NCBI GenBank assembly: GCA_025360225.1
Contig: JANYCN010000034.1
Coordinates: 98,063 to 153,853, forward strand
Source of the DNA: Actinomycetes bacterium
GTDB lineage: Bacteria; Actinomycetota; Thermoleophilia; Gaiellales; F1-60-MAGs149
Length of the DNA stretch: 55,791 nt
Direction of reading: 5' to 3'
Part shown: in pieces, positions 1-55,791 of the stretch
Numbering within the stretch: position 1 is the first letter of the stretch
Layout of the letters: every line of letters begins with the position of its first letter
Program-made: the position numbers and the translations under genes
The notes under the pieces: model-generated
What the model saw: only the letters and a program-made list of their open reading frames with translations
The model's database searches: none
What the model was told of the DNA's origin: nothing

Positions 1-348
1 CTCGACGAGCGTCGACAGGTCTGGCTCGTGGCCGACCAGCACGAGGCTCGAGCACTCGCTATGGCGCTCCCAGAGCGCCGGGAACGCCGTCGGTTCAAAC
101 CCTGGTGCCAGGCGGGGCTCCTCGAGCAGCGGGACGTCGAGGAGCGTCGCGATCGGCCACGCGGTCTCCCGCGCTCGCGCGTACGGACTGGTCAGCACCA
201 GGTGGGGCTCGATCGCCATCTGCTGCATGGCACGCGCGGCGAGCGAGGCCTCGGTGTGGCCCTCGTCGGTGAGACGGCGGTCGGCGTCGAGGCCGTCGTG
301 GTCGGCGCCGTCAGTGGCCGTTGCGTGGCGGATCAGATACAGCTGCAC
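1..348 (-). CDS. sixA: SixA-type phosphohistidine phosphatase (histidine phosphatase superfamily), 3' end cut by window edge
   Basis: 116 codons are open from a GTG at 348 down to base 1, so the C-terminus lies outside the window. The protein begins VQLYLIRHATA, giving the RH phospho-acceptor motif of the histidine phosphatase superfamily. It continues with LTDEGHTEA, the TSPYARARETA block and an LVGHEPDLS block carrying the second catalytic histidine. These are the hallmarks of short SixA-like proteins, which remove phosphate from phosphohistidine, for example on HPt domains. The start is supported by a TACACT hexamer exactly 6 nt upstream (leaderless arrangement). It is divergent from the membrane protein at 381. 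A broader phosphoglycerate-mutase-like role is possible. Confidence 0.78.
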   Translation of the reverse strand, partial: MQLYLIRHATATDGADHDGLDADRRLTDEGHTEASLAARAMQQMAIEPHLVLTSPYARARETAWPIATLLDVPLLEEPRLAPGFEPTAFPALWERHSECSSLVLVGHEPDLSTLVE

Positions 349-354
349 AGGTCA

Positions 355-360
355 AGTGTA
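355..360 (-). promoter_or_regulatory. -10 hexamer, leaderless promoter of the SixA-type gene
   Basis: On the minus strand TACACT is followed by exactly 6 nt and then the GTG start at 348. Transcription would begin at or next to the start codon. No clear -35 element is seen. Confidence 0.55.
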
Positions 361-380
361 GGAGGTGAGAGACTCCAGGG

Positions 381-2099
381 GTGGCACGGAAGCACTCCCG
401 GTGGCGTCCGTCGCGTGACGCGTGGCGACTGGCCGCGCTGTGCGCGGCGCTCACCGGTACGGCTTCGCTGCTGCTGGTGGCGTTCGGGCCACCGGGGATC
501 GACCGCGCCGCCCACCTCTACCACGTCGCGCAGTTTCATCGCTACGGCTGGCAGGTGTGGGATAACTACTGGTACGCCGGCCGCTACGAGCTCGTCAACT
601 ACAGCATCGGCTACTACCCGATCGCGGCCGCCACCGGGCTCGACACGCTCGTCGTCGTCGCCTCCGCGCTCGGCAGCGCGGCGTTCGCCGGGCTCGTGCG
701 GGTCGTCGCACCACGCTACGGCACCGCTGCCGCCGTCGCCTTCGCTGCCACCTGGCCGGCCACCGTGATCGCCGGCCAGTACCCCTTCGCCCTCGGCGCA
801 GCGCTTGCGATGCTCGCGCTGCTCGCCTTCCTCTGCCGACACCACCTGACCGGGCTCGCGCTCGCCGTCGCCGCTGCCGCGGTCAGCCCGCTGGCGTTCC
901 TGCTCCTGACGATGGCGCTGGTCGGGATGGTCGTCGGGGCGCGCCGACGGATCCTGCACCTGCCGCGCGCCCGCGTTGCCCTCGGCGGGCTGATCGCGGT
1001 GATCGTCAGCGAGGTGGCGATCCTGCGCCTCTTCCCGATCGACGGCGCCTTCCCCTTCCCGACGAGCGACATGGTGCTCGTGCTCGCGCTCTGCATCGCC
1101 GGCGCCGTGATCGCCCGCGACGATCTCGGCCTCGCCTTCCTCTTCGGCGCATACGGCGTGTTCGCCGCCACGTTCTACCTGATGCCGACCGGCGTCGGCG
1201 GCAACATCGAGCGGCTCGCGGACTACGCCGCCGTGCCGCTGCTGGTGGTCGCCTACGGCCGCCGAGCCAGGCCGCTGCGCCTCTCCGCAGCGCTCGTGCT
1301 CGGCATCGCTGCCGTCTCCCAAGCCGCCCCGATCGTCCGAAACGTCACGGCCGCGCTCGAGGAGAGAGCGGCGTCGGCGGCGTTCTGGGCTGGCGCGATC
1401 ACGTTCCTGACGACGCAGGGCCACGGCGACCCAAACTTCCGTGTCGAGGCCGTCGCGACGGTCGGCCACCAGGAGAGCCTGTACCTCGCCGAGGCGAACA
1501 TCCCGTTGACGCGCGGCTGGTATCGCCAGGATGACTTCCCGATCAACGCCCCGCTCTACGGCGGCGCGCTCGAGGCCTCGAGCTACCTCGACTGGCTCCG
1601 CTCGCTCGCCGTCCGCTACGTCGTGCTGCCGCGTGACCGGCTCGACTACTCGGCGCAGCGTGAGGCGCAGATCCTCGAGCCGGGGCTGACCGAGGCGAGC
1701 ATCCCGGGACTCGCCCTCGTGCATCGCGATGCGACGGTTGACGTGTACGAGCTGCGCGACCCGACGCCGCTGCTCACCCTCGACTACCCGGTCGGCGATC
1801 CCGAGGCGCCCGCCGCGGGCGGGCCGACGGTGTTGCGGTTCGCGCCGACAGCGCTTGCCCTCTGGCTGCCCGGGCCGGGCGTCTACGACCTGCGGGTGCG
1901 CTACACGCCGTTCTGGCGCACGGCCGATCCTGGCGTCTGCGTCGCGCCAGGCGTCGACTCGAGCCTCTCGCGGGTGGTGACCGATCACGGCGGCCCGGTC
2001 GTCCTCGCCTTCGACGTCACGCTCGCCCGCACCGCGTCTCAGGCGCTCGGGTCGGAACAGAACCCGTGCCTCGTGCCGCTCAGGGTTGAACGACCGTGA
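381..2099 (+). CDS. Polytopic membrane protein, GT-C/YfhO-like, function unknown
   Basis: A 572-residue protein starting at GTG 381, with a purine-rich AGGAGGTGAGA 14 nt or so upstream. One hydrophobic segment lies at about residues 15-35. Many more are packed between about 80 and 320, followed by a soluble C-terminal third (about 345-572) without membrane segments. The first periplasmic loop contains IDRAAHLYHVAQFHRYGW and WYAGRYELVNYSIGYYP, resembling the first loop of GT-C type lipid-linked sugar transferases where an acidic residue is catalytic. I could not match it to a named family. The last 20 bases overlap the convergent response regulator gene. Confidence 0.72.
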   Translation: MARKHSRWRPSRDAWRLAALCAALTGTASLLLVAFGPPGIDRAAHLYHVAQFHRYGWQVWDNYWYAGRYELVNYSIGYYPIAAATGLDTLVVVASALGSAAFAGLVRVVAPRYGTAAAVAFAATWPATVIAGQYPFALGAALAMLALLAFLCRHHLTGLALAVAAAAVSPLAFLLLTMALVGMVVGARRRILHLPRARVALGGLIAVIVSEVAILRLFPIDGAFPFPTSDMVLVLALCIAGAVIARDDLGLAFLFGAYGVFAATFYLMPTGVGGNIERLADYAAVPLLVVAYGRRARPLRLSAALVLGIAAVSQAAPIVRNVTAALEERAASAAFWAGAITFLTTQGHGDPNFRVEAVATVGHQESLYLAEANIPLTRGWYRQDDFPINAPLYGGALEASSYLDWLRSLAVRYVVLPRDRLDYSAQREAQILEPGLTEASIPGLALVHRDATVDVYELRDPTPLLTLDYPVGDPEAPAAGGPTVLRFAPTALALWLPGPGVYDLRVRYTPFWRTADPGVCVAPGVDSSLSRVVTDHGGPVVLAFDVTLARTASQALGSEQNPCLVPLRVERP

Positions 2100-2865
2100 C
2101 GGGCTCGACGGCGAGCGGCTCGGCGGCGAGCGGCTCGACGGCGAGCGGCTCGGCGGCGAGCGGCTCGGCGGCGAGCGGCTCGGCGGCGAACCGGTAGCCA
2201 ACGCCGTACTGGGTGTGGATGTAGGCGAACCGCGCGGACGGTTGGTCGAGCTTCTCCCGCACCTTGCGGATGCAGACGTCGACGGTACGATCGCGATGCC
2301 GCGGGCGGGTGCCCCAGACGCGTTGCTGCAGCTCGTCTCGGGTCATCACGCGACCGCGATCGCGGGCGAGGACGAGCAGCAACCTGAACTCGGTCGGCGT
2401 CAGGCAGAGGTCCTCGTTCTCGAGGAACGCCCGGCGCTGGTCGGCGTCGATGCGCATCCCCTCGACCTCGATCACCCCCTCACGATCGTCGACGAGCCCG
2501 CCGCGGCTGCGCCTGACCGCTGCCTGGACGCGCGCGACGAGCTCGCGCATCCCGAACGGCTTGGCGAGGTAGTCGTCCGCGCCAATCCCGAGGGTGTGCA
2601 CCTTGTCGTGCTCTGAAGCGCGCGCGGACACGACGATGATCGGCGTTCCGATCCGCTCACGCCGCGCCGTCTCGGTCAGCGCCCACCCGTCGAGGCCGGG
2701 AAGCATCAGGTCGACCACGGCAACGTCGGGCCGCTCGTAGCGGAGCTTCGCAAGGCCGCGCTCGCCGTCGTCCACCCACTCCACAGCAAACCCTGCGTGG
2801 CGTAGATGCGTCGCCATGACGCGGGCGATCACGGGGTCATCCTCGATCAGTAGGACGGCAGGCAC
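2080..2865 (-). CDS. OmpR/PhoB-family response regulator with C-terminal pentapeptide repeat
   Basis: A 261-residue protein starting at GTG 2865. The receiver domain (about 1-120) has the acidic pair ED at 8-9, phospho-acceptor Asp52 (VVDLMLPG), Ser80 and Lys102 (YLAKPFG). A winged-helix DNA-binding domain (about 130-232) has the TPTEFRLL and RTVDVCIRKVREKL signatures of the PhoB class. The chain ends in an unusual tail of repeated AAEPL/AVEPL units encoded by a 15-bp minisatellite. The kinase gene at 2922 is divergent and the likely partner. A close paralogue lies at 4785-5501. Confidence 0.92.
   Translation of the reverse strand: MPAVLLIEDDPVIARVMATHLRHAGFAVEWVDDGERGLAKLRYERPDVAVVDLMLPGLDGWALTETARRERIGTPIIVVSARASEHDKVHTLGIGADDYLAKPFGMRELVARVQAAVRRSRGGLVDDREGVIEVEGMRIDADQRRAFLENEDLCLTPTEFRLLLVLARDRGRVMTRDELQQRVWGTRPRHRDRTVDVCIRKVREKLDQPSARFAYIHTQYGVGYRFAAEPLAAEPLAAEPLAVEPLAAEPLAVEPVTVVQP
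2102..2191. repeat. Minisatellite, six 15-bp units inside the response regulator 3' end
   Basis: Six consecutive 15-bp units of the form GGCTCGRCGGCGAGC differ only by A/G at one position plus a final variant. They are in frame and encode the xEPLA pentapeptide tail of the minus-strand response regulator. The array begins just past the stop of the convergent membrane-protein gene. Confidence 0.9.
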
Positions 2866-2871
2866 GACACT

Positions 2872-2877
2872 ACCCTA
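2872..2877 (-). promoter_or_regulatory. -10 hexamer, leaderless promoter of response regulator 1
   Basis: Minus-strand TAGGGT lies 6 nt before the GTG at 2865, which supports that start codon. Confidence 0.55.
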
Positions 2878-2921
2878 CTCGCGTCGCGGGCCATCTCGGG
2901 ATACGCGCTGGTGAGCGAACG

Positions 2922-4181
2922 GTGAAGAACCGGATCGATCTCGGCCGCGGTCAGGGGCGGGCCTGGCATGCTGGCGTCGTGGTCGCCCTCACGCTGATCG
3001 TCGCCGCGTTGATCGCCGCCGTGGTCGTGCTAGCCGTCCACGTCGTGCGTCTCCGTGCCGAGCGACACGAGGCCGCGGCGCTGCTCAACGCCCGTGATGA
3101 GCCGCTCGCGGTGACGATCGGCCGCGAGCTGCGACAACGCGTTCCCCGCGAGGAGCTCGCCGCGACCCTCTTCTCCCGCGAGGCGGTCCTCGACGCGGCA
3201 CCATCGCCCGTCGTCGTGTTCGACGGCGGCGGGCACGTTCGACGGGCGAACAACGCCGCACGCGCCGCGCTCCCCGCCTGCGTCGAGGGGGCGCACGCGG
3301 CGGCGCTCGGGCAAGAGCTCGCCGCAGCGCTGGTGGACGTCCTGCAGGGCCCGGCGCCGGTCGATCGCGAGGTGGTGATCGACGATCCGGTCAGGCGCAC
3401 GTTCCAAGCGCACCTGCGCTCCCATCCCGACGGCGACGCGCGCGGCGCCGTCGCCGTCCTCGTCGACGTCACGTCGAGCGTCGACTTTCGCGAGGCACGC
3501 CGGCTGTTCTCCGCCGCCGTCTCACACGAGCTACGAACGCCGCTCGCGCGAATCCTCGGCCTTGTCGAGACGCTCTCGCTGCCACAGACCGAGGCGGAGC
3601 GCGACGACCTGATCGTCCTGATCGAGCGCGAGATCGACAACATGCGTCGCCTGGTGGATGAGATGCTCCTGCTCGCCGCGCTCGACCGCGGAGACCTCGT
3701 GTCGTCAGCGGAGTCGAGCGACGCGGGCGCGATCGCCCACGACGTGATCGACGAGCGGCGGGCACGGCGGTCAGCCCGCGACACCGTCCTGACGGTGGAC
3801 GCCGTGCGTGGGCTGCACGTCGCCGTCCCCGGCCGCCTGCTCGAGGTCGTGATCGGCAACATCGTCGACAACGCGGTGCGCCATGGCGGCAGCGGCACGT
3901 CCGTCGCCCTGGCGGTGCGCGGCCTCGCCGGGGAGGTGGAGGTGGTGATCGCCGACGACGGCGTCGGCATCGCGCCGGAGCACCTGCCGCACGTGTTCGA
4001 GCGTTTCTACCGCGGCGAGGCTTCACGCGCCGGGCCCGGAACGGGCCTCGGGCTGTCCGTCGTCAAGCACATCGCCGAGACGTACGGAGGACGGGTCTCC
4101 GCAGACTCGACGCCCGGCACCGGGACGACGGTGCGACTGGTCCTGCCGGAGGCGCTCGGGTTGCCTACCAGCGGTTCTTGA
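2922..4181 (+). CDS. Sensor histidine kinase, PhoR-like (TM-PAS-HisKA-HATPase)
   Basis: A 419-residue protein from GTG 2922. One transmembrane helix (about 18-42) is followed by a PAS-like region (about 88-190, AAPSPVVVFDGGGHVRRAN). The HisKA domain has phospho-acceptor His202 in SHELRTPL. The HATPase domain has the N box NIVDNAVRHG, the G1 box DDGVGIAP and the G2 box GTGLGLSVV. It has no extracytoplasmic sensor loop of any size, as in PhoR of actinobacteria. It is divergent from response regulator 1 and its 3' end overlaps the convergent DUF47 gene by 17 bases. With two similar regulators nearby, the cognate partner cannot be read from sequence alone. Confidence 0.93.
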   Translation: MKNRIDLGRGQGRAWHAGVVVALTLIVAALIAAVVVLAVHVVRLRAERHEAAALLNARDEPLAVTIGRELRQRVPREELAATLFSREAVLDAAPSPVVVFDGGGHVRRANNAARAALPACVEGAHAAALGQELAAALVDVLQGPAPVDREVVIDDPVRRTFQAHLRSHPDGDARGAVAVLVDVTSSVDFREARRLFSAAVSHELRTPLARILGLVETLSLPQTEAERDDLIVLIEREIDNMRRLVDEMLLLAALDRGDLVSSAESSDAGAIAHDVIDERRARRSARDTVLTVDAVRGLHVAVPGRLLEVVIGNIVDNAVRHGGSGTSVALAVRGLAGEVEVVIADDGVGIAPEHLPHVFERFYRGEASRAGPGTGLGLSVVKHIAETYGGRVSADSTPGTGTTVRLVLPEALGLPTSGS

Positions 4182-4797
4182 TCGAGAGCGTGGCGAGGCG
4201 GTCGGCAACCGCCCGACAGGCGTCGATCGCATCCTCGAGCGCCTCGTGGATCGACTTCAGCCGGACGATCTCCAGGGCGTCGAGGCCGGAGTGGAAGAGG
4301 CGCGCCGTCGCGTCACGACGAAGGCGGTCACCCTCCTCCTCGAACGCCTGCACCTCGCTGAGGTACACGCCGATCCCACCGAGTCGCGGCAACCGCCTGA
4401 TCGCATCGCCGACGCTCTCCGTCGCCGCGACGAGCACCCTGCCCTGCGCGCGCGCCTGCTCGGGCAGGGCGACCGGTCGGTAGAGCGCGACCTCGTCCGC
4501 GACGTCGTCGATGCGGTCGAGCACGTCGTCGACTGCGCGCGCCAAAGCCAGCAGGTCGCGACCGTCCACCGGGGTCGAGAAGGCCTCCTCGATCGCGACC
4601 CGAAGCCCGGCGACGATCCCATCGCAGCGCCGCTCGATGGGGTGGATGTCTTCGAGCCGCGTGATGCCCTCGGGGTACCGGTCGAGCGCATCGGAGAGCA
4701 GCAACGCCGCCTCGACAGCGCACGCCGCGGCCCCCCGAACCGCAGTAAAGTACCGGTCAGGTCGACCGTCGACAAGGTCGATCGTTAGCCGGCGCAG
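4165..4797 (-). CDS. DUF47 / PhoU-like phosphate-transport accessory protein, probable CTG start
   Basis: An all-helical protein of about 210 residues matching the DUF47 family (PhoU-like, usually partnered with Pit-type phosphate transporters). Visible blocks are RYFTAVRGAAACAVEAALLL, IHPIERRCDGIV, ALARAVDDVLDRIDDVADEV and RLKSIHEALEDAIDACRAVAD. No ATG, GTG or TTG exists where the family N-terminus should be. An in-frame CTG at 4797 has GAGG 7 nt upstream and gives MRRLTIDLVDGRPDRYF, the expected length and beginning. It overlaps the end of response regulator 2 by 13 bases, so translation is probably coupled. The next in-frame TTG (4704) would delete the first helix. No phosphate transporter is adjacent. 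Confidence 0.8.
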   Translation of the reverse strand: MRRLTIDLVDGRPDRYFTAVRGAAACAVEAALLLSDALDRYPEGITRLEDIHPIERRCDGIVAGLRVAIEEAFSTPVDGRDLLALARAVDDVLDRIDDVADEVALYRPVALPEQARAQGRVLVAATESVGDAIRRLPRLGGIGVYLSEVQAFEEEGDRLRRDATARLFHSGLDALEIVRLKSIHEALEDAIDACRAVADRLATLSIKNRW

Positions 4798-5501
4798 GGC
4801 GTCGCCTCGAAGCGGTAGCCGATCCCGTAGTGGGTCTGGATGTAGGTCATCGCTCCCGTCCCGTCGGCGAGCTTCTCGCGCACCTTGCGGACGCAGACGT
4901 CGACCGAGCGGTCGCGCGGGCGGTAGGGGATGCCCCAGACGCGTTGCTGCAGCTCGTCGCGGCTCATCGCCTTCCCGCTCGAGCATGCGAGCGTCCACAC
5001 GAGCCGAAACTCCTTCACCGTCAACGCTGCGTCGCGGAGGCCACCGTCACCATCGACGACGAAGGCACACTGCTTCGCCGCGTCGAGCCGCAGCCCGGGC
5101 ACCTCGATCGGCTCCTCGCTCGTCGCGCGCGGGGCGATCTGCGAGCGACGCAGCGCAACACCGACGCGTGCGACGAGCTCGCCCATCGACGCTGGCTTGG
5201 TGATGTAGTCGTCGGCACCGCGCTCGAGGACGTGGATCTTGTCGAACTCTGCCGCGCGCGCCGACATCACGATGATCGGCGTCGTGACGCCCTCGCCGCG
5301 GAGCTGGTCGATCACCGACCAGCCGTCCGTGCCCGGAATCATCAGGTCGAGCACGACGACGTCCGGACGCTCGAAACGCACCTTCTTCAGCGCTCGGCTT
5401 CCATCGCCAACGGTCGCGACGTCATGGCCCGCGGCCGTCAGGTGCCGGCGCATGACCTCGCTTAGGACCTGGTCGTCCTCGACGATCAGCACGCTCGCCA
5501 T
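4785..5501 (-). CDS. OmpR/PhoB-family response regulator 2
   Basis: A 238-residue protein from ATG 5501. The receiver has Asp52 (LDLMIPG), Ser80 and Lys102 (ITKPAS). The winged helix has VKEFRLVW and RSVDVCVRKVREKL. It is strongly similar to the regulator at 2080-2865 throughout both domains but lacks the pentapeptide tail. The start is fixed by a TACGAT hexamer 6 nt upstream. The reading frame is open further upstream, but only by running antisense through tRNA-His. It forms an operon with the downstream DUF47 gene, pointing to phosphate or envelope signalling. Confidence 0.93.
   Translation of the reverse strand: MASVLIVEDDQVLSEVMRRHLTAAGHDVATVGDGSRALKKVRFERPDVVVLDLMIPGTDGWSVIDQLRGEGVTTPIIVMSARAAEFDKIHVLERGADDYITKPASMGELVARVGVALRRSQIAPRATSEEPIEVPGLRLDAAKQCAFVVDGDGGLRDAALTVKEFRLVWTLACSSGKAMSRDELQQRVWGIPYRPRDRSVDVCVRKVREKLADGTGAMTYIQTHYGIGYRFEATPCAG
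4805..4808 (-). promoter_or_regulatory. Shine-Dalgarno sequence deciding a CTG start for the DUF47 gene
   Basis: Minus-strand GAGG lies 7 nt before CTG 4797 within the end of response regulator 2. Spacing is optimal for initiation and no canonical start codon lies nearby in frame. Confidence 0.5.
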
Positions 5502-5507
5502 GACACC

Positions 5508-5513
5508 ATCGTA
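5508..5513 (-). promoter_or_regulatory. -10 hexamer, leaderless promoter of response regulator 2
   Basis: Minus-strand TACGAT lies 6 nt before ATG 5501. Confidence 0.55.
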
Positions 5514-5564
5514 CCAAGGCGGCCCCGCCCGCCGTCGGCGTCGTGGTCGATCGCTGTCGGCCGC

Positions 5565-5570
5565 TATACT
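5565..5570 (+). promoter_or_regulatory. -10 hexamer for the tRNA-His / rodZ-like transcription unit
   Basis: TATACT is a near-consensus -10 about 32 nt before the mature tRNA 5' end. No good -35 hexamer is seen at the usual spacing. Confidence 0.6.
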
Positions 5571-5601
5571 TGGCCGTGTCGACCGCCTGGTCGATGAACG
5601 C

Positions 5602-5675
5602 GGTGGGCGTAGCTCAGTTGGTAGAGCACCGGGTTGTGGTCCCGGCGGCCGCGGGTTCGAATCCCGTCGCTCACC
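5602..5675 (+). tRNA. tRNA-His (anticodon GTG)
   Basis: A full cloverleaf is visible. The acceptor stem GTGGGCG pairs with CGCTCAC with one G-T pair. The D arm contains AGCTCAGTTGGTAGAGC. The anticodon stem is CCGGG/CCCGG around TTGTGGT, and the T arm contains GGTTCGAATCC. The extra G at -1 (5602) faces discriminator C at 5675, the identity element of histidine tRNA. No CCA is encoded. The ATG of the next gene lies only 7 nt after the discriminator base. Confidence 0.97.
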
Positions 5676-5681
5676 TGTCGC

Positions 5682-6446
5682 ATGTTTGAGATCGGGCCGA
5701 CACTTCGTGAGGCGCGCGAGCGCCAACAGCTTGGCCTCGATCGCGCCGAGGCGGAGACGAAGATCCGCGCCCGCTACCTGCGCGCCCTCGAGGACGAGGA
5801 CTTCGACCTGATCCCCGGGCCGACGTACGTCCGCGGCTTCCTTCGCACGTACGCGGCACGGCTCGACCTCGACGGGCAGCTGTTCGTCGACGAGTACAAC
5901 TCGCGGTTCGCCTCCTCGCGCGAGGACGACCCCGCATACCGCGTGCGCCGCCCGACCGCGCGTGGCCGGCAGACGGACCGCCGCGACACGAACGTGATCC
6001 TGATCGCGCTGGCCGCGATCATCGCCGTGGGAGTGCTCGCGATCGCCGCAGCGTATCCACGCTCAACGCCGCCGCGCCAGCCGACGTCGATGCCGTCGAC
6101 CACACACGCCAAGCCGATCAACCCGGAGCTTCCGGCCGCGACCCAGGGGTCGGTTGACACCGGCGCGATCGCGCTCGTCGTGATCGCCGACCGCCGCAGC
6201 GACGTGATCGTCTACCCGGGGCGAGGCACCCGCCTGGCCGCGCTGTTCTCCGACACGCTCGACCCGGCCACCGGCAACGACCGCTACGTCGTCCGATCGC
6301 CGTCGGCCGAGGGGTTCACGATCGCTGTCGGCGTGCCCGGCTCGGTGCACCTCGTCGTCACGCGCAACGGACGGCGCCAGACGAAGTTCACGACAGGCAC
6401 CGTCGTGTTCGTCGCCCCCAACGGCGCGATCACCAAGCTTCGCTGA
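5682..6446 (+). CDS. RodZ-like helix-turn-helix membrane protein (HTH_25, TM, DUF4115)
   Basis: 254 residues from ATG 5682. An N-terminal HTH domain (about 1-70) of the RodZ/HTH_25 type contains GPTLREARERQQLGLDRAE and the GPTYVRGFLRTYA block. One transmembrane helix (about 104-125) is followed by a Pro/Thr/Ser linker and a C-terminal beta-rich DUF4115-like domain (about 165-250). RodZ-type proteins link the MreB cytoskeleton to the cell wall, although mreB is not in the window. The start codon lies 7 nt after tRNA-His, leaving no room for a Shine-Dalgarno site outside the tRNA. Processing of the tRNA would leave a nearly leaderless message. It overlaps rsmE by one base. Confidence 0.85.
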   Translation: MFEIGPTLREARERQQLGLDRAEAETKIRARYLRALEDEDFDLIPGPTYVRGFLRTYAARLDLDGQLFVDEYNSRFASSREDDPAYRVRRPTARGRQTDRRDTNVILIALAAIIAVGVLAIAAAYPRSTPPRQPTSMPSTTHAKPINPELPAATQGSVDTGAIALVVIADRRSDVIVYPGRGTRLAALFSDTLDPATGNDRYVVRSPSAEGFTIAVGVPGSVHLVVTRNGRRQTKFTTGTVVFVAPNGAITKLR

Positions 6447-7141
6447 TGGCACACGTGTTCCAGTTCTTCCTGCCCGGCAGCGAGGGCGGGGTCGCTGGCG
6501 CCGTCCGGCGCGTGACCGAGCAGGACGCCCGCCGCATGCAGCGGGTGCTTCGCCTACGGGACGGCGACGCGGTCGAGGTCGCCGACGGCGAGGGCCGCAC
6601 CTGGAACGCGATCGCCCGGGATGCTGGCGAGGTCGAGCTCGTCGCCGTGCTCCGCGAGCCGCGCCCGTCACCCGCCGTCGCGGTACGTCTCGCCCTCTCG
6701 GGGCCACGGTCGGACACCGCCGTCGAGAAGCTGGTCGAGCTCGGCATCGACCGGATCGGCCCGCTCGAGACCGAGGGGACGCGACGCGACCTGCGCACCG
6801 ATCGCTGGCAGCGCATCGCCGAGGCCGCCGCGTGCCAGGCGAAGCGTCCGCGGATTCCCGTCGTCGAGCCAGCGGTCCGCCTCGTCCACGCCCTCGTTCC
6901 CGGCGCGATCATCCTCTCGCACGAGGAGCCCGACAGCTCGCTTGACGACGCGCTCGCCACCGCTGCGCGTCCGGTGACGCTGCTCGTCGGGCCCGAGGCC
7001 GGCTTCCTGCCAGCCGAGCTCGCCCTCGCCCGTGCAGCTGGCGTGCCGATCGCGACGCTCGGCGACATGCTCCTGCGCACGGAGACGGCGGCGATCGCGG
7101 CCGCCGTGCTCGTGCTCGACCGGCTCGGCGCGCTACGGTGA
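6446..7141 (+). CDS. rsmE: 16S rRNA (uracil1498-N3)-methyltransferase
   Basis: A 231-residue SPOUT-class methyltransferase. The N-terminal PUA-like part contains the RRVTEQDARRMQRVLRLRDGDAVEVADG block. The C-terminal knot region has KLVELGIDRIGPLETEGT, AEAAACQAKRPRIPVVEP and the SAM-binding LLVGPEAGFLPAELALARAAGV and LGDMLLRTETAAIAA segments typical of RsmE. It methylates U1498 of 16S rRNA in the 30S subunit. The ATG overlaps the stop of the RodZ-like gene in a TGATG arrangement, indicating translational coupling. Confidence 0.95.
   Translation: MAHVFQFFLPGSEGGVAGAVRRVTEQDARRMQRVLRLRDGDAVEVADGEGRTWNAIARDAGEVELVAVLREPRPSPAVAVRLALSGPRSDTAVEKLVELGIDRIGPLETEGTRRDLRTDRWQRIAEAAACQAKRPRIPVVEPAVRLVHALVPGAIILSHEEPDSSLDDALATAARPVTLLVGPEAGFLPAELALARAAGVPIATLGDMLLRTETAAIAAAVLVLDRLGALR
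7134..7139 (+). promoter_or_regulatory. -10 hexamer, leaderless promoter of the yqeY-like gene
   Basis: TACGGT lies 6 nt before ATG 7146. Its last base is the first base of the rsmE TGA stop. Confidence 0.5.
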
Positions 7142-7145
7142 CGAC

Positions 7146-7601
7146 ATGACGATGACCGCCACGGAGCGCGTCCGCAGCGATCGGATGCAGGCGCGCCGCG
7201 ACCGCGACGAGGTGCGAACGATCGCCCTCGGAACGCTCCTCAACGCCCTCGAGGAGGCGGCGAAAGCACACGCCTCTCGCGTCCTCGACGAGGCGGGCGA
7301 GCTTGCCGTCCTGCGGCGCGAGCGGAAGCGACGTGCCGAGGCAGCCGACAGCTTCCGCGAGGGCGGACGGGAGAACGACGCGCTGCGCGAGGAGCTTGAA
7401 GGTCGCATCATCGACGGCTACCTGCCGGCGGAGATCGACGCTGCCGCGCTGGCGGCGATCGTCGACTCGGCGATCATCGAGACGGGCGCTAGCTCCCTGC
7501 GGGATCTCGGCGCGGTGATCAAGCTCGTGCTTTCGCGAACGGCGGGACACGCTGACGGCAAGGCCGTCTCGGGCCTCGTACGCGCGCGCCTCGACGCGTA
7601 G
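7146..7601 (+). CDS. GatB/YqeY-domain protein
   Basis: 151 residues. The YqeY pattern is clear: RDEVRTIALGTLLNALEEAAK at the start, then LRRERKRRAEAADSFREGGRENDALREELEGRIIDGYLP, and a C-terminal GASSLRDLGAVIKLVLSRTAGHADGKAVSGLVRARL. The domain is homologous to the tRNA-binding tail of GatB. The free-standing protein has no firmly established role, though a tRNA-related one is presumed. The start at 7146 rather than an upstream open-frame start is supported by the -10 hexamer 6 nt upstream. A second ATG two codons later is possible. YqeY next to PhoH is a common arrangement. Confidence 0.9.
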   Translation: MTMTATERVRSDRMQARRDRDEVRTIALGTLLNALEEAAKAHASRVLDEAGELAVLRRERKRRAEAADSFREGGRENDALREELEGRIIDGYLPAEIDAAALAAIVDSAIIETGASSLRDLGAVIKLVLSRTAGHADGKAVSGLVRARLDA

Positions 7602-7604
7602 ACT
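7599..7604 (+). promoter_or_regulatory. -10 hexamer for phoH, fused to the yqeY-like stop codon
   Basis: TAGACT lies 7 nt before ATG 7612, and its TAG is the stop codon of the upstream gene. A GAAGGA purine run also precedes the ATG, so a leadered message from upstream could be translated too. Confidence 0.5.
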
Positions 7605-7611
7605 CCGAAGG

Positions 7612-8562
7612 ATGACCCGCGAGACGATCACCGTGTCCGACGAGCTCGCCCGCGAGCTGGCGTCACGCTCCGACGAGCTGCTCGGGACGATCGCCGGCCG
7701 CTCCGGCGCCCGCGCGTTCCTGCGTGGCGACCTCCTGATCCTCGACGGCGAGACCGACGCCGTCGACGTGGCCCGTCGCCTCGTCGAGGAGCTCGACCAG
7801 CTGGTCGGCGAGGGCATCGGCGTGGGCGAGCAGACGGTGGACGCGGTGACGGGCGTGCTGGCGGCCAACGCACGCTCGACGGACGTGCTGAACGACGTCG
7901 TCTGGCGCCACCGTGGCAAGCGCATCGCGCCGAAGACGATCAACCAGAAGCGCTACTGCGACGCGATCCGGGCGAGCACCGTGACGTTCGGGATCGGTCC
8001 AGCCGGGACGGGCAAGACGTACCTCGCGATGGCGCTCGCCGTGAGCGCGCTGACCGACCGAGAGGTGTCGCGGATCATCCTGACGAGGCCGGCCGTTGAG
8101 GCCGGTGAGCGGCTTGGGTTCCTGCCAGGCGACCTGATGGCGAAGGTCGACCCGTACCTTCGACCGCTGTTTGATGCGCTGCTCGACATGCTCGACTCGG
8201 ACCGGGTAGCGCAGTTCCTGGAGAAGGGCATCGTCGAGGTGGCGCCGCTCGCGTACATGCGCGGACGCACGCTGAACGACTCGTTCATCATCCTCGACGA
8301 GGCACAGAACACGACGCCCGAGCAGATGCAGATGTTCCTCACCCGCCTCGGGTTCGGCTCGCGCATCGTCGTCACCGGCGACGTCACCCAGACCGACCTG
8401 CCGCGCGGCCAGCACTCGGGGCTCGTCGAGGTGCAGCGGATCCTGAAGGACGTCGACGGGATCTCGTTCGTGCCGTTCGACCGGGACGACGTGGTGCGTC
8501 ACAAGCTCGTGCAACAGATCGTCGAGGCCTACCGGATCGACGCGGAGCGGGAGGACCGATGA
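7612..8562 (+). CDS. PhoH-family ATPase (YbeZ/PhoH-like)
   Basis: 316 residues. The N-terminal domain (about 1-100) precedes a P-loop ATPase with Walker [10 protein letters not shown] (about 129-137), the [18 protein letters not shown] block, Walker B IILDEAQN and the [10 protein letters not shown] motif. This is the standard PhoH layout related to superfamily 1 helicases. PhoH-like proteins are usually coupled to YbeY in rRNA and ribosome quality control, and ybeY follows here with a 4-base overlap. Confidence 0.96.
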
Positions 8563-9008
8563 TCGAGATCGATGTCGACAACGCCACCGACGAGCGCGTC
8601 GACGCCGAGGCGGTGGCGGCGCTGGTCGAGGCCGTGCTGCACGCCGAGGGCGTGTCCGCGGCCGAGGGCTCGGTGCTGCTCGTGGACACGGCGACGATGA
8701 CGCGACTGAACGCCGAGCACCGCGCCCTCGATGAGGTCACGGACGTGCTGGCGTTCCCGATCGACGACGGTGACGACGACCTGCCTGAGGGAGCACCGCG
8801 CCTCCTCGGCGACGTCGTGGTCTGTCTCGAGCAGTGCGCACGCCAGGCTGGCGAGCAGTCCGTCAGCCGCGGCGAGGAGCTCGCGACCCTGATCGTGCAC
8901 GGAACGCTCCACCTGCTCGGCCATGACCACGAGGCGGACGACGGCGAGATGCTCGAACGGCAGGACGCGCTGCTCGCGCAGGTCGAGCCGATCGGCTGGA
9001 GCGACTGA
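8559..9008 (+). CDS. ybeY: Endoribonuclease YbeY (16S rRNA maturation)
   Basis: 149 residues with the zinc motif H-x3-H-x5-H at His114, His118 and His124 ([11 protein letters not shown]). It also has the upstream family block [18 protein letters not shown]. YbeY is a metal-dependent RNase for 16S rRNA 3' end maturation and 70S quality control. The start overlaps the phoH stop (ATGA). A GGAG near its 3' end serves as ribosome binding site for the next gene. Confidence 0.97.
8998..9001 (+). promoter_or_regulatory. Shine-Dalgarno sequence deciding a CTG start for the dgkA-PAP2 gene
   Basis: GGAG lies 8 nt before CTG 9010, just after the ybeY stop. The nearest canonical in-frame codons are an ATG 87 nt upstream inside ybeY, or a GTG that would delete the first conserved DgkA helix. 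Confidence 0.5.
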
Positions 9009-9009
9009 G

Positions 9010-9744
9010 CTGACACGCCGCGGCCCGCGCCTGCGCCCGCAAAGCGGGATCGTCGCGTCCCTGAACTACGCGTTCGAGGGGATCATCCACGTGCTGCGCA
9101 CGCAGCGCAACATGCAGGTCCACTTCGTCGTCGCGGCCGGCGTCTTCACCGCCGGTCTCGTCGTCGGGGTGTCGCGGGCGGAGCTGATCGCGTTGATCTT
9201 CGCCGCCGGCCTGGTGATCGTCGCGGAGATGGTGAACACGGCGATCGAGGCGGCGATCGACGTCGCCACCTCGAGCTTTGACCCGCGCGCGAAGGTCGCC
9301 AAGGACGTCGCCGCCGGCGCGGTCCTGATCTGCGCCTTCGTCGCGACGGCCGTCGCCTACCTCGTCCTCGCCGACCGGCTGCAGCACCCGACCGCGACCT
9401 CGATCGCCGCGGTTCGATCCTCGCCGATCCACCTGACGCTGATCGCGCTGGTCCTCGTCGTCCTGCTCGTGATCGCAGTCAAGGCGATCACCGGGCGCGG
9501 TACGCCGGTGCAGGGCGGGCTGCCGAGCGGTCACGCCGCGGTCGCCTTCGCCGGCTTCGCGGCGATCCTCTTCACGACAGCGAGCTCACAGCACAACGTG
9601 CTCGTTGCCGGGCTGGCCCTCTTCATGGCCTGCCTGGTCGCTCAGACTCGCGTCGAGGCGGGCATCCACTCCGTCGTCGAGGTCGTCTATGGCGCGATCG
9701 TCGGCCTTCTCGTCACGCTCGCGATCTTCCAGCTCTGGGCGTAG
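9010..9744 (+). CDS. Undecaprenol/diacylglycerol kinase fused to PAP2 phosphatase, probable CTG start
   Basis: About 244 residues in two membrane domains. Residues about 1-125 are DgkA-like: LNYAFEGIIHVLRTQRNMQVHF, and the active-site helix VAEMVNTAIEAAIDVAT. Residues about 130-244 are a PAP2 phosphatase with KAITGRG, the PSGH motif (GLPSGHAAVAF) and TRVEAGIHSVVEVVYG, where the usual Asp after the His is Glu. A lipid kinase and a lipid phosphatase thus share one chain, which suggests turnover of undecaprenol or diacylglycerol phosphate in the inner membrane. An ATG at 8923 would overlap ybeY by 86 bases and add a low-complexity basic peptide, so I prefer CTG 9010 behind GGAG. Confidence 0.85.
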   Translation: MTRRGPRLRPQSGIVASLNYAFEGIIHVLRTQRNMQVHFVVAAGVFTAGLVVGVSRAELIALIFAAGLVIVAEMVNTAIEAAIDVATSSFDPRAKVAKDVAAGAVLICAFVATAVAYLVLADRLQHPTATSIAAVRSSPIHLTLIALVLVVLLVIAVKAITGRGTPVQGGLPSGHAAVAFAGFAAILFTTASSQHNVLVAGLALFMACLVAQTRVEAGIHSVVEVVYGAIVGLLVTLAIFQLWA

Positions 9745-9749
9745 GCGGA

Positions 9750-9768
9750 CCGCGCGTCTCCTGCGCGG
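9750..9768 (+). terminator. GC-rich hairpin after the dgkA-PAP2 gene
   Basis: CCGCGC and GCGCGG pair around a 7-nt loop shortly after the stop codon. There is no T-run, so it is at most a weak intrinsic terminator or mRNA stabiliser. Confidence 0.35.
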
Positions 9769-9812
9769 ATCCGTGACAGCAACGTGCGTCGGCGTGCTGC
9801 GACGCTCCTCGT

Positions 9813-10367
9813 GTGCCCACCGTCGAGGACCGCTACCACGTCGACGTCCGCCTCCTGGTGCCCGGCGCCCGGGTGCACGCCATCAACCTCGAGTCGGGAT
9901 CCTGCGTGCTCCTCGCCGTCGGGCGCCGACGCGTCCGTCCAGGAGCGGCCGATGCCCTCACCCACCGTGGTCTGCCGGTGCTGGTGGAGCCGGCGCTCGG
10001 ACGGGCAACGCCGGCGATCGTCGAGTCGCCAGGCGTCCTGCGTACCGCCAGGCAGCGCCGCCGACCACGTGCGTCAGGCATCGCGGCCGCCAGCGCCATC
10101 GCGGGCTTCGCCGTGCTCGCCGGGCTCCTCGCGCTCGGCCCGGCCGACCATGACGCGCAGGCACACGCGCCGATCGCTCCGGTGACGCTCGTCGACGCCC
10201 CATCAGCGACGCCGACGCCCGCCCCGCCACAGCGCGTCACGCTCCCGCCGGTACCACGGGTGGTACACGCACGCCGCCACGCAAAGCACGGCCACCAGCG
10301 GAGGCATCGCCTCGACCCGGCGCCCGTCCCGCGCCGCGATCCGAGCGAGCCGGTGCCCGCCCTCTGA
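9813..10367 (+). CDS. Hypothetical single-pass membrane protein
   Basis: A 184-residue frame from GTG 9813. It has a plausible folded N-terminus (TVEDRYHVDVRLLVPGARVHAINLES, written here in part), one hydrophobic helix at about 86-107, and a Pro/His/Arg-rich tail. The family is not recognised. No -10 hexamer or Shine-Dalgarno sequence precedes it. It sits between dgkA and cdd in the same direction. Support is frame length and amino-acid composition only, so the start and even the reality of the gene are uncertain. Confidence 0.5.
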   Translation: MPTVEDRYHVDVRLLVPGARVHAINLESGSCVLLAVGRRRVRPGAADALTHRGLPVLVEPALGRATPAIVESPGVLRTARQRRRPRASGIAAASAIAGFAVLAGLLALGPADHDAQAHAPIAPVTLVDAPSATPTPAPPQRVTLPPVPRVVHARRHAKHGHQRRHRLDPAPVPRRDPSEPVPAL

Positions 10368-10414
10368 CCGCGCTCCGCGACGGCGTGATCGCGGACGTTC
10401 GGAAACGGCCCGGC

Positions 10415-10420
10415 TACACT
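10415..10420 (+). promoter_or_regulatory. -10 hexamer, leaderless promoter of cdd
   Basis: TACACT lies exactly 6 nt before GTG 10427, which fixes the cdd start. Confidence 0.6.
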
Positions 10421-10426
10421 CGACGG

Positions 10427-10819
10427 GTGCACACGGCTGATCCTGACGCCCGCGCCCTGCACGCGCTGGCGGAGACCGCGCGTGAGCGCGCCTACGCCCC
10501 GTACTCGGCCTTCACGGTCGGTGCCGCGCTCCGGACGACCGACGGCACGGTCGTGACCGGTGGCAACGTCGAGAACGGCTCCTATGGCATGACGATCTGC
10601 GCGGAGCGCTCCGCGATCGTCCGCGCCCTGGCGCAGGGCTACCGAACCTTCAGCGCGATCGCCGTCGCCGGCCCGGCAGCGAGCGTGCCGCCGTGCGGCG
10701 CCTGTCGACAGTTCCTCGCCGAGTTCGCGGACGGTGGGTTCCCCGTCACGTTCCCGCGAGACGGCGAGCTGGTGACGCTGACGCTGGACGAGCTTCTGCC
10801 CGAGCGGTTCGCGCTATGA
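10427..10819 (+). CDS. cdd: Cytidine deaminase
   Basis: 130 residues, the usual length of the homotetrameric type. Zinc ligands and proton shuttle are visible as Cys58-Ala-Glu60 (TICAERSAIVRA) and Cys90/Cys93 (PPCGACRQF). The substrate-binding block is SAFTVGAAL and GGNVENGSYG. It deaminates cytidine and deoxycytidine to uridine and deoxyuridine for pyrimidine salvage. The start overlaps a leaderless promoter and the end overlaps era by 4 bases (ATGA). The cdd-era order is common in Gram-positive bacteria. Confidence 0.97.
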   Translation: MHTADPDARALHALAETARERAYAPYSAFTVGAALRTTDGTVVTGGNVENGSYGMTICAERSAIVRALAQGYRTFSAIAVAGPAASVPPCGACRQFLAEFADGGFPVTFPRDGELVTLTLDELLPERFAL

Positions 10820-11706
10820 ACGACGGCTTCCGCTGCGGCCTCGTCGGGCTCGCGGGGCGCCCGAACGTCGGCAAGTCAACGCTGGTGAACGCGCTGTGCG
10901 GCACCCACGTGTCGATCGTCTCGGACAAGCCGCAGACGACCCGCCGCCGCGTTGCCGGGGTCGTGGACGGAGAGGGCTGGCAGATCGTGCTGCTCGACCT
11001 GCCCGGCTACCAGCGCCCGCGCGACGGCCTGACCGGTCGCATGCAGCAGTCCGTTGATGAGACGCTCGCCGACGTCGACGTCGTGCTCTTCGTGCTCGAC
11101 GGCACCGAGCCGCCCGGGGCTGGCGACCGGTTCATCGCCGAGCGGGCGTTCGCGAGCGGTCCGCCGGTCGTGATCGTCCTGAACAAGGTCGACCGCCTGT
11201 CGCCCGCCGCGATCGGCGGAGCGATCGAGCAGGTTGCGACGCTCGGCAGCTTCCACAGCCTGCATCCGATCTCTGCGGCGACGCGCGACGGAGTGGGGGC
11301 GTTGCGCGACGACCTCGCGGCGCTGATGCCGGCCGGGCCGCAGCTCTACCCGACCGGCGCGCAGAGCGGCGACCCGATCCGCGTGCGTATCGGCGAGCTC
11401 GTGCGGGAGGCGGCGCTCGCACGCACGCACGACGAGGTCCCGCACGCGATCGCGGTGTTGATCGACGAGGTCACGACGCCAACACGCCGAGCGGCTGGCC
11501 GGGTCGGCTGCACGCTGCTCGTCGACACCGAGTCACAGAAGGGCATCCTCGTCGGCAAGGGCGGTACGATGATCCGCCAGATCGGCAGCGACGCCCGGCT
11601 GCCGATCCAGCGCCTGATGGGCGGCAAGATGATGGTCGCGTTACGCGTCGAGGCTCGCAAGGGCTGGCGCGACGACCCGCGCGTGCTCGACCAGCTAGGG
11701 CCGTAA
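10816..11706 (+). CDS. era: GTPase Era, 16S rRNA-binding
   Basis: 296 residues. The G domain has the P-loop GRPNVGKST (14-22), the switch region SDKPQTTRRR, G3 as DLPG in place of the common DTPG, and G4 NKVD. The C-terminal KH domain carries GILVGKGGTMIRQIGSDAR. Era binds the 3' end of 16S rRNA during 30S assembly. It is translationally coupled to cdd and follows phoH/ybeY, a ribosome-maturation neighbourhood. Confidence 0.97.
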   Translation: MNDGFRCGLVGLAGRPNVGKSTLVNALCGTHVSIVSDKPQTTRRRVAGVVDGEGWQIVLLDLPGYQRPRDGLTGRMQQSVDETLADVDVVLFVLDGTEPPGAGDRFIAERAFASGPPVVIVLNKVDRLSPAAIGGAIEQVATLGSFHSLHPISAATRDGVGALRDDLAALMPAGPQLYPTGAQSGDPIRVRIGELVREAALARTHDEVPHAIAVLIDEVTTPTRRAAGRVGCTLLVDTESQKGILVGKGGTMIRQIGSDARLPIQRLMGGKMMVALRVEARKGWRDDPRVLDQLGP

Positions 11707-11710
11707 CGGC

Positions 11711-12445
11711 ATGCTTCGGGTCGAGCGGACAGACGCTCGGGATCGCCCACCGGAGCAGATGGACGCGCTGTTCGCCGATGGTTTCCCTGCCTTCATCACG
11801 GCTGACCAGGCGGTCAAGAGGCACATCGGCCGCGTGCGCGAGCTGTTCCCTCGCTGGGACATCCTCCTCGTGAAGGAGAGCGGGGAGCCCCTGGCGACGG
11901 GGTGGGGCGTGCCGCTCGTCTGGTCTGGCGAGGTGCGCGAGCTTCCCGACTCCTTCGCCGACTGCCTCCGGCAGGCGGTCGAGCTGAACGACCGCTCACG
12001 AGCGGCCGACACCTTCGTCATCTGCGGCGGCGTCGTCCACCCTGACCACCGGGGGAGCGGGGTCGCACAGCAGCTGGTGCGGGCCCTCTGCCTGACGGCG
12101 ACGGAGGGCGGCCTGGAACGGATCGTTGCACCCGTTCGACCGACCAGGAAGCAGCTGTACCCGCTGGTTCAGATCGACACCTACGCGGCTTGGACGCGAG
12201 CGGACGGGTTGCCGTTCGACCCTTGGGTGCGCCTGCACGTCCGGCTCGGAGGGCGGATTCTTGGAACGCTTCCGAACGCCCAGACGATGACGGGGACGGT
12301 CGCGCAGTGGCAGGAGTGGGCCGGCCTGCCCCTGCCCGGGTCAGCTGACTACGTGATCGAGGGCGGGCTCGCGCCGCTCACCGTCGACGTGGCCAAGGAT
12401 CTCGGTCTCTACGTCGAGCCGAACATCTGGGTTCGACACCGGTAG
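11711..12445 (+). CDS. GNAT-family N-acetyltransferase
   Basis: 244 residues from ATG 11711, 4 nt after era. The acetyl-CoA binding motif A is visible as GGVVHPDHRGSGVAQQLVRAL (shown without longer context). The N-terminal part ALFADGFPAFITADQAVKRH and the C-terminal part YVIEGGLAPLTVDVAKD are typical of long GNAT proteins described only as GCN5-related. The substrate cannot be predicted. It is probably the last gene of the era transcription unit and is convergent with the gamma-glutamyltransferase gene 9 bases on. Confidence 0.8.
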   Translation: MLRVERTDARDRPPEQMDALFADGFPAFITADQAVKRHIGRVRELFPRWDILLVKESGEPLATGWGVPLVWSGEVRELPDSFADCLRQAVELNDRSRAADTFVICGGVVHPDHRGSGVAQQLVRALCLTATEGGLERIVAPVRPTRKQLYPLVQIDTYAAWTRADGLPFDPWVRLHVRLGGRILGTLPNAQTMTGTVAQWQEWAGLPLPGSADYVIEGGLAPLTVDVAKDLGLYVEPNIWVRHR

Positions 12446-12454
12446 CGCGAGCCG

Positions 12455-14035
12455 CTACCCCGCAAGCGCAGCGCCGTCCGCGCGAGGGTCGGACGCAACG
12501 TGAAACGTCCCGTCGGCGGCTCGTCGGATGAGCTGCGCATGACCGGTGTCCTCGCTGTGCTCCGGCAACGCCAGCAGCGGGAACCGCGATGCGACGAGCG
12601 GCGCCACCGCGACCCCGGGCTCGTGCTCCACCAGGTCCTCCGGCGACCCGGCGGGGCCGCCACCGACCACCACGCGTGGCGCGCTGACCGACTCGTACGG
12701 CGTCAGGCCCGCCGCGAGGCGCAGGAGAAGCTGGGCGTGGATCTGAGCCTGTGCCTTGCCGCCCATGGTGCCGTGCACGCCGACGAGCAGGCCGTCGCGC
12801 ACGACCATGACAGGCATCAGCGTGTGCACCGGGCGCTTCCCCGGTGCGAGGACGTTCGGCGCGTCCGCGGCAAGCGAGAAGAAGCTGCCGCGGTTGTGCA
12901 GGATCACGCCGGTGACAGGGTCAAGGATCTGCGAGCCGAACGCGTCGAAGATGCTCTGGATGACGCACACGGCGTTGCCGGCCGCGTCTGCCGTGACGAG
13001 CGCGATCGTGTCGCCGGTCGGAGGCGCACCCGCGAGCGACACGTCGGGCGCCGCGCCGCGCCGGCTGCGCGCCCGGCGCGCGAGGTCGGCGCCATGCCCG
13101 GGGGAGAGCAGCCGCGCGAGCGGCACGTCGACCGCGCGCGGGTCGGCGAGGACCTCGTCGCGATCGCGTGCCGTCAACCGGAACAGCTCGCAGAGCAAGT
13201 CGAGGTCGCTCCCGAGCGGGTCCCGCACCGCGCCAGCAGCGAGCGCCGCGATGGTCTCGAGCAGCAGCACCCCTTGTGAGTTCGGCGGAGCGGTCAGAAC
13301 GGTGTCGTCACCGAACGCGCCGGCAATCGGCGCGACAAGCTCGCTGCGGTGCGCGCGCAGGTCGCCGATCGTCATCGCCGACCCGCCTGCTCGGAGACGC
13401 TCGACGAGCGCGGCGCCAACGGCACCGCCGTAGACCGCACCGGCACCCTCTGCGGCGATCAGCCGGAGCGTGTCGGCAAGTGCCGGTTGGACGAGCCGCT
13501 CTCCCTCAGCGAGACGCCGGCCTTCGGGGAGGAACAGGTCGGCGAGGCCGCGATCGCCGACGAGCTCGTCGGCGTCTGCGACGATCGCAGCAGCCAGCGA
13601 TCGTGCGACAGGAACGCCGCGCGCCGCAAGCTCGGCCGCCGGCGCGAGAAGCTCGCCGAACCGCAGGCTCGCACCAAGCTCGTGGATTGACTCCCAGGCA
13701 CGCACCGCACCCGGCACCGTGACGGCGAGCGGACCCCGGCGCGGCATCTGCGCGTGGCCCGAGCGGACGGCGGCAACGTCGACGCCGACCGGCGCCGCGC
13801 CGCTCCCGTTGACGACGGTCAGAGAACCGTCGGCGGTCCGGACGAGGGCGAGGATGTCGCCGCCGACGGCGCACATGTGCGGGTAGACGACCGTCAGGGT
13901 CGCGGCAGCGGCGATCGCCGCATCGAGCGCGTTCCCACCCGCCCGCAGCAGGTCAGCGCCAACCGCGCTCGCCGTTGCGTGCGGACACGCGATCGCCCAG
14001 CCTGCACCAGCCGCGGCGTACCGTCCCGGCGTCAT
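12455..14035 (-). CDS. Gamma-glutamyltransferase family protein (Ntn hydrolase)
   Basis: 526 residues. The GGT fold is clear from ATASAVGADLLRAGGNALDAAIAA, AVGGDILALV, the PNSQGVLLLE block, and HNRGSFFSL with the MPVMVVRDG and GTMGGKAQAQ regions. The autoprocessing nucleophile should be Thr343 in PTGDTIALVTAD. The canonical TTH is altered to TIA there, so acylase-like substrate use is possible. No signal peptide is evident from ATG 14035. The start overlaps the stop of the upstream DUF4015 gene (ATGA), so the two are coupled. Confidence 0.87.
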   Translation of the reverse strand: MTPGRYAAAGAGWAIACPHATASAVGADLLRAGGNALDAAIAAAATLTVVYPHMCAVGGDILALVRTADGSLTVVNGSGAAPVGVDVAAVRSGHAQMPRRGPLAVTVPGAVRAWESIHELGASLRFGELLAPAAELAARGVPVARSLAAAIVADADELVGDRGLADLFLPEGRRLAEGERLVQPALADTLRLIAAEGAGAVYGGAVGAALVERLRAGGSAMTIGDLRAHRSELVAPIAGAFGDDTVLTAPPNSQGVLLLETIAALAAGAVRDPLGSDLDLLCELFRLTARDRDEVLADPRAVDVPLARLLSPGHGADLARRARSRRGAAPDVSLAGAPPTGDTIALVTADAAGNAVCVIQSIFDAFGSQILDPVTGVILHNRGSFFSLAADAPNVLAPGKRPVHTLMPVMVVRDGLLVGVHGTMGGKAQAQIHAQLLLRLAAGLTPYESVSAPRVVVGGGPAGSPEDLVEHEPGVAVAPLVASRFPLLALPEHSEDTGHAQLIRRAADGTFHVASDPRADGAALAG

Positions 14036-15276
14036 CGGTTCGGGAAGACGAGCATCGAGCCGTCGTAGGTCGACGACGGGTTCCAGAGCAGGAACCCACC
14101 AGTGCGGCCGGCGTCGCGCACGGCCTTGACCTGCGCCAGCACCTCGACGGAGCCATAGGTCGGCCCGTAGCGGGTGTAGGCCTGCAGCCACGGCCGCAGC
14201 TCCGCAGTTCCATTGGCGAGCACTCCCTGCCAGTCGCCGAGCGCCGCAGCGACAAGGTCGTACGGGTGGTCCTGCGGCGCGGCGAACCCGTAGTCGCCGC
14301 CCGGGAACCCCTCGGGGTAGAGGAGCGGTGAGATGACGTCGACGATGCTGCGCAGCGCACGGGGATCCTGACCGATCGCCTGGTCAGCCTGGGCCGTCAT
14401 GCCGTTCATCGCCACCGACACACGAACGTGATCCTGGTGCAGCGCAAGCGTCGCACGCCGCACGAACGCCGCAATCACGCGTGCCTTCGACCCCCGCGTG
14501 ACGTGTCGAAACACCGGCGAGACGACGGTGCGCGCCGGGAAGGCGACGTAGTCGAACTCGATCTCGTCGAAGCCGACGGCCCCGGCCGCCGTCGCGATGG
14601 CGATCGCATAGGTCCAGTTGCGCTGGTCATACGGGTTCAACCACGGTCGCGACGGGATCGAGCGCGTGTGCCAGAGCCCGCCGGACCTGGTGAGCACGGC
14701 ACGGGACGGGCTCGCCGTCGCAACGACCGGGTCGGCAAACACCACGACGCGCCCGATCACGTACAGCCCTGCCTTGTGCAGGTGCGGCAGCAACAGGCGC
14801 GGCTCGTAGAACGTCTGGGCGGCGCCGGACGTGAGCGCGAGATCAGGCATCCCCTCGGTGAACCCGACGTGCCCGAGCTCGTCCTTGACGTCGACCACGA
14901 TGGTGTTGATCCCCGTCAGCTGGTCGGCGTGGCGCACGAGCCGATCAACCGTCGCCAGCGAGCCAGCCGCGTCCAGCCCGAGGTGGACGGCGCGCACCTC
15001 CTTGGGCTCCGGGAAGCGCTCAGCACCCGACGTGTCCGGGATGCTCGCGCCGCTCGTGGCGGTCGAGACGACCGGCCGCGCATGCCCTCCGACCGACGGC
15101 GACGATGCGTTCCGCGCCGCGACGGCGAACGCGAGAACGGGAATCGCGAGCACCGCAACGAGGGCGCCGCGGCGGCGCCGGTAGGTGCGACGCATCGCCT
15201 CGCGTTCCGCCATCCGCGCACGGGACTTCTCGAGATCGAGCTCGCGGTCGCGCCGTAGAAGGTCGTCGTAATCCAA
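14032..15276 (-). CDS. Membrane-anchored putative glycoside hydrolase (DUF4015/GHL type)
   Basis: About 414 residues from TTG 15276. A basic, charged N-terminus is followed by one transmembrane helix (about 37-57) and an extracytoplasmic alpha/beta-barrel domain. Family marks are EVRAVHLGLDAA, NTIVVDVKDELGHVGF and the acidic catalytic-like FDEIEFDYVAFP, then ISPLLYPEGFP. This family is predicted to be glycosidase-like, but substrates are largely unknown. No Shine-Dalgarno sequence precedes the TTG, and an internal ATG at about residue 22 is an alternative start. It shares its promoter region with the divergent deoC operon. Confidence 0.82.
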   Translation of the reverse strand: MDYDDLLRRDRELDLEKSRARMAEREAMRRTYRRRRGALVAVLAIPVLAFAVAARNASSPSVGGHARPVVSTATSGASIPDTSGAERFPEPKEVRAVHLGLDAAGSLATVDRLVRHADQLTGINTIVVDVKDELGHVGFTEGMPDLALTSGAAQTFYEPRLLLPHLHKAGLYVIGRVVVFADPVVATASPSRAVLTRSGGLWHTRSIPSRPWLNPYDQRNWTYAIAIATAAGAVGFDEIEFDYVAFPARTVVSPVFRHVTRGSKARVIAAFVRRATLALHQDHVRVSVAMNGMTAQADQAIGQDPRALRSIVDVISPLLYPEGFPGGDYGFAAPQDHPYDLVAAALGDWQGVLANGTAELRPWLQAYTRYGPTYGSVEVLAQVKAVRDAGRTGGFLLWNPSSTYDGSMLVFPNR

Positions 15277-15297
15277 GGAAGGAGAACCGGGCTCCGA

Positions 15298-15306
15298 AGC
15301 ATACTA
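15298..15306 (-). promoter_or_regulatory. -10 region of the DUF4015-ggt operon
   Basis: The minus strand reads TAGTATGCT, holding two overlapping -10 matches (TAGTAT and TATGCT) about 21 nt before TTG 15276. This would leave a short leader. Confidence 0.5.
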
Positions 15307-15445
15307 CGTCGGCCGACGCGTGGCAGGAGTTCACGCTCGCAGAGCGATCGATCGTCTGGCCGCGGCGGCTCGCCGGCCTCGCAGACGAGGTTCCGGCGAC
15401 ACCGATCGCCCCCGGGCGGACAACCCGCCTCGAAGCCGGCGTAGG

Positions 15446-15451
15446 TAGCAT
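15446..15451 (+). promoter_or_regulatory. -10 hexamer, leaderless promoter of the deoC operon
   Basis: TAGCAT lies exactly 6 nt before GTG 15458, the first gene of the seven-gene operon. Confidence 0.6.
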
Positions 15452-15457
15452 GCGTGG

Positions 15458-16162
15458 GTGGCACCACGACCGGGAGACATCGTCAAGGCGCTCGAGCTGG
15501 TCGCGTTGCGCGGCGCTGCGTCGTCGCACGACGTACGAGCGGCGTGTGCCGAGGCGCTCGGCCACCACGTCGCCGGACTCTGCGTCCTGCCATGCCACGT
15601 CGCGGTTGCAGCGGCGGAGCTCGCCAGCGGCGACGTTCGGCTCGTCGCGCTCGTCGACTTCCCGTTCGGCGGCGACGCGCCCCGCGTCCGCCAGGCAGCC
15701 GTCGAGCAGGCGCTCGCAGACGGCGCAGACGACATCGAGGTGATGATGGCGCTACCAGCGTTCCTCGACGGCGACGTGAACGCCGTTCGTGACGACCTCG
15801 CGGCGATCGTTCACGGCGTGCGACTACGACACGTCTCGAGCGGCCGTCGAACGCCCCAGGTGCGCGCCGTCGTCGAGACCTCGTACCTTGACGACCGACG
15901 CATCCGCCTCGCAGCACGCGTGCTGCGCGCCGCGCACGTCGACCTTGCTGTGACCGCGACGGGCCTCGGGCCTCGGATGGTCTCACCGCTCGACGTCGAG
16001 CTCCTGCGCGAGGAGCTCGGCGGCGCCATCCCGATCAAGGCCGCTGGCGGCGTCCGCACGCACCAGGAGGCACTCGACCTGATCGCCGCCGGCGCGCAGC
16101 TCGTTGGGACGCCCTCGGTGGCAGCGCTGATCGAGTCCGGCCTGACGCGAGGTCGCCGGTGA
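15458..16162 (+). CDS. DeoC-like aldolase homologue lacking the Schiff-base lysine
   Basis: A 234-residue TIM-barrel protein of the deoxyribose-phosphate aldolase family: LCVLPCHVAVAAAEL, VDFPFGGDAPRVRQAAVEQALADGADDIEVMM and PIKAAGGVRTHQEALDLIAAGAQLVGTPS. The second active-site lysine is present (Lys194 in IKAAGG). The Schiff-base lysine of the KTSTG motif is replaced: DLAVTATG has Val165 at that place. The DEIDMV strand is also altered to DDIEVM. It is therefore probably unable to act as a class I aldolase alone. A 4-base overlap (GTGA) couples it to an intact deoC next door, so a heteromeric or regulatory partner role is likely (inference). Confidence 0.82.
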   Translation: MAPRPGDIVKALELVALRGAASSHDVRAACAEALGHHVAGLCVLPCHVAVAAAELASGDVRLVALVDFPFGGDAPRVRQAAVEQALADGADDIEVMMALPAFLDGDVNAVRDDLAAIVHGVRLRHVSSGRRTPQVRAVVETSYLDDRRIRLAARVLRAAHVDLAVTATGLGPRMVSPLDVELLREELGGAIPIKAAGGVRTHQEALDLIAAGAQLVGTPSVAALIESGLTRGRR

Positions 16163-17046
16163 GGCTCGAGGACGTCACGGTCGACGCCGTCGGCGTCGAG
16201 GCCCGCGTCAGCTCGCTCGCTCGCCGCTCGATCAAGGCCGAGACGAAGGACGCGTGGCTCCGTCTTGCACTGTCGATGGTCGACCTGACGACGCTCGAAG
16301 GGAAGGACTCCGACGGCAAGGTGGCGCGGCTCTGCGCCAAGGCGCTGCACCCCGACCCGGCCGACCCGACGCTACCGACGGTCGCGGCGGTCTGCGTGTA
16401 CCCGCCGTTCGTCGCTCTTGCGAAACGACTGCTCGCGCGCTCCGCCGTCCGCGTCGCCTCGGTTGCCACGGCCTTTCCGTCCGGCCAGGCACCGCTCGCA
16501 ACGCGGCTCGCAGAGGTCACCGCGGCCGTTGCCGACGGTGCCGACGAGATCGACATGGTGATCGACCGCGGTGCGTTCCTCGCCGGGCGTTCGACGAAGG
16601 TCGCCAGCGAGATCGAACAGGTGAAGGTGGCCTGTGGCGCGGCCCACCTCAAGGTGATCCTCGAGACAGGCGAGCTCGAGACCTACGACAACGTCCGGCG
16701 AGCATCGCTGCTAGCGATGCGCCACGGCGCCGACTTCATCAAGACGTCGACCGGGAAGGTGTCACCTGCCTCAACGCCGGGAACGGTGCTCGTCATGGGC
16801 GAGGCGCTACGCGACTACGTCGAGGAGACCGGGCGGATGGTCGGGATGAAGCCGGCAGGCGGGATCCGCGACGCGAAGGCAGCGCTGGCGACCCTGGTGA
16901 TCGTGAACGAGACGCTCGGCGACGCGTGGCTGACGCCGACCTGGTTCCGGTTCGGCGCCTCGTCCCTCGCGAACGATCTGCTGATGCAGATCGCGAAGCT
17001 GCGCACCGGCGCGTACGGCTCACCCGATGCGTTCTCGGCGTCGTGA
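16159..17046 (+). CDS. deoC: Deoxyribose-phosphate aldolase
   Basis: A 295-residue DeoC of the longer, animal-like type. Motifs are VAAVCVYPPFVALAKRLL, ADGADEIDMVIDRGAF, LKVILETGEL, the Schiff-base Lys195 in ADFIKTSTGK, and Lys231 in GMKPAGGIR. It splits 2-deoxyribose 5-phosphate into glyceraldehyde 3-phosphate and acetaldehyde. The downstream aldehyde dehydrogenases could oxidise the acetaldehyde. It starts with GTG 16159 overlapping the catalytic-lysine-less paralogue upstream, and ends overlapping the dehydrogenase downstream. Confidence 0.93.
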   Translation: MRLEDVTVDAVGVEARVSSLARRSIKAETKDAWLRLALSMVDLTTLEGKDSDGKVARLCAKALHPDPADPTLPTVAAVCVYPPFVALAKRLLARSAVRVASVATAFPSGQAPLATRLAEVTAAVADGADEIDMVIDRGAFLAGRSTKVASEIEQVKVACGAAHLKVILETGELETYDNVRRASLLAMRHGADFIKTSTGKVSPASTPGTVLVMGEALRDYVEETGRMVGMKPAGGIRDAKAALATLVIVNETLGDAWLTPTWFRFGASSLANDLLMQIAKLRTGAYGSPDAFSAS

Positions 17047-17969
17047 CGGCGGCCCTCTACGCCCGACGGCGGTTCGAGGGGCCGTCGTTCGCGGATCTCG
17101 CAGGACGCTATGACGTGACGGTCCTTGACGGCCCAGTGCGCGACGCGGCGCTCGCCGGACGGCTCGCTGACGCGACCGCCATCTGGACGGTCGGCGAGCT
17201 GGTCGACGACGTGCTGCTCGATGCGCTTCCCCATCTCCGAGCGGTCGCGAACCAGGGCGTCGGGACGAACACGATCGACGTCGACGCGCTGAGGCGCCGC
17301 GGCATCGAGCTCGTCCTCCCGCGAGGCGTCAACGCGTCCGCCGTGGCAACGCACGCGCTCGCGCTCCTGCTAGCTGTTCGTCATCAGATCGTCGCCGGTG
17401 ATCGGCTGATCCGCGCGGGCGAGTGGGAGCGACGCGCTGACGCTGAGCCGCGCGGAGAGGACGTGCACGGGTCGACGCTTGGCATCGTCGGCCTGGGCGC
17501 GATCGGCAAGCAACTCGCCCGTCGAGCCGCAGCGTTTGACATCCACCTCCTCGCGACGACGCGCACACCGGACGAGACCACGGCGAGCGTGCTCGGGGTC
17601 ACCCTCGTCTCGCTCGAGGAGCTCCTTGACCGCGCCGACGCCGTCGCGATCTGCTGTCCGCTGACCGCCGAGACCCACGCGCTGATCGGCGAGGACGAGC
17701 TCCGCCGACTCGGGCCGAAGGGCGTGCTCGTGAACGTGGCGCGCGGCGCGATCGTCGACGAGGAAGCCCTGATCGAGGCACTGCATACCGGCGGGATCCT
17801 CGGTGCTGGCCTGGACGTCTTCGCAGACGAGCCGCACGTGCCCGCCGGCCTGCTCGAGCACCCACGGGTCGTCGTGACGCCGCACACTGCCGACTACCAG
17901 GAGGGCATGCTCGAGACGATGACCGCGGCGGTCGTCCGGGGCCTGTTGCTGGTAGGATCGAGCGGATGA
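17043..17969 (+). CDS. D-isomer-specific 2-hydroxyacid dehydrogenase
   Basis: 308 residues from GTG 17043, overlapping the deoC stop. The NAD-binding motif is GIVGLGAIGKQLARRA. The catalytic Arg lies in NVARGAIVDEEAL, the Glu in the GLDVFADEPH region and the His in VVVTPHTADYQ. This is the glyoxylate/hydroxypyruvate/phosphoglycerate dehydrogenase family. In a DeoC operon its likely substrate is a small 2-oxo or 2-hydroxy acid, possibly on the glycerate side (inference). It overlaps the aldehyde dehydrogenase gene by 4 bases. Confidence 0.9.
   Translation: MTAALYARRRFEGPSFADLAGRYDVTVLDGPVRDAALAGRLADATAIWTVGELVDDVLLDALPHLRAVANQGVGTNTIDVDALRRRGIELVLPRGVNASAVATHALALLLAVRHQIVAGDRLIRAGEWERRADAEPRGEDVHGSTLGIVGLGAIGKQLARRAAAFDIHLLATTRTPDETTASVLGVTLVSLEELLDRADAVAICCPLTAETHALIGEDELRRLGPKGVLVNVARGAIVDEEALIEALHTGGILGAGLDVFADEPHVPAGLLEHPRVVVTPHTADYQEGMLETMTAAVVRGLLLVGSSG
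17953..17958 (+). promoter_or_regulatory. Possible internal -10 hexamer before the aldehyde dehydrogenase gene
   Basis: TAGGAT lies 7 nt before ATG 17966, inside the end of the preceding gene. It may give an internal leaderless transcript. Confidence 0.4.
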
Positions 17970-19396
17970 GCGCGATCCCGTACGCGCCTGCACCCGAGTC
18001 GGTCAGGCCGCGCCTTCGCACCTCGTACGACCTGTTCATCGACGGCGCCTTCGTCGCACCGCGCGATGGCTCACGCCACGTGACGATCAACCCGGCGACG
18101 CACGAGCCGATCACGGAGGTCTCCCACGCTGGCGTCGCAGACGTGCAGGCCGCGGTGGACGCGGCGAGCGGCGCCTTCCCCGCGTGGTCGGCGCTGCCGG
18201 GCGCCGAGAGAGGCAAGCACCTGTTCCGGCTCGCGCGAATCCTGCAGGAACGCGCACGCGAGCTGGCGGTGGCGGAGACGCTCGACGGCGGCAAGCCGAT
18301 CCGCGAGTCGCGCGACATCGACCTGCCGCTCGTCGCGGCACACCTGTTCTACCACGCCGGCTGGGCTGACAAGCTCGCGTACGCGTTCGCCGGACGCAAC
18401 CCGCGTCCGCTCGGCGTCTGCGGCGCGGTGATCCCGTGGAACTTCCCGCTCCTCATGGCGGCGTGGAAGGTCGCGCCCGCCCTTGCGTGCGGCAACACCG
18501 TCGTCCTGAAGCCGGCGGAGACGACGCCGCTGACGGCGCTGCTCCTCGCCGAGATCGCGCAGGAGGCCGATCTGCCGCGTGGGGTGTTGAACGTCATCAC
18601 CGGCGGACCGGAGACGGGTGCGGCCCTCGTCAGGAACCCCGGGCTTGCGAAGGTCGCGTTCACCGGATCGACCGCCGTCGGCAAGGCGATCGCGACCGAG
18701 CTCGCCGGCACGGGACGGCGTCTGACGCTTGAGCTCGGAGGCAAGGCGGCGAACATCGTCTTCGCGGACGCGCCCCTCGACCAGGCGATCGAGGGGATCG
18801 TCAACGGCATCTACTTCAACCAGGGCCACGTCTGCTGCGCCGGGTCGCGGCTGCTCGTCGAGGAGTCGATCGCCGACGTCGTGCTGGCGAAGCTGGCGCG
18901 CCGTGTTCGTACGCTCCGCGTCGGCGATCCGCTCGACAAGAACACCGACGTCGGGGCGATCAACTCGCCCGCCCAGCTGGCGCGGATCCGCGCGCTCGTC
19001 GCGAGCGGGGTGGAGGAGGGGGCGACGCTGCACCAGTCCGACTGCGTCCTCCCTGATCGCGGCAACTGGTTCGCGCCGACGTGGTTCACCGACGTCGCAC
19101 CAGCGCATCGGATCGCGCGCGAGGAGGTCTTTGGCCCCGTCCTCGCGGTGATGACCTTCCGCACGCCGGACGAGGCCGTCGAGCTCGCGAACAACACGCG
19201 CTACGGGCTCTCGGCCGGGGTGTGGACCGACAAGGGCGCGAAGGCGCTCCGCATCGCGCGGAGGCTCCGCGCCGGCGTCGTGTGGGCGAACACCTTCAAC
19301 CAGCTCGACCCGACCTCCCCGTTCGGCGGCATGCGCGAGTCCGGCTTCGGCCGCGAGGGCGGCATGGCTGGCCTGCGGGAGTACGTGGAGCTGTGA
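17966..19396 (+). CDS. NAD(P)-dependent aldehyde dehydrogenase
   Basis: 476 residues, full length. Visible motifs are VIPWNFPLLMAAWKVAPALACGNTVVLKPAE (cofactor and structural residues, abbreviated), FTGSTAVGK, the general base in LELGGKAANIV and the catalytic cysteine in NQGHVCCAGSRLL. The C-terminal SPFGGMRESGFGREGG is also present. It oxidises an aldehyde to the acid with NAD(P). Given the operon, acetaldehyde from DeoC is the simplest candidate (inference). It is coupled at both ends, by ATGA overlap upstream and TGATG overlap to the half-length homologue downstream. Confidence 0.95.
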   Translation: MSAIPYAPAPESVRPRLRTSYDLFIDGAFVAPRDGSRHVTINPATHEPITEVSHAGVADVQAAVDAASGAFPAWSALPGAERGKHLFRLARILQERARELAVAETLDGGKPIRESRDIDLPLVAAHLFYHAGWADKLAYAFAGRNPRPLGVCGAVIPWNFPLLMAAWKVAPALACGNTVVLKPAETTPLTALLLAEIAQEADLPRGVLNVITGGPETGAALVRNPGLAKVAFTGSTAVGKAIATELAGTGRRLTLELGGKAANIVFADAPLDQAIEGIVNGIYFNQGHVCCAGSRLLVEESIADVVLAKLARRVRTLRVGDPLDKNTDVGAINSPAQLARIRALVASGVEEGATLHQSDCVLPDRGNWFAPTWFTDVAPAHRIAREEVFGPVLAVMTFRTPDEAVELANNTRYGLSAGVWTDKGAKALRIARRLRAGVVWANTFNQLDPTSPFGGMRESGFGREGGMAGLREYVEL

Positions 19397-20232
19397 TGCG
19401 GCTCGAGGTGCGCAAGACCTACAAGCTCCTGATCGGCGGCGCCGCCGTGCGCTCCGAGTCGGGGCGGGTCGTGCCGGTCAACGGCCCCACCGGCACCCAC
19501 CTCGCGAACGTCCCGCTCGGGTCGCGAAAGGATGCGCGCGACGCCGTCCGCGCGGCACGTGGCGCGCTCCCTGGCTGGAGCGGACGCACGGCGTACAACC
19601 GCGGCCAGGTCCTCTACCGCATCGCCGAGGTGCTCGAGGCTCGGAGCCTCGAGCTTGCCGGCGTGATCGCGCACTCCACCGGCACGTCCATCGCCGACGC
19701 CACCGTCGAGGTCGCCCAGGCGGTCGAGTCAGCGGTGCACTACGCGGGCTGGACGGACAAGCTGCACGCCGTGCTCGGCGGGGTGAACCCCGTCGCCGCG
19801 CCGTTCTTCTCGTTCTCGACGCCCGAGCCCGTCGGTGTCGTCGCGCTCCTCGCGGCCGACCTGCCGAGCCTCGTCGGGCTCGTCGACCCGCTGTGCGCGG
19901 CGCTCGCGGGAGGGAACACGGTGTTGGCCCTCGTGTCGGCTGCCCACCCGCTCGCCGGACTCGACCTCGGCGAGGTGTTGACGACCTCGGACGTGCCGGC
20001 GGGCGTCGTCAACCTGATCGCCGGCGACCATGCCGAGGTCGCGCCACACGTTGCCTCCCACGGCGACGTCGACGCCCTCATCGACGCCAGCAACGACGCG
20101 CTCGCCACCGAGCTCGAGCGTCGTTGCGCGACGAACATCACCCGCTACCGTCGTCCCGGGGCGCCCTGCTCGCTCGAGGCCGTCGAGCGCACGCTCGAGT
20201 TGAAGACCGCCTGGCACCCGGTGGGTAGCTGA
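19396..20232 (+). CDS. Half-length aldehyde dehydrogenase homologue without catalytic residues
   Basis: 278 residues aligned to the N-terminal, cofactor-binding half of aldehyde dehydrogenases: YKLLIGGAAVRSESGR, LYRIAEVLEARSLELAG, YAGWTDKLHAVLGGVNPV, PEPVGVVALLAADLPSLVG and DVPAGVVNLIAGDH. The PWNFP asparagine and the KPAE lysine are replaced (AADLPS, ALVSAAH). The FTGS, ELGGK and catalytic-cysteine regions are absent. The chain ends in its own tail, TLELKTAWHPVGS. There is no frameshift or decayed 3' half, so it looks like a maintained short protein, perhaps a structural partner of the full enzyme (inference). Confidence 0.85.
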   Translation: MRLEVRKTYKLLIGGAAVRSESGRVVPVNGPTGTHLANVPLGSRKDARDAVRAARGALPGWSGRTAYNRGQVLYRIAEVLEARSLELAGVIAHSTGTSIADATVEVAQAVESAVHYAGWTDKLHAVLGGVNPVAAPFFSFSTPEPVGVVALLAADLPSLVGLVDPLCAALAGGNTVLALVSAAHPLAGLDLGEVLTTSDVPAGVVNLIAGDHAEVAPHVASHGDVDALIDASNDALATELERRCATNITRYRRPGAPCSLEAVERTLELKTAWHPVGS

Positions 20233-20678
20233 TGGATCGCCCCCTTGCGCTCCTCGTCGTCACCATCGGAGCGATCGTGATCTCGGCGCAGACGCCTGCG
20301 AACGTCGCGCTCGGGCACCAGATCGGCGGCTCGCTCCGCGCCTCGTTCGTCCAGTTCGCCGTCGGCACGACGGTGATGGCCGCCGTCGTCGCGGTGGCCG
20401 GCGGCGGGTTCGGTGGCCTGACGGTCGACCACACCTGGTGGCACTACCTCGGCGGCGTAGCAGCCGTGCTGTTCGTCACGGCGGCGATCTTCACGCTCAA
20501 GCCGCTCGGGCTGACGGTGCAGTTCACCGGCATCGTCACCGGCCAGGTGATCGGTGCGCTCACGATCGACCACCTCGGTCTGCTCGGCGTCGAACGCCGC
20601 CCGATCACGCTCTGGCCCGTCGTCGGGCTCGGCATCATGCTCGTCGGGCTTGCCGTCGTGGTCGTCACGCGTGACTGA
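20232..20678 (+). CDS. DMT-superfamily small membrane protein (DUF606/YdcZ type)
   Basis: 148 residues with about five hydrophobic helices. The family pattern is clear: ISAQTPANVALGHQIGGSLRASFVQFAVGT, WWHYLGGVAAVLFV, GLTVQFTGIVTGQVIGALTIDHLGLLG and the closing IMLVGLAVVV. It is a short, probably dimeric transporter-like membrane protein of unknown substrate. Its place in the deoC/aldehyde dehydrogenase operon suggests uptake or export of a nucleoside, sugar or short acid (inference). Both ends overlap neighbours. Confidence 0.85.
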   Translation: MDRPLALLVVTIGAIVISAQTPANVALGHQIGGSLRASFVQFAVGTTVMAAVVAVAGGGFGGLTVDHTWWHYLGGVAAVLFVTAAIFTLKPLGLTVQFTGIVTGQVIGALTIDHLGLLGVERRPITLWPVVGLGIMLVGLAVVVVTRD

Positions 20679-21399
20679 CCCACCAGCGCCCTCTGGCGAG
20701 CGACGGGCAGCGCTCGTCACCGGTGCGTCAAGCGGCATCGGCCGAGCGATCGCCGCTGACCTGCTCGCTACCGGTTGGGGTGTGACAGCGGTCGCGCGTG
20801 ACCCGGAGCGCGGCGCCCTCTCCGGGGCACACCAGGTGCCAACGAACGTCGTGGACGAGGGGTCGTGCATCGCCGCCGTCGCCTCCCACGTGGCGCGCTT
20901 CGACCGCCTCGACCTGCTCGTCAACGCCGCCGGCGTCGGCTTCGGCGGACCCTTCGAACAGGCTTCCACGCGCAGCTTCGACCTGCAGTTCGCCGTCAAC
21001 GTGCGCGGCCTGTTCCTCGTCTGTCGCTCGGCGATCCCCCACCTGCGCGCGTCGCGTGGGCTCGTCGTGAACGTCGCATCGATCACGGGCGTCGCGCCAC
21101 AGCCGGGGCTCGCCGTGTACGGGGCGACCAAGCACGCCGTCCGCGGGCTCTCGGGCGCGATGCAAGCGGAGCTGCGAGATGCTGGCGTGCGGGTGACGAC
21201 GCTCTGTCCCGGCTTCGTCGACACGCCGATGACCGACTTCGTCAAGGGGGAGGTTCCCGGAGACGAGATGATCCGACCTGCAGACTGCGTGGCGGCCGTC
21301 CGTTTCCTTCTCGCGCTCTCGCCGGCCTGTCGGATCCCAGAGATCGTCATCGATGGGCCGACGATTCCCGATCTCGCTCGGTCGTCGGCCGTCGGCTGA
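20671..21399 (+). CDS. Short-chain dehydrogenase/reductase (SDR)
   Basis: 242 residues from GTG 20671, overlapping the upstream stop by 8 bases. The classical SDR pattern is present: TGASSGIGRAIAADL for cofactor binding, LLVNAAGVGFGG (the NAG variant NAAG), catalytic Ser in NVASITGV and YGATKHA giving the YxxxK pair. The CPGFVDTPM segment follows. It is an NAD(P)-dependent oxidoreductase with unknown substrate, the last gene of the operon, and a miniature repeat element follows immediately. Confidence 0.92.
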   Translation: MTDPPAPSGERRAALVTGASSGIGRAIAADLLATGWGVTAVARDPERGALSGAHQVPTNVVDEGSCIAAVASHVARFDRLDLLVNAAGVGFGGPFEQASTRSFDLQFAVNVRGLFLVCRSAIPHLRASRGLVVNVASITGVAPQPGLAVYGATKHAVRGLSGAMQAELRDAGVRVTTLCPGFVDTPMTDFVKGEVPGDEMIRPADCVAAVRFLLALSPACRIPEIVIDGPTIPDLARSSAVG

Positions 21400-21404
21400 C
21401 CGCT

Positions 21405-21481
21405 CGTGGTCTGATCGTGAGATGGCGTGGTCATCCGACTGCCACCCAATGACCATCCGCATCTGACAATCACACCACTAG
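21405..21481. repeat. Miniature copy (77 bp) of the CTAG-ended inverted-repeat element
   Basis: Only the two ends of the repeat family remain: the left end GTGGTCTGATCGTGAG..., then directly the right end ending ...ATCACACCACTAG. The two arms are about 80 percent complementary and would fold into one long hairpin. It lies 5 bases after the SDR stop and may terminate that operon. Confidence 0.85.
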
Positions 21482-21567
21482 GAGCGGGTGCGTGGCTGAC
21501 CCGAGGCGCTGGGAGCGACAGCCTCTTCTGCTTCAGCAAACGTCGGAGGACGCCGAAACCTCTAGGA
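21482..21567 (+). promoter_or_regulatory. Possible structured 5' leader of the HEAT-GT2 operon
   Basis: Three short hairpins in series can be drawn: CGCT-GGG-AGCG within an AGG/CCT frame, TGCT/AGCA, and CGTC-GGAG-GACG, ending just before GTG 21568. The segment is open in frame, but its translation is unlike a protein. It matches no riboswitch consensus I know convincingly. Confidence 0.3.
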
Positions 21568-22599
21568 GTGATCGGTCAGATACTGGTCCCAGCGACGGCA
21601 GCCAACGCGCTGATCTTCGTGCTGCTCTCGACGCTTCTGATCGCGAAGAAGGTCGGACGATCACGGCGTGAGCGGGCGTCCCAGGAGCGACGGAGCAGGC
21701 TTCGCTCGCTCGTCTCCGGCGACGCGTCGACGTGGGAGGCGATCAGCCGCGAGGCCCTCGGTGGTGCAGACGCGATGACCGACCTCCTCGCGGTCCTGCT
21801 CGAGGTCGAGCCGCGGACGGCCGCGCGCGCGAGCCCGGGGCGCGACCGGCTCGCCGCGCTGCTCGATGACGAGCTGGCCGCAAAGGAGCCGAGCCGTCGC
21901 GGTCGCGCAGCGCTCGTCCTCGGGTGCCTTGCCCCAGACGGTGCGCCGCACGCCCTCGAGCCGATGCTCCGCGACCCCGACTACGACGTTCGGCACGCGG
22001 CGATCCGCGCGCTGGTGCTGACGGAGCACGAGCACGCCGCCTGGGCGCTCATTCGGGGCCTGCGCGACGCCCTCGTACCGGCCGAGCGCGTGCTCGAGCA
22101 CCTCGGACCATGGGCCGCCCAGGCGTTCTCCGAGGCGCTGCACATCGGCGAGCTGCGTCCGATCCGGGCGATCATCGCCGAGGGCCTCGGGTTCTGCAAC
22201 GACGTCCATGCCGGACCGGCAATCGCCGGCGTGCTGTCGCGCGGGGACGAGGAGGAGCGGATCCGCGCGTGTCGGGCGATCGGTCGCACCGGCGACGCGC
22301 GCCTCGGCGTCTACCTGACCAAGGCGCTCCACGACCACGCGTGGGCGGTGCGCGCACAGGCAGCCGCCTCGCTCGCTCGCCTCGGCGACGCCCCGCCGGA
22401 GGCGATCGACCAGCTTGCTCACCTGCTCGGCGACGAGGCGTGGTGGGTGCGGGCGAACGCGGCGGAGGCGCTGCTCGCCGCGGGGCCGCTCGGGATCGCT
22501 GCCCTGCAAACCGCGGCACACTCGAACGACCGATTCGCCCGTGAGCGCTCCCGCGAGGCGCTCGAGATCCACGACGTCAGGACGCGGAAAGCAGCATGA
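21568..22599 (+). CDS. Membrane-anchored HEAT-repeat protein
   Basis: 343 residues if started at GTG 21568. One transmembrane helix (about 8-28) and a basic segment are followed by about six HEAT-like helical repeats, for example DPDYDVRHAAIRALVLTEHEHAAWALI, EERIRACRAIGRTGDARLGVYL, HAWAVRAQAAASLARLG and EAWWVRANAAEALLAAG. It is a protein-interaction scaffold on the cytoplasmic side. The 4-base overlap with the glycosyltransferase gene implies the two act together at the membrane. The open frame extends back into the miniature repeat, which I reject as coding. The start is uncertain because AGGAG touches the GTG. Confidence 0.82.
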   Translation: MIGQILVPATAANALIFVLLSTLLIAKKVGRSRRERASQERRSRLRSLVSGDASTWEAISREALGGADAMTDLLAVLLEVEPRTAARASPGRDRLAALLDDELAAKEPSRRGRAALVLGCLAPDGAPHALEPMLRDPDYDVRHAAIRALVLTEHEHAAWALIRGLRDALVPAERVLEHLGPWAAQAFSEALHIGELRPIRAIIAEGLGFCNDVHAGPAIAGVLSRGDEEERIRACRAIGRTGDARLGVYLTKALHDHAWAVRAQAAASLARLGDAPPEAIDQLAHLLGDEAWWVRANAAEALLAAGPLGIAALQTAAHSNDRFARERSREALEIHDVRTRKAA

Positions 22600-24068
22600 G
22601 CTGGTCTGGCCTGATCCCGTCGCTGCCACACGCCTTCAACTCGTTCATGCTCGTCTACTTCGCCGTCCTGAACCTGATCTACACCCTTCTCGTCGTTCTC
22701 GGCTGGCACGGGATCCGCGACTACGTGCGACGCCGATCGATGATCGACTACGAGACGATGGCGAGCTCACAGATCACCATGCCGATCTCGATCGTCGCGC
22801 CGGCCTACAACGAGGAGCGGGTGATCGTCGACTCGGTGCGCGCGCTCCTCAAGGCCCGCTACCCACGCTTCGAGGTGATCGTCGTCAATGACGGCTCGAC
22901 GGACGGCACGTTCCGCGTCCTCGAGAAGGCGTTCAACCTCGTGCGGGTCGACCGTGTCGCGCGCTCGAACCTCCAGACCCAGCCGATCCGCGGGGTGTTC
23001 GTCTCGCCGACCAGCCCGGGCCTGCTCGTCGTCGACAAGGAGAACGGCGGCAAGGCTGACTCGATCAACGCCGGGCTCGTCTTCGCGCGCTTCCCGCTGT
23101 TCTGCTCGATCGACTGCGACACGATCATCGAGGACGACGCGCTCGTCCGGCTCGTCCGTCCGTTCCAGGTGCACCCAGAGACGGTCGCGTGCGGCGGGGT
23201 GGTACGGATCGTCAACGGGTCGACCGTTGCAGAAGGCGTCGTCCGCGACGTCCGGACGCCACGCAGCGTGCTGATCAACGTGCAGATCGTCGAGTACCTG
23301 CGCGCCTTCATGACGGGCCGTGTCGGCTGGTCACGGATCGGTGCGCTGCTGATCATCTCCGGCGCGTTCGGCCTGTTTCGCCGCCAGGACGTGATCGATG
23401 CCGGCGGGTACGATCCGACGACGGTCGGCGAGGATGCCGAGATGGTCGTGCGTCTCCACCGCCGCTGCCGCGAGGCGGGCCGGCCGTACCGCGTCGTCTT
23501 CGTTGCCGATCCGGTCTGCTGGACCGAGGCGCCATCGTCGCTGCGCGTGCTCGCGCGCCAACGCAACCGCTGGCACCGAGGCCTCGTGGAGGTGCTGATC
23601 AAGCACCGGTCGATGGCCCTCAACCCGCGCTACGGCGTCGTCGGGATGTTCGCGTTGCCGTACTTCATCGTCTTCGAGGCGCTCGGGCCCGTGATCGAGC
23701 TCGCCGGGTACGTGAACGTCGTCCTCGCCCTGTCGTTCGGCTGGATCACGCTCAGCGTCGCGCTCGTGTTCGGCGCGTTGGCGATGCTCTACGGCCTGGT
23801 CCTGAGCTTCGGCGCGCTGCTCGTTGAGGAGCACGCGTTCCGGCGCTACCGCTCGTGGCGGTGCACGGCGCGGCTGATGCTCGCCGCCGTCGTCGAGAAC
23901 TTCGGCTACCGGCAGCTCGGCACGATCGTGCGGGTCGCCGCGTTCGGCTCGCTCCTGCGCGGCAACCGGTCGTGGGGTGAGATGACCCGCACCGGGTACA
24001 CGACGCCCGACGACATGCCTGAGACAACGCCGGTCGAACGCGACGTCGACACCTCCGCCGCAGCCTGA
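22596..24068 (+). CDS. Processive family 2 glycosyltransferase (cellulose/PNAG synthase-like)
   Basis: 490 residues. One N-terminal transmembrane helix (about 14-38) precedes a GT-A domain with VAPAYNEERVI, VNDGSTDGTF and the metal-binding SIDCDT. The catalytic-base region is GEDAEMVVRLHRR, and QRNRWHRG gives the QxxRW motif of processive enzymes. About four further membrane helices follow after residue 345. Such proteins polymerise and extrude a beta-linked polysaccharide; product identity cannot be read. It is coupled to the HEAT-repeat protein upstream. GGDEF and HD-GYP genes elsewhere in the window make c-di-GMP control conceivable, but no PilZ domain is seen. Confidence 0.92.
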   Translation: MSWSGLIPSLPHAFNSFMLVYFAVLNLIYTLLVVLGWHGIRDYVRRRSMIDYETMASSQITMPISIVAPAYNEERVIVDSVRALLKARYPRFEVIVVNDGSTDGTFRVLEKAFNLVRVDRVARSNLQTQPIRGVFVSPTSPGLLVVDKENGGKADSINAGLVFARFPLFCSIDCDTIIEDDALVRLVRPFQVHPETVACGGVVRIVNGSTVAEGVVRDVRTPRSVLINVQIVEYLRAFMTGRVGWSRIGALLIISGAFGLFRRQDVIDAGGYDPTTVGEDAEMVVRLHRRCREAGRPYRVVFVADPVCWTEAPSSLRVLARQRNRWHRGLVEVLIKHRSMALNPRYGVVGMFALPYFIVFEALGPVIELAGYVNVVLALSFGWITLSVALVFGALAMLYGLVLSFGALLVEEHAFRRYRSWRCTARLMLAAVVENFGYRQLGTIVRVAAFGSLLRGNRSWGEMTRTGYTTPDDMPETTPVERDVDTSAAA

Positions 24069-24096
24069 CCCGCTGCCCGCCGCGCCGAACGGCGGG

Positions 24097-24102
24097 TAGG
24101 CT
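24097..24102 (+). promoter_or_regulatory. -10 hexamer of the M3 peptidase gene
   Basis: TAGGCT lies about 31 nt before GTG 24134. Unlike most genes here, this message would have a leader carrying GGAAGG about 7 nt before the start. Confidence 0.5.
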
Positions 24103-24133
24103 ACGACGTCAGGCCCCCGAGGAAGGATTGCCC

Positions 24134-25915
24134 GTGACCGCGATCGCACCGACCGGCCCCCGCGCCGCAGGCGTCCACTGGGACCTGTCCCAGCTCGTGA
24201 GCGACGCCGCGTCCGCGCGGCAGCTGCTCGACGAGGCGCTCATCTCGTGCGAGGCCTTCGCCGCGACGACGCGCGGGACGGTGGCGACGCTCGACGGCGC
24301 CGGGCTCGCCGCGGCGCTCGCGGCGCTCGCGACGATCGACAACGCGCTCTCCCGCGCCGGCTCGTACGTCGGGCTACGCCGGTCGGTCGACGTGAACGAC
24401 GACGAGGCACGCGACCTCGAGGCGTTCGCCGACCAGGCGTACGTGCGGGCGGCAAACACGCTGCGGTTCTTCGAGCTCGAGTGGATCGCCCTCGACGACG
24501 AGGTCGCAGACGCCCTGCAGGCCGCTCCCGAGGTCGCTGGCGATGCCCATCATCTCGCCCTGCTGCGGCGCTACCGCCCGCACCGGCTGGCGGAGCGCGA
24601 GGAGCAGATGCTCGCAGAGCGCAACCCAGCTGCCGTGCAGGCCTGGCAGAACCTCTTCGAGCAGACCGTGGCGAACGTGAAGGCGTCGTTTGACGGCGGC
24701 GAAGGTGAGCGCGACCACACGACCGACGAGCTCCTGTCGTACGTCTACTCCGGCGACCGAGCGCTCCGACGCGGCGCACTCGAGACGGTGTACGGCGCGT
24801 TGGAGCCGCTGACGCCGATCCTGGCGCACTGCTACGACTCGCTCGTCGCCGACCGCCTCGTTGACGATCGCCTGCGCTCCTACGGCGGCCCGATGGCACA
24901 GCGCAACCTCTCGAACGAGCTCGACGACGACGCCGTCGAGGCGATGATGGTGGCGATCGAGAGCCGCTATGACATCGCCCACCGCTGGTACCGGCGCAAG
25001 GCGCAGCTGCTCGGGCTCGACAAGCTTGCGCTCTACGACCAGTACGCGCCGCTCGGCGAGGGGCGATCGGTCGGCTATGACGAGTCACGTGCGCTGGTGC
25101 GCGCTGCCTTCAACCGCTTCTCCGGTGAGATCGCCGACGTCTCCGAGGCCTTCTTCGACGAGCGGCGTGTCGACGCCGAGCCGCGCCAGGGCAAGCGCGG
25201 CGGTGCCTTCTGCGCATCCGTCGCACAGGCCAGCCAGCCGTTCATCATGCTCAACCACACCGATCGGCTCCGTGACGTGATGACGATGGCGCACGAGCTC
25301 GGTCACGGGATGCACTTCACCTACTCCGCACGCCGGCAGTCAGCTCACTCCTTCCACTCCGGCATCGCGCTCGCCGAGGTCCCCTCGACGTTCGCCGAGC
25401 TCGTGCTCTTCGACCACCTGATGGAGCACGAGGATGACCCGGCGACGCGGTCAGCGCTCGTCCGCGGCGAGCTAGAGTCCGGTTTTGCGACGGTCTTCCG
25501 CCAGACGATGATGGCCCGCTACGAGCAGGACGCCTACGCGATGCGGGCAGATGGCAAGGCCCTCACGGCCGACCGGCTCGCGGAGCTGTGGCTCGCCCGC
25601 AACCAGCGCCAGTACGGCGATGCCGTCGAGCTACCTGAGGGCTACCGCTGGGGCTGGAGCTACATCCCGCACTTCATCAACACGCGCTTCTACACCTACG
25701 CCTACGCGTTCGCCCATCTCGCGAGCCTCGTGCTGTACGCCACGTGGCGCGAGCAGGGCCCGGCGTTCGTGCCGCGGTACCTCGACTTCCTCTCGCTCGG
25801 CGGAGCGTCCTCGCCTGGCGACCAGCTCGGAGCCTTCGGCATCGACCTGCGGGACACAGCAACGTGGCACCGCGGTCTCGACGAGCTGGAGCGGCTGCTC
25901 GAGGTGGCGGGCTAG
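24134..25915 (+). CDS. M3-family oligoendopeptidase (PepF-like)
   Basis: 593 residues from GTG 24134, chosen over TTG 24128 because GGAAGG is spaced 7 nt from the GTG. The zinc motif is His387-Glu388-x-x-His391 in MAHELGHGMHF, and the third ligand lies in the ALAEVPSTFAEL helix. The N-terminal helical domain and the closing GWSYIPHFINTRFYTYAYAF are typical of the PepF-related group. It is a cytosolic peptidase for short peptides. Its TAG stop codon lies within the CTAG end of repeat copy 2. Confidence 0.94.
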   Translation: MTAIAPTGPRAAGVHWDLSQLVSDAASARQLLDEALISCEAFAATTRGTVATLDGAGLAAALAALATIDNALSRAGSYVGLRRSVDVNDDEARDLEAFADQAYVRAANTLRFFELEWIALDDEVADALQAAPEVAGDAHHLALLRRYRPHRLAEREEQMLAERNPAAVQAWQNLFEQTVANVKASFDGGEGERDHTTDELLSYVYSGDRALRRGALETVYGALEPLTPILAHCYDSLVADRLVDDRLRSYGGPMAQRNLSNELDDDAVEAMMVAIESRYDIAHRWYRRKAQLLGLDKLALYDQYAPLGEGRSVGYDESRALVRAAFNRFSGEIADVSEAFFDERRVDAEPRQGKRGGAFCASVAQASQPFIMLNHTDRLRDVMTMAHELGHGMHFTYSARRQSAHSFHSGIALAEVPSTFAELVLFDHLMEHEDDPATRSALVRGELESGFATVFRQTMMARYEQDAYAMRADGKALTADRLAELWLARNQRQYGDAVELPEGYRWGWSYIPHFINTRFYTYAYAFAHLASLVLYATWREQGPAFVPRYLDFLSLGGASSPGDQLGAFGIDLRDTATWHRGLDELERLLEVAG

Positions 25916-26259
25916 TGGTCTGATCGTGAGATGGCGTGGTCATCCGACTGCCTGGAGCGTCCTGCGCTTGCCGGCTCTGCCAACCGTCGGGTAGCTCTAC
26001 CAGCGAGCTGCGGCGACCACGATCCGGCCCGCTCTGCGTGCCCGATCGTGGGCTTCGCGGGAACGCCGCGCGCCGCTTGCACTTAGCGTGTCAAGGCCTT
26101 CGCCTTGACACGCGTGCGAGCGGGCGTGCTATCCAGCACGCCCGCGATCAGCAGGCCCTGCGCGACGCGCAACGCTCCCGCTCGCTCCAGACACCCGATG
26201 ACCATGCCATCTGACAATCCATTCCCGGCCGCTAGAACAATTCGGAATCAATCATCTAG
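25912..26259. repeat. CTAG-ended inverted-repeat element, copy 2 (full, with twin hairpins)
   Basis: About 310-345 bp filling the space between two convergent genes. The left end CTAGTGGTCTGATCGTGAG and the inverted right end (ATGACCATGCCATCTGACAATC...) form imperfect terminal repeats. Two perfect hairpins lie inside: a 12-bp stem GCGTGTCAAGGC at 26086-26113 and an 11-bp stem GCGGGCGTGCT at 26120-26145, each with a 4-nt loop. CTAG at 25912 contains the stop of the M3 peptidase, and CTAG at 26256 the stop of the opposing GGDEF gene. It may act as a bidirectional terminator. No protein is encoded. Confidence 0.9.
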
Positions 26260-28157
26260 CGGATCTGGACGCCGCTCGGGCGCGCGTCCTCCTCCTGGCT
26301 GGCGGTGTGGATCGCCGGTGTCCTCGCAAGCGGTCGCGTCGCGCGTGCGACCTCAGCGGTGACGAGCGCCTCGGCGGCGTCGCTCTCGATCCGCGAGCCG
26401 CCGCTGTGAACGACCTGGTCGCGCCCGCCCTCTTTCGCGGCGTACAGGCCGGCGTCCGCGATCCGCAGAAGCGCCTCGAGCGTGTCGGCCTGCGTCGAGT
26501 CGGTGACACCGAAGCTGCCGGTGAAGCGTGGATGGTCACCGGTGTGCGCCTGCGCGAGCTCGGCGCGGAGCCGTTCGCAGAACGCCACCGCCGCCGCCGC
26601 GTCAGCATCGGGAAGGACGAGCACGAACTCCTCGCCGCCGAAGCGCGCCGCAAGGTCGCCCTCGCCGACGACGCCGCGCACGACCTGGCTGAACAGCCGC
26701 AGCGCGCGATCTCCCGCCTCGTGCCCATGGGTGTCGTTCAGCGACTTGAAGCGGTCGAGGTCGGCCATCGCGAGCGCGAAGCGCCGGCCATGGGACATCA
26801 GCTGGCGCACCTCGTTCTCGAGGGTGCGACGGTTGATGAGGCCCGTCAGTCCGTCCGTGGAGGCCTGAAGCTGCGTCTTCTCGAACGCTCGCACGGTGCC
26901 GATCCGCGCGCCGGACTGCGTGACGAGCGTCGTTAGCTGCGCTACCTGCTCGGCGCGGAGCGGCTCGCCCACCGGTCCCGTCGCGTGCAAGACCCCAAGG
27001 GCCCGCCCCATGAAGGTGACCGGCACGCACACCGCCGAGCACGGACCGCTGGCACGGCCGCGGAGCTTCGGACAGGCGCTCAGCGCCTCGGAGTCCTCGA
27101 ACACGACAGGGTTGCCACGGCGCACAGCGACGCAGGAGAACGGCGACTGCACGGGACACCCCGGAGCGCCAGCGGTCGGGCTCGCGGCGGCCGGCTCGAG
27201 GCTCGCCTTGCTCGAGTCTGACAACAGCAGCTCCATCGGTGCGCTGCGCGCAACCTCCACCATCGCGCGCTCGATCACCTCGTGCGCTGCGTCCTCCTCG
27301 TCGGCCATCTCGAGGGCCTCGACGAGCTGGCTGCCGAAGCCGTCGCGCTGAGCGTCTGCCTCGAGGCGGTCAACGAACCCGGTGAGGCTGTCCGCCATCT
27401 CGTTGAACTTCGCCGCGAGGACGCCGATCTCGTCGCGCGAGTCGACGTTGGCGCGCGCCCTCAGGTCGCCCGCGACGACGCGGCCGGCGACCGCTCCGAG
27501 ACGGTTGAGCGACACCACGATCGAACGGCCGAGCCACCACGTCAGCACGATCAGGCCGAGGAAGCTCGCGATCCCGCCGAGGGCGAGGCGCACCAGCGTC
27601 GCGTGACGCGTCGACGCGGTGAGCGTCGCCTGCTCTGCCCGGCGCGCCTCGATGGCGCGCAGCACCCCGTCCTGCGCCGCCTCGGCGTCGCGGAAGCGCA
27701 CCTCGAACGGTCCCAGGGCGGTCGCCGCCCACGCCGTGTCCGCGCCGGCGCGTCGGGCGATCTCCTCGGCGCCCGTGATGTAGCTCTCGAGCCGGGTGCG
27801 GACGCTCGCCAGCGCACGCGCGGCGTGCGCGTCAAGGTTCAGCCCGGCGATCGACTCGATGTCCTTCCGAAAGCGCGCGGCGTCATCAGCGGTGTCCTTC
27901 GCGATCGCCGCGAGCTCGGCGGCCGGTCGGTGCTGCACCACGGCGAGCACCGTCCGGTGGGCGTCGCCCCGCAGCGCGTCGTGCATCATGTCGCCGTCCT
28001 GGAAGTAGCGCTGCGCCTCGCTGACGGTCGCAGTCTCCGTCGCGGTGCTCGACATCTGCGCGAACCCGATCATCGCCGATGCGGTGATCGCCATCGTGAA
28101 GACCTGACCGATCACCGCAATTCCAAGGATCCGCTTGCGCACGGAGATGGCTCGCAC
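26256..28157 (-). CDS. Diguanylate cyclase: TM-sensor-TM-HAMP-GAF-GGDEF
   Basis: 633 residues from GTG 28157. The first membrane helix is at about 12-33. A helical extracytoplasmic domain (about 34-185) and a second helix (about 190-210) are followed by a HAMP linker (GRVVAGDLRARANVDSRDEIGVLAAKFNEM, abbreviated) and a GAF-like domain (about 280-430). The GGDEF domain has LTGLINRRTLE, DLDRFKSLNDTHGHEAGD and RFGGEEFVLVLPD. The intact GGEEF active site indicates c-di-GMP synthesis. The GAF segment holds five or six cysteines (GCPVQSPFSC, ACPKLRG, PCSAVC), suggesting redox or metal sensing. The acidic C-terminal tail is unique. The stop codon comes from repeat copy 2. Confidence 0.92.
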   Translation of the reverse strand: MRAISVRKRILGIAVIGQVFTMAITASAMIGFAQMSSTATETATVSEAQRYFQDGDMMHDALRGDAHRTVLAVVQHRPAAELAAIAKDTADDAARFRKDIESIAGLNLDAHAARALASVRTRLESYITGAEEIARRAGADTAWAATALGPFEVRFRDAEAAQDGVLRAIEARRAEQATLTASTRHATLVRLALGGIASFLGLIVLTWWLGRSIVVSLNRLGAVAGRVVAGDLRARANVDSRDEIGVLAAKFNEMADSLTGFVDRLEADAQRDGFGSQLVEALEMADEEDAAHEVIERAMVEVARSAPMELLLSDSSKASLEPAAASPTAGAPGCPVQSPFSCVAVRRGNPVVFEDSEALSACPKLRGRASGPCSAVCVPVTFMGRALGVLHATGPVGEPLRAEQVAQLTTLVTQSGARIGTVRAFEKTQLQASTDGLTGLINRRTLENEVRQLMSHGRRFALAMADLDRFKSLNDTHGHEAGDRALRLFSQVVRGVVGEGDLAARFGGEEFVLVLPDADAAAAVAFCERLRAELAQAHTGDHPRFTGSFGVTDSTQADTLEALLRIADAGLYAAKEGGRDQVVHSGGSRIESDAAEALVTAEVARATRPLARTPAIHTASQEEDARPSGVQIR

Positions 28158-28285
28158 GCGCTAGCGGAGTCCGGTACCGCCTGGTTGGTTCACTGGTAGG
28201 AGAGGCATCGCTAGTCTGTTTCGACCAGAACAGCTTGCATCTTTAGACAACGTGCGACAAGCTTTCTTTCTGCAGACGCCGTTTG

Positions 28286-28544
28286 CTAGTGGCGTGATTG
28301 CGCGATTGCGCGTGCATCAGGTGCCTGGAGCGCGCGGGAGCGTCGCGCGTCGCGCAGGGCTTGCTGGGGCACGTGCACGCGGCGCGCAACGCTCCCGCGA
28401 AGCCCGTGAGCCGGCACGCAGAGCGGGCCGGAACGTGGTCGCCGCAGCTAGCTGGCAGAGCCACCCAACGGGTGGCAGAGCCAGCAAGCGCAGGACGATC
28501 CAGGCAGCCGGATGCCCACTCCAACTCGCAATCAGACGATGAGC
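28286..28544. repeat. CTAG-ended inverted-repeat element, copy 4 (inverted, diverged, no twin hairpins)
   Basis: Read on the minus strand this is the same family: GTCTGATTG... then the conserved GGCTGCCTGGATCGTCC, GGCTCTGCCACCCGTTGGG and GCGGGAGCGTTGCGC blocks, ending ...CACGCCACTAG. It lacks the roughly 70-bp segment with the two perfect hairpins. It lies between the broken gene at 28545-29172 and the GGDEF gene. The remaining 128 bases up to the GGDEF start hold no gene and presumably its promoter, although I could not pick a clear -10. Confidence 0.85.
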
Positions 28545-29172
28545 GTGGCGCGGCGATGACCGTGATCTGACCGCCGAAGAAGGAAGCGTTGAGGCCACCG
28601 CCACAGCTGACGCGGAAGTCGACGGTCCCTTCGCGAGGTCGACGCCGGCCATCACCGGAACCGCCGTGGGTCTCACGACCGGCTCACCCTGAGAGGCGAT
28701 GTACGCGTACGGGACGCTCGTCGCAAGGCCGAGCTGCGTCCACGAGGTCTCCGCCACGGGACGATACTGCGCGGCACAGGTGATCCCCAATCGACCGGTG
28801 ATCCCGTAGCGAACCGACGCCATCAACGCGACCCGCGCGTTCCCCGCGACGGTGATCGGCCCCGAGCTGCCGGCGCCGTCCTCGAGCGACAGGGACTCGC
28901 CGACGCCTGCCTGCGTCGAGGTCAAGAGCCACCCGAACCCGACGACCGTCGTGGGGATCCGGCGAGCGGGAAGCGGCGGTCGGTGCCGGGCGGCACGAGC
29001 TTGCCGCCGCCGGCGTCTTCGAGGCCGCGATGCCGTTGACGGTACCGGCGTTCTTCGCGTACAGCGCCTGCTTCACCCAGGCTGCGGCGCCCTCCGCGGC
29101 TGGCGCGAGCAGCGCGCCCGCGACCGCGGCAGCAAGCGCGACCTTGCCCATCGAGCTCACACGCGAGCTCAT
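28545..29172 (-). pseudogene. Secreted protein gene broken by about three frameshifts
   Basis: An N-terminal signal-type sequence starts at 29172 (MSSRVSSMGKVALAAAVAGALLAPAAEGAAA), followed by AWVKQALYAKNAGTVNGIAASKTPAA. Continuation needs a frame change near 29001-29012 (GKLVPPGTDRRFPLAG), a second near 28958-28965 (IPTTVVGFGWLLTSTQAGVGESLSLEDG) and a third near 28625-28635 (FRVSCGGGLNASFFGGQITVIAAP). The joined protein would be about 205 residues, exported, of unknown function. The natural stop appears to have been in the now-degraded end of repeat copy 4. Sequencing errors in GC-rich runs are an alternative explanation. Confidence 0.7.
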
Positions 29173-29183
29173 GACCGCTCGCT

Positions 29184-30194
29184 TCAGAGCACGAGCATGG
29201 CATCACCGAACGAGTAGAACCGGTAGCGCTCGGCGATCGCGGCAGCGTACAGCGCGCGGGTGTCGTCGACCCCGGCGAGCGCCATCACGAGCGCCAGCAG
29301 CGTCGAGCGCGGCAGGTGGAAGTTCGTCACCAGCGCGTCGACGACCGCGAAGCGATGACCCGGCTGGATCTTCAGGCTCGTGCGCCCCGCGTCGGGTGCG
29401 GCCGGGTCAGCGATCGTCTCGAGAACCCGGGCGGTGGTGGTGCCGATCGCGACGACGCGCCGCCCCGCCGCGCGAGCGCCGACGACGAGCGCACGCACGT
29501 CCGGCGTGATCGCGTACGCCTCCGAGTGCATCGCGTGCTCGTCGAGATCGTCGACGGCGAGCGGGCGGAAGGTATCGAGGCCGACGACGAGCTCGACGGA
29601 GACGACGGTGCAGCGCGCGCGAACGGCCGCGAGCAGCTCGTCGGTGAAGTGCAGGCCGGCGGTTGGCGCGGCGGCGGAGGACGGTCGCTCGGCGTAGACC
29701 GTCTGGTAGCGCTCCGCATCGCGAAGAGGTGTGGCGATGTACGGCGGAAGCGGCATCTCACCGAGGCGTGCGAGGGCCTGCTCGAGCGACCCGGAGGTCA
29801 CCGGCAGCACACGGAAGGCGCCGTCGGGCAGCCGCCCGAGCACCGTCACGGCGAGGTCATCTCCGACGCGGACGATCGTCCCTTCGTGCAGCCGCCGACC
29901 GGGGCGCGCAAGCGCCTCCCACGAGCCGTCGCCGAGCGGCTCGAGCAGGAGGATCTCAACGGCGCCGCCCGTCCGCTCCTTGACGCCGCGCAGGCGCACT
30001 GGCAACACGCGCGTCGAGTTGACGACGACGACGTCATCCGGGCCGAGCAGGTCGAGGATCTCCGCGAACCGCTGGTGGGCGACCGAGCCTGTCCCGCGGT
30101 GATACACCAACAGGCGCGCGGCGTCGCGCGGCTCGACCGGCGTCTGGGCGATCAGGTCTGGCGGCAGGTCGTAGTCGAGCTCGCTGGTGCGCAC
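29184..30194 (-). CDS. queA: S-adenosylmethionine:tRNA ribosyltransferase-isomerase (queuosine pathway)
   Basis: 336 residues from GTG 30194. QueA marks are YDLPPDLIAQTPVEPRDAARLLV, DDVVVVNSTRVLPVRL, AAPTAGLHFTDELL, the DLDEHAMHSE block and VTNFHLPRSTLLALV near the end. It adds the cyclopentene-epoxide precursor to preQ1 in the wobble position of tRNAs, giving epoxyqueuosine. Other queuosine genes are not in the window. tRNA-His, one of its substrates, is encoded at 5602. The start is separated by only 24 bases from the divergent sigma-factor gene. Confidence 0.96.
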   Translation of the reverse strand: MRTSELDYDLPPDLIAQTPVEPRDAARLLVYHRGTGSVAHQRFAEILDLLGPDDVVVVNSTRVLPVRLRGVKERTGGAVEILLLEPLGDGSWEALARPGRRLHEGTIVRVGDDLAVTVLGRLPDGAFRVLPVTSGSLEQALARLGEMPLPPYIATPLRDAERYQTVYAERPSSAAAPTAGLHFTDELLAAVRARCTVVSVELVVGLDTFRPLAVDDLDEHAMHSEAYAITPDVRALVVGARAAGRRVVAIGTTTARVLETIADPAAPDAGRTSLKIQPGHRFAVVDALVTNFHLPRSTLLALVMALAGVDDTRALYAAAIAERYRFYSFGDAMLVL

Positions 30195-30202
30195 AGCGCT
30201 AA

Positions 30203-30208
30203 AGGGTA
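30203..30208 (-). promoter_or_regulatory. Candidate -10 hexamer of queA, overlapping the divergent sigma promoter
   Basis: Minus-strand TACCCT lies 8 nt before GTG 30194 and overlaps the opposite-strand hexamer TACGCT by two bases. Confidence 0.4.
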
Positions 30209-30212
30209 CGCT
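30207..30212 (+). promoter_or_regulatory. -10 hexamer, leaderless promoter of the sigma-factor gene
   Basis: TACGCT lies exactly 6 nt before ATG 30219. Confidence 0.55.
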
Positions 30213-30218
30213 CCCGCA

Positions 30219-30782
30219 ATGCTCGGACAGGGAGGCGACGAGGCGCTGCTGCGCCGTGCGAGGCGCGGCGATCGTGCGGCGTTCGATGAGCTGGTGCGCG
30301 CACACACCGGCCGCGTCTACGCGGTGACCCTGCGCATCACCCGCAACCCGTCCGACGCGGAGGACGCCCTCCAAGACGCGTTCCTCAACGCCTACCGAGC
30401 CCTCGACCGCTTCGGCGGCCGAGCGAAGGTGTCGACGTGGCTGTACCGGATCGCCGCGAACGCTGCGCTCGACGTCGTCGCGCGTCGCCGTGCCGCCGTC
30501 TCGCTCGATGATGACGCCGCGCCGCAGCCCGCCGCTCTCACCGACCTTTTCGCCGCAAGCGCGCAGCGACAGGCCCTTGAGGCGGCGCTCGCGGCCCTGT
30601 CCGACGAGTTCCGCGAGGCCCTCGTGCTCTCGGACATCGCCGGGCTCGGCACGACGGAGATCGGCGAGCTGCTCGGAATCCCCCCCGGAACGGCGAAGTC
30701 GCGCGTGTTTCGCGCCCGCACGCAGGTTGCTGAGCTGTTACGGGAACCCTCAGCGTTCGATACCGTCGAAGGACCACGATGA
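30219..30782 (+). CDS. RNA polymerase sigma-70 family factor, ECF type
   Basis: 187 residues. Region 2 has FDELVRAHTGRVYAVTLRITRNPSDAEDALQDAFLNAYRALDRFGG with KVSTWLYRIAANAALDVVARRR (shown in parts). Region 4 has LAALSDEFREALVLSDIAGLGTTEIGELLGIPPGTAKSRVFRAR, the helix-turn-helix for the -35 element. Its architecture is that of SigE/RpoE-like ECF factors. It overlaps the next gene by 4 bases, and that gene is placed where an anti-sigma factor usually sits. Confidence 0.94.
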   Translation: MLGQGGDEALLRRARRGDRAAFDELVRAHTGRVYAVTLRITRNPSDAEDALQDAFLNAYRALDRFGGRAKVSTWLYRIAANAALDVVARRRAAVSLDDDAAPQPAALTDLFAASAQRQALEAALAALSDEFREALVLSDIAGLGTTEIGELLGIPPGTAKSRVFRARTQVAELLREPSAFDTVEGPR

Positions 30783-31246
30783 CGAGCGATCCGACCAACG
30801 ATGCCGTCCGCGCGCTGCTGCACGCGCTCGGTGACGAGCCGGCACCGGCCGACGTCATCGATCGGCTCGAGCGCGTCCTCGCCGCCCAGCTTCCTGCCGT
30901 GCCGCCGGGCGCCGGGCGGCGCAGCCCGCGCCGCGCGCGACGGATCGCCATCGGCCTCGCCGGACCGCTCGTCGTGGCAGGAGTCGTCGCGTTTGCGGTC
31001 GTGCCGCGCAACGACCGAACCGGTGTTCCGGCCCTGAACGGCGCCGTCAACGCGGAGGCGGCAAAGGGCTCGGCGGCGGCGGGTGCAGCGCCCGGGCCGA
31101 CCGCTCCCGCTGGCGGCGCGTCGAGCATGTTCGATACGGTCACGACGCACCCCGACCCGACCGCTGCTGCCGCGAACGGGCTCGCCGCCGCAGCGCGGGC
31201 CGCGTACGCCGCGGTCGAGGCGGCCCTGCAGCACGCTACGCCGTGA
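30779..31246 (+). CDS. Single-pass membrane protein, possible anti-sigma factor
   Basis: 155 residues. A soluble N-terminus (about 1-52, TSDPTNDAVRALLHALGDEPAPADVIDRLERVL) is followed by a basic stop-transfer stretch, one transmembrane helix (about 58-76) and an Ala/Pro-rich outer part. Position and topology fit an anti-sigma factor for the ECF factor just upstream. The zinc-anti-sigma HxxxCxxC motif is absent and no domain is recognised. Repeat copy 3 starts 14 bases after the stop. Confidence 0.75.
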   Translation: MTSDPTNDAVRALLHALGDEPAPADVIDRLERVLAAQLPAVPPGAGRRSPRRARRIAIGLAGPLVVAGVVAFAVVPRNDRTGVPALNGAVNAEAAKGSAAAGAAPGPTAPAGGASSMFDTVTTHPDPTAAAANGLAAAARAAYAAVEAALQHATP

Positions 31247-31259
31247 CCGCCCTGGGCTC

Positions 31260-31582
31260 CTAGCTCGTGGTCTGATTGTCAAATAGCGTGGTCATCCGAC
31301 TGCCTGGATCGTCCTGCGCCTGCCGGCTCCGCCACCCGTCCGGTGGCTCTGCCAGCCAGCTGCGGCGACCACGCCGCGGCCCGCCGTGCGTGCCGGAACG
31401 TGGGCTTCGCGGGAACGCCGCGCGCCGCCTGCACTTAGCGTGTCAAGGCCTTCGCCTTGACACGCGTGCGAGCGGGCGTGCTATCCAGCACGCCCGCGAT
31501 CAGCAAGCCTCGCGCGACGCGCAACGCTCCCGCTCGCTCCAGACACCCAATGACCACGCCATTTCAACAATCAGACCACTAG
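31260..31582. repeat. CTAG-ended inverted-repeat element, copy 3 (full, with twin hairpins)
   Basis: About 320 bp between convergent genes. The left end GTGGTCTGATTGTCAAATAG and the right end, which reads CTAGTGGTCTGATTGTTG on the other strand, are an inverted pair extending about 40 bp with mismatches. The hairpins at 31438-31465 and 31472-31497 are identical in sequence to those of copy 2, although the rest differs at many sites. CTAG at 31579 contains the stop codon of the giant Ig-like protein. No gene is present. Confidence 0.9.
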
Positions 31583-34500
31583 CGTCCGAGCCAGACGAAG
31601 GTCGAGCTGCCGATCAGCTTGCCGTACCGCGCTGGGCGACGGGCGCCGATGCCGGGCCAGACGTACCAGGTGTAGCGCTTGCCGGCCTTCAGGCCCTTCG
31701 TCGGCAACGTCCAACGAGTGCCGGTCGGCCAGGCCTGGGCGACGAGCTTCTTGCCGATGTAGACCTGCACGTTGTAGTACGTCGCGCGCTTCACGGCCGT
31801 CCAGGACAGGTGCACCGCGCCACGTACCTCGGTGCCTGCGAGCGGCGCGACCCGACCGAGCTTCGGGATCGCGACGGTGACGACCGCAGCGCCGCTCGTG
31901 TTGCCCACCGCGTCCTGCGCGAAGACAGCGTAGTAAGCGGTCGAGCCGGCGGCCTGCTGACGCGTCAGCGTGCGAGCGGTCCCCGCGGCAAGCAGGGTGC
32001 CGTCCGTCGGGCCGGTCGGCGCGTGCGAGCCACTGACGACCAGGCGGTATCCCGTGACGTCCGGCGACGTCGACGCGGGCCAGCCGAGCACGACCTTTGC
32101 ACCGGCAACGCGTGCGGTGAGCGCCGCCGGAGCACCGGGCGCCGTGATGTCAGGGGTGACCACGGCCGCAGTCGATCCGGGCGCTGAGGCGTTTCCGGCG
32201 ACGTCGACGGCGAACACGCTGTAGCGGTACGTCGTCTTCTCCGTGATCGCCGTATCGGCACACGTGACGGTGACAAGCGACCCGCCGCAGACCGCGACGC
32301 CGTCCGTCACGCTCGCCGGCGCGGTGGCGCCGATCGCACGACGCACGAGGTAGTGGTCAAGATCAGCCGGAACCGCCGTCCATGAGAGGTCAACGCCCGA
32401 CCCGTCGGCCCGTGCCGTGCCCGTCGCCGCGCTCGGGGCGGCTGGCGGGGTCGTGTCGTAGGTGATGACGACCGGCGTCGAGGCAGCGGACTCGTGCACG
32501 CCGTCGAAGGCGCGGACGACGTAGGAGTGGTCGCCATCGCTCGAGGCGCCGAGCGAGTCGGTGAACGACGGCGTCGTCACCGTGACCGGGGTCAGCGATC
32601 CATCGCGGTAGACGTGCCACTCGACGACGTCGCTGCCGCCCGCGGGGGCAGGCCAGCTGAGGGTCGGCTGCGCCTTCGTCGGGCTCGCGCCACCGCTCAC
32701 GACGGGCGCTGGCGGTGCGGTGTTGTCGACGACGATCGTGATCGTCGCGTCAGTGCTGTTGCCGAGCACGTCGAACGCGCGCGCCGTCAGCGTGTGCGAG
32801 CCATCTGCGACGCCGCTCGTCGTGTCCCAGCTGAAGCCCGAGCCGATGTCCGCGACGAGCACCGTCGTGCCCTCGCGCAGCTCGATCCGCGCGACCGAGG
32901 TGGTGGCGTCCGTCGCGCTGGCGTGCACGACGATCGTGTCGCCGTAGCGGTGTCCGGCCTGGATCGTCGGCGTGGTCGTGACCAGCGGCGTCGTCGGCCC
33001 GGTGTTGTCGACCGTGACCGAGCGCGGTACGCTCGTGACGGCGTGAGCGACAACGTCGTGCGCCACGAGCAGCAGCGCGTGCACACCGTCGCTCTCGCCC
33101 GCCGTGTTCCAGGACGCGCCCGAGGAGACGTCCGCGATGCGCTGGACGCCGTCCACGAGAAGCGCGACGCGCACGAGGTTCGTATCGCTGCTCGCTCCCT
33201 GAACGGCCACCGCGCCATGGACGTTCGATCCGTCGACCGGCTCCGTGCCGAACGTCGGCGTCGTCGGTGCGACGGTGTCGATCAGGACGCCCGTCGACGC
33301 GCCGACGATGGTCGTGTTCCCGACCGCGTCGACGGCGACGACGCGCAGATCCCAGACGCCGTCGGCGAGGGTCGCGGAAAGGTCGTACGGGCTCGTCGCA
33401 CCTGCGGTCGCCATCTGCGCGAAGGCGTTGGCTCCCGTCCGTGCCTCGAGCGAGACCGAGGCGACGCCGGTGCCGCCCGTGTCGGTGACCGTGCCGGTGA
33501 CGTCAACGATGCCGCTCGGCTGCGCGCTCCCGTCCGCCGGGGCGGTCGAGACGGTGAGTGCCGGCGCCGTGTTGTCAACCGTCACCGTGCGGCTCGCGGG
33601 CGTCGAGACGTTCCCCGCGCCGTCGTAGGCAACCAGCGCGATCACGTGCGAGCCGTCGCCCGCGGTCGTCGTGTCCCACACGGACGGCGCCGAGACGTCG
33701 GCGAGCTTCTCCACGCCGTCAACGAGCAGGGCGACGCGCGTCAGGTGCGGGTCGGTCGCTTGGCCCAGTACGGGGACGGTACCGGCGACCGAGGCACCGT
33801 CTACCGGGCTGCCCGGCTGGAAGGTCGGGGTGGTCGGAGCGACGGTGTCGATCGTCGTCGTCACGGTCGTCGAGTCGGGCGACTCGTGGATCCCGTCGTA
33901 GGCCCGCACGACGAACGTGTGCGCACCGTCCGCCGAGCCGTCGAGGGCAAGGCTCGGTGTGAACGACGGGGCGGGGACGGTCGCGAACGAGGCCGACCCG
34001 TCGACGTAGACGTGCCACTCGGACACGTCGTTCGTGCCGACGAGCGCGTCCCATGTGACGGCAGGGTTCGTGCGGACGAGCGCCGCAACGCCCAGGCCGG
34101 TCGGCGCTGCCGGTGGCAGGTTGTCGACGATCACGGTGAGCGTCGTGTCGGCCGTGTTGCCGGCGAGGTCGTAGGCGCGCGCCGTCAGGGTGTGGGTGCC
34201 GTCCGGCCCGAGCGTCGTGTCCCAGCTGTAGCCAGCGCCGATGTCCGCCGTCAGCACCGTCGCGCCGTTGCGTAGCTCGATCCGTGTGACGGACGTCGTC
34301 ACGTCGCTCGAGGAGGCGTTGATGACGATCGTGTCGCCGTAGCGCACGCCGGCGGTGATCGTCGGCGTCGTGGTCACGACGGGTGCGGTCGGCGCGATGT
34401 TGTCCACCGTGACCGAGAGCGACGCGACCGTCGAGGCGTTGTCGGCGACGTCGTAGGCCTTGAGCGCGATCGTGTGCGGGCCGTCCGGGAACGACACCGC

Positions 34501-37500
34501 GGCGGTGTCCCAGCCGGCCTGCGTGCGGACGTCGGCGATCACCTGCAATCCGTCGACGAGGAACGCGACGCGGACGAGGTTCGTGTCCGTGCTCGCGCCC
34601 CGAATCTGGACGATGCCGCGCACGGCGTCGCCGTTCATCGGGCCGACCGCGAACGTTGGCAGCGTCGGCGCGACCGTGTCGACGATCACGCCGGCGCCCG
34701 CTGCGACGGTCGTCGTGTTGCCGGCAGCGTCGGTGGAAACGACGCGCAGATCCCAGGCACCGTCAGCAAGCGATGAGGAGGTGAGCGAGTACGTCGCTCC
34801 ACCGGTGGAGTCGGTCGCGACGGTGGCGTACGCGTTCGTGCCGACGCGGGCCTGCAGCACGACCGAGGCGAGGCCGCTCGTCAGGTCGCTCGACGCGCCG
34901 GTCACGGTGACGGTGGTCGTCGCCTGCGCGCTGCCGTCGACCGGGTGTGTCGCGACGCTGAGGATCGGCGGCACGTTGTCGACGGTGACGGTGCGCGAGG
35001 TCGTCGAGCTGTTGCCGGCAAGGTCGTAGGCCGTGAGCGAGATCGTGTGGGGGCCGGTAGCCTCCACGGTCGTGTCCCAGGACTGGGTGGTGCGCACGTC
35101 GACGATCCGCTGCGATCCGGCGACGAGGAAGGCGATGCGGGCGAGGTTCGTGTCGAAGCTCGAGCCGAGAACGGGGACGGCGCCGCGAACAGCGCTTCCG
35201 TCGGCTGGCGAAACCGTCGGGTCGAAGAGCGGGACGGTCGGCGCGGTGTTATCGACCGTCAGCGAGCCGATCGTCAGGTCGGTCGTCAGGCCGACGTTGT
35301 CGTAGGCACGGAGCACGAGGGTGTGCGCGCCGTCGGAGAACGCGGTCGTGTCCCAGGATGCGCCCGACGTGACGTCGGCGAGGCCCTGCGCACCGTCGAC
35401 GAGCAGCGCGACGCGGGCGACGCCCGCACCGGCATCGGACGACGAGGCGTGCACCGGCACGGACTGGCGCACCTGTGCGCCCGCGACCGGTCCCTGCAGG
35501 ACGGTCGGCGTGGACGGGGCGGTGTTGTCCACCGTGACGTTGACGACCGTGTCGTTCGTGAGACCGCCGTTATCGACGGCGCGCAGGGTGAGCGTGTGTG
35601 CGCCGTCAACGACGGCGGTCGAGCTCCACGAGTAGCCTGCGCCGATCGCGGGCGTCGTCGCGGTGGCCGAGCCGTCGACGTAGAGCGCGATCCGGGCGAC
35701 CCCCGACGTGGCGTCGGTGGAGGTCGCGGTCACCGACACCGTGCCGGTGACGAACGTCCCGGCCGTCGGCGAGGTGACGACGGGCGCGGTCGGCGGGGTG
35801 TTGTCGACCGTGATCGGTCGCGAGCTGGTCGTCTGGTTGCCGGCCGTGTCGTACGCGCGCAGGGAGATCGTGTGCGGTCCGTCTAGCACCGACGCGGTGT
35901 CCCAGCTCGACAGGAGCTGGACGTCGGCGATCACCTCCACGCCGTCGACGCGGAACGCGACGCGCGCGAGGTGGGGGTCGGACGCCGAGCCCCGGATCGA
36001 CTGCGACCCGTGGACGACCGCGTTGGCAGCCGGTCCCGGGTTCCAGGTGACGGCGGTCGGGGCCGTCGTGTCGAGCGTCACGCCCGTCGCCACGGCGGTC
36101 GTGCTCGTGTTGCCGGCGACGTCGGTGGCGACGACCTGGAGGTCGACGGTCAGGTCGGACGGTGCCGTCCAGCTCGTCGTGTAGGTCGCTCCGCCCGAGG
36201 AGTCGGTCGCGACCGTGGCATAGGCGGCAGCGCCGACGCGCTCCTGCAGCGCCACCGAGGCGACGCCGCTCAGCGCATCGCTCACGGAGCCGGAGACGGT
36301 CACCGTCCGCGAAGGCTGGGCGCTGCCGGTGGCGGGAGCCGTCGTCGGTGCGGGCAGGGTCGGCGCGGTGTTGTCGATGATCAGGCCGGTAACGGGCGGG
36401 GACGCGGCGGAGACGTTACCGACGACGTCGTAGGCGCGCAGACGAAGGCTGTAGGTGCCGTCAGCGCCGACGGTCGTGTCCCAGGTGTAGGGCCCTGGCG
36501 TGTTGACGGCCGAGACGAGCGTCCACGGCGGCCCGCCGGTGCTGCTCTTCTCGAGATCGATGTGTCCGACCGAGGTCGTCGCGTCGGTCGGCGTCGTCGA
36601 GGAGAACGCGACCATGCCACGCTGTACCGAGCCGTTCGCGGGTCGAGTCACGAACACCGGCGCGTTCGGGCCGGTGTTGTCAACCGTGACACTGCCGATC
36701 GTCGTGTCTTGCGTGTTGCCGACGACGTCGTAGGCGCGCAGCACGAGCGTGTGCGCGCCGTCGGTCGACCCCATCGAGTTCCAGGCGGCGGCGGTGGTGA
36801 TGTCCGAGATCACCTGCAAGCCGTCGACACGGAGCGCGACGCGCGCGAGGCCCGAGTCGGCGTCGGTCGCCGAAGCCTGCACCGTCACCGTGCCGCCGAC
36901 GTTCGTTCCGTCGGTCGGGCCCTGCACCCTGACGGGCGCGGTTGGCGGCGTGTTGTCAACGAGGACGTTGGAAACGAGGACGCCCGTCGCGACGGAGTTC
37001 CCCGCGAGGTCGTAGGCGACGAGGCGGAAGTCGAGATGACCCGTCCCGGACGACGCCCAGTCGAGCGAGGTGTACGGATCGGTCGAGTCAGACGAGACCT
37101 CCGTCCACGTCGTGGCGAGGTGCGTTGCCCGTTCGACGGCGACACGGGCGATGCCGGAGCCACCGGTGTCGACCGGCGTCGAGGAGGCAAAGCTGATCGT
37201 GCCGCCCGTCACGGCGTTGTCGGCGGGCGCCGTGGTGAAGGTCGGCAACACGTCAGGCGGCGTGTTGTCGTAGGTGAGAGCGAGGACCGGCGCGGAGGCC
37301 GCCGTGTTCCCGGCACCGTCCGTCGTGACGAACTCCGCGTCCCACACGGTCGCGTCGTAGAACGGGTCCGACGTGTCCACGGTGATCGTCGTGAACGGCG
37401 GGACGAGCTGCGTCGCCTCCGTCGTCCAGACCGGGACGATCAGCCCGTTCAGCGAGACGGCGATCTCCGTCCTCGCGACGCCGGCAAGCGCGTCGGAGAC

Positions 37501-37935
37501 GGACGTGGCGGTGAAGGCGACCGACCCGCGTAGCGCCGTCCCTGCGGGCGGGCTCATCAGGGTGGGCGTCGCCGGCGCCGTACCGTCGTAGGTCGTGACG
37601 ACGCTGATCGACAAGGTGGCGTCGGTCACGCCCGCAACGAGGTAGCACCAGGCGCCTTCGGTGGGCGGCGTGTCGGAGTAGGTCGTTGCGCCGTTCACGG
37701 TGGCCAGCTGGTCGGTGACGATCGGCGTCGTCGAGCAGCTCGACCCAGAGGTGCTGGCGTGCCGCCAGATGTCGTAGTCGACGTTTGAACCGTTGTCCGT
37801 CCAGTTCAGCACGACGCCGTTCGCGGCGCCGCTGAAGGCCGGGAGGGCGGTGACGGTGATCGACGCCGAGGCGACGACGGGCACGGCGAACAGGAGAGCG
37901 GCGGCGAGGCCGACGAGCACGCGAAAACGGGGCAT
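31579..37935 (-). CDS. Giant secreted Ig-like/fibronectin-type repeat protein (2118 aa)
   Basis: A signal peptide (MPRFRVLVGLAAALLFAVPVV..., cleavage near ASA at about 24) leads into a chain of about 20 beta-sandwich repeats of 75-110 residues. Each opens with DNTAPTAP-like linkers and contains VARVALLVDG and DGxHTLxLRAYDxxGN blocks, typical of bacterial Ig-like domains. Two fibronectin-III-like domains (PAAPSAATGTARADG..., PGAPAALTARVAG...) and a separate C-terminal domain (LSWTAVKRATYYNVQVYIGKK) follow. No sortase motif or terminal membrane anchor is seen, so retention would be non-covalent. A surface adhesin or matrix role is inference. A five-domain block is duplicated in tandem. The stop codon is supplied by repeat copy 3. 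Confidence 0.92.
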   Translation of the reverse strand: MPRFRVLVGLAAALLFAVPVVASASITVTALPAFSGAANGVVLNWTDNGSNVDYDIWRHASTSGSSCSTTPIVTDQLATVNGATTYSDTPPTEGAWCYLVAGVTDATLSISVVTTYDGTAPATPTLMSPPAGTALRGSVAFTATSVSDALAGVARTEIAVSLNGLIVPVWTTEATQLVPPFTTITVDTSDPFYDATVWDAEFVTTDGAGNTAASAPVLALTYDNTPPDVLPTFTTAPADNAVTGGTISFASSTPVDTGGSGIARVAVERATHLATTWTEVSSDSTDPYTSLDWASSGTGHLDFRLVAYDLAGNSVATGVLVSNVLVDNTPPTAPVRVQGPTDGTNVGGTVTVQASATDADSGLARVALRVDGLQVISDITTAAAWNSMGSTDGAHTLVLRAYDVVGNTQDTTIGSVTVDNTGPNAPVFVTRPANGSVQRGMVAFSSTTPTDATTSVGHIDLEKSSTGGPPWTLVSAVNTPGPYTWDTTVGADGTYSLRLRAYDVVGNVSAASPPVTGLIIDNTAPTLPAPTTAPATGSAQPSRTVTVSGSVSDALSGVASVALQERVGAAAYATVATDSSGGATYTTSWTAPSDLTVDLQVVATDVAGNTSTTAVATGVTLDTTAPTAVTWNPGPAANAVVHGSQSIRGSASDPHLARVAFRVDGVEVIADVQLLSSWDTASVLDGPHTISLRAYDTAGNQTTSSRPITVDNTPPTAPVVTSPTAGTFVTGTVSVTATSTDATSGVARIALYVDGSATATTPAIGAGYSWSSTAVVDGAHTLTLRAVDNGGLTNDTVVNVTVDNTAPSTPTVLQGPVAGAQVRQSVPVHASSSDAGAGVARVALLVDGAQGLADVTSGASWDTTAFSDGAHTLVLRAYDNVGLTTDLTIGSLTVDNTAPTVPLFDPTVSPADGSAVRGAVPVLGSSFDTNLARIAFLVAGSQRIVDVRTTQSWDTTVEATGPHTISLTAYDLAGNSSTTSRTVTVDNVPPILSVATHPVDGSAQATTTVTVTGASSDLTSGLASVVLQARVGTNAYATVATDSTGGATYSLTSSSLADGAWDLRVVSTDAAGNTTTVAAGAGVIVDTVAPTLPTFAVGPMNGDAVRGIVQIRGASTDTNLVRVAFLVDGLQVIADVRTQAGWDTAAVSFPDGPHTIALKAYDVADNASTVASLSVTVDNIAPTAPVVTTTPTITAGVRYGDTIVINASSSDVTTSVTRIELRNGATVLTADIGAGYSWDTTLGPDGTHTLTARAYDLAGNTADTTLTVIVDNLPPAAPTGLGVAALVRTNPAVTWDALVGTNDVSEWHVYVDGSASFATVPAPSFTPSLALDGSADGAHTFVVRAYDGIHESPDSTTVTTTIDTVAPTTPTFQPGSPVDGASVAGTVPVLGQATDPHLTRVALLVDGVEKLADVSAPSVWDTTTAGDGSHVIALVAYDGAGNVSTPASRTVTVDNTAPALTVSTAPADGSAQPSGIVDVTGTVTDTGGTGVASVSLEARTGANAFAQMATAGATSPYDLSATLADGVWDLRVVAVDAVGNTTIVGASTGVLIDTVAPTTPTFGTEPVDGSNVHGAVAVQGASSDTNLVRVALLVDGVQRIADVSSGASWNTAGESDGVHALLLVAHDVVAHAVTSVPRSVTVDNTGPTTPLVTTTPTIQAGHRYGDTIVVHASATDATTSVARIELREGTTVLVADIGSGFSWDTTSGVADGSHTLTARAFDVLGNSTDATITIVVDNTAPPAPVVSGGASPTKAQPTLSWPAPAGGSDVVEWHVYRDGSLTPVTVTTPSFTDSLGASSDGDHSYVVRAFDGVHESAASTPVVITYDTTPPAAPSAATGTARADGSGVDLSWTAVPADLDHYLVRRAIGATAPASVTDGVAVCGGSLVTVTCADTAITEKTTYRYSVFAVDVAGNASAPGSTAAVVTPDITAPGAPAALTARVAGAKVVLGWPASTSPDVTGYRLVVSGSHAPTGPTDGTLLAAGTARTLTRQQAAGSTAYYAVFAQDAVGNTSGAAVVTVAIPKLGRVAPLAGTEVRGAVHLSWTAVKRATYYNVQVYIGKKLVAQAWPTGTRWTLPTKGLKAGKRYTWYVWPGIGARRPARYGKLIGSSTFVWLGR

Positions 37936-37941
37936 GCTCTC

Positions 37942-37947
37942 GTTCTA
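37942..37947 (-). promoter_or_regulatory. Possible -10 hexamer of the Ig-like protein gene, fused to the agmatinase stop
   Basis: Minus-strand TAGAAC lies 6 nt before ATG 37935. Its TAG is the stop codon of the upstream agmatinase-family gene. The final T of the hexamer is missing, so it is weaker than the others. Confidence 0.35.
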
Positions 37948-38889
37948 GCGGTTCTTTCGCTCCACTGCCAGAAGCGACAGCATCTCGTAGATCACGTTCG
38001 CCGCGATCAGCGAGGTCTGCTGGCCCGGCCCGTCGTACTGCGGAGCGACCTCGACGACGTCGAACCCGACGAAGCGGATGCCGGTCAACGCGCGGAGAAA
38101 CTCGAGCGCCTCGTGGCTCGTCGGGCCGCCCGGCTCCGGCGTTCCCGTGGCAGGCGCGAACGACGGGTCGAGGAAGTCGATGTCGAAGCTGATGAAGGCC
38201 GGACCGGTGCCCACACGCTCGCGCACGAGCGTCCCGAACTGCTCGGGCGTCATCCGCGCGAGCCTCCGCCACGGCACGAACTCCATGCCGTAGGACGCCG
38301 TCGCGTCGACGTCCTCGGGCGCGTACACCGGGCCGCGGATGCCGGCCTGCACGGAGCGCGCGGTGTCGATGCAGCCGTCCTCGATCGCCCGGCGCATCAC
38401 CGTGCCATGGTTGTACGGCAGGCCGAAGTACTGGTCCCACAGGTCGGTGTGCGAGTCGAACTGGATCAGCGCGACGGGGCCGTGCACCTTCGCGATCGCA
38501 CGCAGCTCGGCGATCGTGATCGAGTGGTCGCCGCCCATGCCGAGCGGCACGACCCCTGCCTCGACGATCGGTTGGACGTACTCCTCGATCCGTCCAAGGG
38601 TCTCGGTGATGTAGCCGGGCACGGTCGGCGAGTCGCCGCGATCGACGCAGGACAGGTTGCCGAACACCTGCACGGCCTGCGCCGGGTTGTACGGGCGCAG
38701 GAGCGCCGAGGCCGAGCGGATCGCCTCGGGGCCGAAGCGTGGGCCGGAGCGGAACGACGTGCCGCCGTCCCACGGCATGCCGAAGATCGCGCAGTCGACC
38801 CCGTCGAGGGTGGTCGTGTGCGGCAGGCGCGCGAACGTGCGGATGCCGGTGAAGCGGGGCGCGGCGAGCGCGTCGGTAGGCTCGAACAT
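37945..38889 (-). CDS. speB: Agmatinase/ureohydrolase family protein
   Basis: 314 residues. The binuclear manganese site is visible in GMGGDHSITIAEL, FDSHTDLWD (Ser in place of the usual Ala of DAHTD) and SFDIDFLDPSFAPATGTPEPGG. The N-terminal DCAIFGMPWDGGTSFRSGPRFGPEAIR is typical of agmatinase and guanidinobutyrase rather than arginase. The likely reaction is agmatine to putrescine and urea, but guanidino-acid hydrolysis cannot be excluded. The start is supported by a leaderless promoter that uses the stop codon of the upstream YbaK gene. Confidence 0.9.
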   Translation of the reverse strand: MFEPTDALAAPRFTGIRTFARLPHTTTLDGVDCAIFGMPWDGGTSFRSGPRFGPEAIRSASALLRPYNPAQAVQVFGNLSCVDRGDSPTVPGYITETLGRIEEYVQPIVEAGVVPLGMGGDHSITIAELRAIAKVHGPVALIQFDSHTDLWDQYFGLPYNHGTVMRRAIEDGCIDTARSVQAGIRGPVYAPEDVDATASYGMEFVPWRRLARMTPEQFGTLVRERVGTGPAFISFDIDFLDPSFAPATGTPEPGGPTSHEALEFLRALTGIRFVGFDVVEVAPQYDGPGQQTSLIAANVIYEMLSLLAVERKNR

Positions 38890-38895
38890 GGTGGC

Positions 38896-38901
38896 AGTCT
38901 A
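38896..38901 (-). promoter_or_regulatory. -10 hexamer of the agmatinase gene, fused to the ybaK stop codon
   Basis: Minus-strand TAGACT lies exactly 6 nt before ATG 38889, and its TAG is the stop of the YbaK-like gene. Confidence 0.55.
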
Positions 38902-39372
38902 CGGCGCCGCGAGGGCGAGCGCGACCGCTCCGAGAACGGCGACGAGGTCGCTCGGGGCGAGCTCGAGGATCACGCCGCGCTGGCCGGCGTTGATCGCGAT
39001 CTGGTCGAAGGCGAGCAGTGACCCGTCAAGGAGCACCGGCAGGGCACGCCGCGATCCGAACGGGGAGATCCCACCAACGAGGTAGCCGGTGAGACGCTCC
39101 GCGTCACGCGGATCGGCCATCGATGCGCGACCGGCGCCGCGGGCACGGGCGACCGCCTTCAGCGAAAGCTCGTGGTTGCCGGCGACGAGCGCGAACACCG
39201 GATCGCCGCCCGCGTCGACGACGAGCGTCTTCGCAAAGCGCTCGAGCGCGATCCCGAGCGCCGCCGCCGCGAACTCGGCGCCCTTCTCGCGATGCTCGTA
39301 GGTGTGCACGACGAACGGGATCGCGCGTCCGCGCAGCGCTCTCGTGCCTCGTGTCTCGGCCATCGTTGACAT
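38899..39372 (-). CDS. YbaK/ProX-type aminoacyl-tRNA deacylase (Cys-tRNA(Pro) deacylase)
   Basis: 157 residues from ATG 39372 (a second ATG at 39363 is possible). The YbaK/EbsC pattern includes FVVHTYEHREKGAEFAAAALGI, FAKTLVVDAG with the family lysine, FALVAGNHELSLKAVARARG and LTGYLVGGISPFGSRRALPVLLDGSLL. It hydrolyses misacylated Cys-tRNA(Pro) in the cytosol. It is divergent from the Lon/PDZ protease gene with 21 bases between start codons. Confidence 0.92.
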   Translation of the reverse strand: MSTMAETRGTRALRGRAIPFVVHTYEHREKGAEFAAAALGIALERFAKTLVVDAGGDPVFALVAGNHELSLKAVARARGAGRASMADPRDAERLTGYLVGGISPFGSRRALPVLLDGSLLAFDQIAINAGQRGVILELAPSDLVAVLGAVALALAAP

Positions 39373-39381
39373 TCAACCCGA

Positions 39382-39387
39382 TAGGGT
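39382..39387 (+). promoter_or_regulatory. -10 hexamer, leaderless promoter of the Lon/PDZ protease gene
   Basis: TAGGGT lies exactly 6 nt before GTG 39394. A TTGACA at about 39366 is too close to be its -35. Confidence 0.55.
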
Positions 39388-39393
39388 TCGACG

Positions 39394-40431
39394 GTGCCCC
39401 GGTCCCTCCGCGCGCTCGCGATCGGCCTCGCCGCCCTGTTCGGTGCCACCGGGCTCGCCGTCGGCGTCGCAGCGGTGCTGCCGTCCGACGACGTGCTCTT
39501 CCTGCCGACCCCCGCCGAGCCGGTCGGGCCGCTCGTGCGGCTCCAGGGAATGTCCGTGAACAACGTCACGACCGGCGCCGGGATCCTGTTCGTCGCCGTC
39601 GCCGAGCGACCGGCGAGCCGGCTCGAGGCGCTGCTCGGCAGCCGGCTACATGCCGGCGCCGAGGTCGTGCCAGCGGCGGAGCTGATCCCACCCGGGTCGT
39701 CGCGTGAGGAGCAGGACGTCGTCGACCGCACCGACATGTCGGACAGCCAGCAGACGGCGGCGATCGTCGCGGAGCGCGCGGCCGGGCGCACGGTGACCGT
39801 CGACCACGTGGGCGCGCGCGTCGACGACACGGCGATGCCGGACGGCTCGTCGCCGGCGCGCGCTGCCGGTGTTCGGGCCGGGAACGTGATCATCCAGGTC
39901 GATCGACACGCGGTGCGGAGCGTCGGCGAGCTCCGCGCGGCGCTCGCGCTCCGTCATCCCGGCGACCGGATCGCCGTTCGCTTCCGGGCGACCTCCGGCG
40001 TGCACGACACGACGATCGTTGCGCGTGCGGCGCCGGGCGACGCGCACCGAGCGCTGCTCGGCATCGGCGCGTCCGACGCCTCCCACGTGACGCTGCCCGT
40101 GACGGTGCGCTACGTCCTCGGCGACGTCGTCGGCCCGTCCGCCGGCCTGGCGTTCACGCTCGAGATCTACCGGTCGCTCGCCCAGCCAGACCTCACACGG
40201 GGGCATCGCGTCGCCGTCACCGGCACGATCTCCCTCGATGGCTCGGTCGGTCCGATCGGCGGCGTCAGCCAGAAGGCGATCGGTGCCGCGGAAGCCGGCG
40301 CAGACGTCTTTCTGGTGCCGATGGCGAACGTCGCCGAGGCGCGCGCCGCCGCGCCGGAGGGGCTCCGCGTGATCGGCGTGCGGTCCTTCACGGAGGCCCT
40401 CGCGGTGCTCCGCGGCCTCACGACGAAATGA
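39394..40431 (+). CDS. PDZ-Lon membrane-anchored protease (YlbL-like)
   Basis: 345 residues from GTG 39394. One N-terminal transmembrane helix (about 6-27) precedes a PDZ domain (about 145-215, GSSPARAAGVRAGNVIIQVDRHAVRSVGEL). A C-terminal Lon-type proteolytic domain has the catalytic Ser in VVGPSAGLAFTLEI and the Lys in PIGGVSQKAIGAAEAG. The AAA+ ATPase module of Lon is absent. Relatives act outside the cytoplasmic membrane. The gene has its own leaderless promoter and is followed by two small same-strand genes. Confidence 0.93.
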   Translation: MPRSLRALAIGLAALFGATGLAVGVAAVLPSDDVLFLPTPAEPVGPLVRLQGMSVNNVTTGAGILFVAVAERPASRLEALLGSRLHAGAEVVPAAELIPPGSSREEQDVVDRTDMSDSQQTAAIVAERAAGRTVTVDHVGARVDDTAMPDGSSPARAAGVRAGNVIIQVDRHAVRSVGELRAALALRHPGDRIAVRFRATSGVHDTTIVARAAPGDAHRALLGIGASDASHVTLPVTVRYVLGDVVGPSAGLAFTLEIYRSLAQPDLTRGHRVAVTGTISLDGSVGPIGGVSQKAIGAAEAGADVFLVPMANVAEARAAAPEGLRVIGVRSFTEALAVLRGLTTK

Positions 40432-40492
40432 CCCGCAAATAGCGAGATCCCGGTCGACCTGCTGGTTGCAGACGGCAGCGGACACCCGTAGG

Positions 40493-40723
40493 ATGGCGCC
40501 TGTCCCGCTCGACGCGACCCCGTGGGAGGACGCGAACCCCTTGGCCCCTGCACGCACCTGTAACGACTGCTACTTTCGCAAGAACGCCCTCTGCGCGCTC
40601 GATCGGACCGAGCCGTGTCCGACGTTTCGCGGCGTGCGCTCAGGGCGGATGATGCAGCCCCAACAGGCGACGCTGGTGGCACAGACGGATCGCGGTCAGC
40701 TCGTGGCGCTAAGCACGACGTAG
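40493..40723 (+). CDS. Small four-cysteine protein, probable metal-binding
   Basis: 76 residues from ATG 40493, or 60 from TTG 40541, which has GGGAGGA 10 nt upstream. The core TCNDCYFRKNALCALDRTEPC holds four cysteines in a C-x2-C-x8-C-x7-C pattern, with PCPTFRG following, suggesting a small zinc- or iron-binding fold. The hexamer TAGGAT at 40489 overlaps the first ATG. If it is the promoter, transcription would start downstream of that ATG and the TTG would be used. The family is not recognised. It lies between the PDZ-Lon and LapA-like genes. Confidence 0.65.
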   Translation: MAPVPLDATPWEDANPLAPARTCNDCYFRKNALCALDRTEPCPTFRGVRSGRMMQPQQATLVAQTDRGQLVALSTT

Positions 40724-40737
40724 TACCGTTCCGCTCG

Positions 40738-40986
40738 ATGAAGCTCCCTGGTAAGCCGACCGAGAAGGCGCTGTACGCGCTCGTCGCCGCGGGAGCGTTG
40801 CTCGTCATCTACGCCGTCGCGTTCGTCGTGTCGAACAGCGGCAGCGTCCAGGTGTCGTTCGTCGTCGGCTCGACCCGCGTCCCGCTGATCCTGCTGATGG
40901 TGCTCTGCGTCGCGATCGGCGGCGCTCTCGGCGTGGTGCTCGTGCGCGTCGCCTCGCGCCTGCGCCACAGCGACCCGGCGGCGTAG
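40738..40986 (+). CDS. LapA-domain (DUF1049) small membrane protein
   Basis: 82 residues from ATG 40738. Two transmembrane helices (about 12-33 and 46-70) are separated by the SNSGSVQVSFVVGSTRVPLILLM loop (abbreviated), the typical pattern of LapA/LapB-type short proteins. A polar tail RLRHSDPAA follows. It is an inner-membrane protein, and in other bacteria relatives scaffold lipopolysaccharide or envelope assembly. Its role in this organism is unknown. Confidence 0.82.
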   Translation: MKLPGKPTEKALYALVAAGALLVIYAVAFVVSNSGSVQVSFVVGSTRVPLILLMVLCVAIGGALGVVLVRVASRLRHSDPAA

Positions 40987-41014
40987 GGCCGACCGAGACG
41001 CGGGGCCGCTCCCG

Positions 41015-43270
41015 CTATGCCGACTCGCGCGTGATCCCGGCGGCGTCGAGCACCCGCAGGAACGCCGCGACGACGCTCGGGTCGAAATGCCCGCCGGCGC
41101 AGCGCTTCAGCTCGGCGATGGCTGCGTCCGTCGTCCGCGCCGCCGAGTAGACGCGGGGGGAGGTCATCGCGCTGTAGGCGTCAACGACGGCGACGATCCT
41201 CGCGCCGATCGGGATGGCGTCGCCGACGAGCCCGTCCGGGTAGCCGCCGCCGTCGAACCGTTCGTGGTGGTGACGCACCGCCGGGGCGGCGTGGGCGAGC
41301 TCTGGCACCTGCAGCACGAGCTCCTCACCGAGCGTCACGTGGCTGCGCATCACGACCCACTCCTCGGGGTCAAGGGCGCCGGGCTTCGCGAGGATCCGCT
41401 CGGGGAGCGCGACCTTACCGACGTCGTGCAGCCACCCGGCGATCCGACAACGGACCGCGTCGAGGCTGGAGAGCCCGACCTCGCCGGCGACCCTGGCGGA
41501 GAGCTCGGCGACGTCCTCGAGGTGGTTCTCGGGCATCCCCTCGCGGGCGCCGGCGGCGATCGCGAACACGCGCGCGAGGCGCACCGCGACCGGCTCACCG
41601 GCCGCATCGTTGTCTGACCCGTCGCGGTAGAAATGCGTCCGGTTACGCCCCTCCCGCTTCGCTGCGTACAGCGCGGCGTCGGCGCGGCTGATCACCGCCT
41701 TTGGCGTGTCGTCGGGACGGCTCGCAGCGACGCCGACGGAGACGGTGATCGGGACGCGCTCGCCGCCGACGTCGAACGGCTCGGACTCGATCGCGACCCG
41801 CAGACGCTCTGCTGCCTCCCACAGGTCGTCGAGCGAGGGGACGCCGGCAACGAGCAGCACGAACTCCTCGCCACCCCAGCGCGCCAGGGTGTCGTACGAG
41901 CGGATCGCGCCGCCAAGCCGTTGCGCGACCTGCTGCAGGATCTCGTCGCCAACGCCGTGGCCGCGCAGGTCGTTGAGCAGCTTGAAGTGGTCGATGTCGA
42001 CGAGGACGATGCCCGCCGTCTGGTCGCTGCGCGCGCTCCGCTCGCGCTCGCGTCCAAGCTCCTCAAGGAAGTGGCGCCGGTTGTACGTGCCTGTCAGGTA
42101 GTCGATGCGCGACAGACGAAACGCGTCGTCGCGGGCGAGCGCCAGAGCGTCGATCGCCTCGCGTTCGACCGTCACGTCGGCAAGGATGCCGTTCACGACG
42201 ATCACGCCGTCGGCACGGCGATAGCCGCTGGCCTGGTCGCGTACCCAACGCGTGACGCCGTCGATGCCAACCATCCGGTAGGTCGCGTCAACGCTCTCAC
42301 ACCGTCGAAACGCCGCGTCGATCTCGTGCCCGCGCCAGCGATCGTCCGGGTGGATGTGGTCCTCCCAGAGCACGCCGACGCTGCCAGCAGGGGCGCCGAC
42401 GAGTCGGTGCCAGCCATCGCTGAGGAACGCCTCGATGATCGAGCCGTCCGGGTGGTACTCGTCGGTGTACAGCACCTCGTCGATCGTCGCGATGATCTCG
42501 TGCAGGCGATCCTCCGAGGCGCGCCGCGCGGTCACGTCCTGCGCGACGCCGTGAAGCATCATTGACCCGTCGGCGCGAACCTCGAACACGCGGCAGCGGA
42601 TCTCGACCCACCGCGTGATGCCGTCGAAGCCGACGAGCCGGTACTCGGCAGTCACGTCCTCGCCGAGCGCGAGCCGCGCGGTGGCCGCAGCGCTGAGGGC
42701 GACGTCATCCGGGTGCACGCAGCGGTGCCACGCGTCACCGATCGGTAGACCGTCGGGGATCGGTCCGAGGATCCGGTGCACGGCGTCGGTCGCGAAGAGG
42801 GTCTCGTAGCGGCCGTCCGGGTGCACGAGGTCGGTGTAGTAGTACTCGTCGATCGTCGCCGCGATCTGCCGGATCGTCTCGCGACGGTCGACGTCATCCG
42901 ACACGTCGCTGAGCGAGCCGTAGAGCCGCACCTGGCCATCCTGGGTGTCTGGAACGCCGCGATCCCGCGCCCAGCGCGTGATGCCGTCGAGCCCGAGCAG
43001 CCGGAACTCGACGTCCCACGCGGCGCCCCGTTCGACCGCATCACGGATCGCGTCGAGCTGGCCACGGTCGGCAGCGACGACGTGGTCAGCGAGGGTCGGA
43101 TCGTCACCCACAGACGCCCCGACGAGCGCGCCCCAGCCGGGCGTGAAGTACACGCGCCCCGCTCGTCCGCGCTGACCGTCCCAGATGTAGTGCCAGACAC
43201 GCGTGACCTGCGCGGTGCGGTCGAGCAGCTCACGCAGGGCGACGTGATCAACCTCGTCATCTGCCGTCAC
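41015..43270 (-). CDS. c-di-GMP enzyme: PAS-PAS-PAS-GGDEF-HD-GYP
   Basis: 751 residues without membrane helices. Three PAS domains with PAC-like tails occupy about 1-390; each ends with a GxDGITRWxRD-like motif followed by SDVS/QDVT/ADVT. The GGDEF domain (about 395-560) has LTGTYNRRHFLEEL, DIDHFKLLNDLRGHGVGD and RWGGEEFVLLV. The HD-GYP domain (about 570-745) has WLHDVGKVALPERIL and HHHERFDGGGYPDGL. Cyclase and phosphodiesterase active sites both look intact, so it could make and break c-di-GMP under PAS control. It is translationally coupled to another GGDEF-HD-GYP gene. Confidence 0.94.
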   Translation of the reverse strand: MTADDEVDHVALRELLDRTAQVTRVWHYIWDGQRGRAGRVYFTPGWGALVGASVGDDPTLADHVVAADRGQLDAIRDAVERGAAWDVEFRLLGLDGITRWARDRGVPDTQDGQVRLYGSLSDVSDDVDRRETIRQIAATIDEYYYTDLVHPDGRYETLFATDAVHRILGPIPDGLPIGDAWHRCVHPDDVALSAAATARLALGEDVTAEYRLVGFDGITRWVEIRCRVFEVRADGSMMLHGVAQDVTARRASEDRLHEIIATIDEVLYTDEYHPDGSIIEAFLSDGWHRLVGAPAGSVGVLWEDHIHPDDRWRGHEIDAAFRRCESVDATYRMVGIDGVTRWVRDQASGYRRADGVIVVNGILADVTVEREAIDALALARDDAFRLSRIDYLTGTYNRRHFLEELGRERERSARSDQTAGIVLVDIDHFKLLNDLRGHGVGDEILQQVAQRLGGAIRSYDTLARWGGEEFVLLVAGVPSLDDLWEAAERLRVAIESEPFDVGGERVPITVSVGVAASRPDDTPKAVISRADAALYAAKREGRNRTHFYRDGSDNDAAGEPVAVRLARVFAIAAGAREGMPENHLEDVAELSARVAGEVGLSSLDAVRCRIAGWLHDVGKVALPERILAKPGALDPEEWVVMRSHVTLGEELVLQVPELAHAAPAVRHHHERFDGGGYPDGLVGDAIPIGARIVAVVDAYSAMTSPRVYSAARTTDAAIAELKRCAGGHFDPSVVAAFLRVLDAAGITRESA

Positions 43271-44727
43271 AGCGCCATCCGCCGCTCGGCGTGGCGCTCG
43301 TCGAGCAGGTCGAGGGCGGCGTCGACAACCGCCGGGTCGAACTGCCGCCCTCGGCCGTCGCGAAGCTCCTCGATCGCCACGTGCCGCGGGCGCGCGTGGC
43401 GGTGGGGACGGTCGGTCGTGACGGCGCTGAACGCGTCAGCGACGGCGACGATCCGCGCGACGATCGGGATCGCGTCGCCGACCAGCCCTGCCGGGTACCC
43501 GGAGCCGTCCCACCGCTCGTGGTGGTGGCGGACGCCCGGGATTGCGATCTCGAGCCCCGCGACCTGGCCGATCAGGAGCGCGCCGACCTCCGGGTGTCCC
43601 CGAACCTGGAGCCACTCAGCGGGTTCGAGCACACCGGCGTGGTGCAGGATCGCGTCAGGCAAGGCGACCTTGCCGACGTCGTGCAGGAGGCCCGCCAGGC
43701 GGCAGGCGAGCACCTCGTCCGGCCGCAAGGCCAGTCGCCGCGCGATCGTCGCTGACAGCTCGGACACGTGAAGGTCGTGCAGCGGGCCCGCCGGGTCACG
43801 CACGCCGATGGCGGTGCTGACCGCCATGCCGAGACGCACGAGGTCGGTGTCTGGCTCCGCCTGGTCGAGACCGTCGAGCTCCCAGGCGGCGTGCAGCCGC
43901 GCCCTTCCCCGGCGCTTGGCGGCGTAGAGCGCCCGGTCCGCGTCGTCGAGGAGGCGGTCGGCGAGCCATGGATGACCCGACGACGCGAGCGCCACACCGG
44001 CAGAGGCATCGACGGTGATGGTGGCACCGTGGGGAAGGAGGAAGGGCGTCCGCCCGATCGCGCCTCGGATAGCGTTGCCCGCCGCCACGAGCTCTTCGCG
44101 GGTCTCCACGTCGAGGACGACCACGAACTCCTCCCCGCCGAAGCGGGCGACGGTTGCCGTCGGCGGCGCTGCCAAGGCGAGTCGGCGTGCGACCTCGACG
44201 AGGATCGCGTCCCCGGCGAGATGCCCGAACGTGTCGTTGATCCGCTTGAAGTGGTCGATGTCGAGGAGGAGGATGCCGCATCCCGTAGGAGACGCCGCCT
44301 CCGACCGCGCCGCGAGGACCACGCGCAGCTGACGCCGGTTCGCGAGGTTCGTCAACGGGTCAATCGCCAACATCTGGTCGGCAACACGGCGATCGGCGAC
44401 GGCGCGACGGCGCTCACGGTCACGAAACCGGGCGCTCCCTGCCTCGACGAGGCCGAGCAGTGCTGCGGCCGGCATCAGAGCAAGGTCGGCGCGCAGCGCT
44501 CCGCCGCGCGCGACGAGCAGCGCCGCCACGATCGCCGTTGCGAAGAGCGTGCGCACCGCGTCCAGGCTGCCGTCAGGGATCAGCAGCGATCGGCCGACAA
44601 GAATGACGAAGATCACCGGCCAGAGCAGGCGATACCCGGTGGCGGCGAAGCCCACGACCGCAACCATGGCTGTCACGTCACATCCGAACCCGATCCGTCG
44701 GCGACGCGCATCCGCGAAGGCGTGCAT
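43267..44727 (-). CDS. c-di-GMP enzyme: TM-GGDEF-HD-GYP
   Basis: 486 residues. An N-terminal membrane region has about four short helices (about 15-95). The GGDEF domain has LTNLANRRQLRVVL, DIDHFKRINDTFGHLAGD and RFGGEEFVVVL. The HD-GYP domain has GLLHDVGKVALPDAIL and HHHERWDGSGYPAGL. All signature residues are present. It lies upstream of the PAS-containing relative, with a 4-base overlap. The 75 bases upstream to the aminotransferase gene probably hold its promoter; TACGGC 4 nt before the ATG is a poor match to the local leaderless pattern. Confidence 0.93.
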   Translation of the reverse strand: MHAFADARRRRIGFGCDVTAMVAVVGFAATGYRLLWPVIFVILVGRSLLIPDGSLDAVRTLFATAIVAALLVARGGALRADLALMPAAALLGLVEAGSARFRDRERRRAVADRRVADQMLAIDPLTNLANRRQLRVVLAARSEAASPTGCGILLLDIDHFKRINDTFGHLAGDAILVEVARRLALAAPPTATVARFGGEEFVVVLDVETREELVAAGNAIRGAIGRTPFLLPHGATITVDASAGVALASSGHPWLADRLLDDADRALYAAKRRGRARLHAAWELDGLDQAEPDTDLVRLGMAVSTAIGVRDPAGPLHDLHVSELSATIARRLALRPDEVLACRLAGLLHDVGKVALPDAILHHAGVLEPAEWLQVRGHPEVGALLIGQVAGLEIAIPGVRHHHERWDGSGYPAGLVGDAIPIVARIVAVADAFSAVTTDRPHRHARPRHVAIEELRDGRGRQFDPAVVDAALDLLDERHAERRMAL

Positions 44728-44802
44728 GCTCGCCGTATCGGCCGCACCCGCGCGAACCGTTAGACGCTCGTCGATCTCCGAGGGGCGAGCCTCAGGGCGC
44801 GG

Positions 44803-45891
44803 TCAGGGAACGAGCGCGGCGAGGCGAGCGACGCCCTCGTCCATGTCGGCCGCGGGACAGGCGGAGAAGGCGAGGCGCAGGGCTTCGCGCCCGCGGCCAT
44901 CCGGGTAGCAGGTCGATCCCTTCACGACGGGCACGCCCGCCGTGTCGGCGTGGTCGGCGACCGCGTCGGCGTCGACCCCTGGCAGCTCGATCCAGAGGAA
45001 GTAGCCGCCTTCGGGCCGCACGTACCGCACGCGACGAGCGAGGTGTCGGTCGAGCGCGGCGGTGAGTGAGTGACATCGCTCGCGCAGCGCACCGCGCATG
45101 CGCTCGACGCCGGGCTCGAACTCGCCAGCCGCGCAGTAGCGGTACACGGTTGACTCGGCGAGCATCGACGGGCCGATGTAGGTGTCGATCGCGAGCTTGC
45201 GCATCCGCGCGTGCAGCGCGCTCGGCAGGATCATCGCGCCGCTGCGAACGCCTGGCGCGACCGTCTTCGTGAACGACGTCGAGTACAGCACCTGCGTTCC
45301 GCCCTCGAGCGAGTACATGCTCGGCAGGTCTTCGCCGCTGAAGCGCAGCTCACCGTACGGGTCGTCCTCGAGGACGAGGAAGCCGTACGTCGTCGCGAGC
45401 GCGACGAGCCGCTCGCGCTTCGCGCGCGACAGGGTGGCGCCACCGGGGTTCTGGAACGTTGCGATCGTGTAGACGAGGCCGGGGACGCGGCCGGCGACGC
45501 ACATCGCCTCGATCGCGTCAACGTCGAGCCCGTCGGGCTGCAGGTCGACCGTCTCCACCGTCGCACCGAAACGGCGAAGGATGAGGATCGCCCGGTCGTA
45601 GGTGGGCGCCTCGACGACGGCGCGACCGCCCGACCCGGCGAACAGCGTCTCCGCGAGAAACGCCAGGCCCTGCAGCGAGCCGTTCGTCAAGAGCACGTTG
45701 CCTGCTGTCCCGCCGTAACGGGCGGCCACCCACTCGCGGAGCGGGCCGTAGCCAGCCCCGTCGCCGTACGCAAGCGTGCCAGCAGGATCCTCGGCGAGCG
45801 CACGCGCCGTGGCAGCAGCGATCTGGGCGACGGGAAGGAGGTCTGCCGACGGCACGCCGCGGGCGAAGGAGATGACGCGTTCGGAGCTCAT
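44803..45891 (-). CDS. PLP-dependent aminotransferase, class I/II (MocR/2-aminoadipate type)
   Basis: 362 residues. The fold-type I pattern is YGDGAGYGPLREWVA, NGSLQGLAFLAETL, PTYDRAILILRRFG, TIATFQNPGGATLS and EDDPYGELRFSG. The PLP lysine is Lys209 (STSFTKTVAPGVRSG). A C-terminal RYVRPEGGYFLWIELP is also present. There is no N-terminal winged helix, so it is a free-standing enzyme like LysN/ARO8 relatives. Substrate could be 2-aminoadipate, aromatic or branched amino acids. It lies 15 bases after sucD in the same direction, so it is probably the third gene of the sucCD operon. Confidence 0.9.
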   Translation of the reverse strand: MSSERVISFARGVPSADLLPVAQIAAATARALAEDPAGTLAYGDGAGYGPLREWVAARYGGTAGNVLLTNGSLQGLAFLAETLFAGSGGRAVVEAPTYDRAILILRRFGATVETVDLQPDGLDVDAIEAMCVAGRVPGLVYTIATFQNPGGATLSRAKRERLVALATTYGFLVLEDDPYGELRFSGEDLPSMYSLEGGTQVLYSTSFTKTVAPGVRSGAMILPSALHARMRKLAIDTYIGPSMLAESTVYRYCAAGEFEPGVERMRGALRERCHSLTAALDRHLARRVRYVRPEGGYFLWIELPGVDADAVADHADTAGVPVVKGSTCYPDGRGREALRLAFSACPAADMDEGVARLAALVP

Positions 45892-45906
45892 GCCCCGGAG
45901 TGTCGC

Positions 45907-46779
45907 CTACCGCCCCGCGCGCTCCGCCACCATCCGTGCGACCTCGGTCGGGTTCGAGCCGACGCGCACGCCACGCTCCTCGAGCGCCGCGACCTTCGCG
46001 GCAGCCGTGCCCGACGAGCCGGAGATGATCGCGCCGGCGTGTCCCATCGTCTTGCCGGGCGGCGCTGTCCGTCCGGCGATGTACCCGAACACCGGTTTCG
46101 TGACGTGCGCGAGGACGTGGTCGGCAGCCTTCTCCTCCTCGTTCCCACCGATCTCGCCGACCATCACGATGATCTCCGTCTGCGGGTCGGCCTGGAACAG
46201 CGTCAGCGCGTCGATGAAGCTCGTGCCGATCACCGGGTCTCCACCGATCCCGACGATCGTTGAGTTGCCGAGCCCGAGCTGGGCGAGCTCACCGCCGATC
46301 TGGTAGGTCAGCGTGCCGGAGCGCGAGACGAGGCCGATCCCACCCGGCGCAAACACCTGCGCCGGGATGATGCCGACGTTCGCGATCCCGGGCGAGAGGG
46401 CACCAGGGCAGTTCGGGCCGAGCAGCCGGATCCCGCGCGGGGCGAGGTAGCTGTAGACCGCGAGCATGTCGTGGGCCGGAATGCCCTCGGTGATGCAGAC
46501 GATCAGGGCGACCCCCGCGTCAGCCGCCTCGTAGATCGCATCCGCCGCGAACCGGGGCGGCACGAACACCATCGACGTGTTCGCACCGGTCGCAGCGACG
46601 GCCTGGGCGACGGTGTCGAAGACGGGGATCCCGTCGACGGTCTCGCCGCCCTTGCCCGGCGTCACGCCGGCAACGACCTTCGTGCCATAGTCGCGGTTCT
46701 TGAGGGTGTGGAACGTGCCCTCGCGTCCCGTGATGCCCTGCACCACGAGGCGCGTCTCGGAGGTCACCAGGATCGCCAC
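45907..46779 (-). CDS. sucD: Succinyl-CoA synthetase alpha subunit
   Basis: 290 residues from GTG 46779, one base after sucC. CoA-binding [28 protein letters not shown]-type segment ([10 protein letters not shown]), [11 protein letters not shown] and the phosphohistidine His247 in [18 protein letters not shown] are all visible. With SucC it converts succinyl-CoA to succinate with nucleoside triphosphate formation in the citric acid cycle. Confidence 0.97.
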
Positions 46780-46780
46780 G

Positions 46781-47929
46781 TCAGGCTCCTTCTGCCAGCG
46801 CGACGACGCGCCGGGCCGCGTCGAGCATCGTCCGCTCGGCGAACACGTTTGGCGGCGCCGCCTCGGCGAGCAGACGGCGGCCCTCGAGGTCGTTCGTCCC
46901 GTCGAGGCGGACGACGATCGGCACGGTGATCGTCAGCCGCTCAAGGGCTGCAAGGATGCCGCGCGCAACCTCGTCGCAACGCGTGATGCCGCCGAAGATG
47001 TTGAAGAGGATCGCCTTCACCTTGCTGTCGGAGAGGATCACCTCGAGCGCGGTGACGATCTTGTCGGCGTCCGCGCCGCCCCCCACGTCGAGGAAGTTCG
47101 CGGGCGAGCCGCCGACCTCGTCGACGACGTCGAGCGTTGACATCACGAGCCCGGCGCCGTTGCCGAGAATGCCGACGCTGCCGTCAAGCTTCACGTACGT
47201 CACGTGGCGCTCGCGCGCCATCTGCTCCTGCGGGTCAGCGGCAGCGGTGTCGCGCATCGCCTCGATCGCCGGATGACGGAAGAGCGCGTTGTCGTCGACG
47301 GTCACCTTCGCGTCGGCGGCGATCACCTCGCCGGTGGTGGTGATCACGAGCGGGTTGACCTCGATCAGCATCGCGTCGATCGCGAGGTACATCGCGTACG
47401 CCTTCTCGATCAGCGAGCCGACGGCCCGGTGCTCGTCCTTCGGCACGCGGGCCGCGAACAGCAGCCGACGGAGGAAGAACGGCCGCATCCCGATCGCCGG
47501 GTCGAGGTGCAGCCGCGCGAGTGCGTCGGGGTGGTCGACGGCGACGGCCTCGATGTCCATCCCGCCCATCGTCGAGAGCATGAACAGGGGACGCTTCTCG
47601 CCGCGGTCGAACGTGATCGAGAGGTAGTACTCCTTGGCGATGTCGACGGCCTTCTCGACCCAGACGCGGCGCGTGACGTGTCCTTTGATGTCGAGCCCGA
47701 AGATCGCCGCCGCCTTCGCCGCGGCATCGTCGGGCCCGTCGGCGACCTTCACGCCACCAGCCTTGCCGCGCCCGCCGGTCAGCACCTGAGCCTTGACAAC
47801 GACCCGTCCGCCGCCGAGGGCGACCGCGCCAGAACGAACCTCCTCGACCGTCGTCGCGACCCGACCTTCGGTCGTCGGTACGCCGTGCGCGCCGAACAGC
47901 TCCTTGCCCTGATGCTCGTAGAGGTCCAC
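46781..47929 (-). CDS. sucC: Succinyl-CoA synthetase beta subunit
   Basis: 382 residues from GTG 47929. The ATP-grasp N-terminus has [18 protein letters not shown] and [49 protein letters not shown] gives the metal-binding region (abbreviated). The ligase domain has [24 protein letters not shown] and [14 protein letters not shown]. It is the first gene of sucC-sucD-aminotransferase, with a leaderless promoter that uses the stop codon of the upstream transporter gene. Confidence 0.97.
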
Positions 47930-47935
47930 GGTCGG

Positions 47936-47941
47936 ATACTA
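47936..47941 (-). promoter_or_regulatory. -10 hexamer of sucC, fused to the transporter stop codon
   Basis: Minus-strand TAGTAT lies exactly 6 nt before GTG 47929, and its TAG is the stop codon of the EamA gene. Confidence 0.6.
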
Positions 47942-48829
47942 CGTCGGCTTCGGCACGGAAGGCGACGCTCGCGAGGGGCTCCGAGAGATCACGAACGAGC
48001 CGACCAGGATCAACGGGAGGCCGATCGCCACGCCCTTGCCGAACGGCTCGCCGAGGAGGGTGACGCCGTAGGAGACGGAGAAGAGCGGGATCAGGTAGGC
48101 GACGATCGATGCTCGGGCGGGACCGACGCGGAACATCACCGAGTAGTAGAGGGCGAACGCCAGCCCGGTGCCACCCGCGCCCAACGCAACGAGCGCGCCG
48201 ACGCCGGCCAGGCTCGGCGCGTGTGTCGGCAGGTCGAGCAATGCCGGCACGAGGGTGAGCGCAGACGCGGAGGCGAGCAGGCCGGTGACGATCCCGAGCG
48301 GCTTCACGCCTCTCAGCCGGCTGCGGCTGTACAGGGGGCCTACCGCGTAGAAGACGGAGGAGAGGGTGAGGCAGAGCGCGCCCAACACCGCATGCCAGGT
48401 CGTGCCGATGTCGAGCCCGTAGACGGCGACAACGCCCGCGAACCCGAGGCCGATGCCAACCGCTCGTCGGCGCGTCGCCCGCTCTCCATGGTCGAAGACC
48501 GGCGCCAGCAGGGCGACGAAGATCGGCACCGACCCGTTCAACACGCCCGCGAGCGACGAGGCGATCCACTGCTGGCCGATCGCGATCAGCGCAACGGGGA
48601 TCGCGATCTGCACGAGCCCGGTCACCGCGAGCGGGCGCCACGCTGCCCGAACCCCGTCGAGCGCACCGGTCGCGCGTGCGAGCGTCCCGACGACGAGGAG
48701 GCCGAACGTGACGCGTCCCCACACGAGGGTGCCGGGCGGGAAGTCGCGCAGAGCAACGTGGACGAACATGTAGCTCGCGCCCCAGAGCGCCGCGAGCACC
48801 ACGATCCCGATCACGTCCTTTCGACCCAC
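47939..48829 (-). CDS. EamA/DMT-family transporter
   Basis: 296 residues from GTG 48829, chosen because TACGGT lies 6 nt upstream. Ten hydrophobic helices are arranged as two EamA halves: VIGIVVLAALWGASYMFVHVALRDFPPGTLVWGR opens the first, and LGALCLTLSSVFYAVGPLY with YLIPLFSVSYGVTLLGEPFGKG lie in the second (all abbreviated). It is an inner-membrane exporter of small metabolites such as amino acids; the substrate is unknown. It is divergent from the ECF sigma gene. Confidence 0.92.
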   Translation of the reverse strand: MGRKDVIGIVVLAALWGASYMFVHVALRDFPPGTLVWGRVTFGLLVVGTLARATGALDGVRAAWRPLAVTGLVQIAIPVALIAIGQQWIASSLAGVLNGSVPIFVALLAPVFDHGERATRRRAVGIGLGFAGVVAVYGLDIGTTWHAVLGALCLTLSSVFYAVGPLYSRSRLRGVKPLGIVTGLLASASALTLVPALLDLPTHAPSLAGVGALVALGAGGTGLAFALYYSVMFRVGPARASIVAYLIPLFSVSYGVTLLGEPFGKGVAIGLPLILVGSFVISRSPSRASPSVPKPT

Positions 48830-48835
48830 GAACGC

Positions 48836-48841
48836 ACCGTA
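48836..48841 (-). promoter_or_regulatory. -10 hexamer, leaderless promoter of the EamA gene
   Basis: Minus-strand TACGGT lies exactly 6 nt before GTG 48829. Confidence 0.55.
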
Positions 48842-48887
48842 CGTGGATCGCGTCTCACAACCGGCGGTCGGGCATCGTTCCATCATC

Positions 48888-49355
48888 GTGCACCTCCCGC
48901 CGTTCCAGCGACTGCTTGACGCCCACGCCGCTGACGTCCACCGCTTCTGCGTCGCCCTCGTCGGGCCAGACGACGCGGAGGACTGCTTCCAGGAGACGTT
49001 CCTCGCCGCGCTCCGCGCCTACCCGCGCGTGCGCTCGACCGCGAACCTGAAGTCGTGGATCACGACGATCGCCCACCGTAAGGCGATCGACCTGGTCAGG
49101 GCGCGGGCGCGACGTCCCCAGCCGTCCGAGAGCGAGCCGATCGCGACGACACAGCCGGTCGAGGAGAACGGCGCGCTCTGGGACGCCGTCTCGCGGCTGC
49201 CGCCGAAGCAGCGCGACGCGGTGCTGATGCGTTATCGCGACGACCAGGAGTACGGCGAGATCGCAGCGTCGCTCGCCTGCTCGCAGGAGGCGGCGCGCAG
49301 GAGCGTGCACGAGGGGTTGGTGAGGCTACGAAGGGAGCTTGCAGATGACCGCTGA
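48888..49355 (+). CDS. Small ECF sigma factor (sigma-70 family)
   Basis: 155 residues from GTG 48888; an upstream GTG at 48843 would add 15 unlikely residues. Region 2 is FQRLLDAHAADVHRFCVALVGPDDAEDCFQETFLAALRAYPRVRS with NLKSWITTIAHRKAIDLVRAR (parts). Region 4 is VSRLPPKQRDAVLMRYRDDQEYGEIAASLACSQEAARRSVHEGL (parts). It overlaps ogt by 11 bases, so its natural partner is the DNA-repair gene downstream. No anti-sigma factor is adjacent. Confidence 0.88.
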   Translation: MHLPPFQRLLDAHAADVHRFCVALVGPDDAEDCFQETFLAALRAYPRVRSTANLKSWITTIAHRKAIDLVRARARRPQPSESEPIATTQPVEENGALWDAVSRLPPKQRDAVLMRYRDDQEYGEIAASLACSQEAARRSVHEGLVRLRRELADDR

Positions 49356-49902
49356 GGATGCCACCACGCGGTTCACGGCGCGCGCCGAGTCCGCTGGACT
49401 CGTCGATGTCGCGTTCGTTGAACACGACAGCCCGCTTGGCGTGCTAACGCTCGCGGCGACCGAGGCCGGGGTGCTCCGCATCGGCTTCGCCGGCGAGCGG
49501 GACGACGTGCTGGACGAGCTCGCGCGCACCGTCTCCGGGCGGGTCCTGCGCGTGCCGGCGCGCCTCGACGGCGTCCGCCGGCAGCTCGACGAGTACTTCG
49601 CCGGGCAGCGCACGACGTTCGATGTCCCGCTCGACCGTGGCCGGGCAGCCGGGTTCACGCTCGCCGCGCAGCGGGCGATCAGCGCGATCCCGTACGGCAC
49701 GCTCGCCACGTACACGGACATCGCGCGGGCGGCCGGGAACGCCAAGGCCACCCGAGCGGCAGGCACCGCCTGTCGCACGAACCCGCTCCCGATCATCGTC
49801 CCCTGCCATCGCGTCGTGCGAACCGGCGGCGCGCTCGGCGGCTATGCCGGCGGGTTGCCGGCGAAGCTGACGCTGTTGACGCTCGAGGGAACGCTGCTGT
49901 AG
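49345..49902 (+). CDS. ogt: Methylated-DNA-[protein]-cysteine S-methyltransferase
   Basis: 185 residues from ATG 49345, with GGGAG 7 nt upstream inside the sigma gene. The suicide-repair cysteine is Cys154 in PIIVPCHRVV. The helix-turn-helix block AISAIPYGTLATYTDIARAAG and closing GGLPAKLTLLTLEG are typical of Ogt/MGMT. It removes alkyl groups from O6-alkylguanine. An N-terminal domain (about 20-100) resembles the usual MGMT N-domain. Co-translation with an ECF sigma factor suggests alkylation-inducible control (inference). Confidence 0.95.
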   Translation: MTAEDATTRFTARAESAGLVDVAFVEHDSPLGVLTLAATEAGVLRIGFAGERDDVLDELARTVSGRVLRVPARLDGVRRQLDEYFAGQRTTFDVPLDRGRAAGFTLAAQRAISAIPYGTLATYTDIARAAGNAKATRAAGTACRTNPLPIIVPCHRVVRTGGALGGYAGGLPAKLTLLTLEGTLL

Positions 49903-49915
49903 GGGAGGCCATCAG

Positions 49916-50134
49916 GTGAAGACCCGCTCACGCCCAGCTCAACGACAGATCCTGCTGGATCACGGCGTCCGCACGATCAGCGTCTCCTCAACGGCGAACC
50001 TCTCCGCCGACGAGACGGCGGCGGCGCTCCTCGCCGCCACGCCAGCAATCGCCGACGAGATCCGGCACCGATTCGCGCCCTACATCCTGCTGGTCGGCAA
50101 GGCGGGAGCCGTCCGGCATCTGACGCTCCGCTAA
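49916..50134 (+). CDS. Small protein of unknown function downstream of ogt
   Basis: 72 residues from GTG 49916, preceded by GGGGAGG at about 7-10 nt, which supports real translation. The sequence MKTRSRPAQRQILLDHGV, then ISVSSTANLSADETAAALLAATPAIADEIRHRF and APYILLVGKAGAVRHLTLR (parts), suggests a mixed alpha/beta fold. I recognise no family. It is probably the third gene of the ECF sigma-ogt transcription unit and is convergent with the ROK kinase gene. Confidence 0.65.
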   Translation: MKTRSRPAQRQILLDHGVRTISVSSTANLSADETAAALLAATPAIADEIRHRFAPYILLVGKAGAVRHLTLR

Positions 50135-50175
50135 GCGGGGAGCGGAGCGCCTCGCCGTTCCTTATGCCGCCAGCT

Positions 50176-51144
50176 TCACGCCGTCCGGGAGCGGCTTCGC
50201 AGCGCGGCACCGATCGCGCCGCCGAGGTCGCCGAGCGCTGCGAGGAGCACGGCGGGTGGCTGGTCGGTGACGAACAGGTGCGGGCGCATTGCAGCGAGGA
50301 TGCGCTCGACGTACGGCTGGCCGAGGCGCGACCCGAGGCCACCGCCGATCACCACGGCCTCGACGTCGAGCAGGTTGACGGCGGAGGCGATGCCGGCACC
50401 GAGCGCCTCGACGGCGCCCTCGATCAGCCGTTCCGCGAGCCGGTCGCCCTTCTCGAGCGCCTCGGCCCAGACGCCGCTGGCGAGCCGCTCCTTGCCACGG
50501 CGCTCCATGATCTCGAACAGCTTGGTGGCCTTGCCGGCGTCGTGCAGCTCACGTGCCCGCACCTCCATCGCGCCCCGTCCTGCGTAGGCCTCGAGACAGC
50601 CGCGGCGTCCACAGGGGCAGGGCGCGCCGTCGCGGACGACGACCATGTGGCCGATCTCACCGGCGCTGCCGCGCCCGATCCACCGCCTGCCTTCGAGCAC
50701 GAGCCCGCCGCCCACGCCCGTGCCCCAGAACACGCCGAGCACCGTCTCGTATGGCCGACCAGCGCCGAGGTGGAACTCGGCCTCCGTCGCGACGTCCACG
50801 TCGTTGCCGACGGCGACCGGAACGCCGAACGCGTCGGACAGGGTCGCTCCGAGCGGGAACGCTCCCTCCCACCCCGGGATGTTCGGCGACCGCTCGACCA
50901 CGCCCGTCGCGCTGTCGACGGCGCCTGGGGCGCCAACGCCGACGCCGTCGAGATCGGCGAGGTCCAGGCCAGCCCCCTGCGTCGCCTCCGTCATCGCCCG
51001 CACCATCGACTGCGCTACCGCGGCCGGGCCACCGCCGTCGCGCGGGGTCGGGAGGCGTGCCTGCCCAACCACCGCGTGCTCCGCGTCGAGCACGACGGCC
51101 TGGATCTTCGTCCCGCCAAGGTCGATCCCACCGGTAGCCTTCAT
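50176..51144 (-). CDS. ROK-family sugar kinase (glucokinase-like)
   Basis: 322 residues from ATG 51144. The phosphate-binding start is GGIDLGGTKIQAVVLD. The active site has VGVGAPGAVD and AVGNDVDVATEAEF. GEIGHMVVV with the zinc motif CPCGRRGCLEAY identifies the ROK class. GGGLGSRLGQPYVERI closes the nucleotide site. There is no DNA-binding domain, so it is an enzyme (glucokinase or N-acetylhexosamine kinase) rather than a repressor. It lies downstream of the polysaccharide-type cluster but has its own leaderless promoter. Confidence 0.92.
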   Translation of the reverse strand: MKATGGIDLGGTKIQAVVLDAEHAVVGQARLPTPRDGGGPAAVAQSMVRAMTEATQGAGLDLADLDGVGVGAPGAVDSATGVVERSPNIPGWEGAFPLGATLSDAFGVPVAVGNDVDVATEAEFHLGAGRPYETVLGVFWGTGVGGGLVLEGRRWIGRGSAGEIGHMVVVRDGAPCPCGRRGCLEAYAGRGAMEVRARELHDAGKATKLFEIMERRGKERLASGVWAEALEKGDRLAERLIEGAVEALGAGIASAVNLLDVEAVVIGGGLGSRLGQPYVERILAAMRPHLFVTDQPPAVLLAALGDLGGAIGAALRSRSRTA

Positions 51145-51151
51145 CTGCCCA

Positions 51152-51157
51152 ATCCTA
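51152..51157 (-). promoter_or_regulatory. -10 hexamer of the ROK kinase gene, fused to the GT87 stop codon
   Basis: Minus-strand TAGGAT lies 7 nt before ATG 51144, and its TAG is the stop codon of the upstream membrane-protein gene. Confidence 0.5.
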
Positions 51158-52465
51158 CTGATCGTTGCGGGCGACGTGCAGAGCGGGGCCGGCGACAGCG
51201 ATCGTCGCCGCGACGATGCCACCGGCGAGCGGGTAGACGAGGTAGGAGGTCTGAAACACGCGTGCGACCTCGACGAGCACCAGCACCGACACGGCGAACC
51301 CGGCAGCAGGGAGCCAGGGCTCGCGTAGCCGCCGCTGGGCGAGGAGCAGGACGACGAGAACCGGACCGAGCGTCACGGCGGCGATCGGCAGGAACGGGTA
51401 GGCGCCGTTCCTGCTGACCACGCCAGCACGCACCAGGAACCCCGCCACGCCGTAGCCGATGACGCGATAGGCGGACGCGGCGTACGTGACGGTGTCGGCC
51501 CAGAAGGCGGTCGGGCTCCAGAGGACGAACGGCGCGATGCCGACCCCCAGCACGAGCGCACCGACCGCCGCGGGCTTGCGGAGCGCCGCCCACCCGCCCG
51601 CCTGCCAGATCGCGAGGGCGACGAAGGGGATCGCCAGCACGGCGAACTGCTTGAACAGCACCGCGACGGCGAGCAGCACGGCCGCCGCCGTCCAGCGGCG
51701 CCGGTGGACGGCGGCGAAGGAGAGGACGAGCGGCAGCACGCACAGCGCGTCGGCGGTGCCGGTCCACGCGCCGCGCACGAGCAACGGGTTCGCCGCGAGG
51801 AGGAGCCCGGCGCCCAGCCGAAGGGCGAGCGGGCCGGGGAGCATCAGCGCCGCGCCAAGCAGGCCGAGCGTCGCTACAAGGACGAGGAAACGAAGGTCGT
51901 CGAGCGGTGACGGGAGCAGCGTCCACGCCGCCCCGGCGGCGACCGTACCGGGGAAGTAGGCGAGGTGGTCAAGCGCCGGCGGCCGGGTCGCTGAGGGCGG
52001 GTAGAAGCGTTCGAGCCCGGAGTGGCCGTAGTCGTGACCGTAGGGATCGGCGCCGGAGCGCAGCACGTGGCCGGCGAGCTCGATCTCGTACGTCGAGTCG
52101 TTGTCGTACAACCACGGCGACGTCGCGTCACGCAGCCCTGCCTGCAAGGCGACGCCGGGGACGAGCAGCGCCAGCGCGACGAGGCCGGTGACGGCAAGCA
52201 CGAGCGGGCCGCGCCATCGCTCAGCGCAGACCAGAACGACGACGATCGCGAGCGCGGCACCGAGCGCCGCGAAGGCCGCCGCGGAGCGCAGCACACCGAT
52301 GTCCCACGCACCGTGCGCGGCACGGACGAGCGCGCCGAGCAGCCCGTGCGGGTGCAGCGCGGTACCGACGGGCGGGAGCACGGCACCGGCGCCGAGCTCG
52401 GGCACCGCAACGAGCGCGAGGCCGGCGGCGACGGCGAGCACGCCGACCGCGTGGCCGCGCCTCAC
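51155..52465 (-). CDS. GT87-like polytopic membrane glycosyltransferase
   Basis: 436 residues from GTG 52465, which overlaps the PQQ-protein stop (GTGA). About eleven to twelve hydrophobic helices are present. The long first outer loop has DNDSTYEIELAGHVLRSGADPYGHDYGHSGLERFYPPS (shown without its full context), typical of the DUF2029/GT87 polyprenol-phosphate-sugar transferases. An acidic pair there is the likely catalytic site. It probably transfers a lipid-linked sugar on the outer face of the membrane. It is the last gene of the Wzy-like/PQQ/GT87 operon. Confidence 0.83.
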   Translation of the reverse strand: MRRGHAVGVLAVAAGLALVAVPELGAGAVLPPVGTALHPHGLLGALVRAAHGAWDIGVLRSAAAFAALGAALAIVVVLVCAERWRGPLVLAVTGLVALALLVPGVALQAGLRDATSPWLYDNDSTYEIELAGHVLRSGADPYGHDYGHSGLERFYPPSATRPPALDHLAYFPGTVAAGAAWTLLPSPLDDLRFLVLVATLGLLGAALMLPGPLALRLGAGLLLAANPLLVRGAWTGTADALCVLPLVLSFAAVHRRRWTAAAVLLAVAVLFKQFAVLAIPFVALAIWQAGGWAALRKPAAVGALVLGVGIAPFVLWSPTAFWADTVTYAASAYRVIGYGVAGFLVRAGVVSRNGAYPFLPIAAVTLGPVLVVLLLAQRRLREPWLPAAGFAVSVLVLVEVARVFQTSYLVYPLAGGIVAATIAVAGPALHVARNDQ

Positions 52466-53832
52466 TTCACCGGCTCGAGCGCGGAGAGCTGGTAGGCGCC
52501 CTCGAAGTAGATCGTCGTCTGGTCCGCGACGACCGGCGCGTACCGTCCGCTCGACGATTGCCACACGACACGGTGGGTGTTCACGTCGATGCCGTACGAG
52601 CGTCCGGGGCCTGCCTTGATCGGGCGCTGCGCGCCCTTGTGCGACCCAGGGAGGGTGGAGAAGTAGATCACGCCGTCGACGATCGTCGGCGCCCCAGCGA
52701 TCGCCGACGCCGCGTTGAACGTCCAACGCACGTCACCGGTCGCGGCGTCCACGGCGACAAGCTGGCCTGAGAACGTGCCGACGTAGACCCGGCGTTGGAA
52801 GACCGCGGGCGCGCTGTACACGTAGGAGCCAACGTTCTTCGCCCAGATCAGCTTGCCGCTCTTCTCACCAAACGAGTAGACGTAGCCGTCGGTGTTCGCC
52901 GCGTACACGCGCCCGTAGGCGACGGTTGGCGTGGCGTAGAAGTACTCGCGTGCGCCGAACCGTGCGAACGAGGTCTGGCGCCACCGTTGGCGCCCCGTGC
53001 GGGCGTCGAGCGCGTAGAAGCCGCCGCGGTCGGTGCCGATGAACAGCACGCCGTCGTGGTAGGCGGCGGAGTCGGTGATCGCCGAGTCGACAGGATGCGA
53101 CCAGAGGATGCGATGGGTGCGGGTTGACAACGCGTAGACGCGCCCGTCCCAGCCGCCGTAGTACAGGACGCCGCCTACCAGCAGCAGCGACGACTCGACG
53201 ACGGGCGTCTTCACCTTCCACCGCAGCGCGCCTGTCGCCGCGTCGACCGCGACGACCAGGCCACGTCCGTTTCGGTCGTGGTTGCAGAGCGGCCCCATGA
53301 ACGTGTGGTAGACGACGCCGCCGGCAACCACAGGTGACGCGGCCGAGCAGTGGTGAAACTCGCGTGACCAAACGACCTTGCCCGTCACGGTGTCACGAGC
53401 GACGAGCGAGCCATGTTGCTGCCCGTAGAAGATGCGACCGTAGGCGACCACCGGCGGGAACTCAACGAGGCTCGTCTTCGTCGTCCACCGCGTGCGGAAC
53501 GGTGGATGCACGGCGTAGCCCGGCGCGAGATGGGTGCGTTGTGCGTCGAACCCGTACATCGGCCACGGCTCAGAGGTGTCGGGGGCAGCCGGGGTTGGTG
53601 TCGTGACGGTGGTCGTCTCGGTCGAGGAGCCGGTCGAGCTGCCGAGCGTCGTGCTGGAGCTCAAGGAGCTGACCGTGGCATCGCCTGGGATCGTGTCGGT
53701 CGTAACGAACTCGTCGGTGGAGTTGCCGCGGACGTCGTGGTTCGACAGCTGGTCCGAGACGTACCAGGCCGCGCCGGCGCCGCCAGCGAGGACGACGACA
53801 CCAGCTGCGGCAACGAGCCGACGCCATCTCAT
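52462..53832 (-). CDS. Membrane-anchored PQQ-type beta-propeller protein
   Basis: 456 residues from ATG 53832. A signal anchor (about 5-25) and a Ser/Thr-rich linker (about 40-85) precede seven or so beta-propeller blades with the PQQ-repeat rhythm, for example GSLVARDTVTGKVVWSREF, GLVVAVDAATGALRWKVK, GGFYALDARTGRQRWR and GQLVAVDAATGDVRWTF. The enzyme-type PQQ-binding residues of dehydrogenases are not evident, so a BamB-like scaffolding or ligand-sensing role outside the membrane is more likely. It is coupled to the O-antigen polymerase-like gene upstream and the GT87-like gene downstream by 4-base overlaps. Confidence 0.88.
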   Translation of the reverse strand: MRWRRLVAAAGVVVLAGGAGAAWYVSDQLSNHDVRGNSTDEFVTTDTIPGDATVSSLSSSTTLGSSTGSSTETTTVTTPTPAAPDTSEPWPMYGFDAQRTHLAPGYAVHPPFRTRWTTKTSLVEFPPVVAYGRIFYGQQHGSLVARDTVTGKVVWSREFHHCSAASPVVAGGVVYHTFMGPLCNHDRNGRGLVVAVDAATGALRWKVKTPVVESSLLLVGGVLYYGGWDGRVYALSTRTHRILWSHPVDSAITDSAAYHDGVLFIGTDRGGFYALDARTGRQRWRQTSFARFGAREYFYATPTVAYGRVYAANTDGYVYSFGEKSGKLIWAKNVGSYVYSAPAVFQRRVYVGTFSGQLVAVDAATGDVRWTFNAASAIAGAPTIVDGVIYFSTLPGSHKGAQRPIKAGPGRSYGIDVNTHRVVWQSSSGRYAPVVADQTTIYFEGAYQLSALEPVK

Positions 53833-55259
53833 GCCGGGACGACCTCGACGCTCGCGGCTGGACGCGGGACGAGCGTCGCCGTGCCGGCGATCGCAGCGAT
53901 CGCCCACCACGTCGGGTCGGCGAAGAACTGGTCGTAGGCGAGGCCGTGCACGACGAGGGCAGTGAGCGAGGCAGCGAGGATCATCCGCAGGACAGGATCG
54001 ACGATGCGTCGGATGTGCCACGCGATCACGGCCAGGGTCGCCAGGAACAGCACGAGGCCCCCGACGCCCAGCTCGGACGCGACGTCGACGACGACGTTAT
54101 GTGGGGCGATGCGCGCACGTTCCGACGCCGTCGATCCGGTCGCGACGCCAAACCCGCCGAGCCCGACGCCGACGAGGGCGTGGTGTGCGAACGTTGACGT
54201 GCCGCGCTCGGCAAGGCCGAGCCGGCTCGACGTCGCCTTGTCCAACGACCGCGCGATGGCCTTGCCGACCTGTGGCTGGGTGAGGAGCACGCCAGCCGCG
54301 ACGAGCAGGACGCCAACGCCGAGCGCGATCGCGACGCGACGGCGCCAGAGGATCGCCGCGATCATCGCAAGGCCGCCAGCGAGCGCGGCGAAGCTCGTCT
54401 GCGACACGGAGAAGACGATGCCGGCGAACATGACCGGCGCGGTCAACAGCGCGACGAGGGTCGACACCCGGGCGCGGCCGGCGACGGCGAGCGAGACGAT
54501 CGTGACGAGCGCGAGCACCTCGACGCGGCCGAACATGCTCGGGTCATACAGCAACGAGTTCGCGCGAAAGAGACCGGAGTAGGCATAGGTGACGTCGACC
54601 TTGTCGTTCGTCACGTAGTTGTGCCGCCGCACGTGCTCGATCACCGCGACGACCCCCATGACCGTCGCGACGACGATCTGGACGCTCGGCACGGCGACGA
54701 GGAAGCGACGCGCGCCCTGCATCCGTGCGACGAAGCCGGCCAGGAGCCCGAGCGGCGCGTACGTTGCGACGATCTCGAAGGACCCGCGCGTCAGGTCGCC
54801 GGTCCACTGGAGGCTCGCGGCGGCGAGCACGAGGTGCGCGGCAAGAAGCCAGCCGATCGGGCCGAGCCCGGGTGGGACCGCCCGCCGCCGGACGCTCTCA
54901 ACAACCAGCGCAGCGAGGCCAGAGAGCAGCACGAGGTAGAGCGGCACGAGGTAGTGGATCGGCCGGATCGGGTTGGCGAGCGGCATCCGCAGCGCGAACA
55001 CGAGGCCAGCGACGGGCACGACGATCGGCCAGCGCAACGCACAGGCGGTGCCGAGCACGAGCACGCCGAGTGCGGCGGCGCCCGCCGCGACGGCGAGCGC
55101 CGGGTGGCGTTCGATCGAGCCGAGCGCGGGCCCCTGGCCGGCGGCGAGCGGCACGACACCAACGAGCGTGACGAAGATCGCGGGTAGCCGAACGGCTGGG
55201 CCGCGCTCGACGAGCAGCAGTCCCACACCCAACGCGGCCAGAAGGGCGAACCACGGCAT
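53829..55259 (-). CDS. O-antigen ligase/polymerase-family membrane protein (Wzy/WaaL-like)
   Basis: 476 residues from ATG 55259 with about twelve membrane helices. The large outer loop (about 210-380) contains YSGLFRANSLLYDPSMFGRVEVLALV. The family signature region is HHALVGVGLGGFGVATG followed by APHNVVVDVASELGVGGLVLFLATLAV (parts), with the conserved histidine of the Wzy_C/O-antigen-ligase family. It polymerises or ligates lipid-linked glycans on the outer face of the inner membrane. It is the first gene of the three-gene operon. Confidence 0.9.
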   Translation of the reverse strand: MPWFALLAALGVGLLLVERGPAVRLPAIFVTLVGVVPLAAGQGPALGSIERHPALAVAAGAAALGVLVLGTACALRWPIVVPVAGLVFALRMPLANPIRPIHYLVPLYLVLLSGLAALVVESVRRRAVPPGLGPIGWLLAAHLVLAAASLQWTGDLTRGSFEIVATYAPLGLLAGFVARMQGARRFLVAVPSVQIVVATVMGVVAVIEHVRRHNYVTNDKVDVTYAYSGLFRANSLLYDPSMFGRVEVLALVTIVSLAVAGRARVSTLVALLTAPVMFAGIVFSVSQTSFAALAGGLAMIAAILWRRRVAIALGVGVLLVAAGVLLTQPQVGKAIARSLDKATSSRLGLAERGTSTFAHHALVGVGLGGFGVATGSTASERARIAPHNVVVDVASELGVGGLVLFLATLAVIAWHIRRIVDPVLRMILAASLTALVVHGLAYDQFFADPTWWAIAAIAGTATLVPRPAASVEVVPA

Positions 55260-55266
55260 CCCGCGG

Positions 55267-55272
55267 AGTCTA
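55267..55272 (-). promoter_or_regulatory. -10 hexamer, leaderless promoter of the Wzy-like operon
   Basis: Minus-strand TAGACT lies 7 nt before ATG 55259. The stretch from here to 55440 shows no gene that I can support. Confidence 0.5.
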
Positions 55273-55440
55273 CCGGTCTCGCGGAGGCGGACTCGTCACG
55301 GGGTGGAGGTGCGCGTCGCGACCCCAACGCGCACCGCTCGGGTTCGTGAGGACGGGCATGGCGGCGCGGTCGGACGTCGGTAGGGCGAACACAAGGTCGG
55401 CGCCGACGACGGCCGGGGGATCGAACCGCTCGACCGCTCA

Positions 55441-55614
55441 GAGATCGACGACGCCGTCTCCCTCGACCGCGAAGCCAACCACTGCCGCGCCGAGTTCAAC
55501 ACCATCAGACCGCACGAAGCGCTCGTCTGGAACCGCCCGCTCGACGTCCACCACCTCCTCGCCAGCCCGACGATCCCCACCTATCAGAAGGCCGAAACCC
55601 TGCCAGTTTCTTGA
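55441..55614 (+). pseudogene. C-terminal remnant of an integrase-core transposase (IS3/IS481-like)
   Basis: 58 codons ending in TGA at 55614 encode EIDDAVSLDREANHCRAEFN, then TIRPHEALVWNRPLDVHHLL. The FNTIRPHEAL motif is the closing element of the DDE integrase core of IS3/IS481-type transposases. No start, DNA-binding domain or DDE residues are found upstream, so only the tail of an insertion sequence survives. It lies 18 bases before repeat copy 5. Confidence 0.75.
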
Positions 55615-55632
55615 CGCAGAACGCGAGAACGG

Positions 55633-55791
55633 TAGTGGTCTGATTGTGAGATGGCGTGGTCATCCGACTGCCTGGATCGTCCTGCGCTTGTCGGCTCTGC
55701 CACCCGTCGGGTGGCTCCGCCGCTCAGCTCCGGCGACCGCGCCCCGGCCCGCTCTGCGTGCCGGATCGTGGGCTTCGCGGGAACGTCGCGC
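55633..55791. repeat. CTAG-ended inverted-repeat element, copy 5 (cut by window end)
   Basis: It begins TAGTGGTCTGATTGTGAG and continues through the family blocks CATCCGACTGCCTGGATCG, GGCTCTGCCACCCGTCGGG and GTGGGCTTCGCGGGAACG to the last base of the window. The right-hand half, including any twin hairpins, lies outside. Confidence 0.88.

Follow-up and report, generated by a model that had tools for sequence, protein, structure and literature searches.

The short repeats bounded by inverted ends that are scattered through the genome of this Thermoleophilia bacterium very probably have no transposase of their own and derive from, or are related to, an IS5-family DDE insertion sequence (IS) of the same genome, which would move them in trans. 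Five copies lie in the window, by which we mean the whole stretch of 55,791 nucleotides that was analysed; the genome comprises 3.24 Mb in 89 contigs, and its copies were read from genome stretches. The repeats are short, carry no transposase gene, possess terminal inverted repeats and occur in many dispersed copies. At the one end of the transposase-bearing element that was seen, their arm and end appear, on sequence grounds, to match those of an element able to supply a transposase. The preliminary description had taken the repeats for miniature inverted-repeat elements (MITEs), and this reading was supported by the number of copies, their terminal inverted repeats, CTAG as the target, their unrelated flanks and a transposase gene that carries the same arm.

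All five sites that had been listed in the window exist (Table 1), and three of the copies (71, 250 and 311 bp) are whole, with both ends legible. The outer end held to be common to them, TAGTGGTCTGATTGT, was matched 7 times in the window with up to 3 mismatches, as compared with 0.21 matches expected in shuffled sequences. The claim that they share the same internal blocks held in part: exact matches of the block GGCTTCGCGGGAACG in the window are all inside copies, but the block alone, with 3 mismatches allowed, was not above chance there (13 matches vs 8.5 expected). The sizes, given earlier as 77 to about 340 bp, were corrected to 71 to about 340 bp in the window. The copy that had been singled out for description (the first type A copy in Table 1) was confirmed at its left end; its right end is damaged, and homology to the family ends at GACAATC. 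The last 38 bp or so of this copy (26218-26255) are non-family sequence with an extra CTAG at 26232, and are followed by the final CTAG. Two convergent genes enclose the copy, and each terminates on one of its CTAGs. The type B copy is without the two inner hairpins described below. Immediately to the left of the last copy, the 23-mer AAACCCTGCCAGTTTCTTGACGC (window 55595-55617) was observed; it recurs with 1 mismatch at L040 (G000:C35), within a different DDE transposase gene that is interrupted and lies close to the end of a contig, a recurrence hinting at a further repeat family.

Table 1. Copies of the repeat family in the window and the flanking CTAGs that coincide with stop codons.
Feature	Position	Position with flanks	Strand	Remarks
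Mini copy, 71 bp	21407-21477	21403..21481	+	Flanks CTCG / CTAG; scarcely extends beyond both terminal arms
Type A copy		25912..26259	+	Copy sequence spans 25916-26255; left end intact; right terminal repeat broken after ~26218
CTAG flank	25912..25915		+	TAG is the stop codon of ORF 24128-25915
CTAG flank, outer right	26256..26259		-	TAG read on the reverse strand ends the convergent ORF 26256-28157 as its stop codon
Type B copy, inverted, 250 bp	28290-28539	28286..28543	-	Flanks CTAG / TGAG
Type A copy, 311 bp	31268-31578	31260..31582	+	Left flank CTAG-CTCG, right flank CTAG
CTAG flank	31579..31582		-	TAG read on the reverse strand ends the 2118-aa ORF 31579-37935 as its stop codon
Copy, left 156 bp only		55632..55791	+	Flank GTAG; copy sequence starts at 55636; end of contig and window cuts off the rest

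Throughout the genome, a 13-base terminal sequence gave 254 matches at a tolerance of 1 mismatch, whereas its reversed control gave 3, and a 20-mer of the left arm gave 98 matches. In a DNA search, 40 of 313 candidates were scored, and nearly all were long matches. The genome total is about 100 or more copies, and the many further copies that the preliminary description had made a requirement of the mobile reading do exist. The anatomy of the family was read from 55 copies with both ends and flanks. Complete copies measure 67-372 bp, with a commonest length of approximately 310 bp. Type A copies (~310 bp) contain two inner hairpins, GCGGGCGTGC-TGGATA-GCACGCCCGC and CGTGTCAAGGC...GCCTTGACACG, which are mostly missing from type B copies (~165-290 bp); mini copies (~70 bp) have hardly anything besides the two arms. 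The ends consist of a 12-bp near-perfect repeat, TGGTCTGATTGT, within imperfect arms of about 45 bp, and position 5 of the right arm occurs as two alleles, C or G. Pairwise divergence among copies ranges from 2.3 to 39% (median 11%), so that the insertions differ in age, and this spread of sequences indicates that insertion recurred in the past. Many contigs terminate within a copy, often 125-150 bp from the copy end (roughly 58 of 178 contig ends by hand count), as is expected of an assembler that meets near-identical repeats.

Two contigs, C26 and C84, start inside a transposase gene and hold its C-terminal part only. The C26 fragment, of 143 aa, scored 42 bits with PF01609 (cut-off 23) and 106.9 bits (E 1.2e-30) with the IS5-family model NF033580, the cut-off of which, 110 bits, applies to the full-length protein and not to a half such as this one. 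Within the DDE triad, the second D is in place, as is the glutamate of the VVER motif, and the partner transposase is of the DDE type and belongs to the IS5 family. Its TGA stop is directly followed by 173-181 bp matching the MITE left half, and then by the terminal repeat and CTAG; over this length the IS arm of C26 is 82-96.5% identical to MITE left halves, and it drew 64 long hits with itself included and redundant loci counted. The fragments on C26 and C84 both end in the MITE terminal repeat and CTAG. In type A copies, two hairpins stand in place of the transposase and anything before it, with the junction at CTAAGTGC. Because the transposase C-terminus adjoins the MITE left half, terminal repeat and CTAG, the copies are best explained as derivatives or relatives of the IS5-type element, and the larger parent element is probably the source of the young copies.

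The 5' half of the IS was not found in the assembly, where both transposase contigs begin mid-gene, and a search for the N-terminus returned as its best match a decayed IS5 member with other ends. Since the shortest contig seen is 3.9 kb, a collapsed internal piece of the IS would probably have been left out of the assembly. Within the class, homologues of the transposase reach no more than 54% identity and belong to compact IS5-type elements, which have GRGCCTATCCC-like ends and TNA or YTAR flanks. The other DDE transposases of the genome (on contigs C35, C87 and C22) were rejected as partners, as they are without the ends of the present family (family 1). A second multi-copy DDE transposase (PF01609), seen at contig ends at L040 (C35:1-1250) and L041 (the end of C87), likewise lacks family-1 ends. 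It might still be argued that the mobiliser is some other transposase, and that the IS5-type one has similar ends through capturing, or inserting into, a MITE. Homologues of type B copies do occur in G003, a genome of a sister genus, where no homologue of the transposase passed E 1e-15, and at least three more CTAG-flanked families have other ends, both of which would accord with such a history. However, it is the young type A copies that most resemble the IS arm, and both IS fragments finish with one and the same terminal repeat followed by CTAG; we therefore regard this alternative as quite unlikely.

Flank statistics support CTAG as the target. Among 53 securely paired complete copies, a set that excludes two copies on contigs C15 and C24 (left flank common with C71), CT(A/C)G stands on both sides in 40 and CTAG on both sides in 21. 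The flanks had been described as CTAG, which is right for many ends, but the strict tetramer has to give way to CT(A/C)G. Inverted-repeat segments bracketed by CTAG numbered 24 from 374 sites, a clear excess, while six other palindromic tetramers bracketed 0-10 segments from 1077-5543 sites each. As CTAG adjoins the two IS ends that were observed and the majority of MITE ends, the target is of the YTAR type, with CTAG preferred. The family has only one direct flank pair that is not CTAG, CTAC/CTAC at L031, and this pair argues for a 4-bp target duplication in family 1. Joining the flanks within the loci read yielded no empty site, only self-matches and matches due to neighbouring copies. The pairing of C15/C24 with C71 was considered as a natural empty site and was discarded, as it looks like assembly overlap; excision footprints at empty sites were not supported either, as every double CTAG in the loci that were read adjoins an extant copy.

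On the element side, the flanking CTAG reads CTCG in about 22% (a fifth to a quarter) of the ends in this genome. The variant is symmetric about the element, is never a direct repeat in family 1, and is also present in the second family described below. Among right ends it was found with the G allele in 12 of 33 and with the C allele in 0 of 40, and this restriction to the G allele suggests inheritance. At 18 of 175 ends, another CTAG is found no more than 8 bp beyond the element. Symmetry, the allele distribution of a seemingly inherited base, and the second CTAG just outside would all be compatible with CTAG, or CT(A/C)G, being a part of the element and not a duplicated target, a reading that concerns the insertion step only and leaves the MITE identity as it is. 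Nevertheless, CTAG is common to families with different ends, the target duplicated by related IS5 elements has a similar core (TNA or YTAR), copies that are nearest neighbours do not agree in the A or C state of the flank (p about 0.3), and the use of CTAG as the neighbours' stop codon fits a target that existed beforehand. Inclusion of the tetramer in the element thus seems rather unlikely, and a duplicated target is preferred. An explanation of CTCG by age was rejected, since the ends that carry C are not clearly more diverged; the variant may stem from a base carried with the element, a gap-filling error after insertion or later mutation.

Outside copies, CTAG is rare (140 in 368 kb, or about 0.38 per kb); 139 other CTAGs were divided into 52 in genes, 27 stop codons and 60 intergenic sites, and of the 135 distinct CTAGs at element ends, 48 serve the adjacent ORF as its stop codon. 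Complete copies adjoin the end of a gene 70 times and the start of one 31 times, their neighbour gene pairs (n = 46) being 20 convergent, 24 tandem and 2 divergent, and no complete copy was found inside a gene when the copies of the genome were compared with gene models, which are simple codon-usage predictions. The intergenic position of the copies is explained in part by the fact that about a third of the end CTAGs are the neighbour's TAG stop. In the mechanism we propose, the IS transposase would recognise the common end TGGTCTGATTGT in trans and insert copies at CTAG, so that this tetramer comes to stand on either side. Because CTAG is rare in this GC-rich genome and outside genes is often a TAG stop codon, insertions would pile up harmlessly at gene ends, and those within genes would be lost by selection.

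Repeats kept at gene ends could also be immobile hairpins of the REP or terminator type, fixed there for a regulatory or structural role. Type A copies fold much more stably than shuffled sequences (z = -9.0), and the 20 convergent pairs among the 46 would suit such a role. Nonetheless, the same ends are linked to a DDE transposase, CTAG brackets the repeats, mini copies consist of the ends only, no intrinsic-terminator-like site was found in the region, no Rfam family reached its gathering score, and no site was common with the sister genus in the sampled loci. Taken with these points, fixed hairpins are a highly improbable explanation. The present family resembles repetitive extragenic palindromes and other short mobile repeats in being hairpin-rich, intergenic and of high copy number, but differs from them in its partner, a DDE transposase whose inverted ends match, and in its target of four nucleotides. 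REP elements with a RAYT (Y1 HUH) transposase, which have no paired inverted terminal repeats, were ruled out by the inverted ends and the DDE partner.

Outside this genome, the 14-base end pattern gave no copy in the 60 nearest relatives, only two stray one-mismatch hits. A sequence search detected homologues in some 20 or more places in G003, whose genus belongs to the same family as that of the window's organism. This MITE family, not previously named, has the same layout, inner sequence and CTAG flanks, with 70-73% identity to type B (71-72% for the type B copy of the window), but its ends differ (TGGTGCGCCACGG / TGGTTCGACACGG), and CTCG is absent from the ends read. Since layout, inner sequence and CTAG are shared yet the ends are different, the type B design probably arose before the two genera separated, and each of them probably amplified a version of its own. 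Because homologues occur in another genus, type B copies need not all be deletion products of the present IS. Conservation at orthologous sites, which the preliminary description had set against mobility, was not encountered: no same-site copy was found in G003 in a comparison of a small part of both genomes. L172 vs L249/L261, considered as a common site, was dismissed as a chance alignment extension. No copies were found in plasmid, phage and IMG/VR collections, and a literature search on Thermoleophilia and miniature inverted-repeat elements found nothing; the statement that no described family has these ends holds in the collections searched.

The window's genome contains at least three more CTAG-flanked families, which have internal hairpin modules in common. 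The second family, with ends TGYACCGTYTYG and several hairpins, has about ten copies (L152:1080-1381, L115, L139, L160 and L212-L219) and shares with type A a 71-bp double-hairpin module of 96-99% identity. A third element has the ends TGTCGCGCGTCC around the same inner hairpins (L222 and L223), and a fourth end type, TGTCCTGGGTCGG, stands beside CTAG-like flanks at L013, L014 and L215. An end similar to TGTCCTGGGTCGG is combined with a family-2 end at L219. At L213, a family-1 end on one side is paired with a family-2 end on the other, and this hybrid, together with the common 71-bp module, points to an exchange of modules between miniature elements, as judged from the sequences. A wider reading, in which CTAG-targeting elements form a mosaic superfamily that swaps ends and the 71-bp module, and in which insertion leaves CTCG on the new strand beside the element, is possible but doubtful; if it were true, the insertion chemistry or strand repair of the lineage could be read from the flanks.

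Comparable systems have been described. MITEPsy1 of Pseudomonas syringae, an IS5-type MITE probably derived from ISPsy2, targets CTAG or YTAA, where it generates a 4-nt duplication, and its movement has been observed (PMC3189936). CTAG is also preferred by IS5 of E. coli, accounting for 15 of 24 recorded targets (PMC5493358). Like MITEPsy1, whose repeats resemble an IS5-type element, the present copies are short and non-coding, have inverted terminal repeats and insert in CTAG; unlike MITEPsy1, with its 100 bp, 6 copies and other ends, they number about 100 and have inner hairpins and long arms shared with the IS. With the IS5 family (IS5, ISAzo38 and ISRer2) they have in common the transposase family, the CTAG/YTAR or TNA target and the catalytic residues, but the closest transposases found are at most 50-54% identical, and the ends of that family are GRGCCTATCCC-like with little subterminal non-coding DNA. 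By analogy, the family appears to work like IS5 and MITEPsy1; it is a new family of a well-known kind, unusual in its copy number, long arms and common hairpin module.

These results name a likely mobiliser for a repeat family that fills many intergenic regions of this genome and breaks its assembly. They also offer a simple reason why the repeats are intergenic, the target tetramer being a common stop-codon context (TAG after C) that is otherwise rare. Finally, the hairpin module that recurs among families with unlike ends allows the exchange of parts by miniature elements to be tested.
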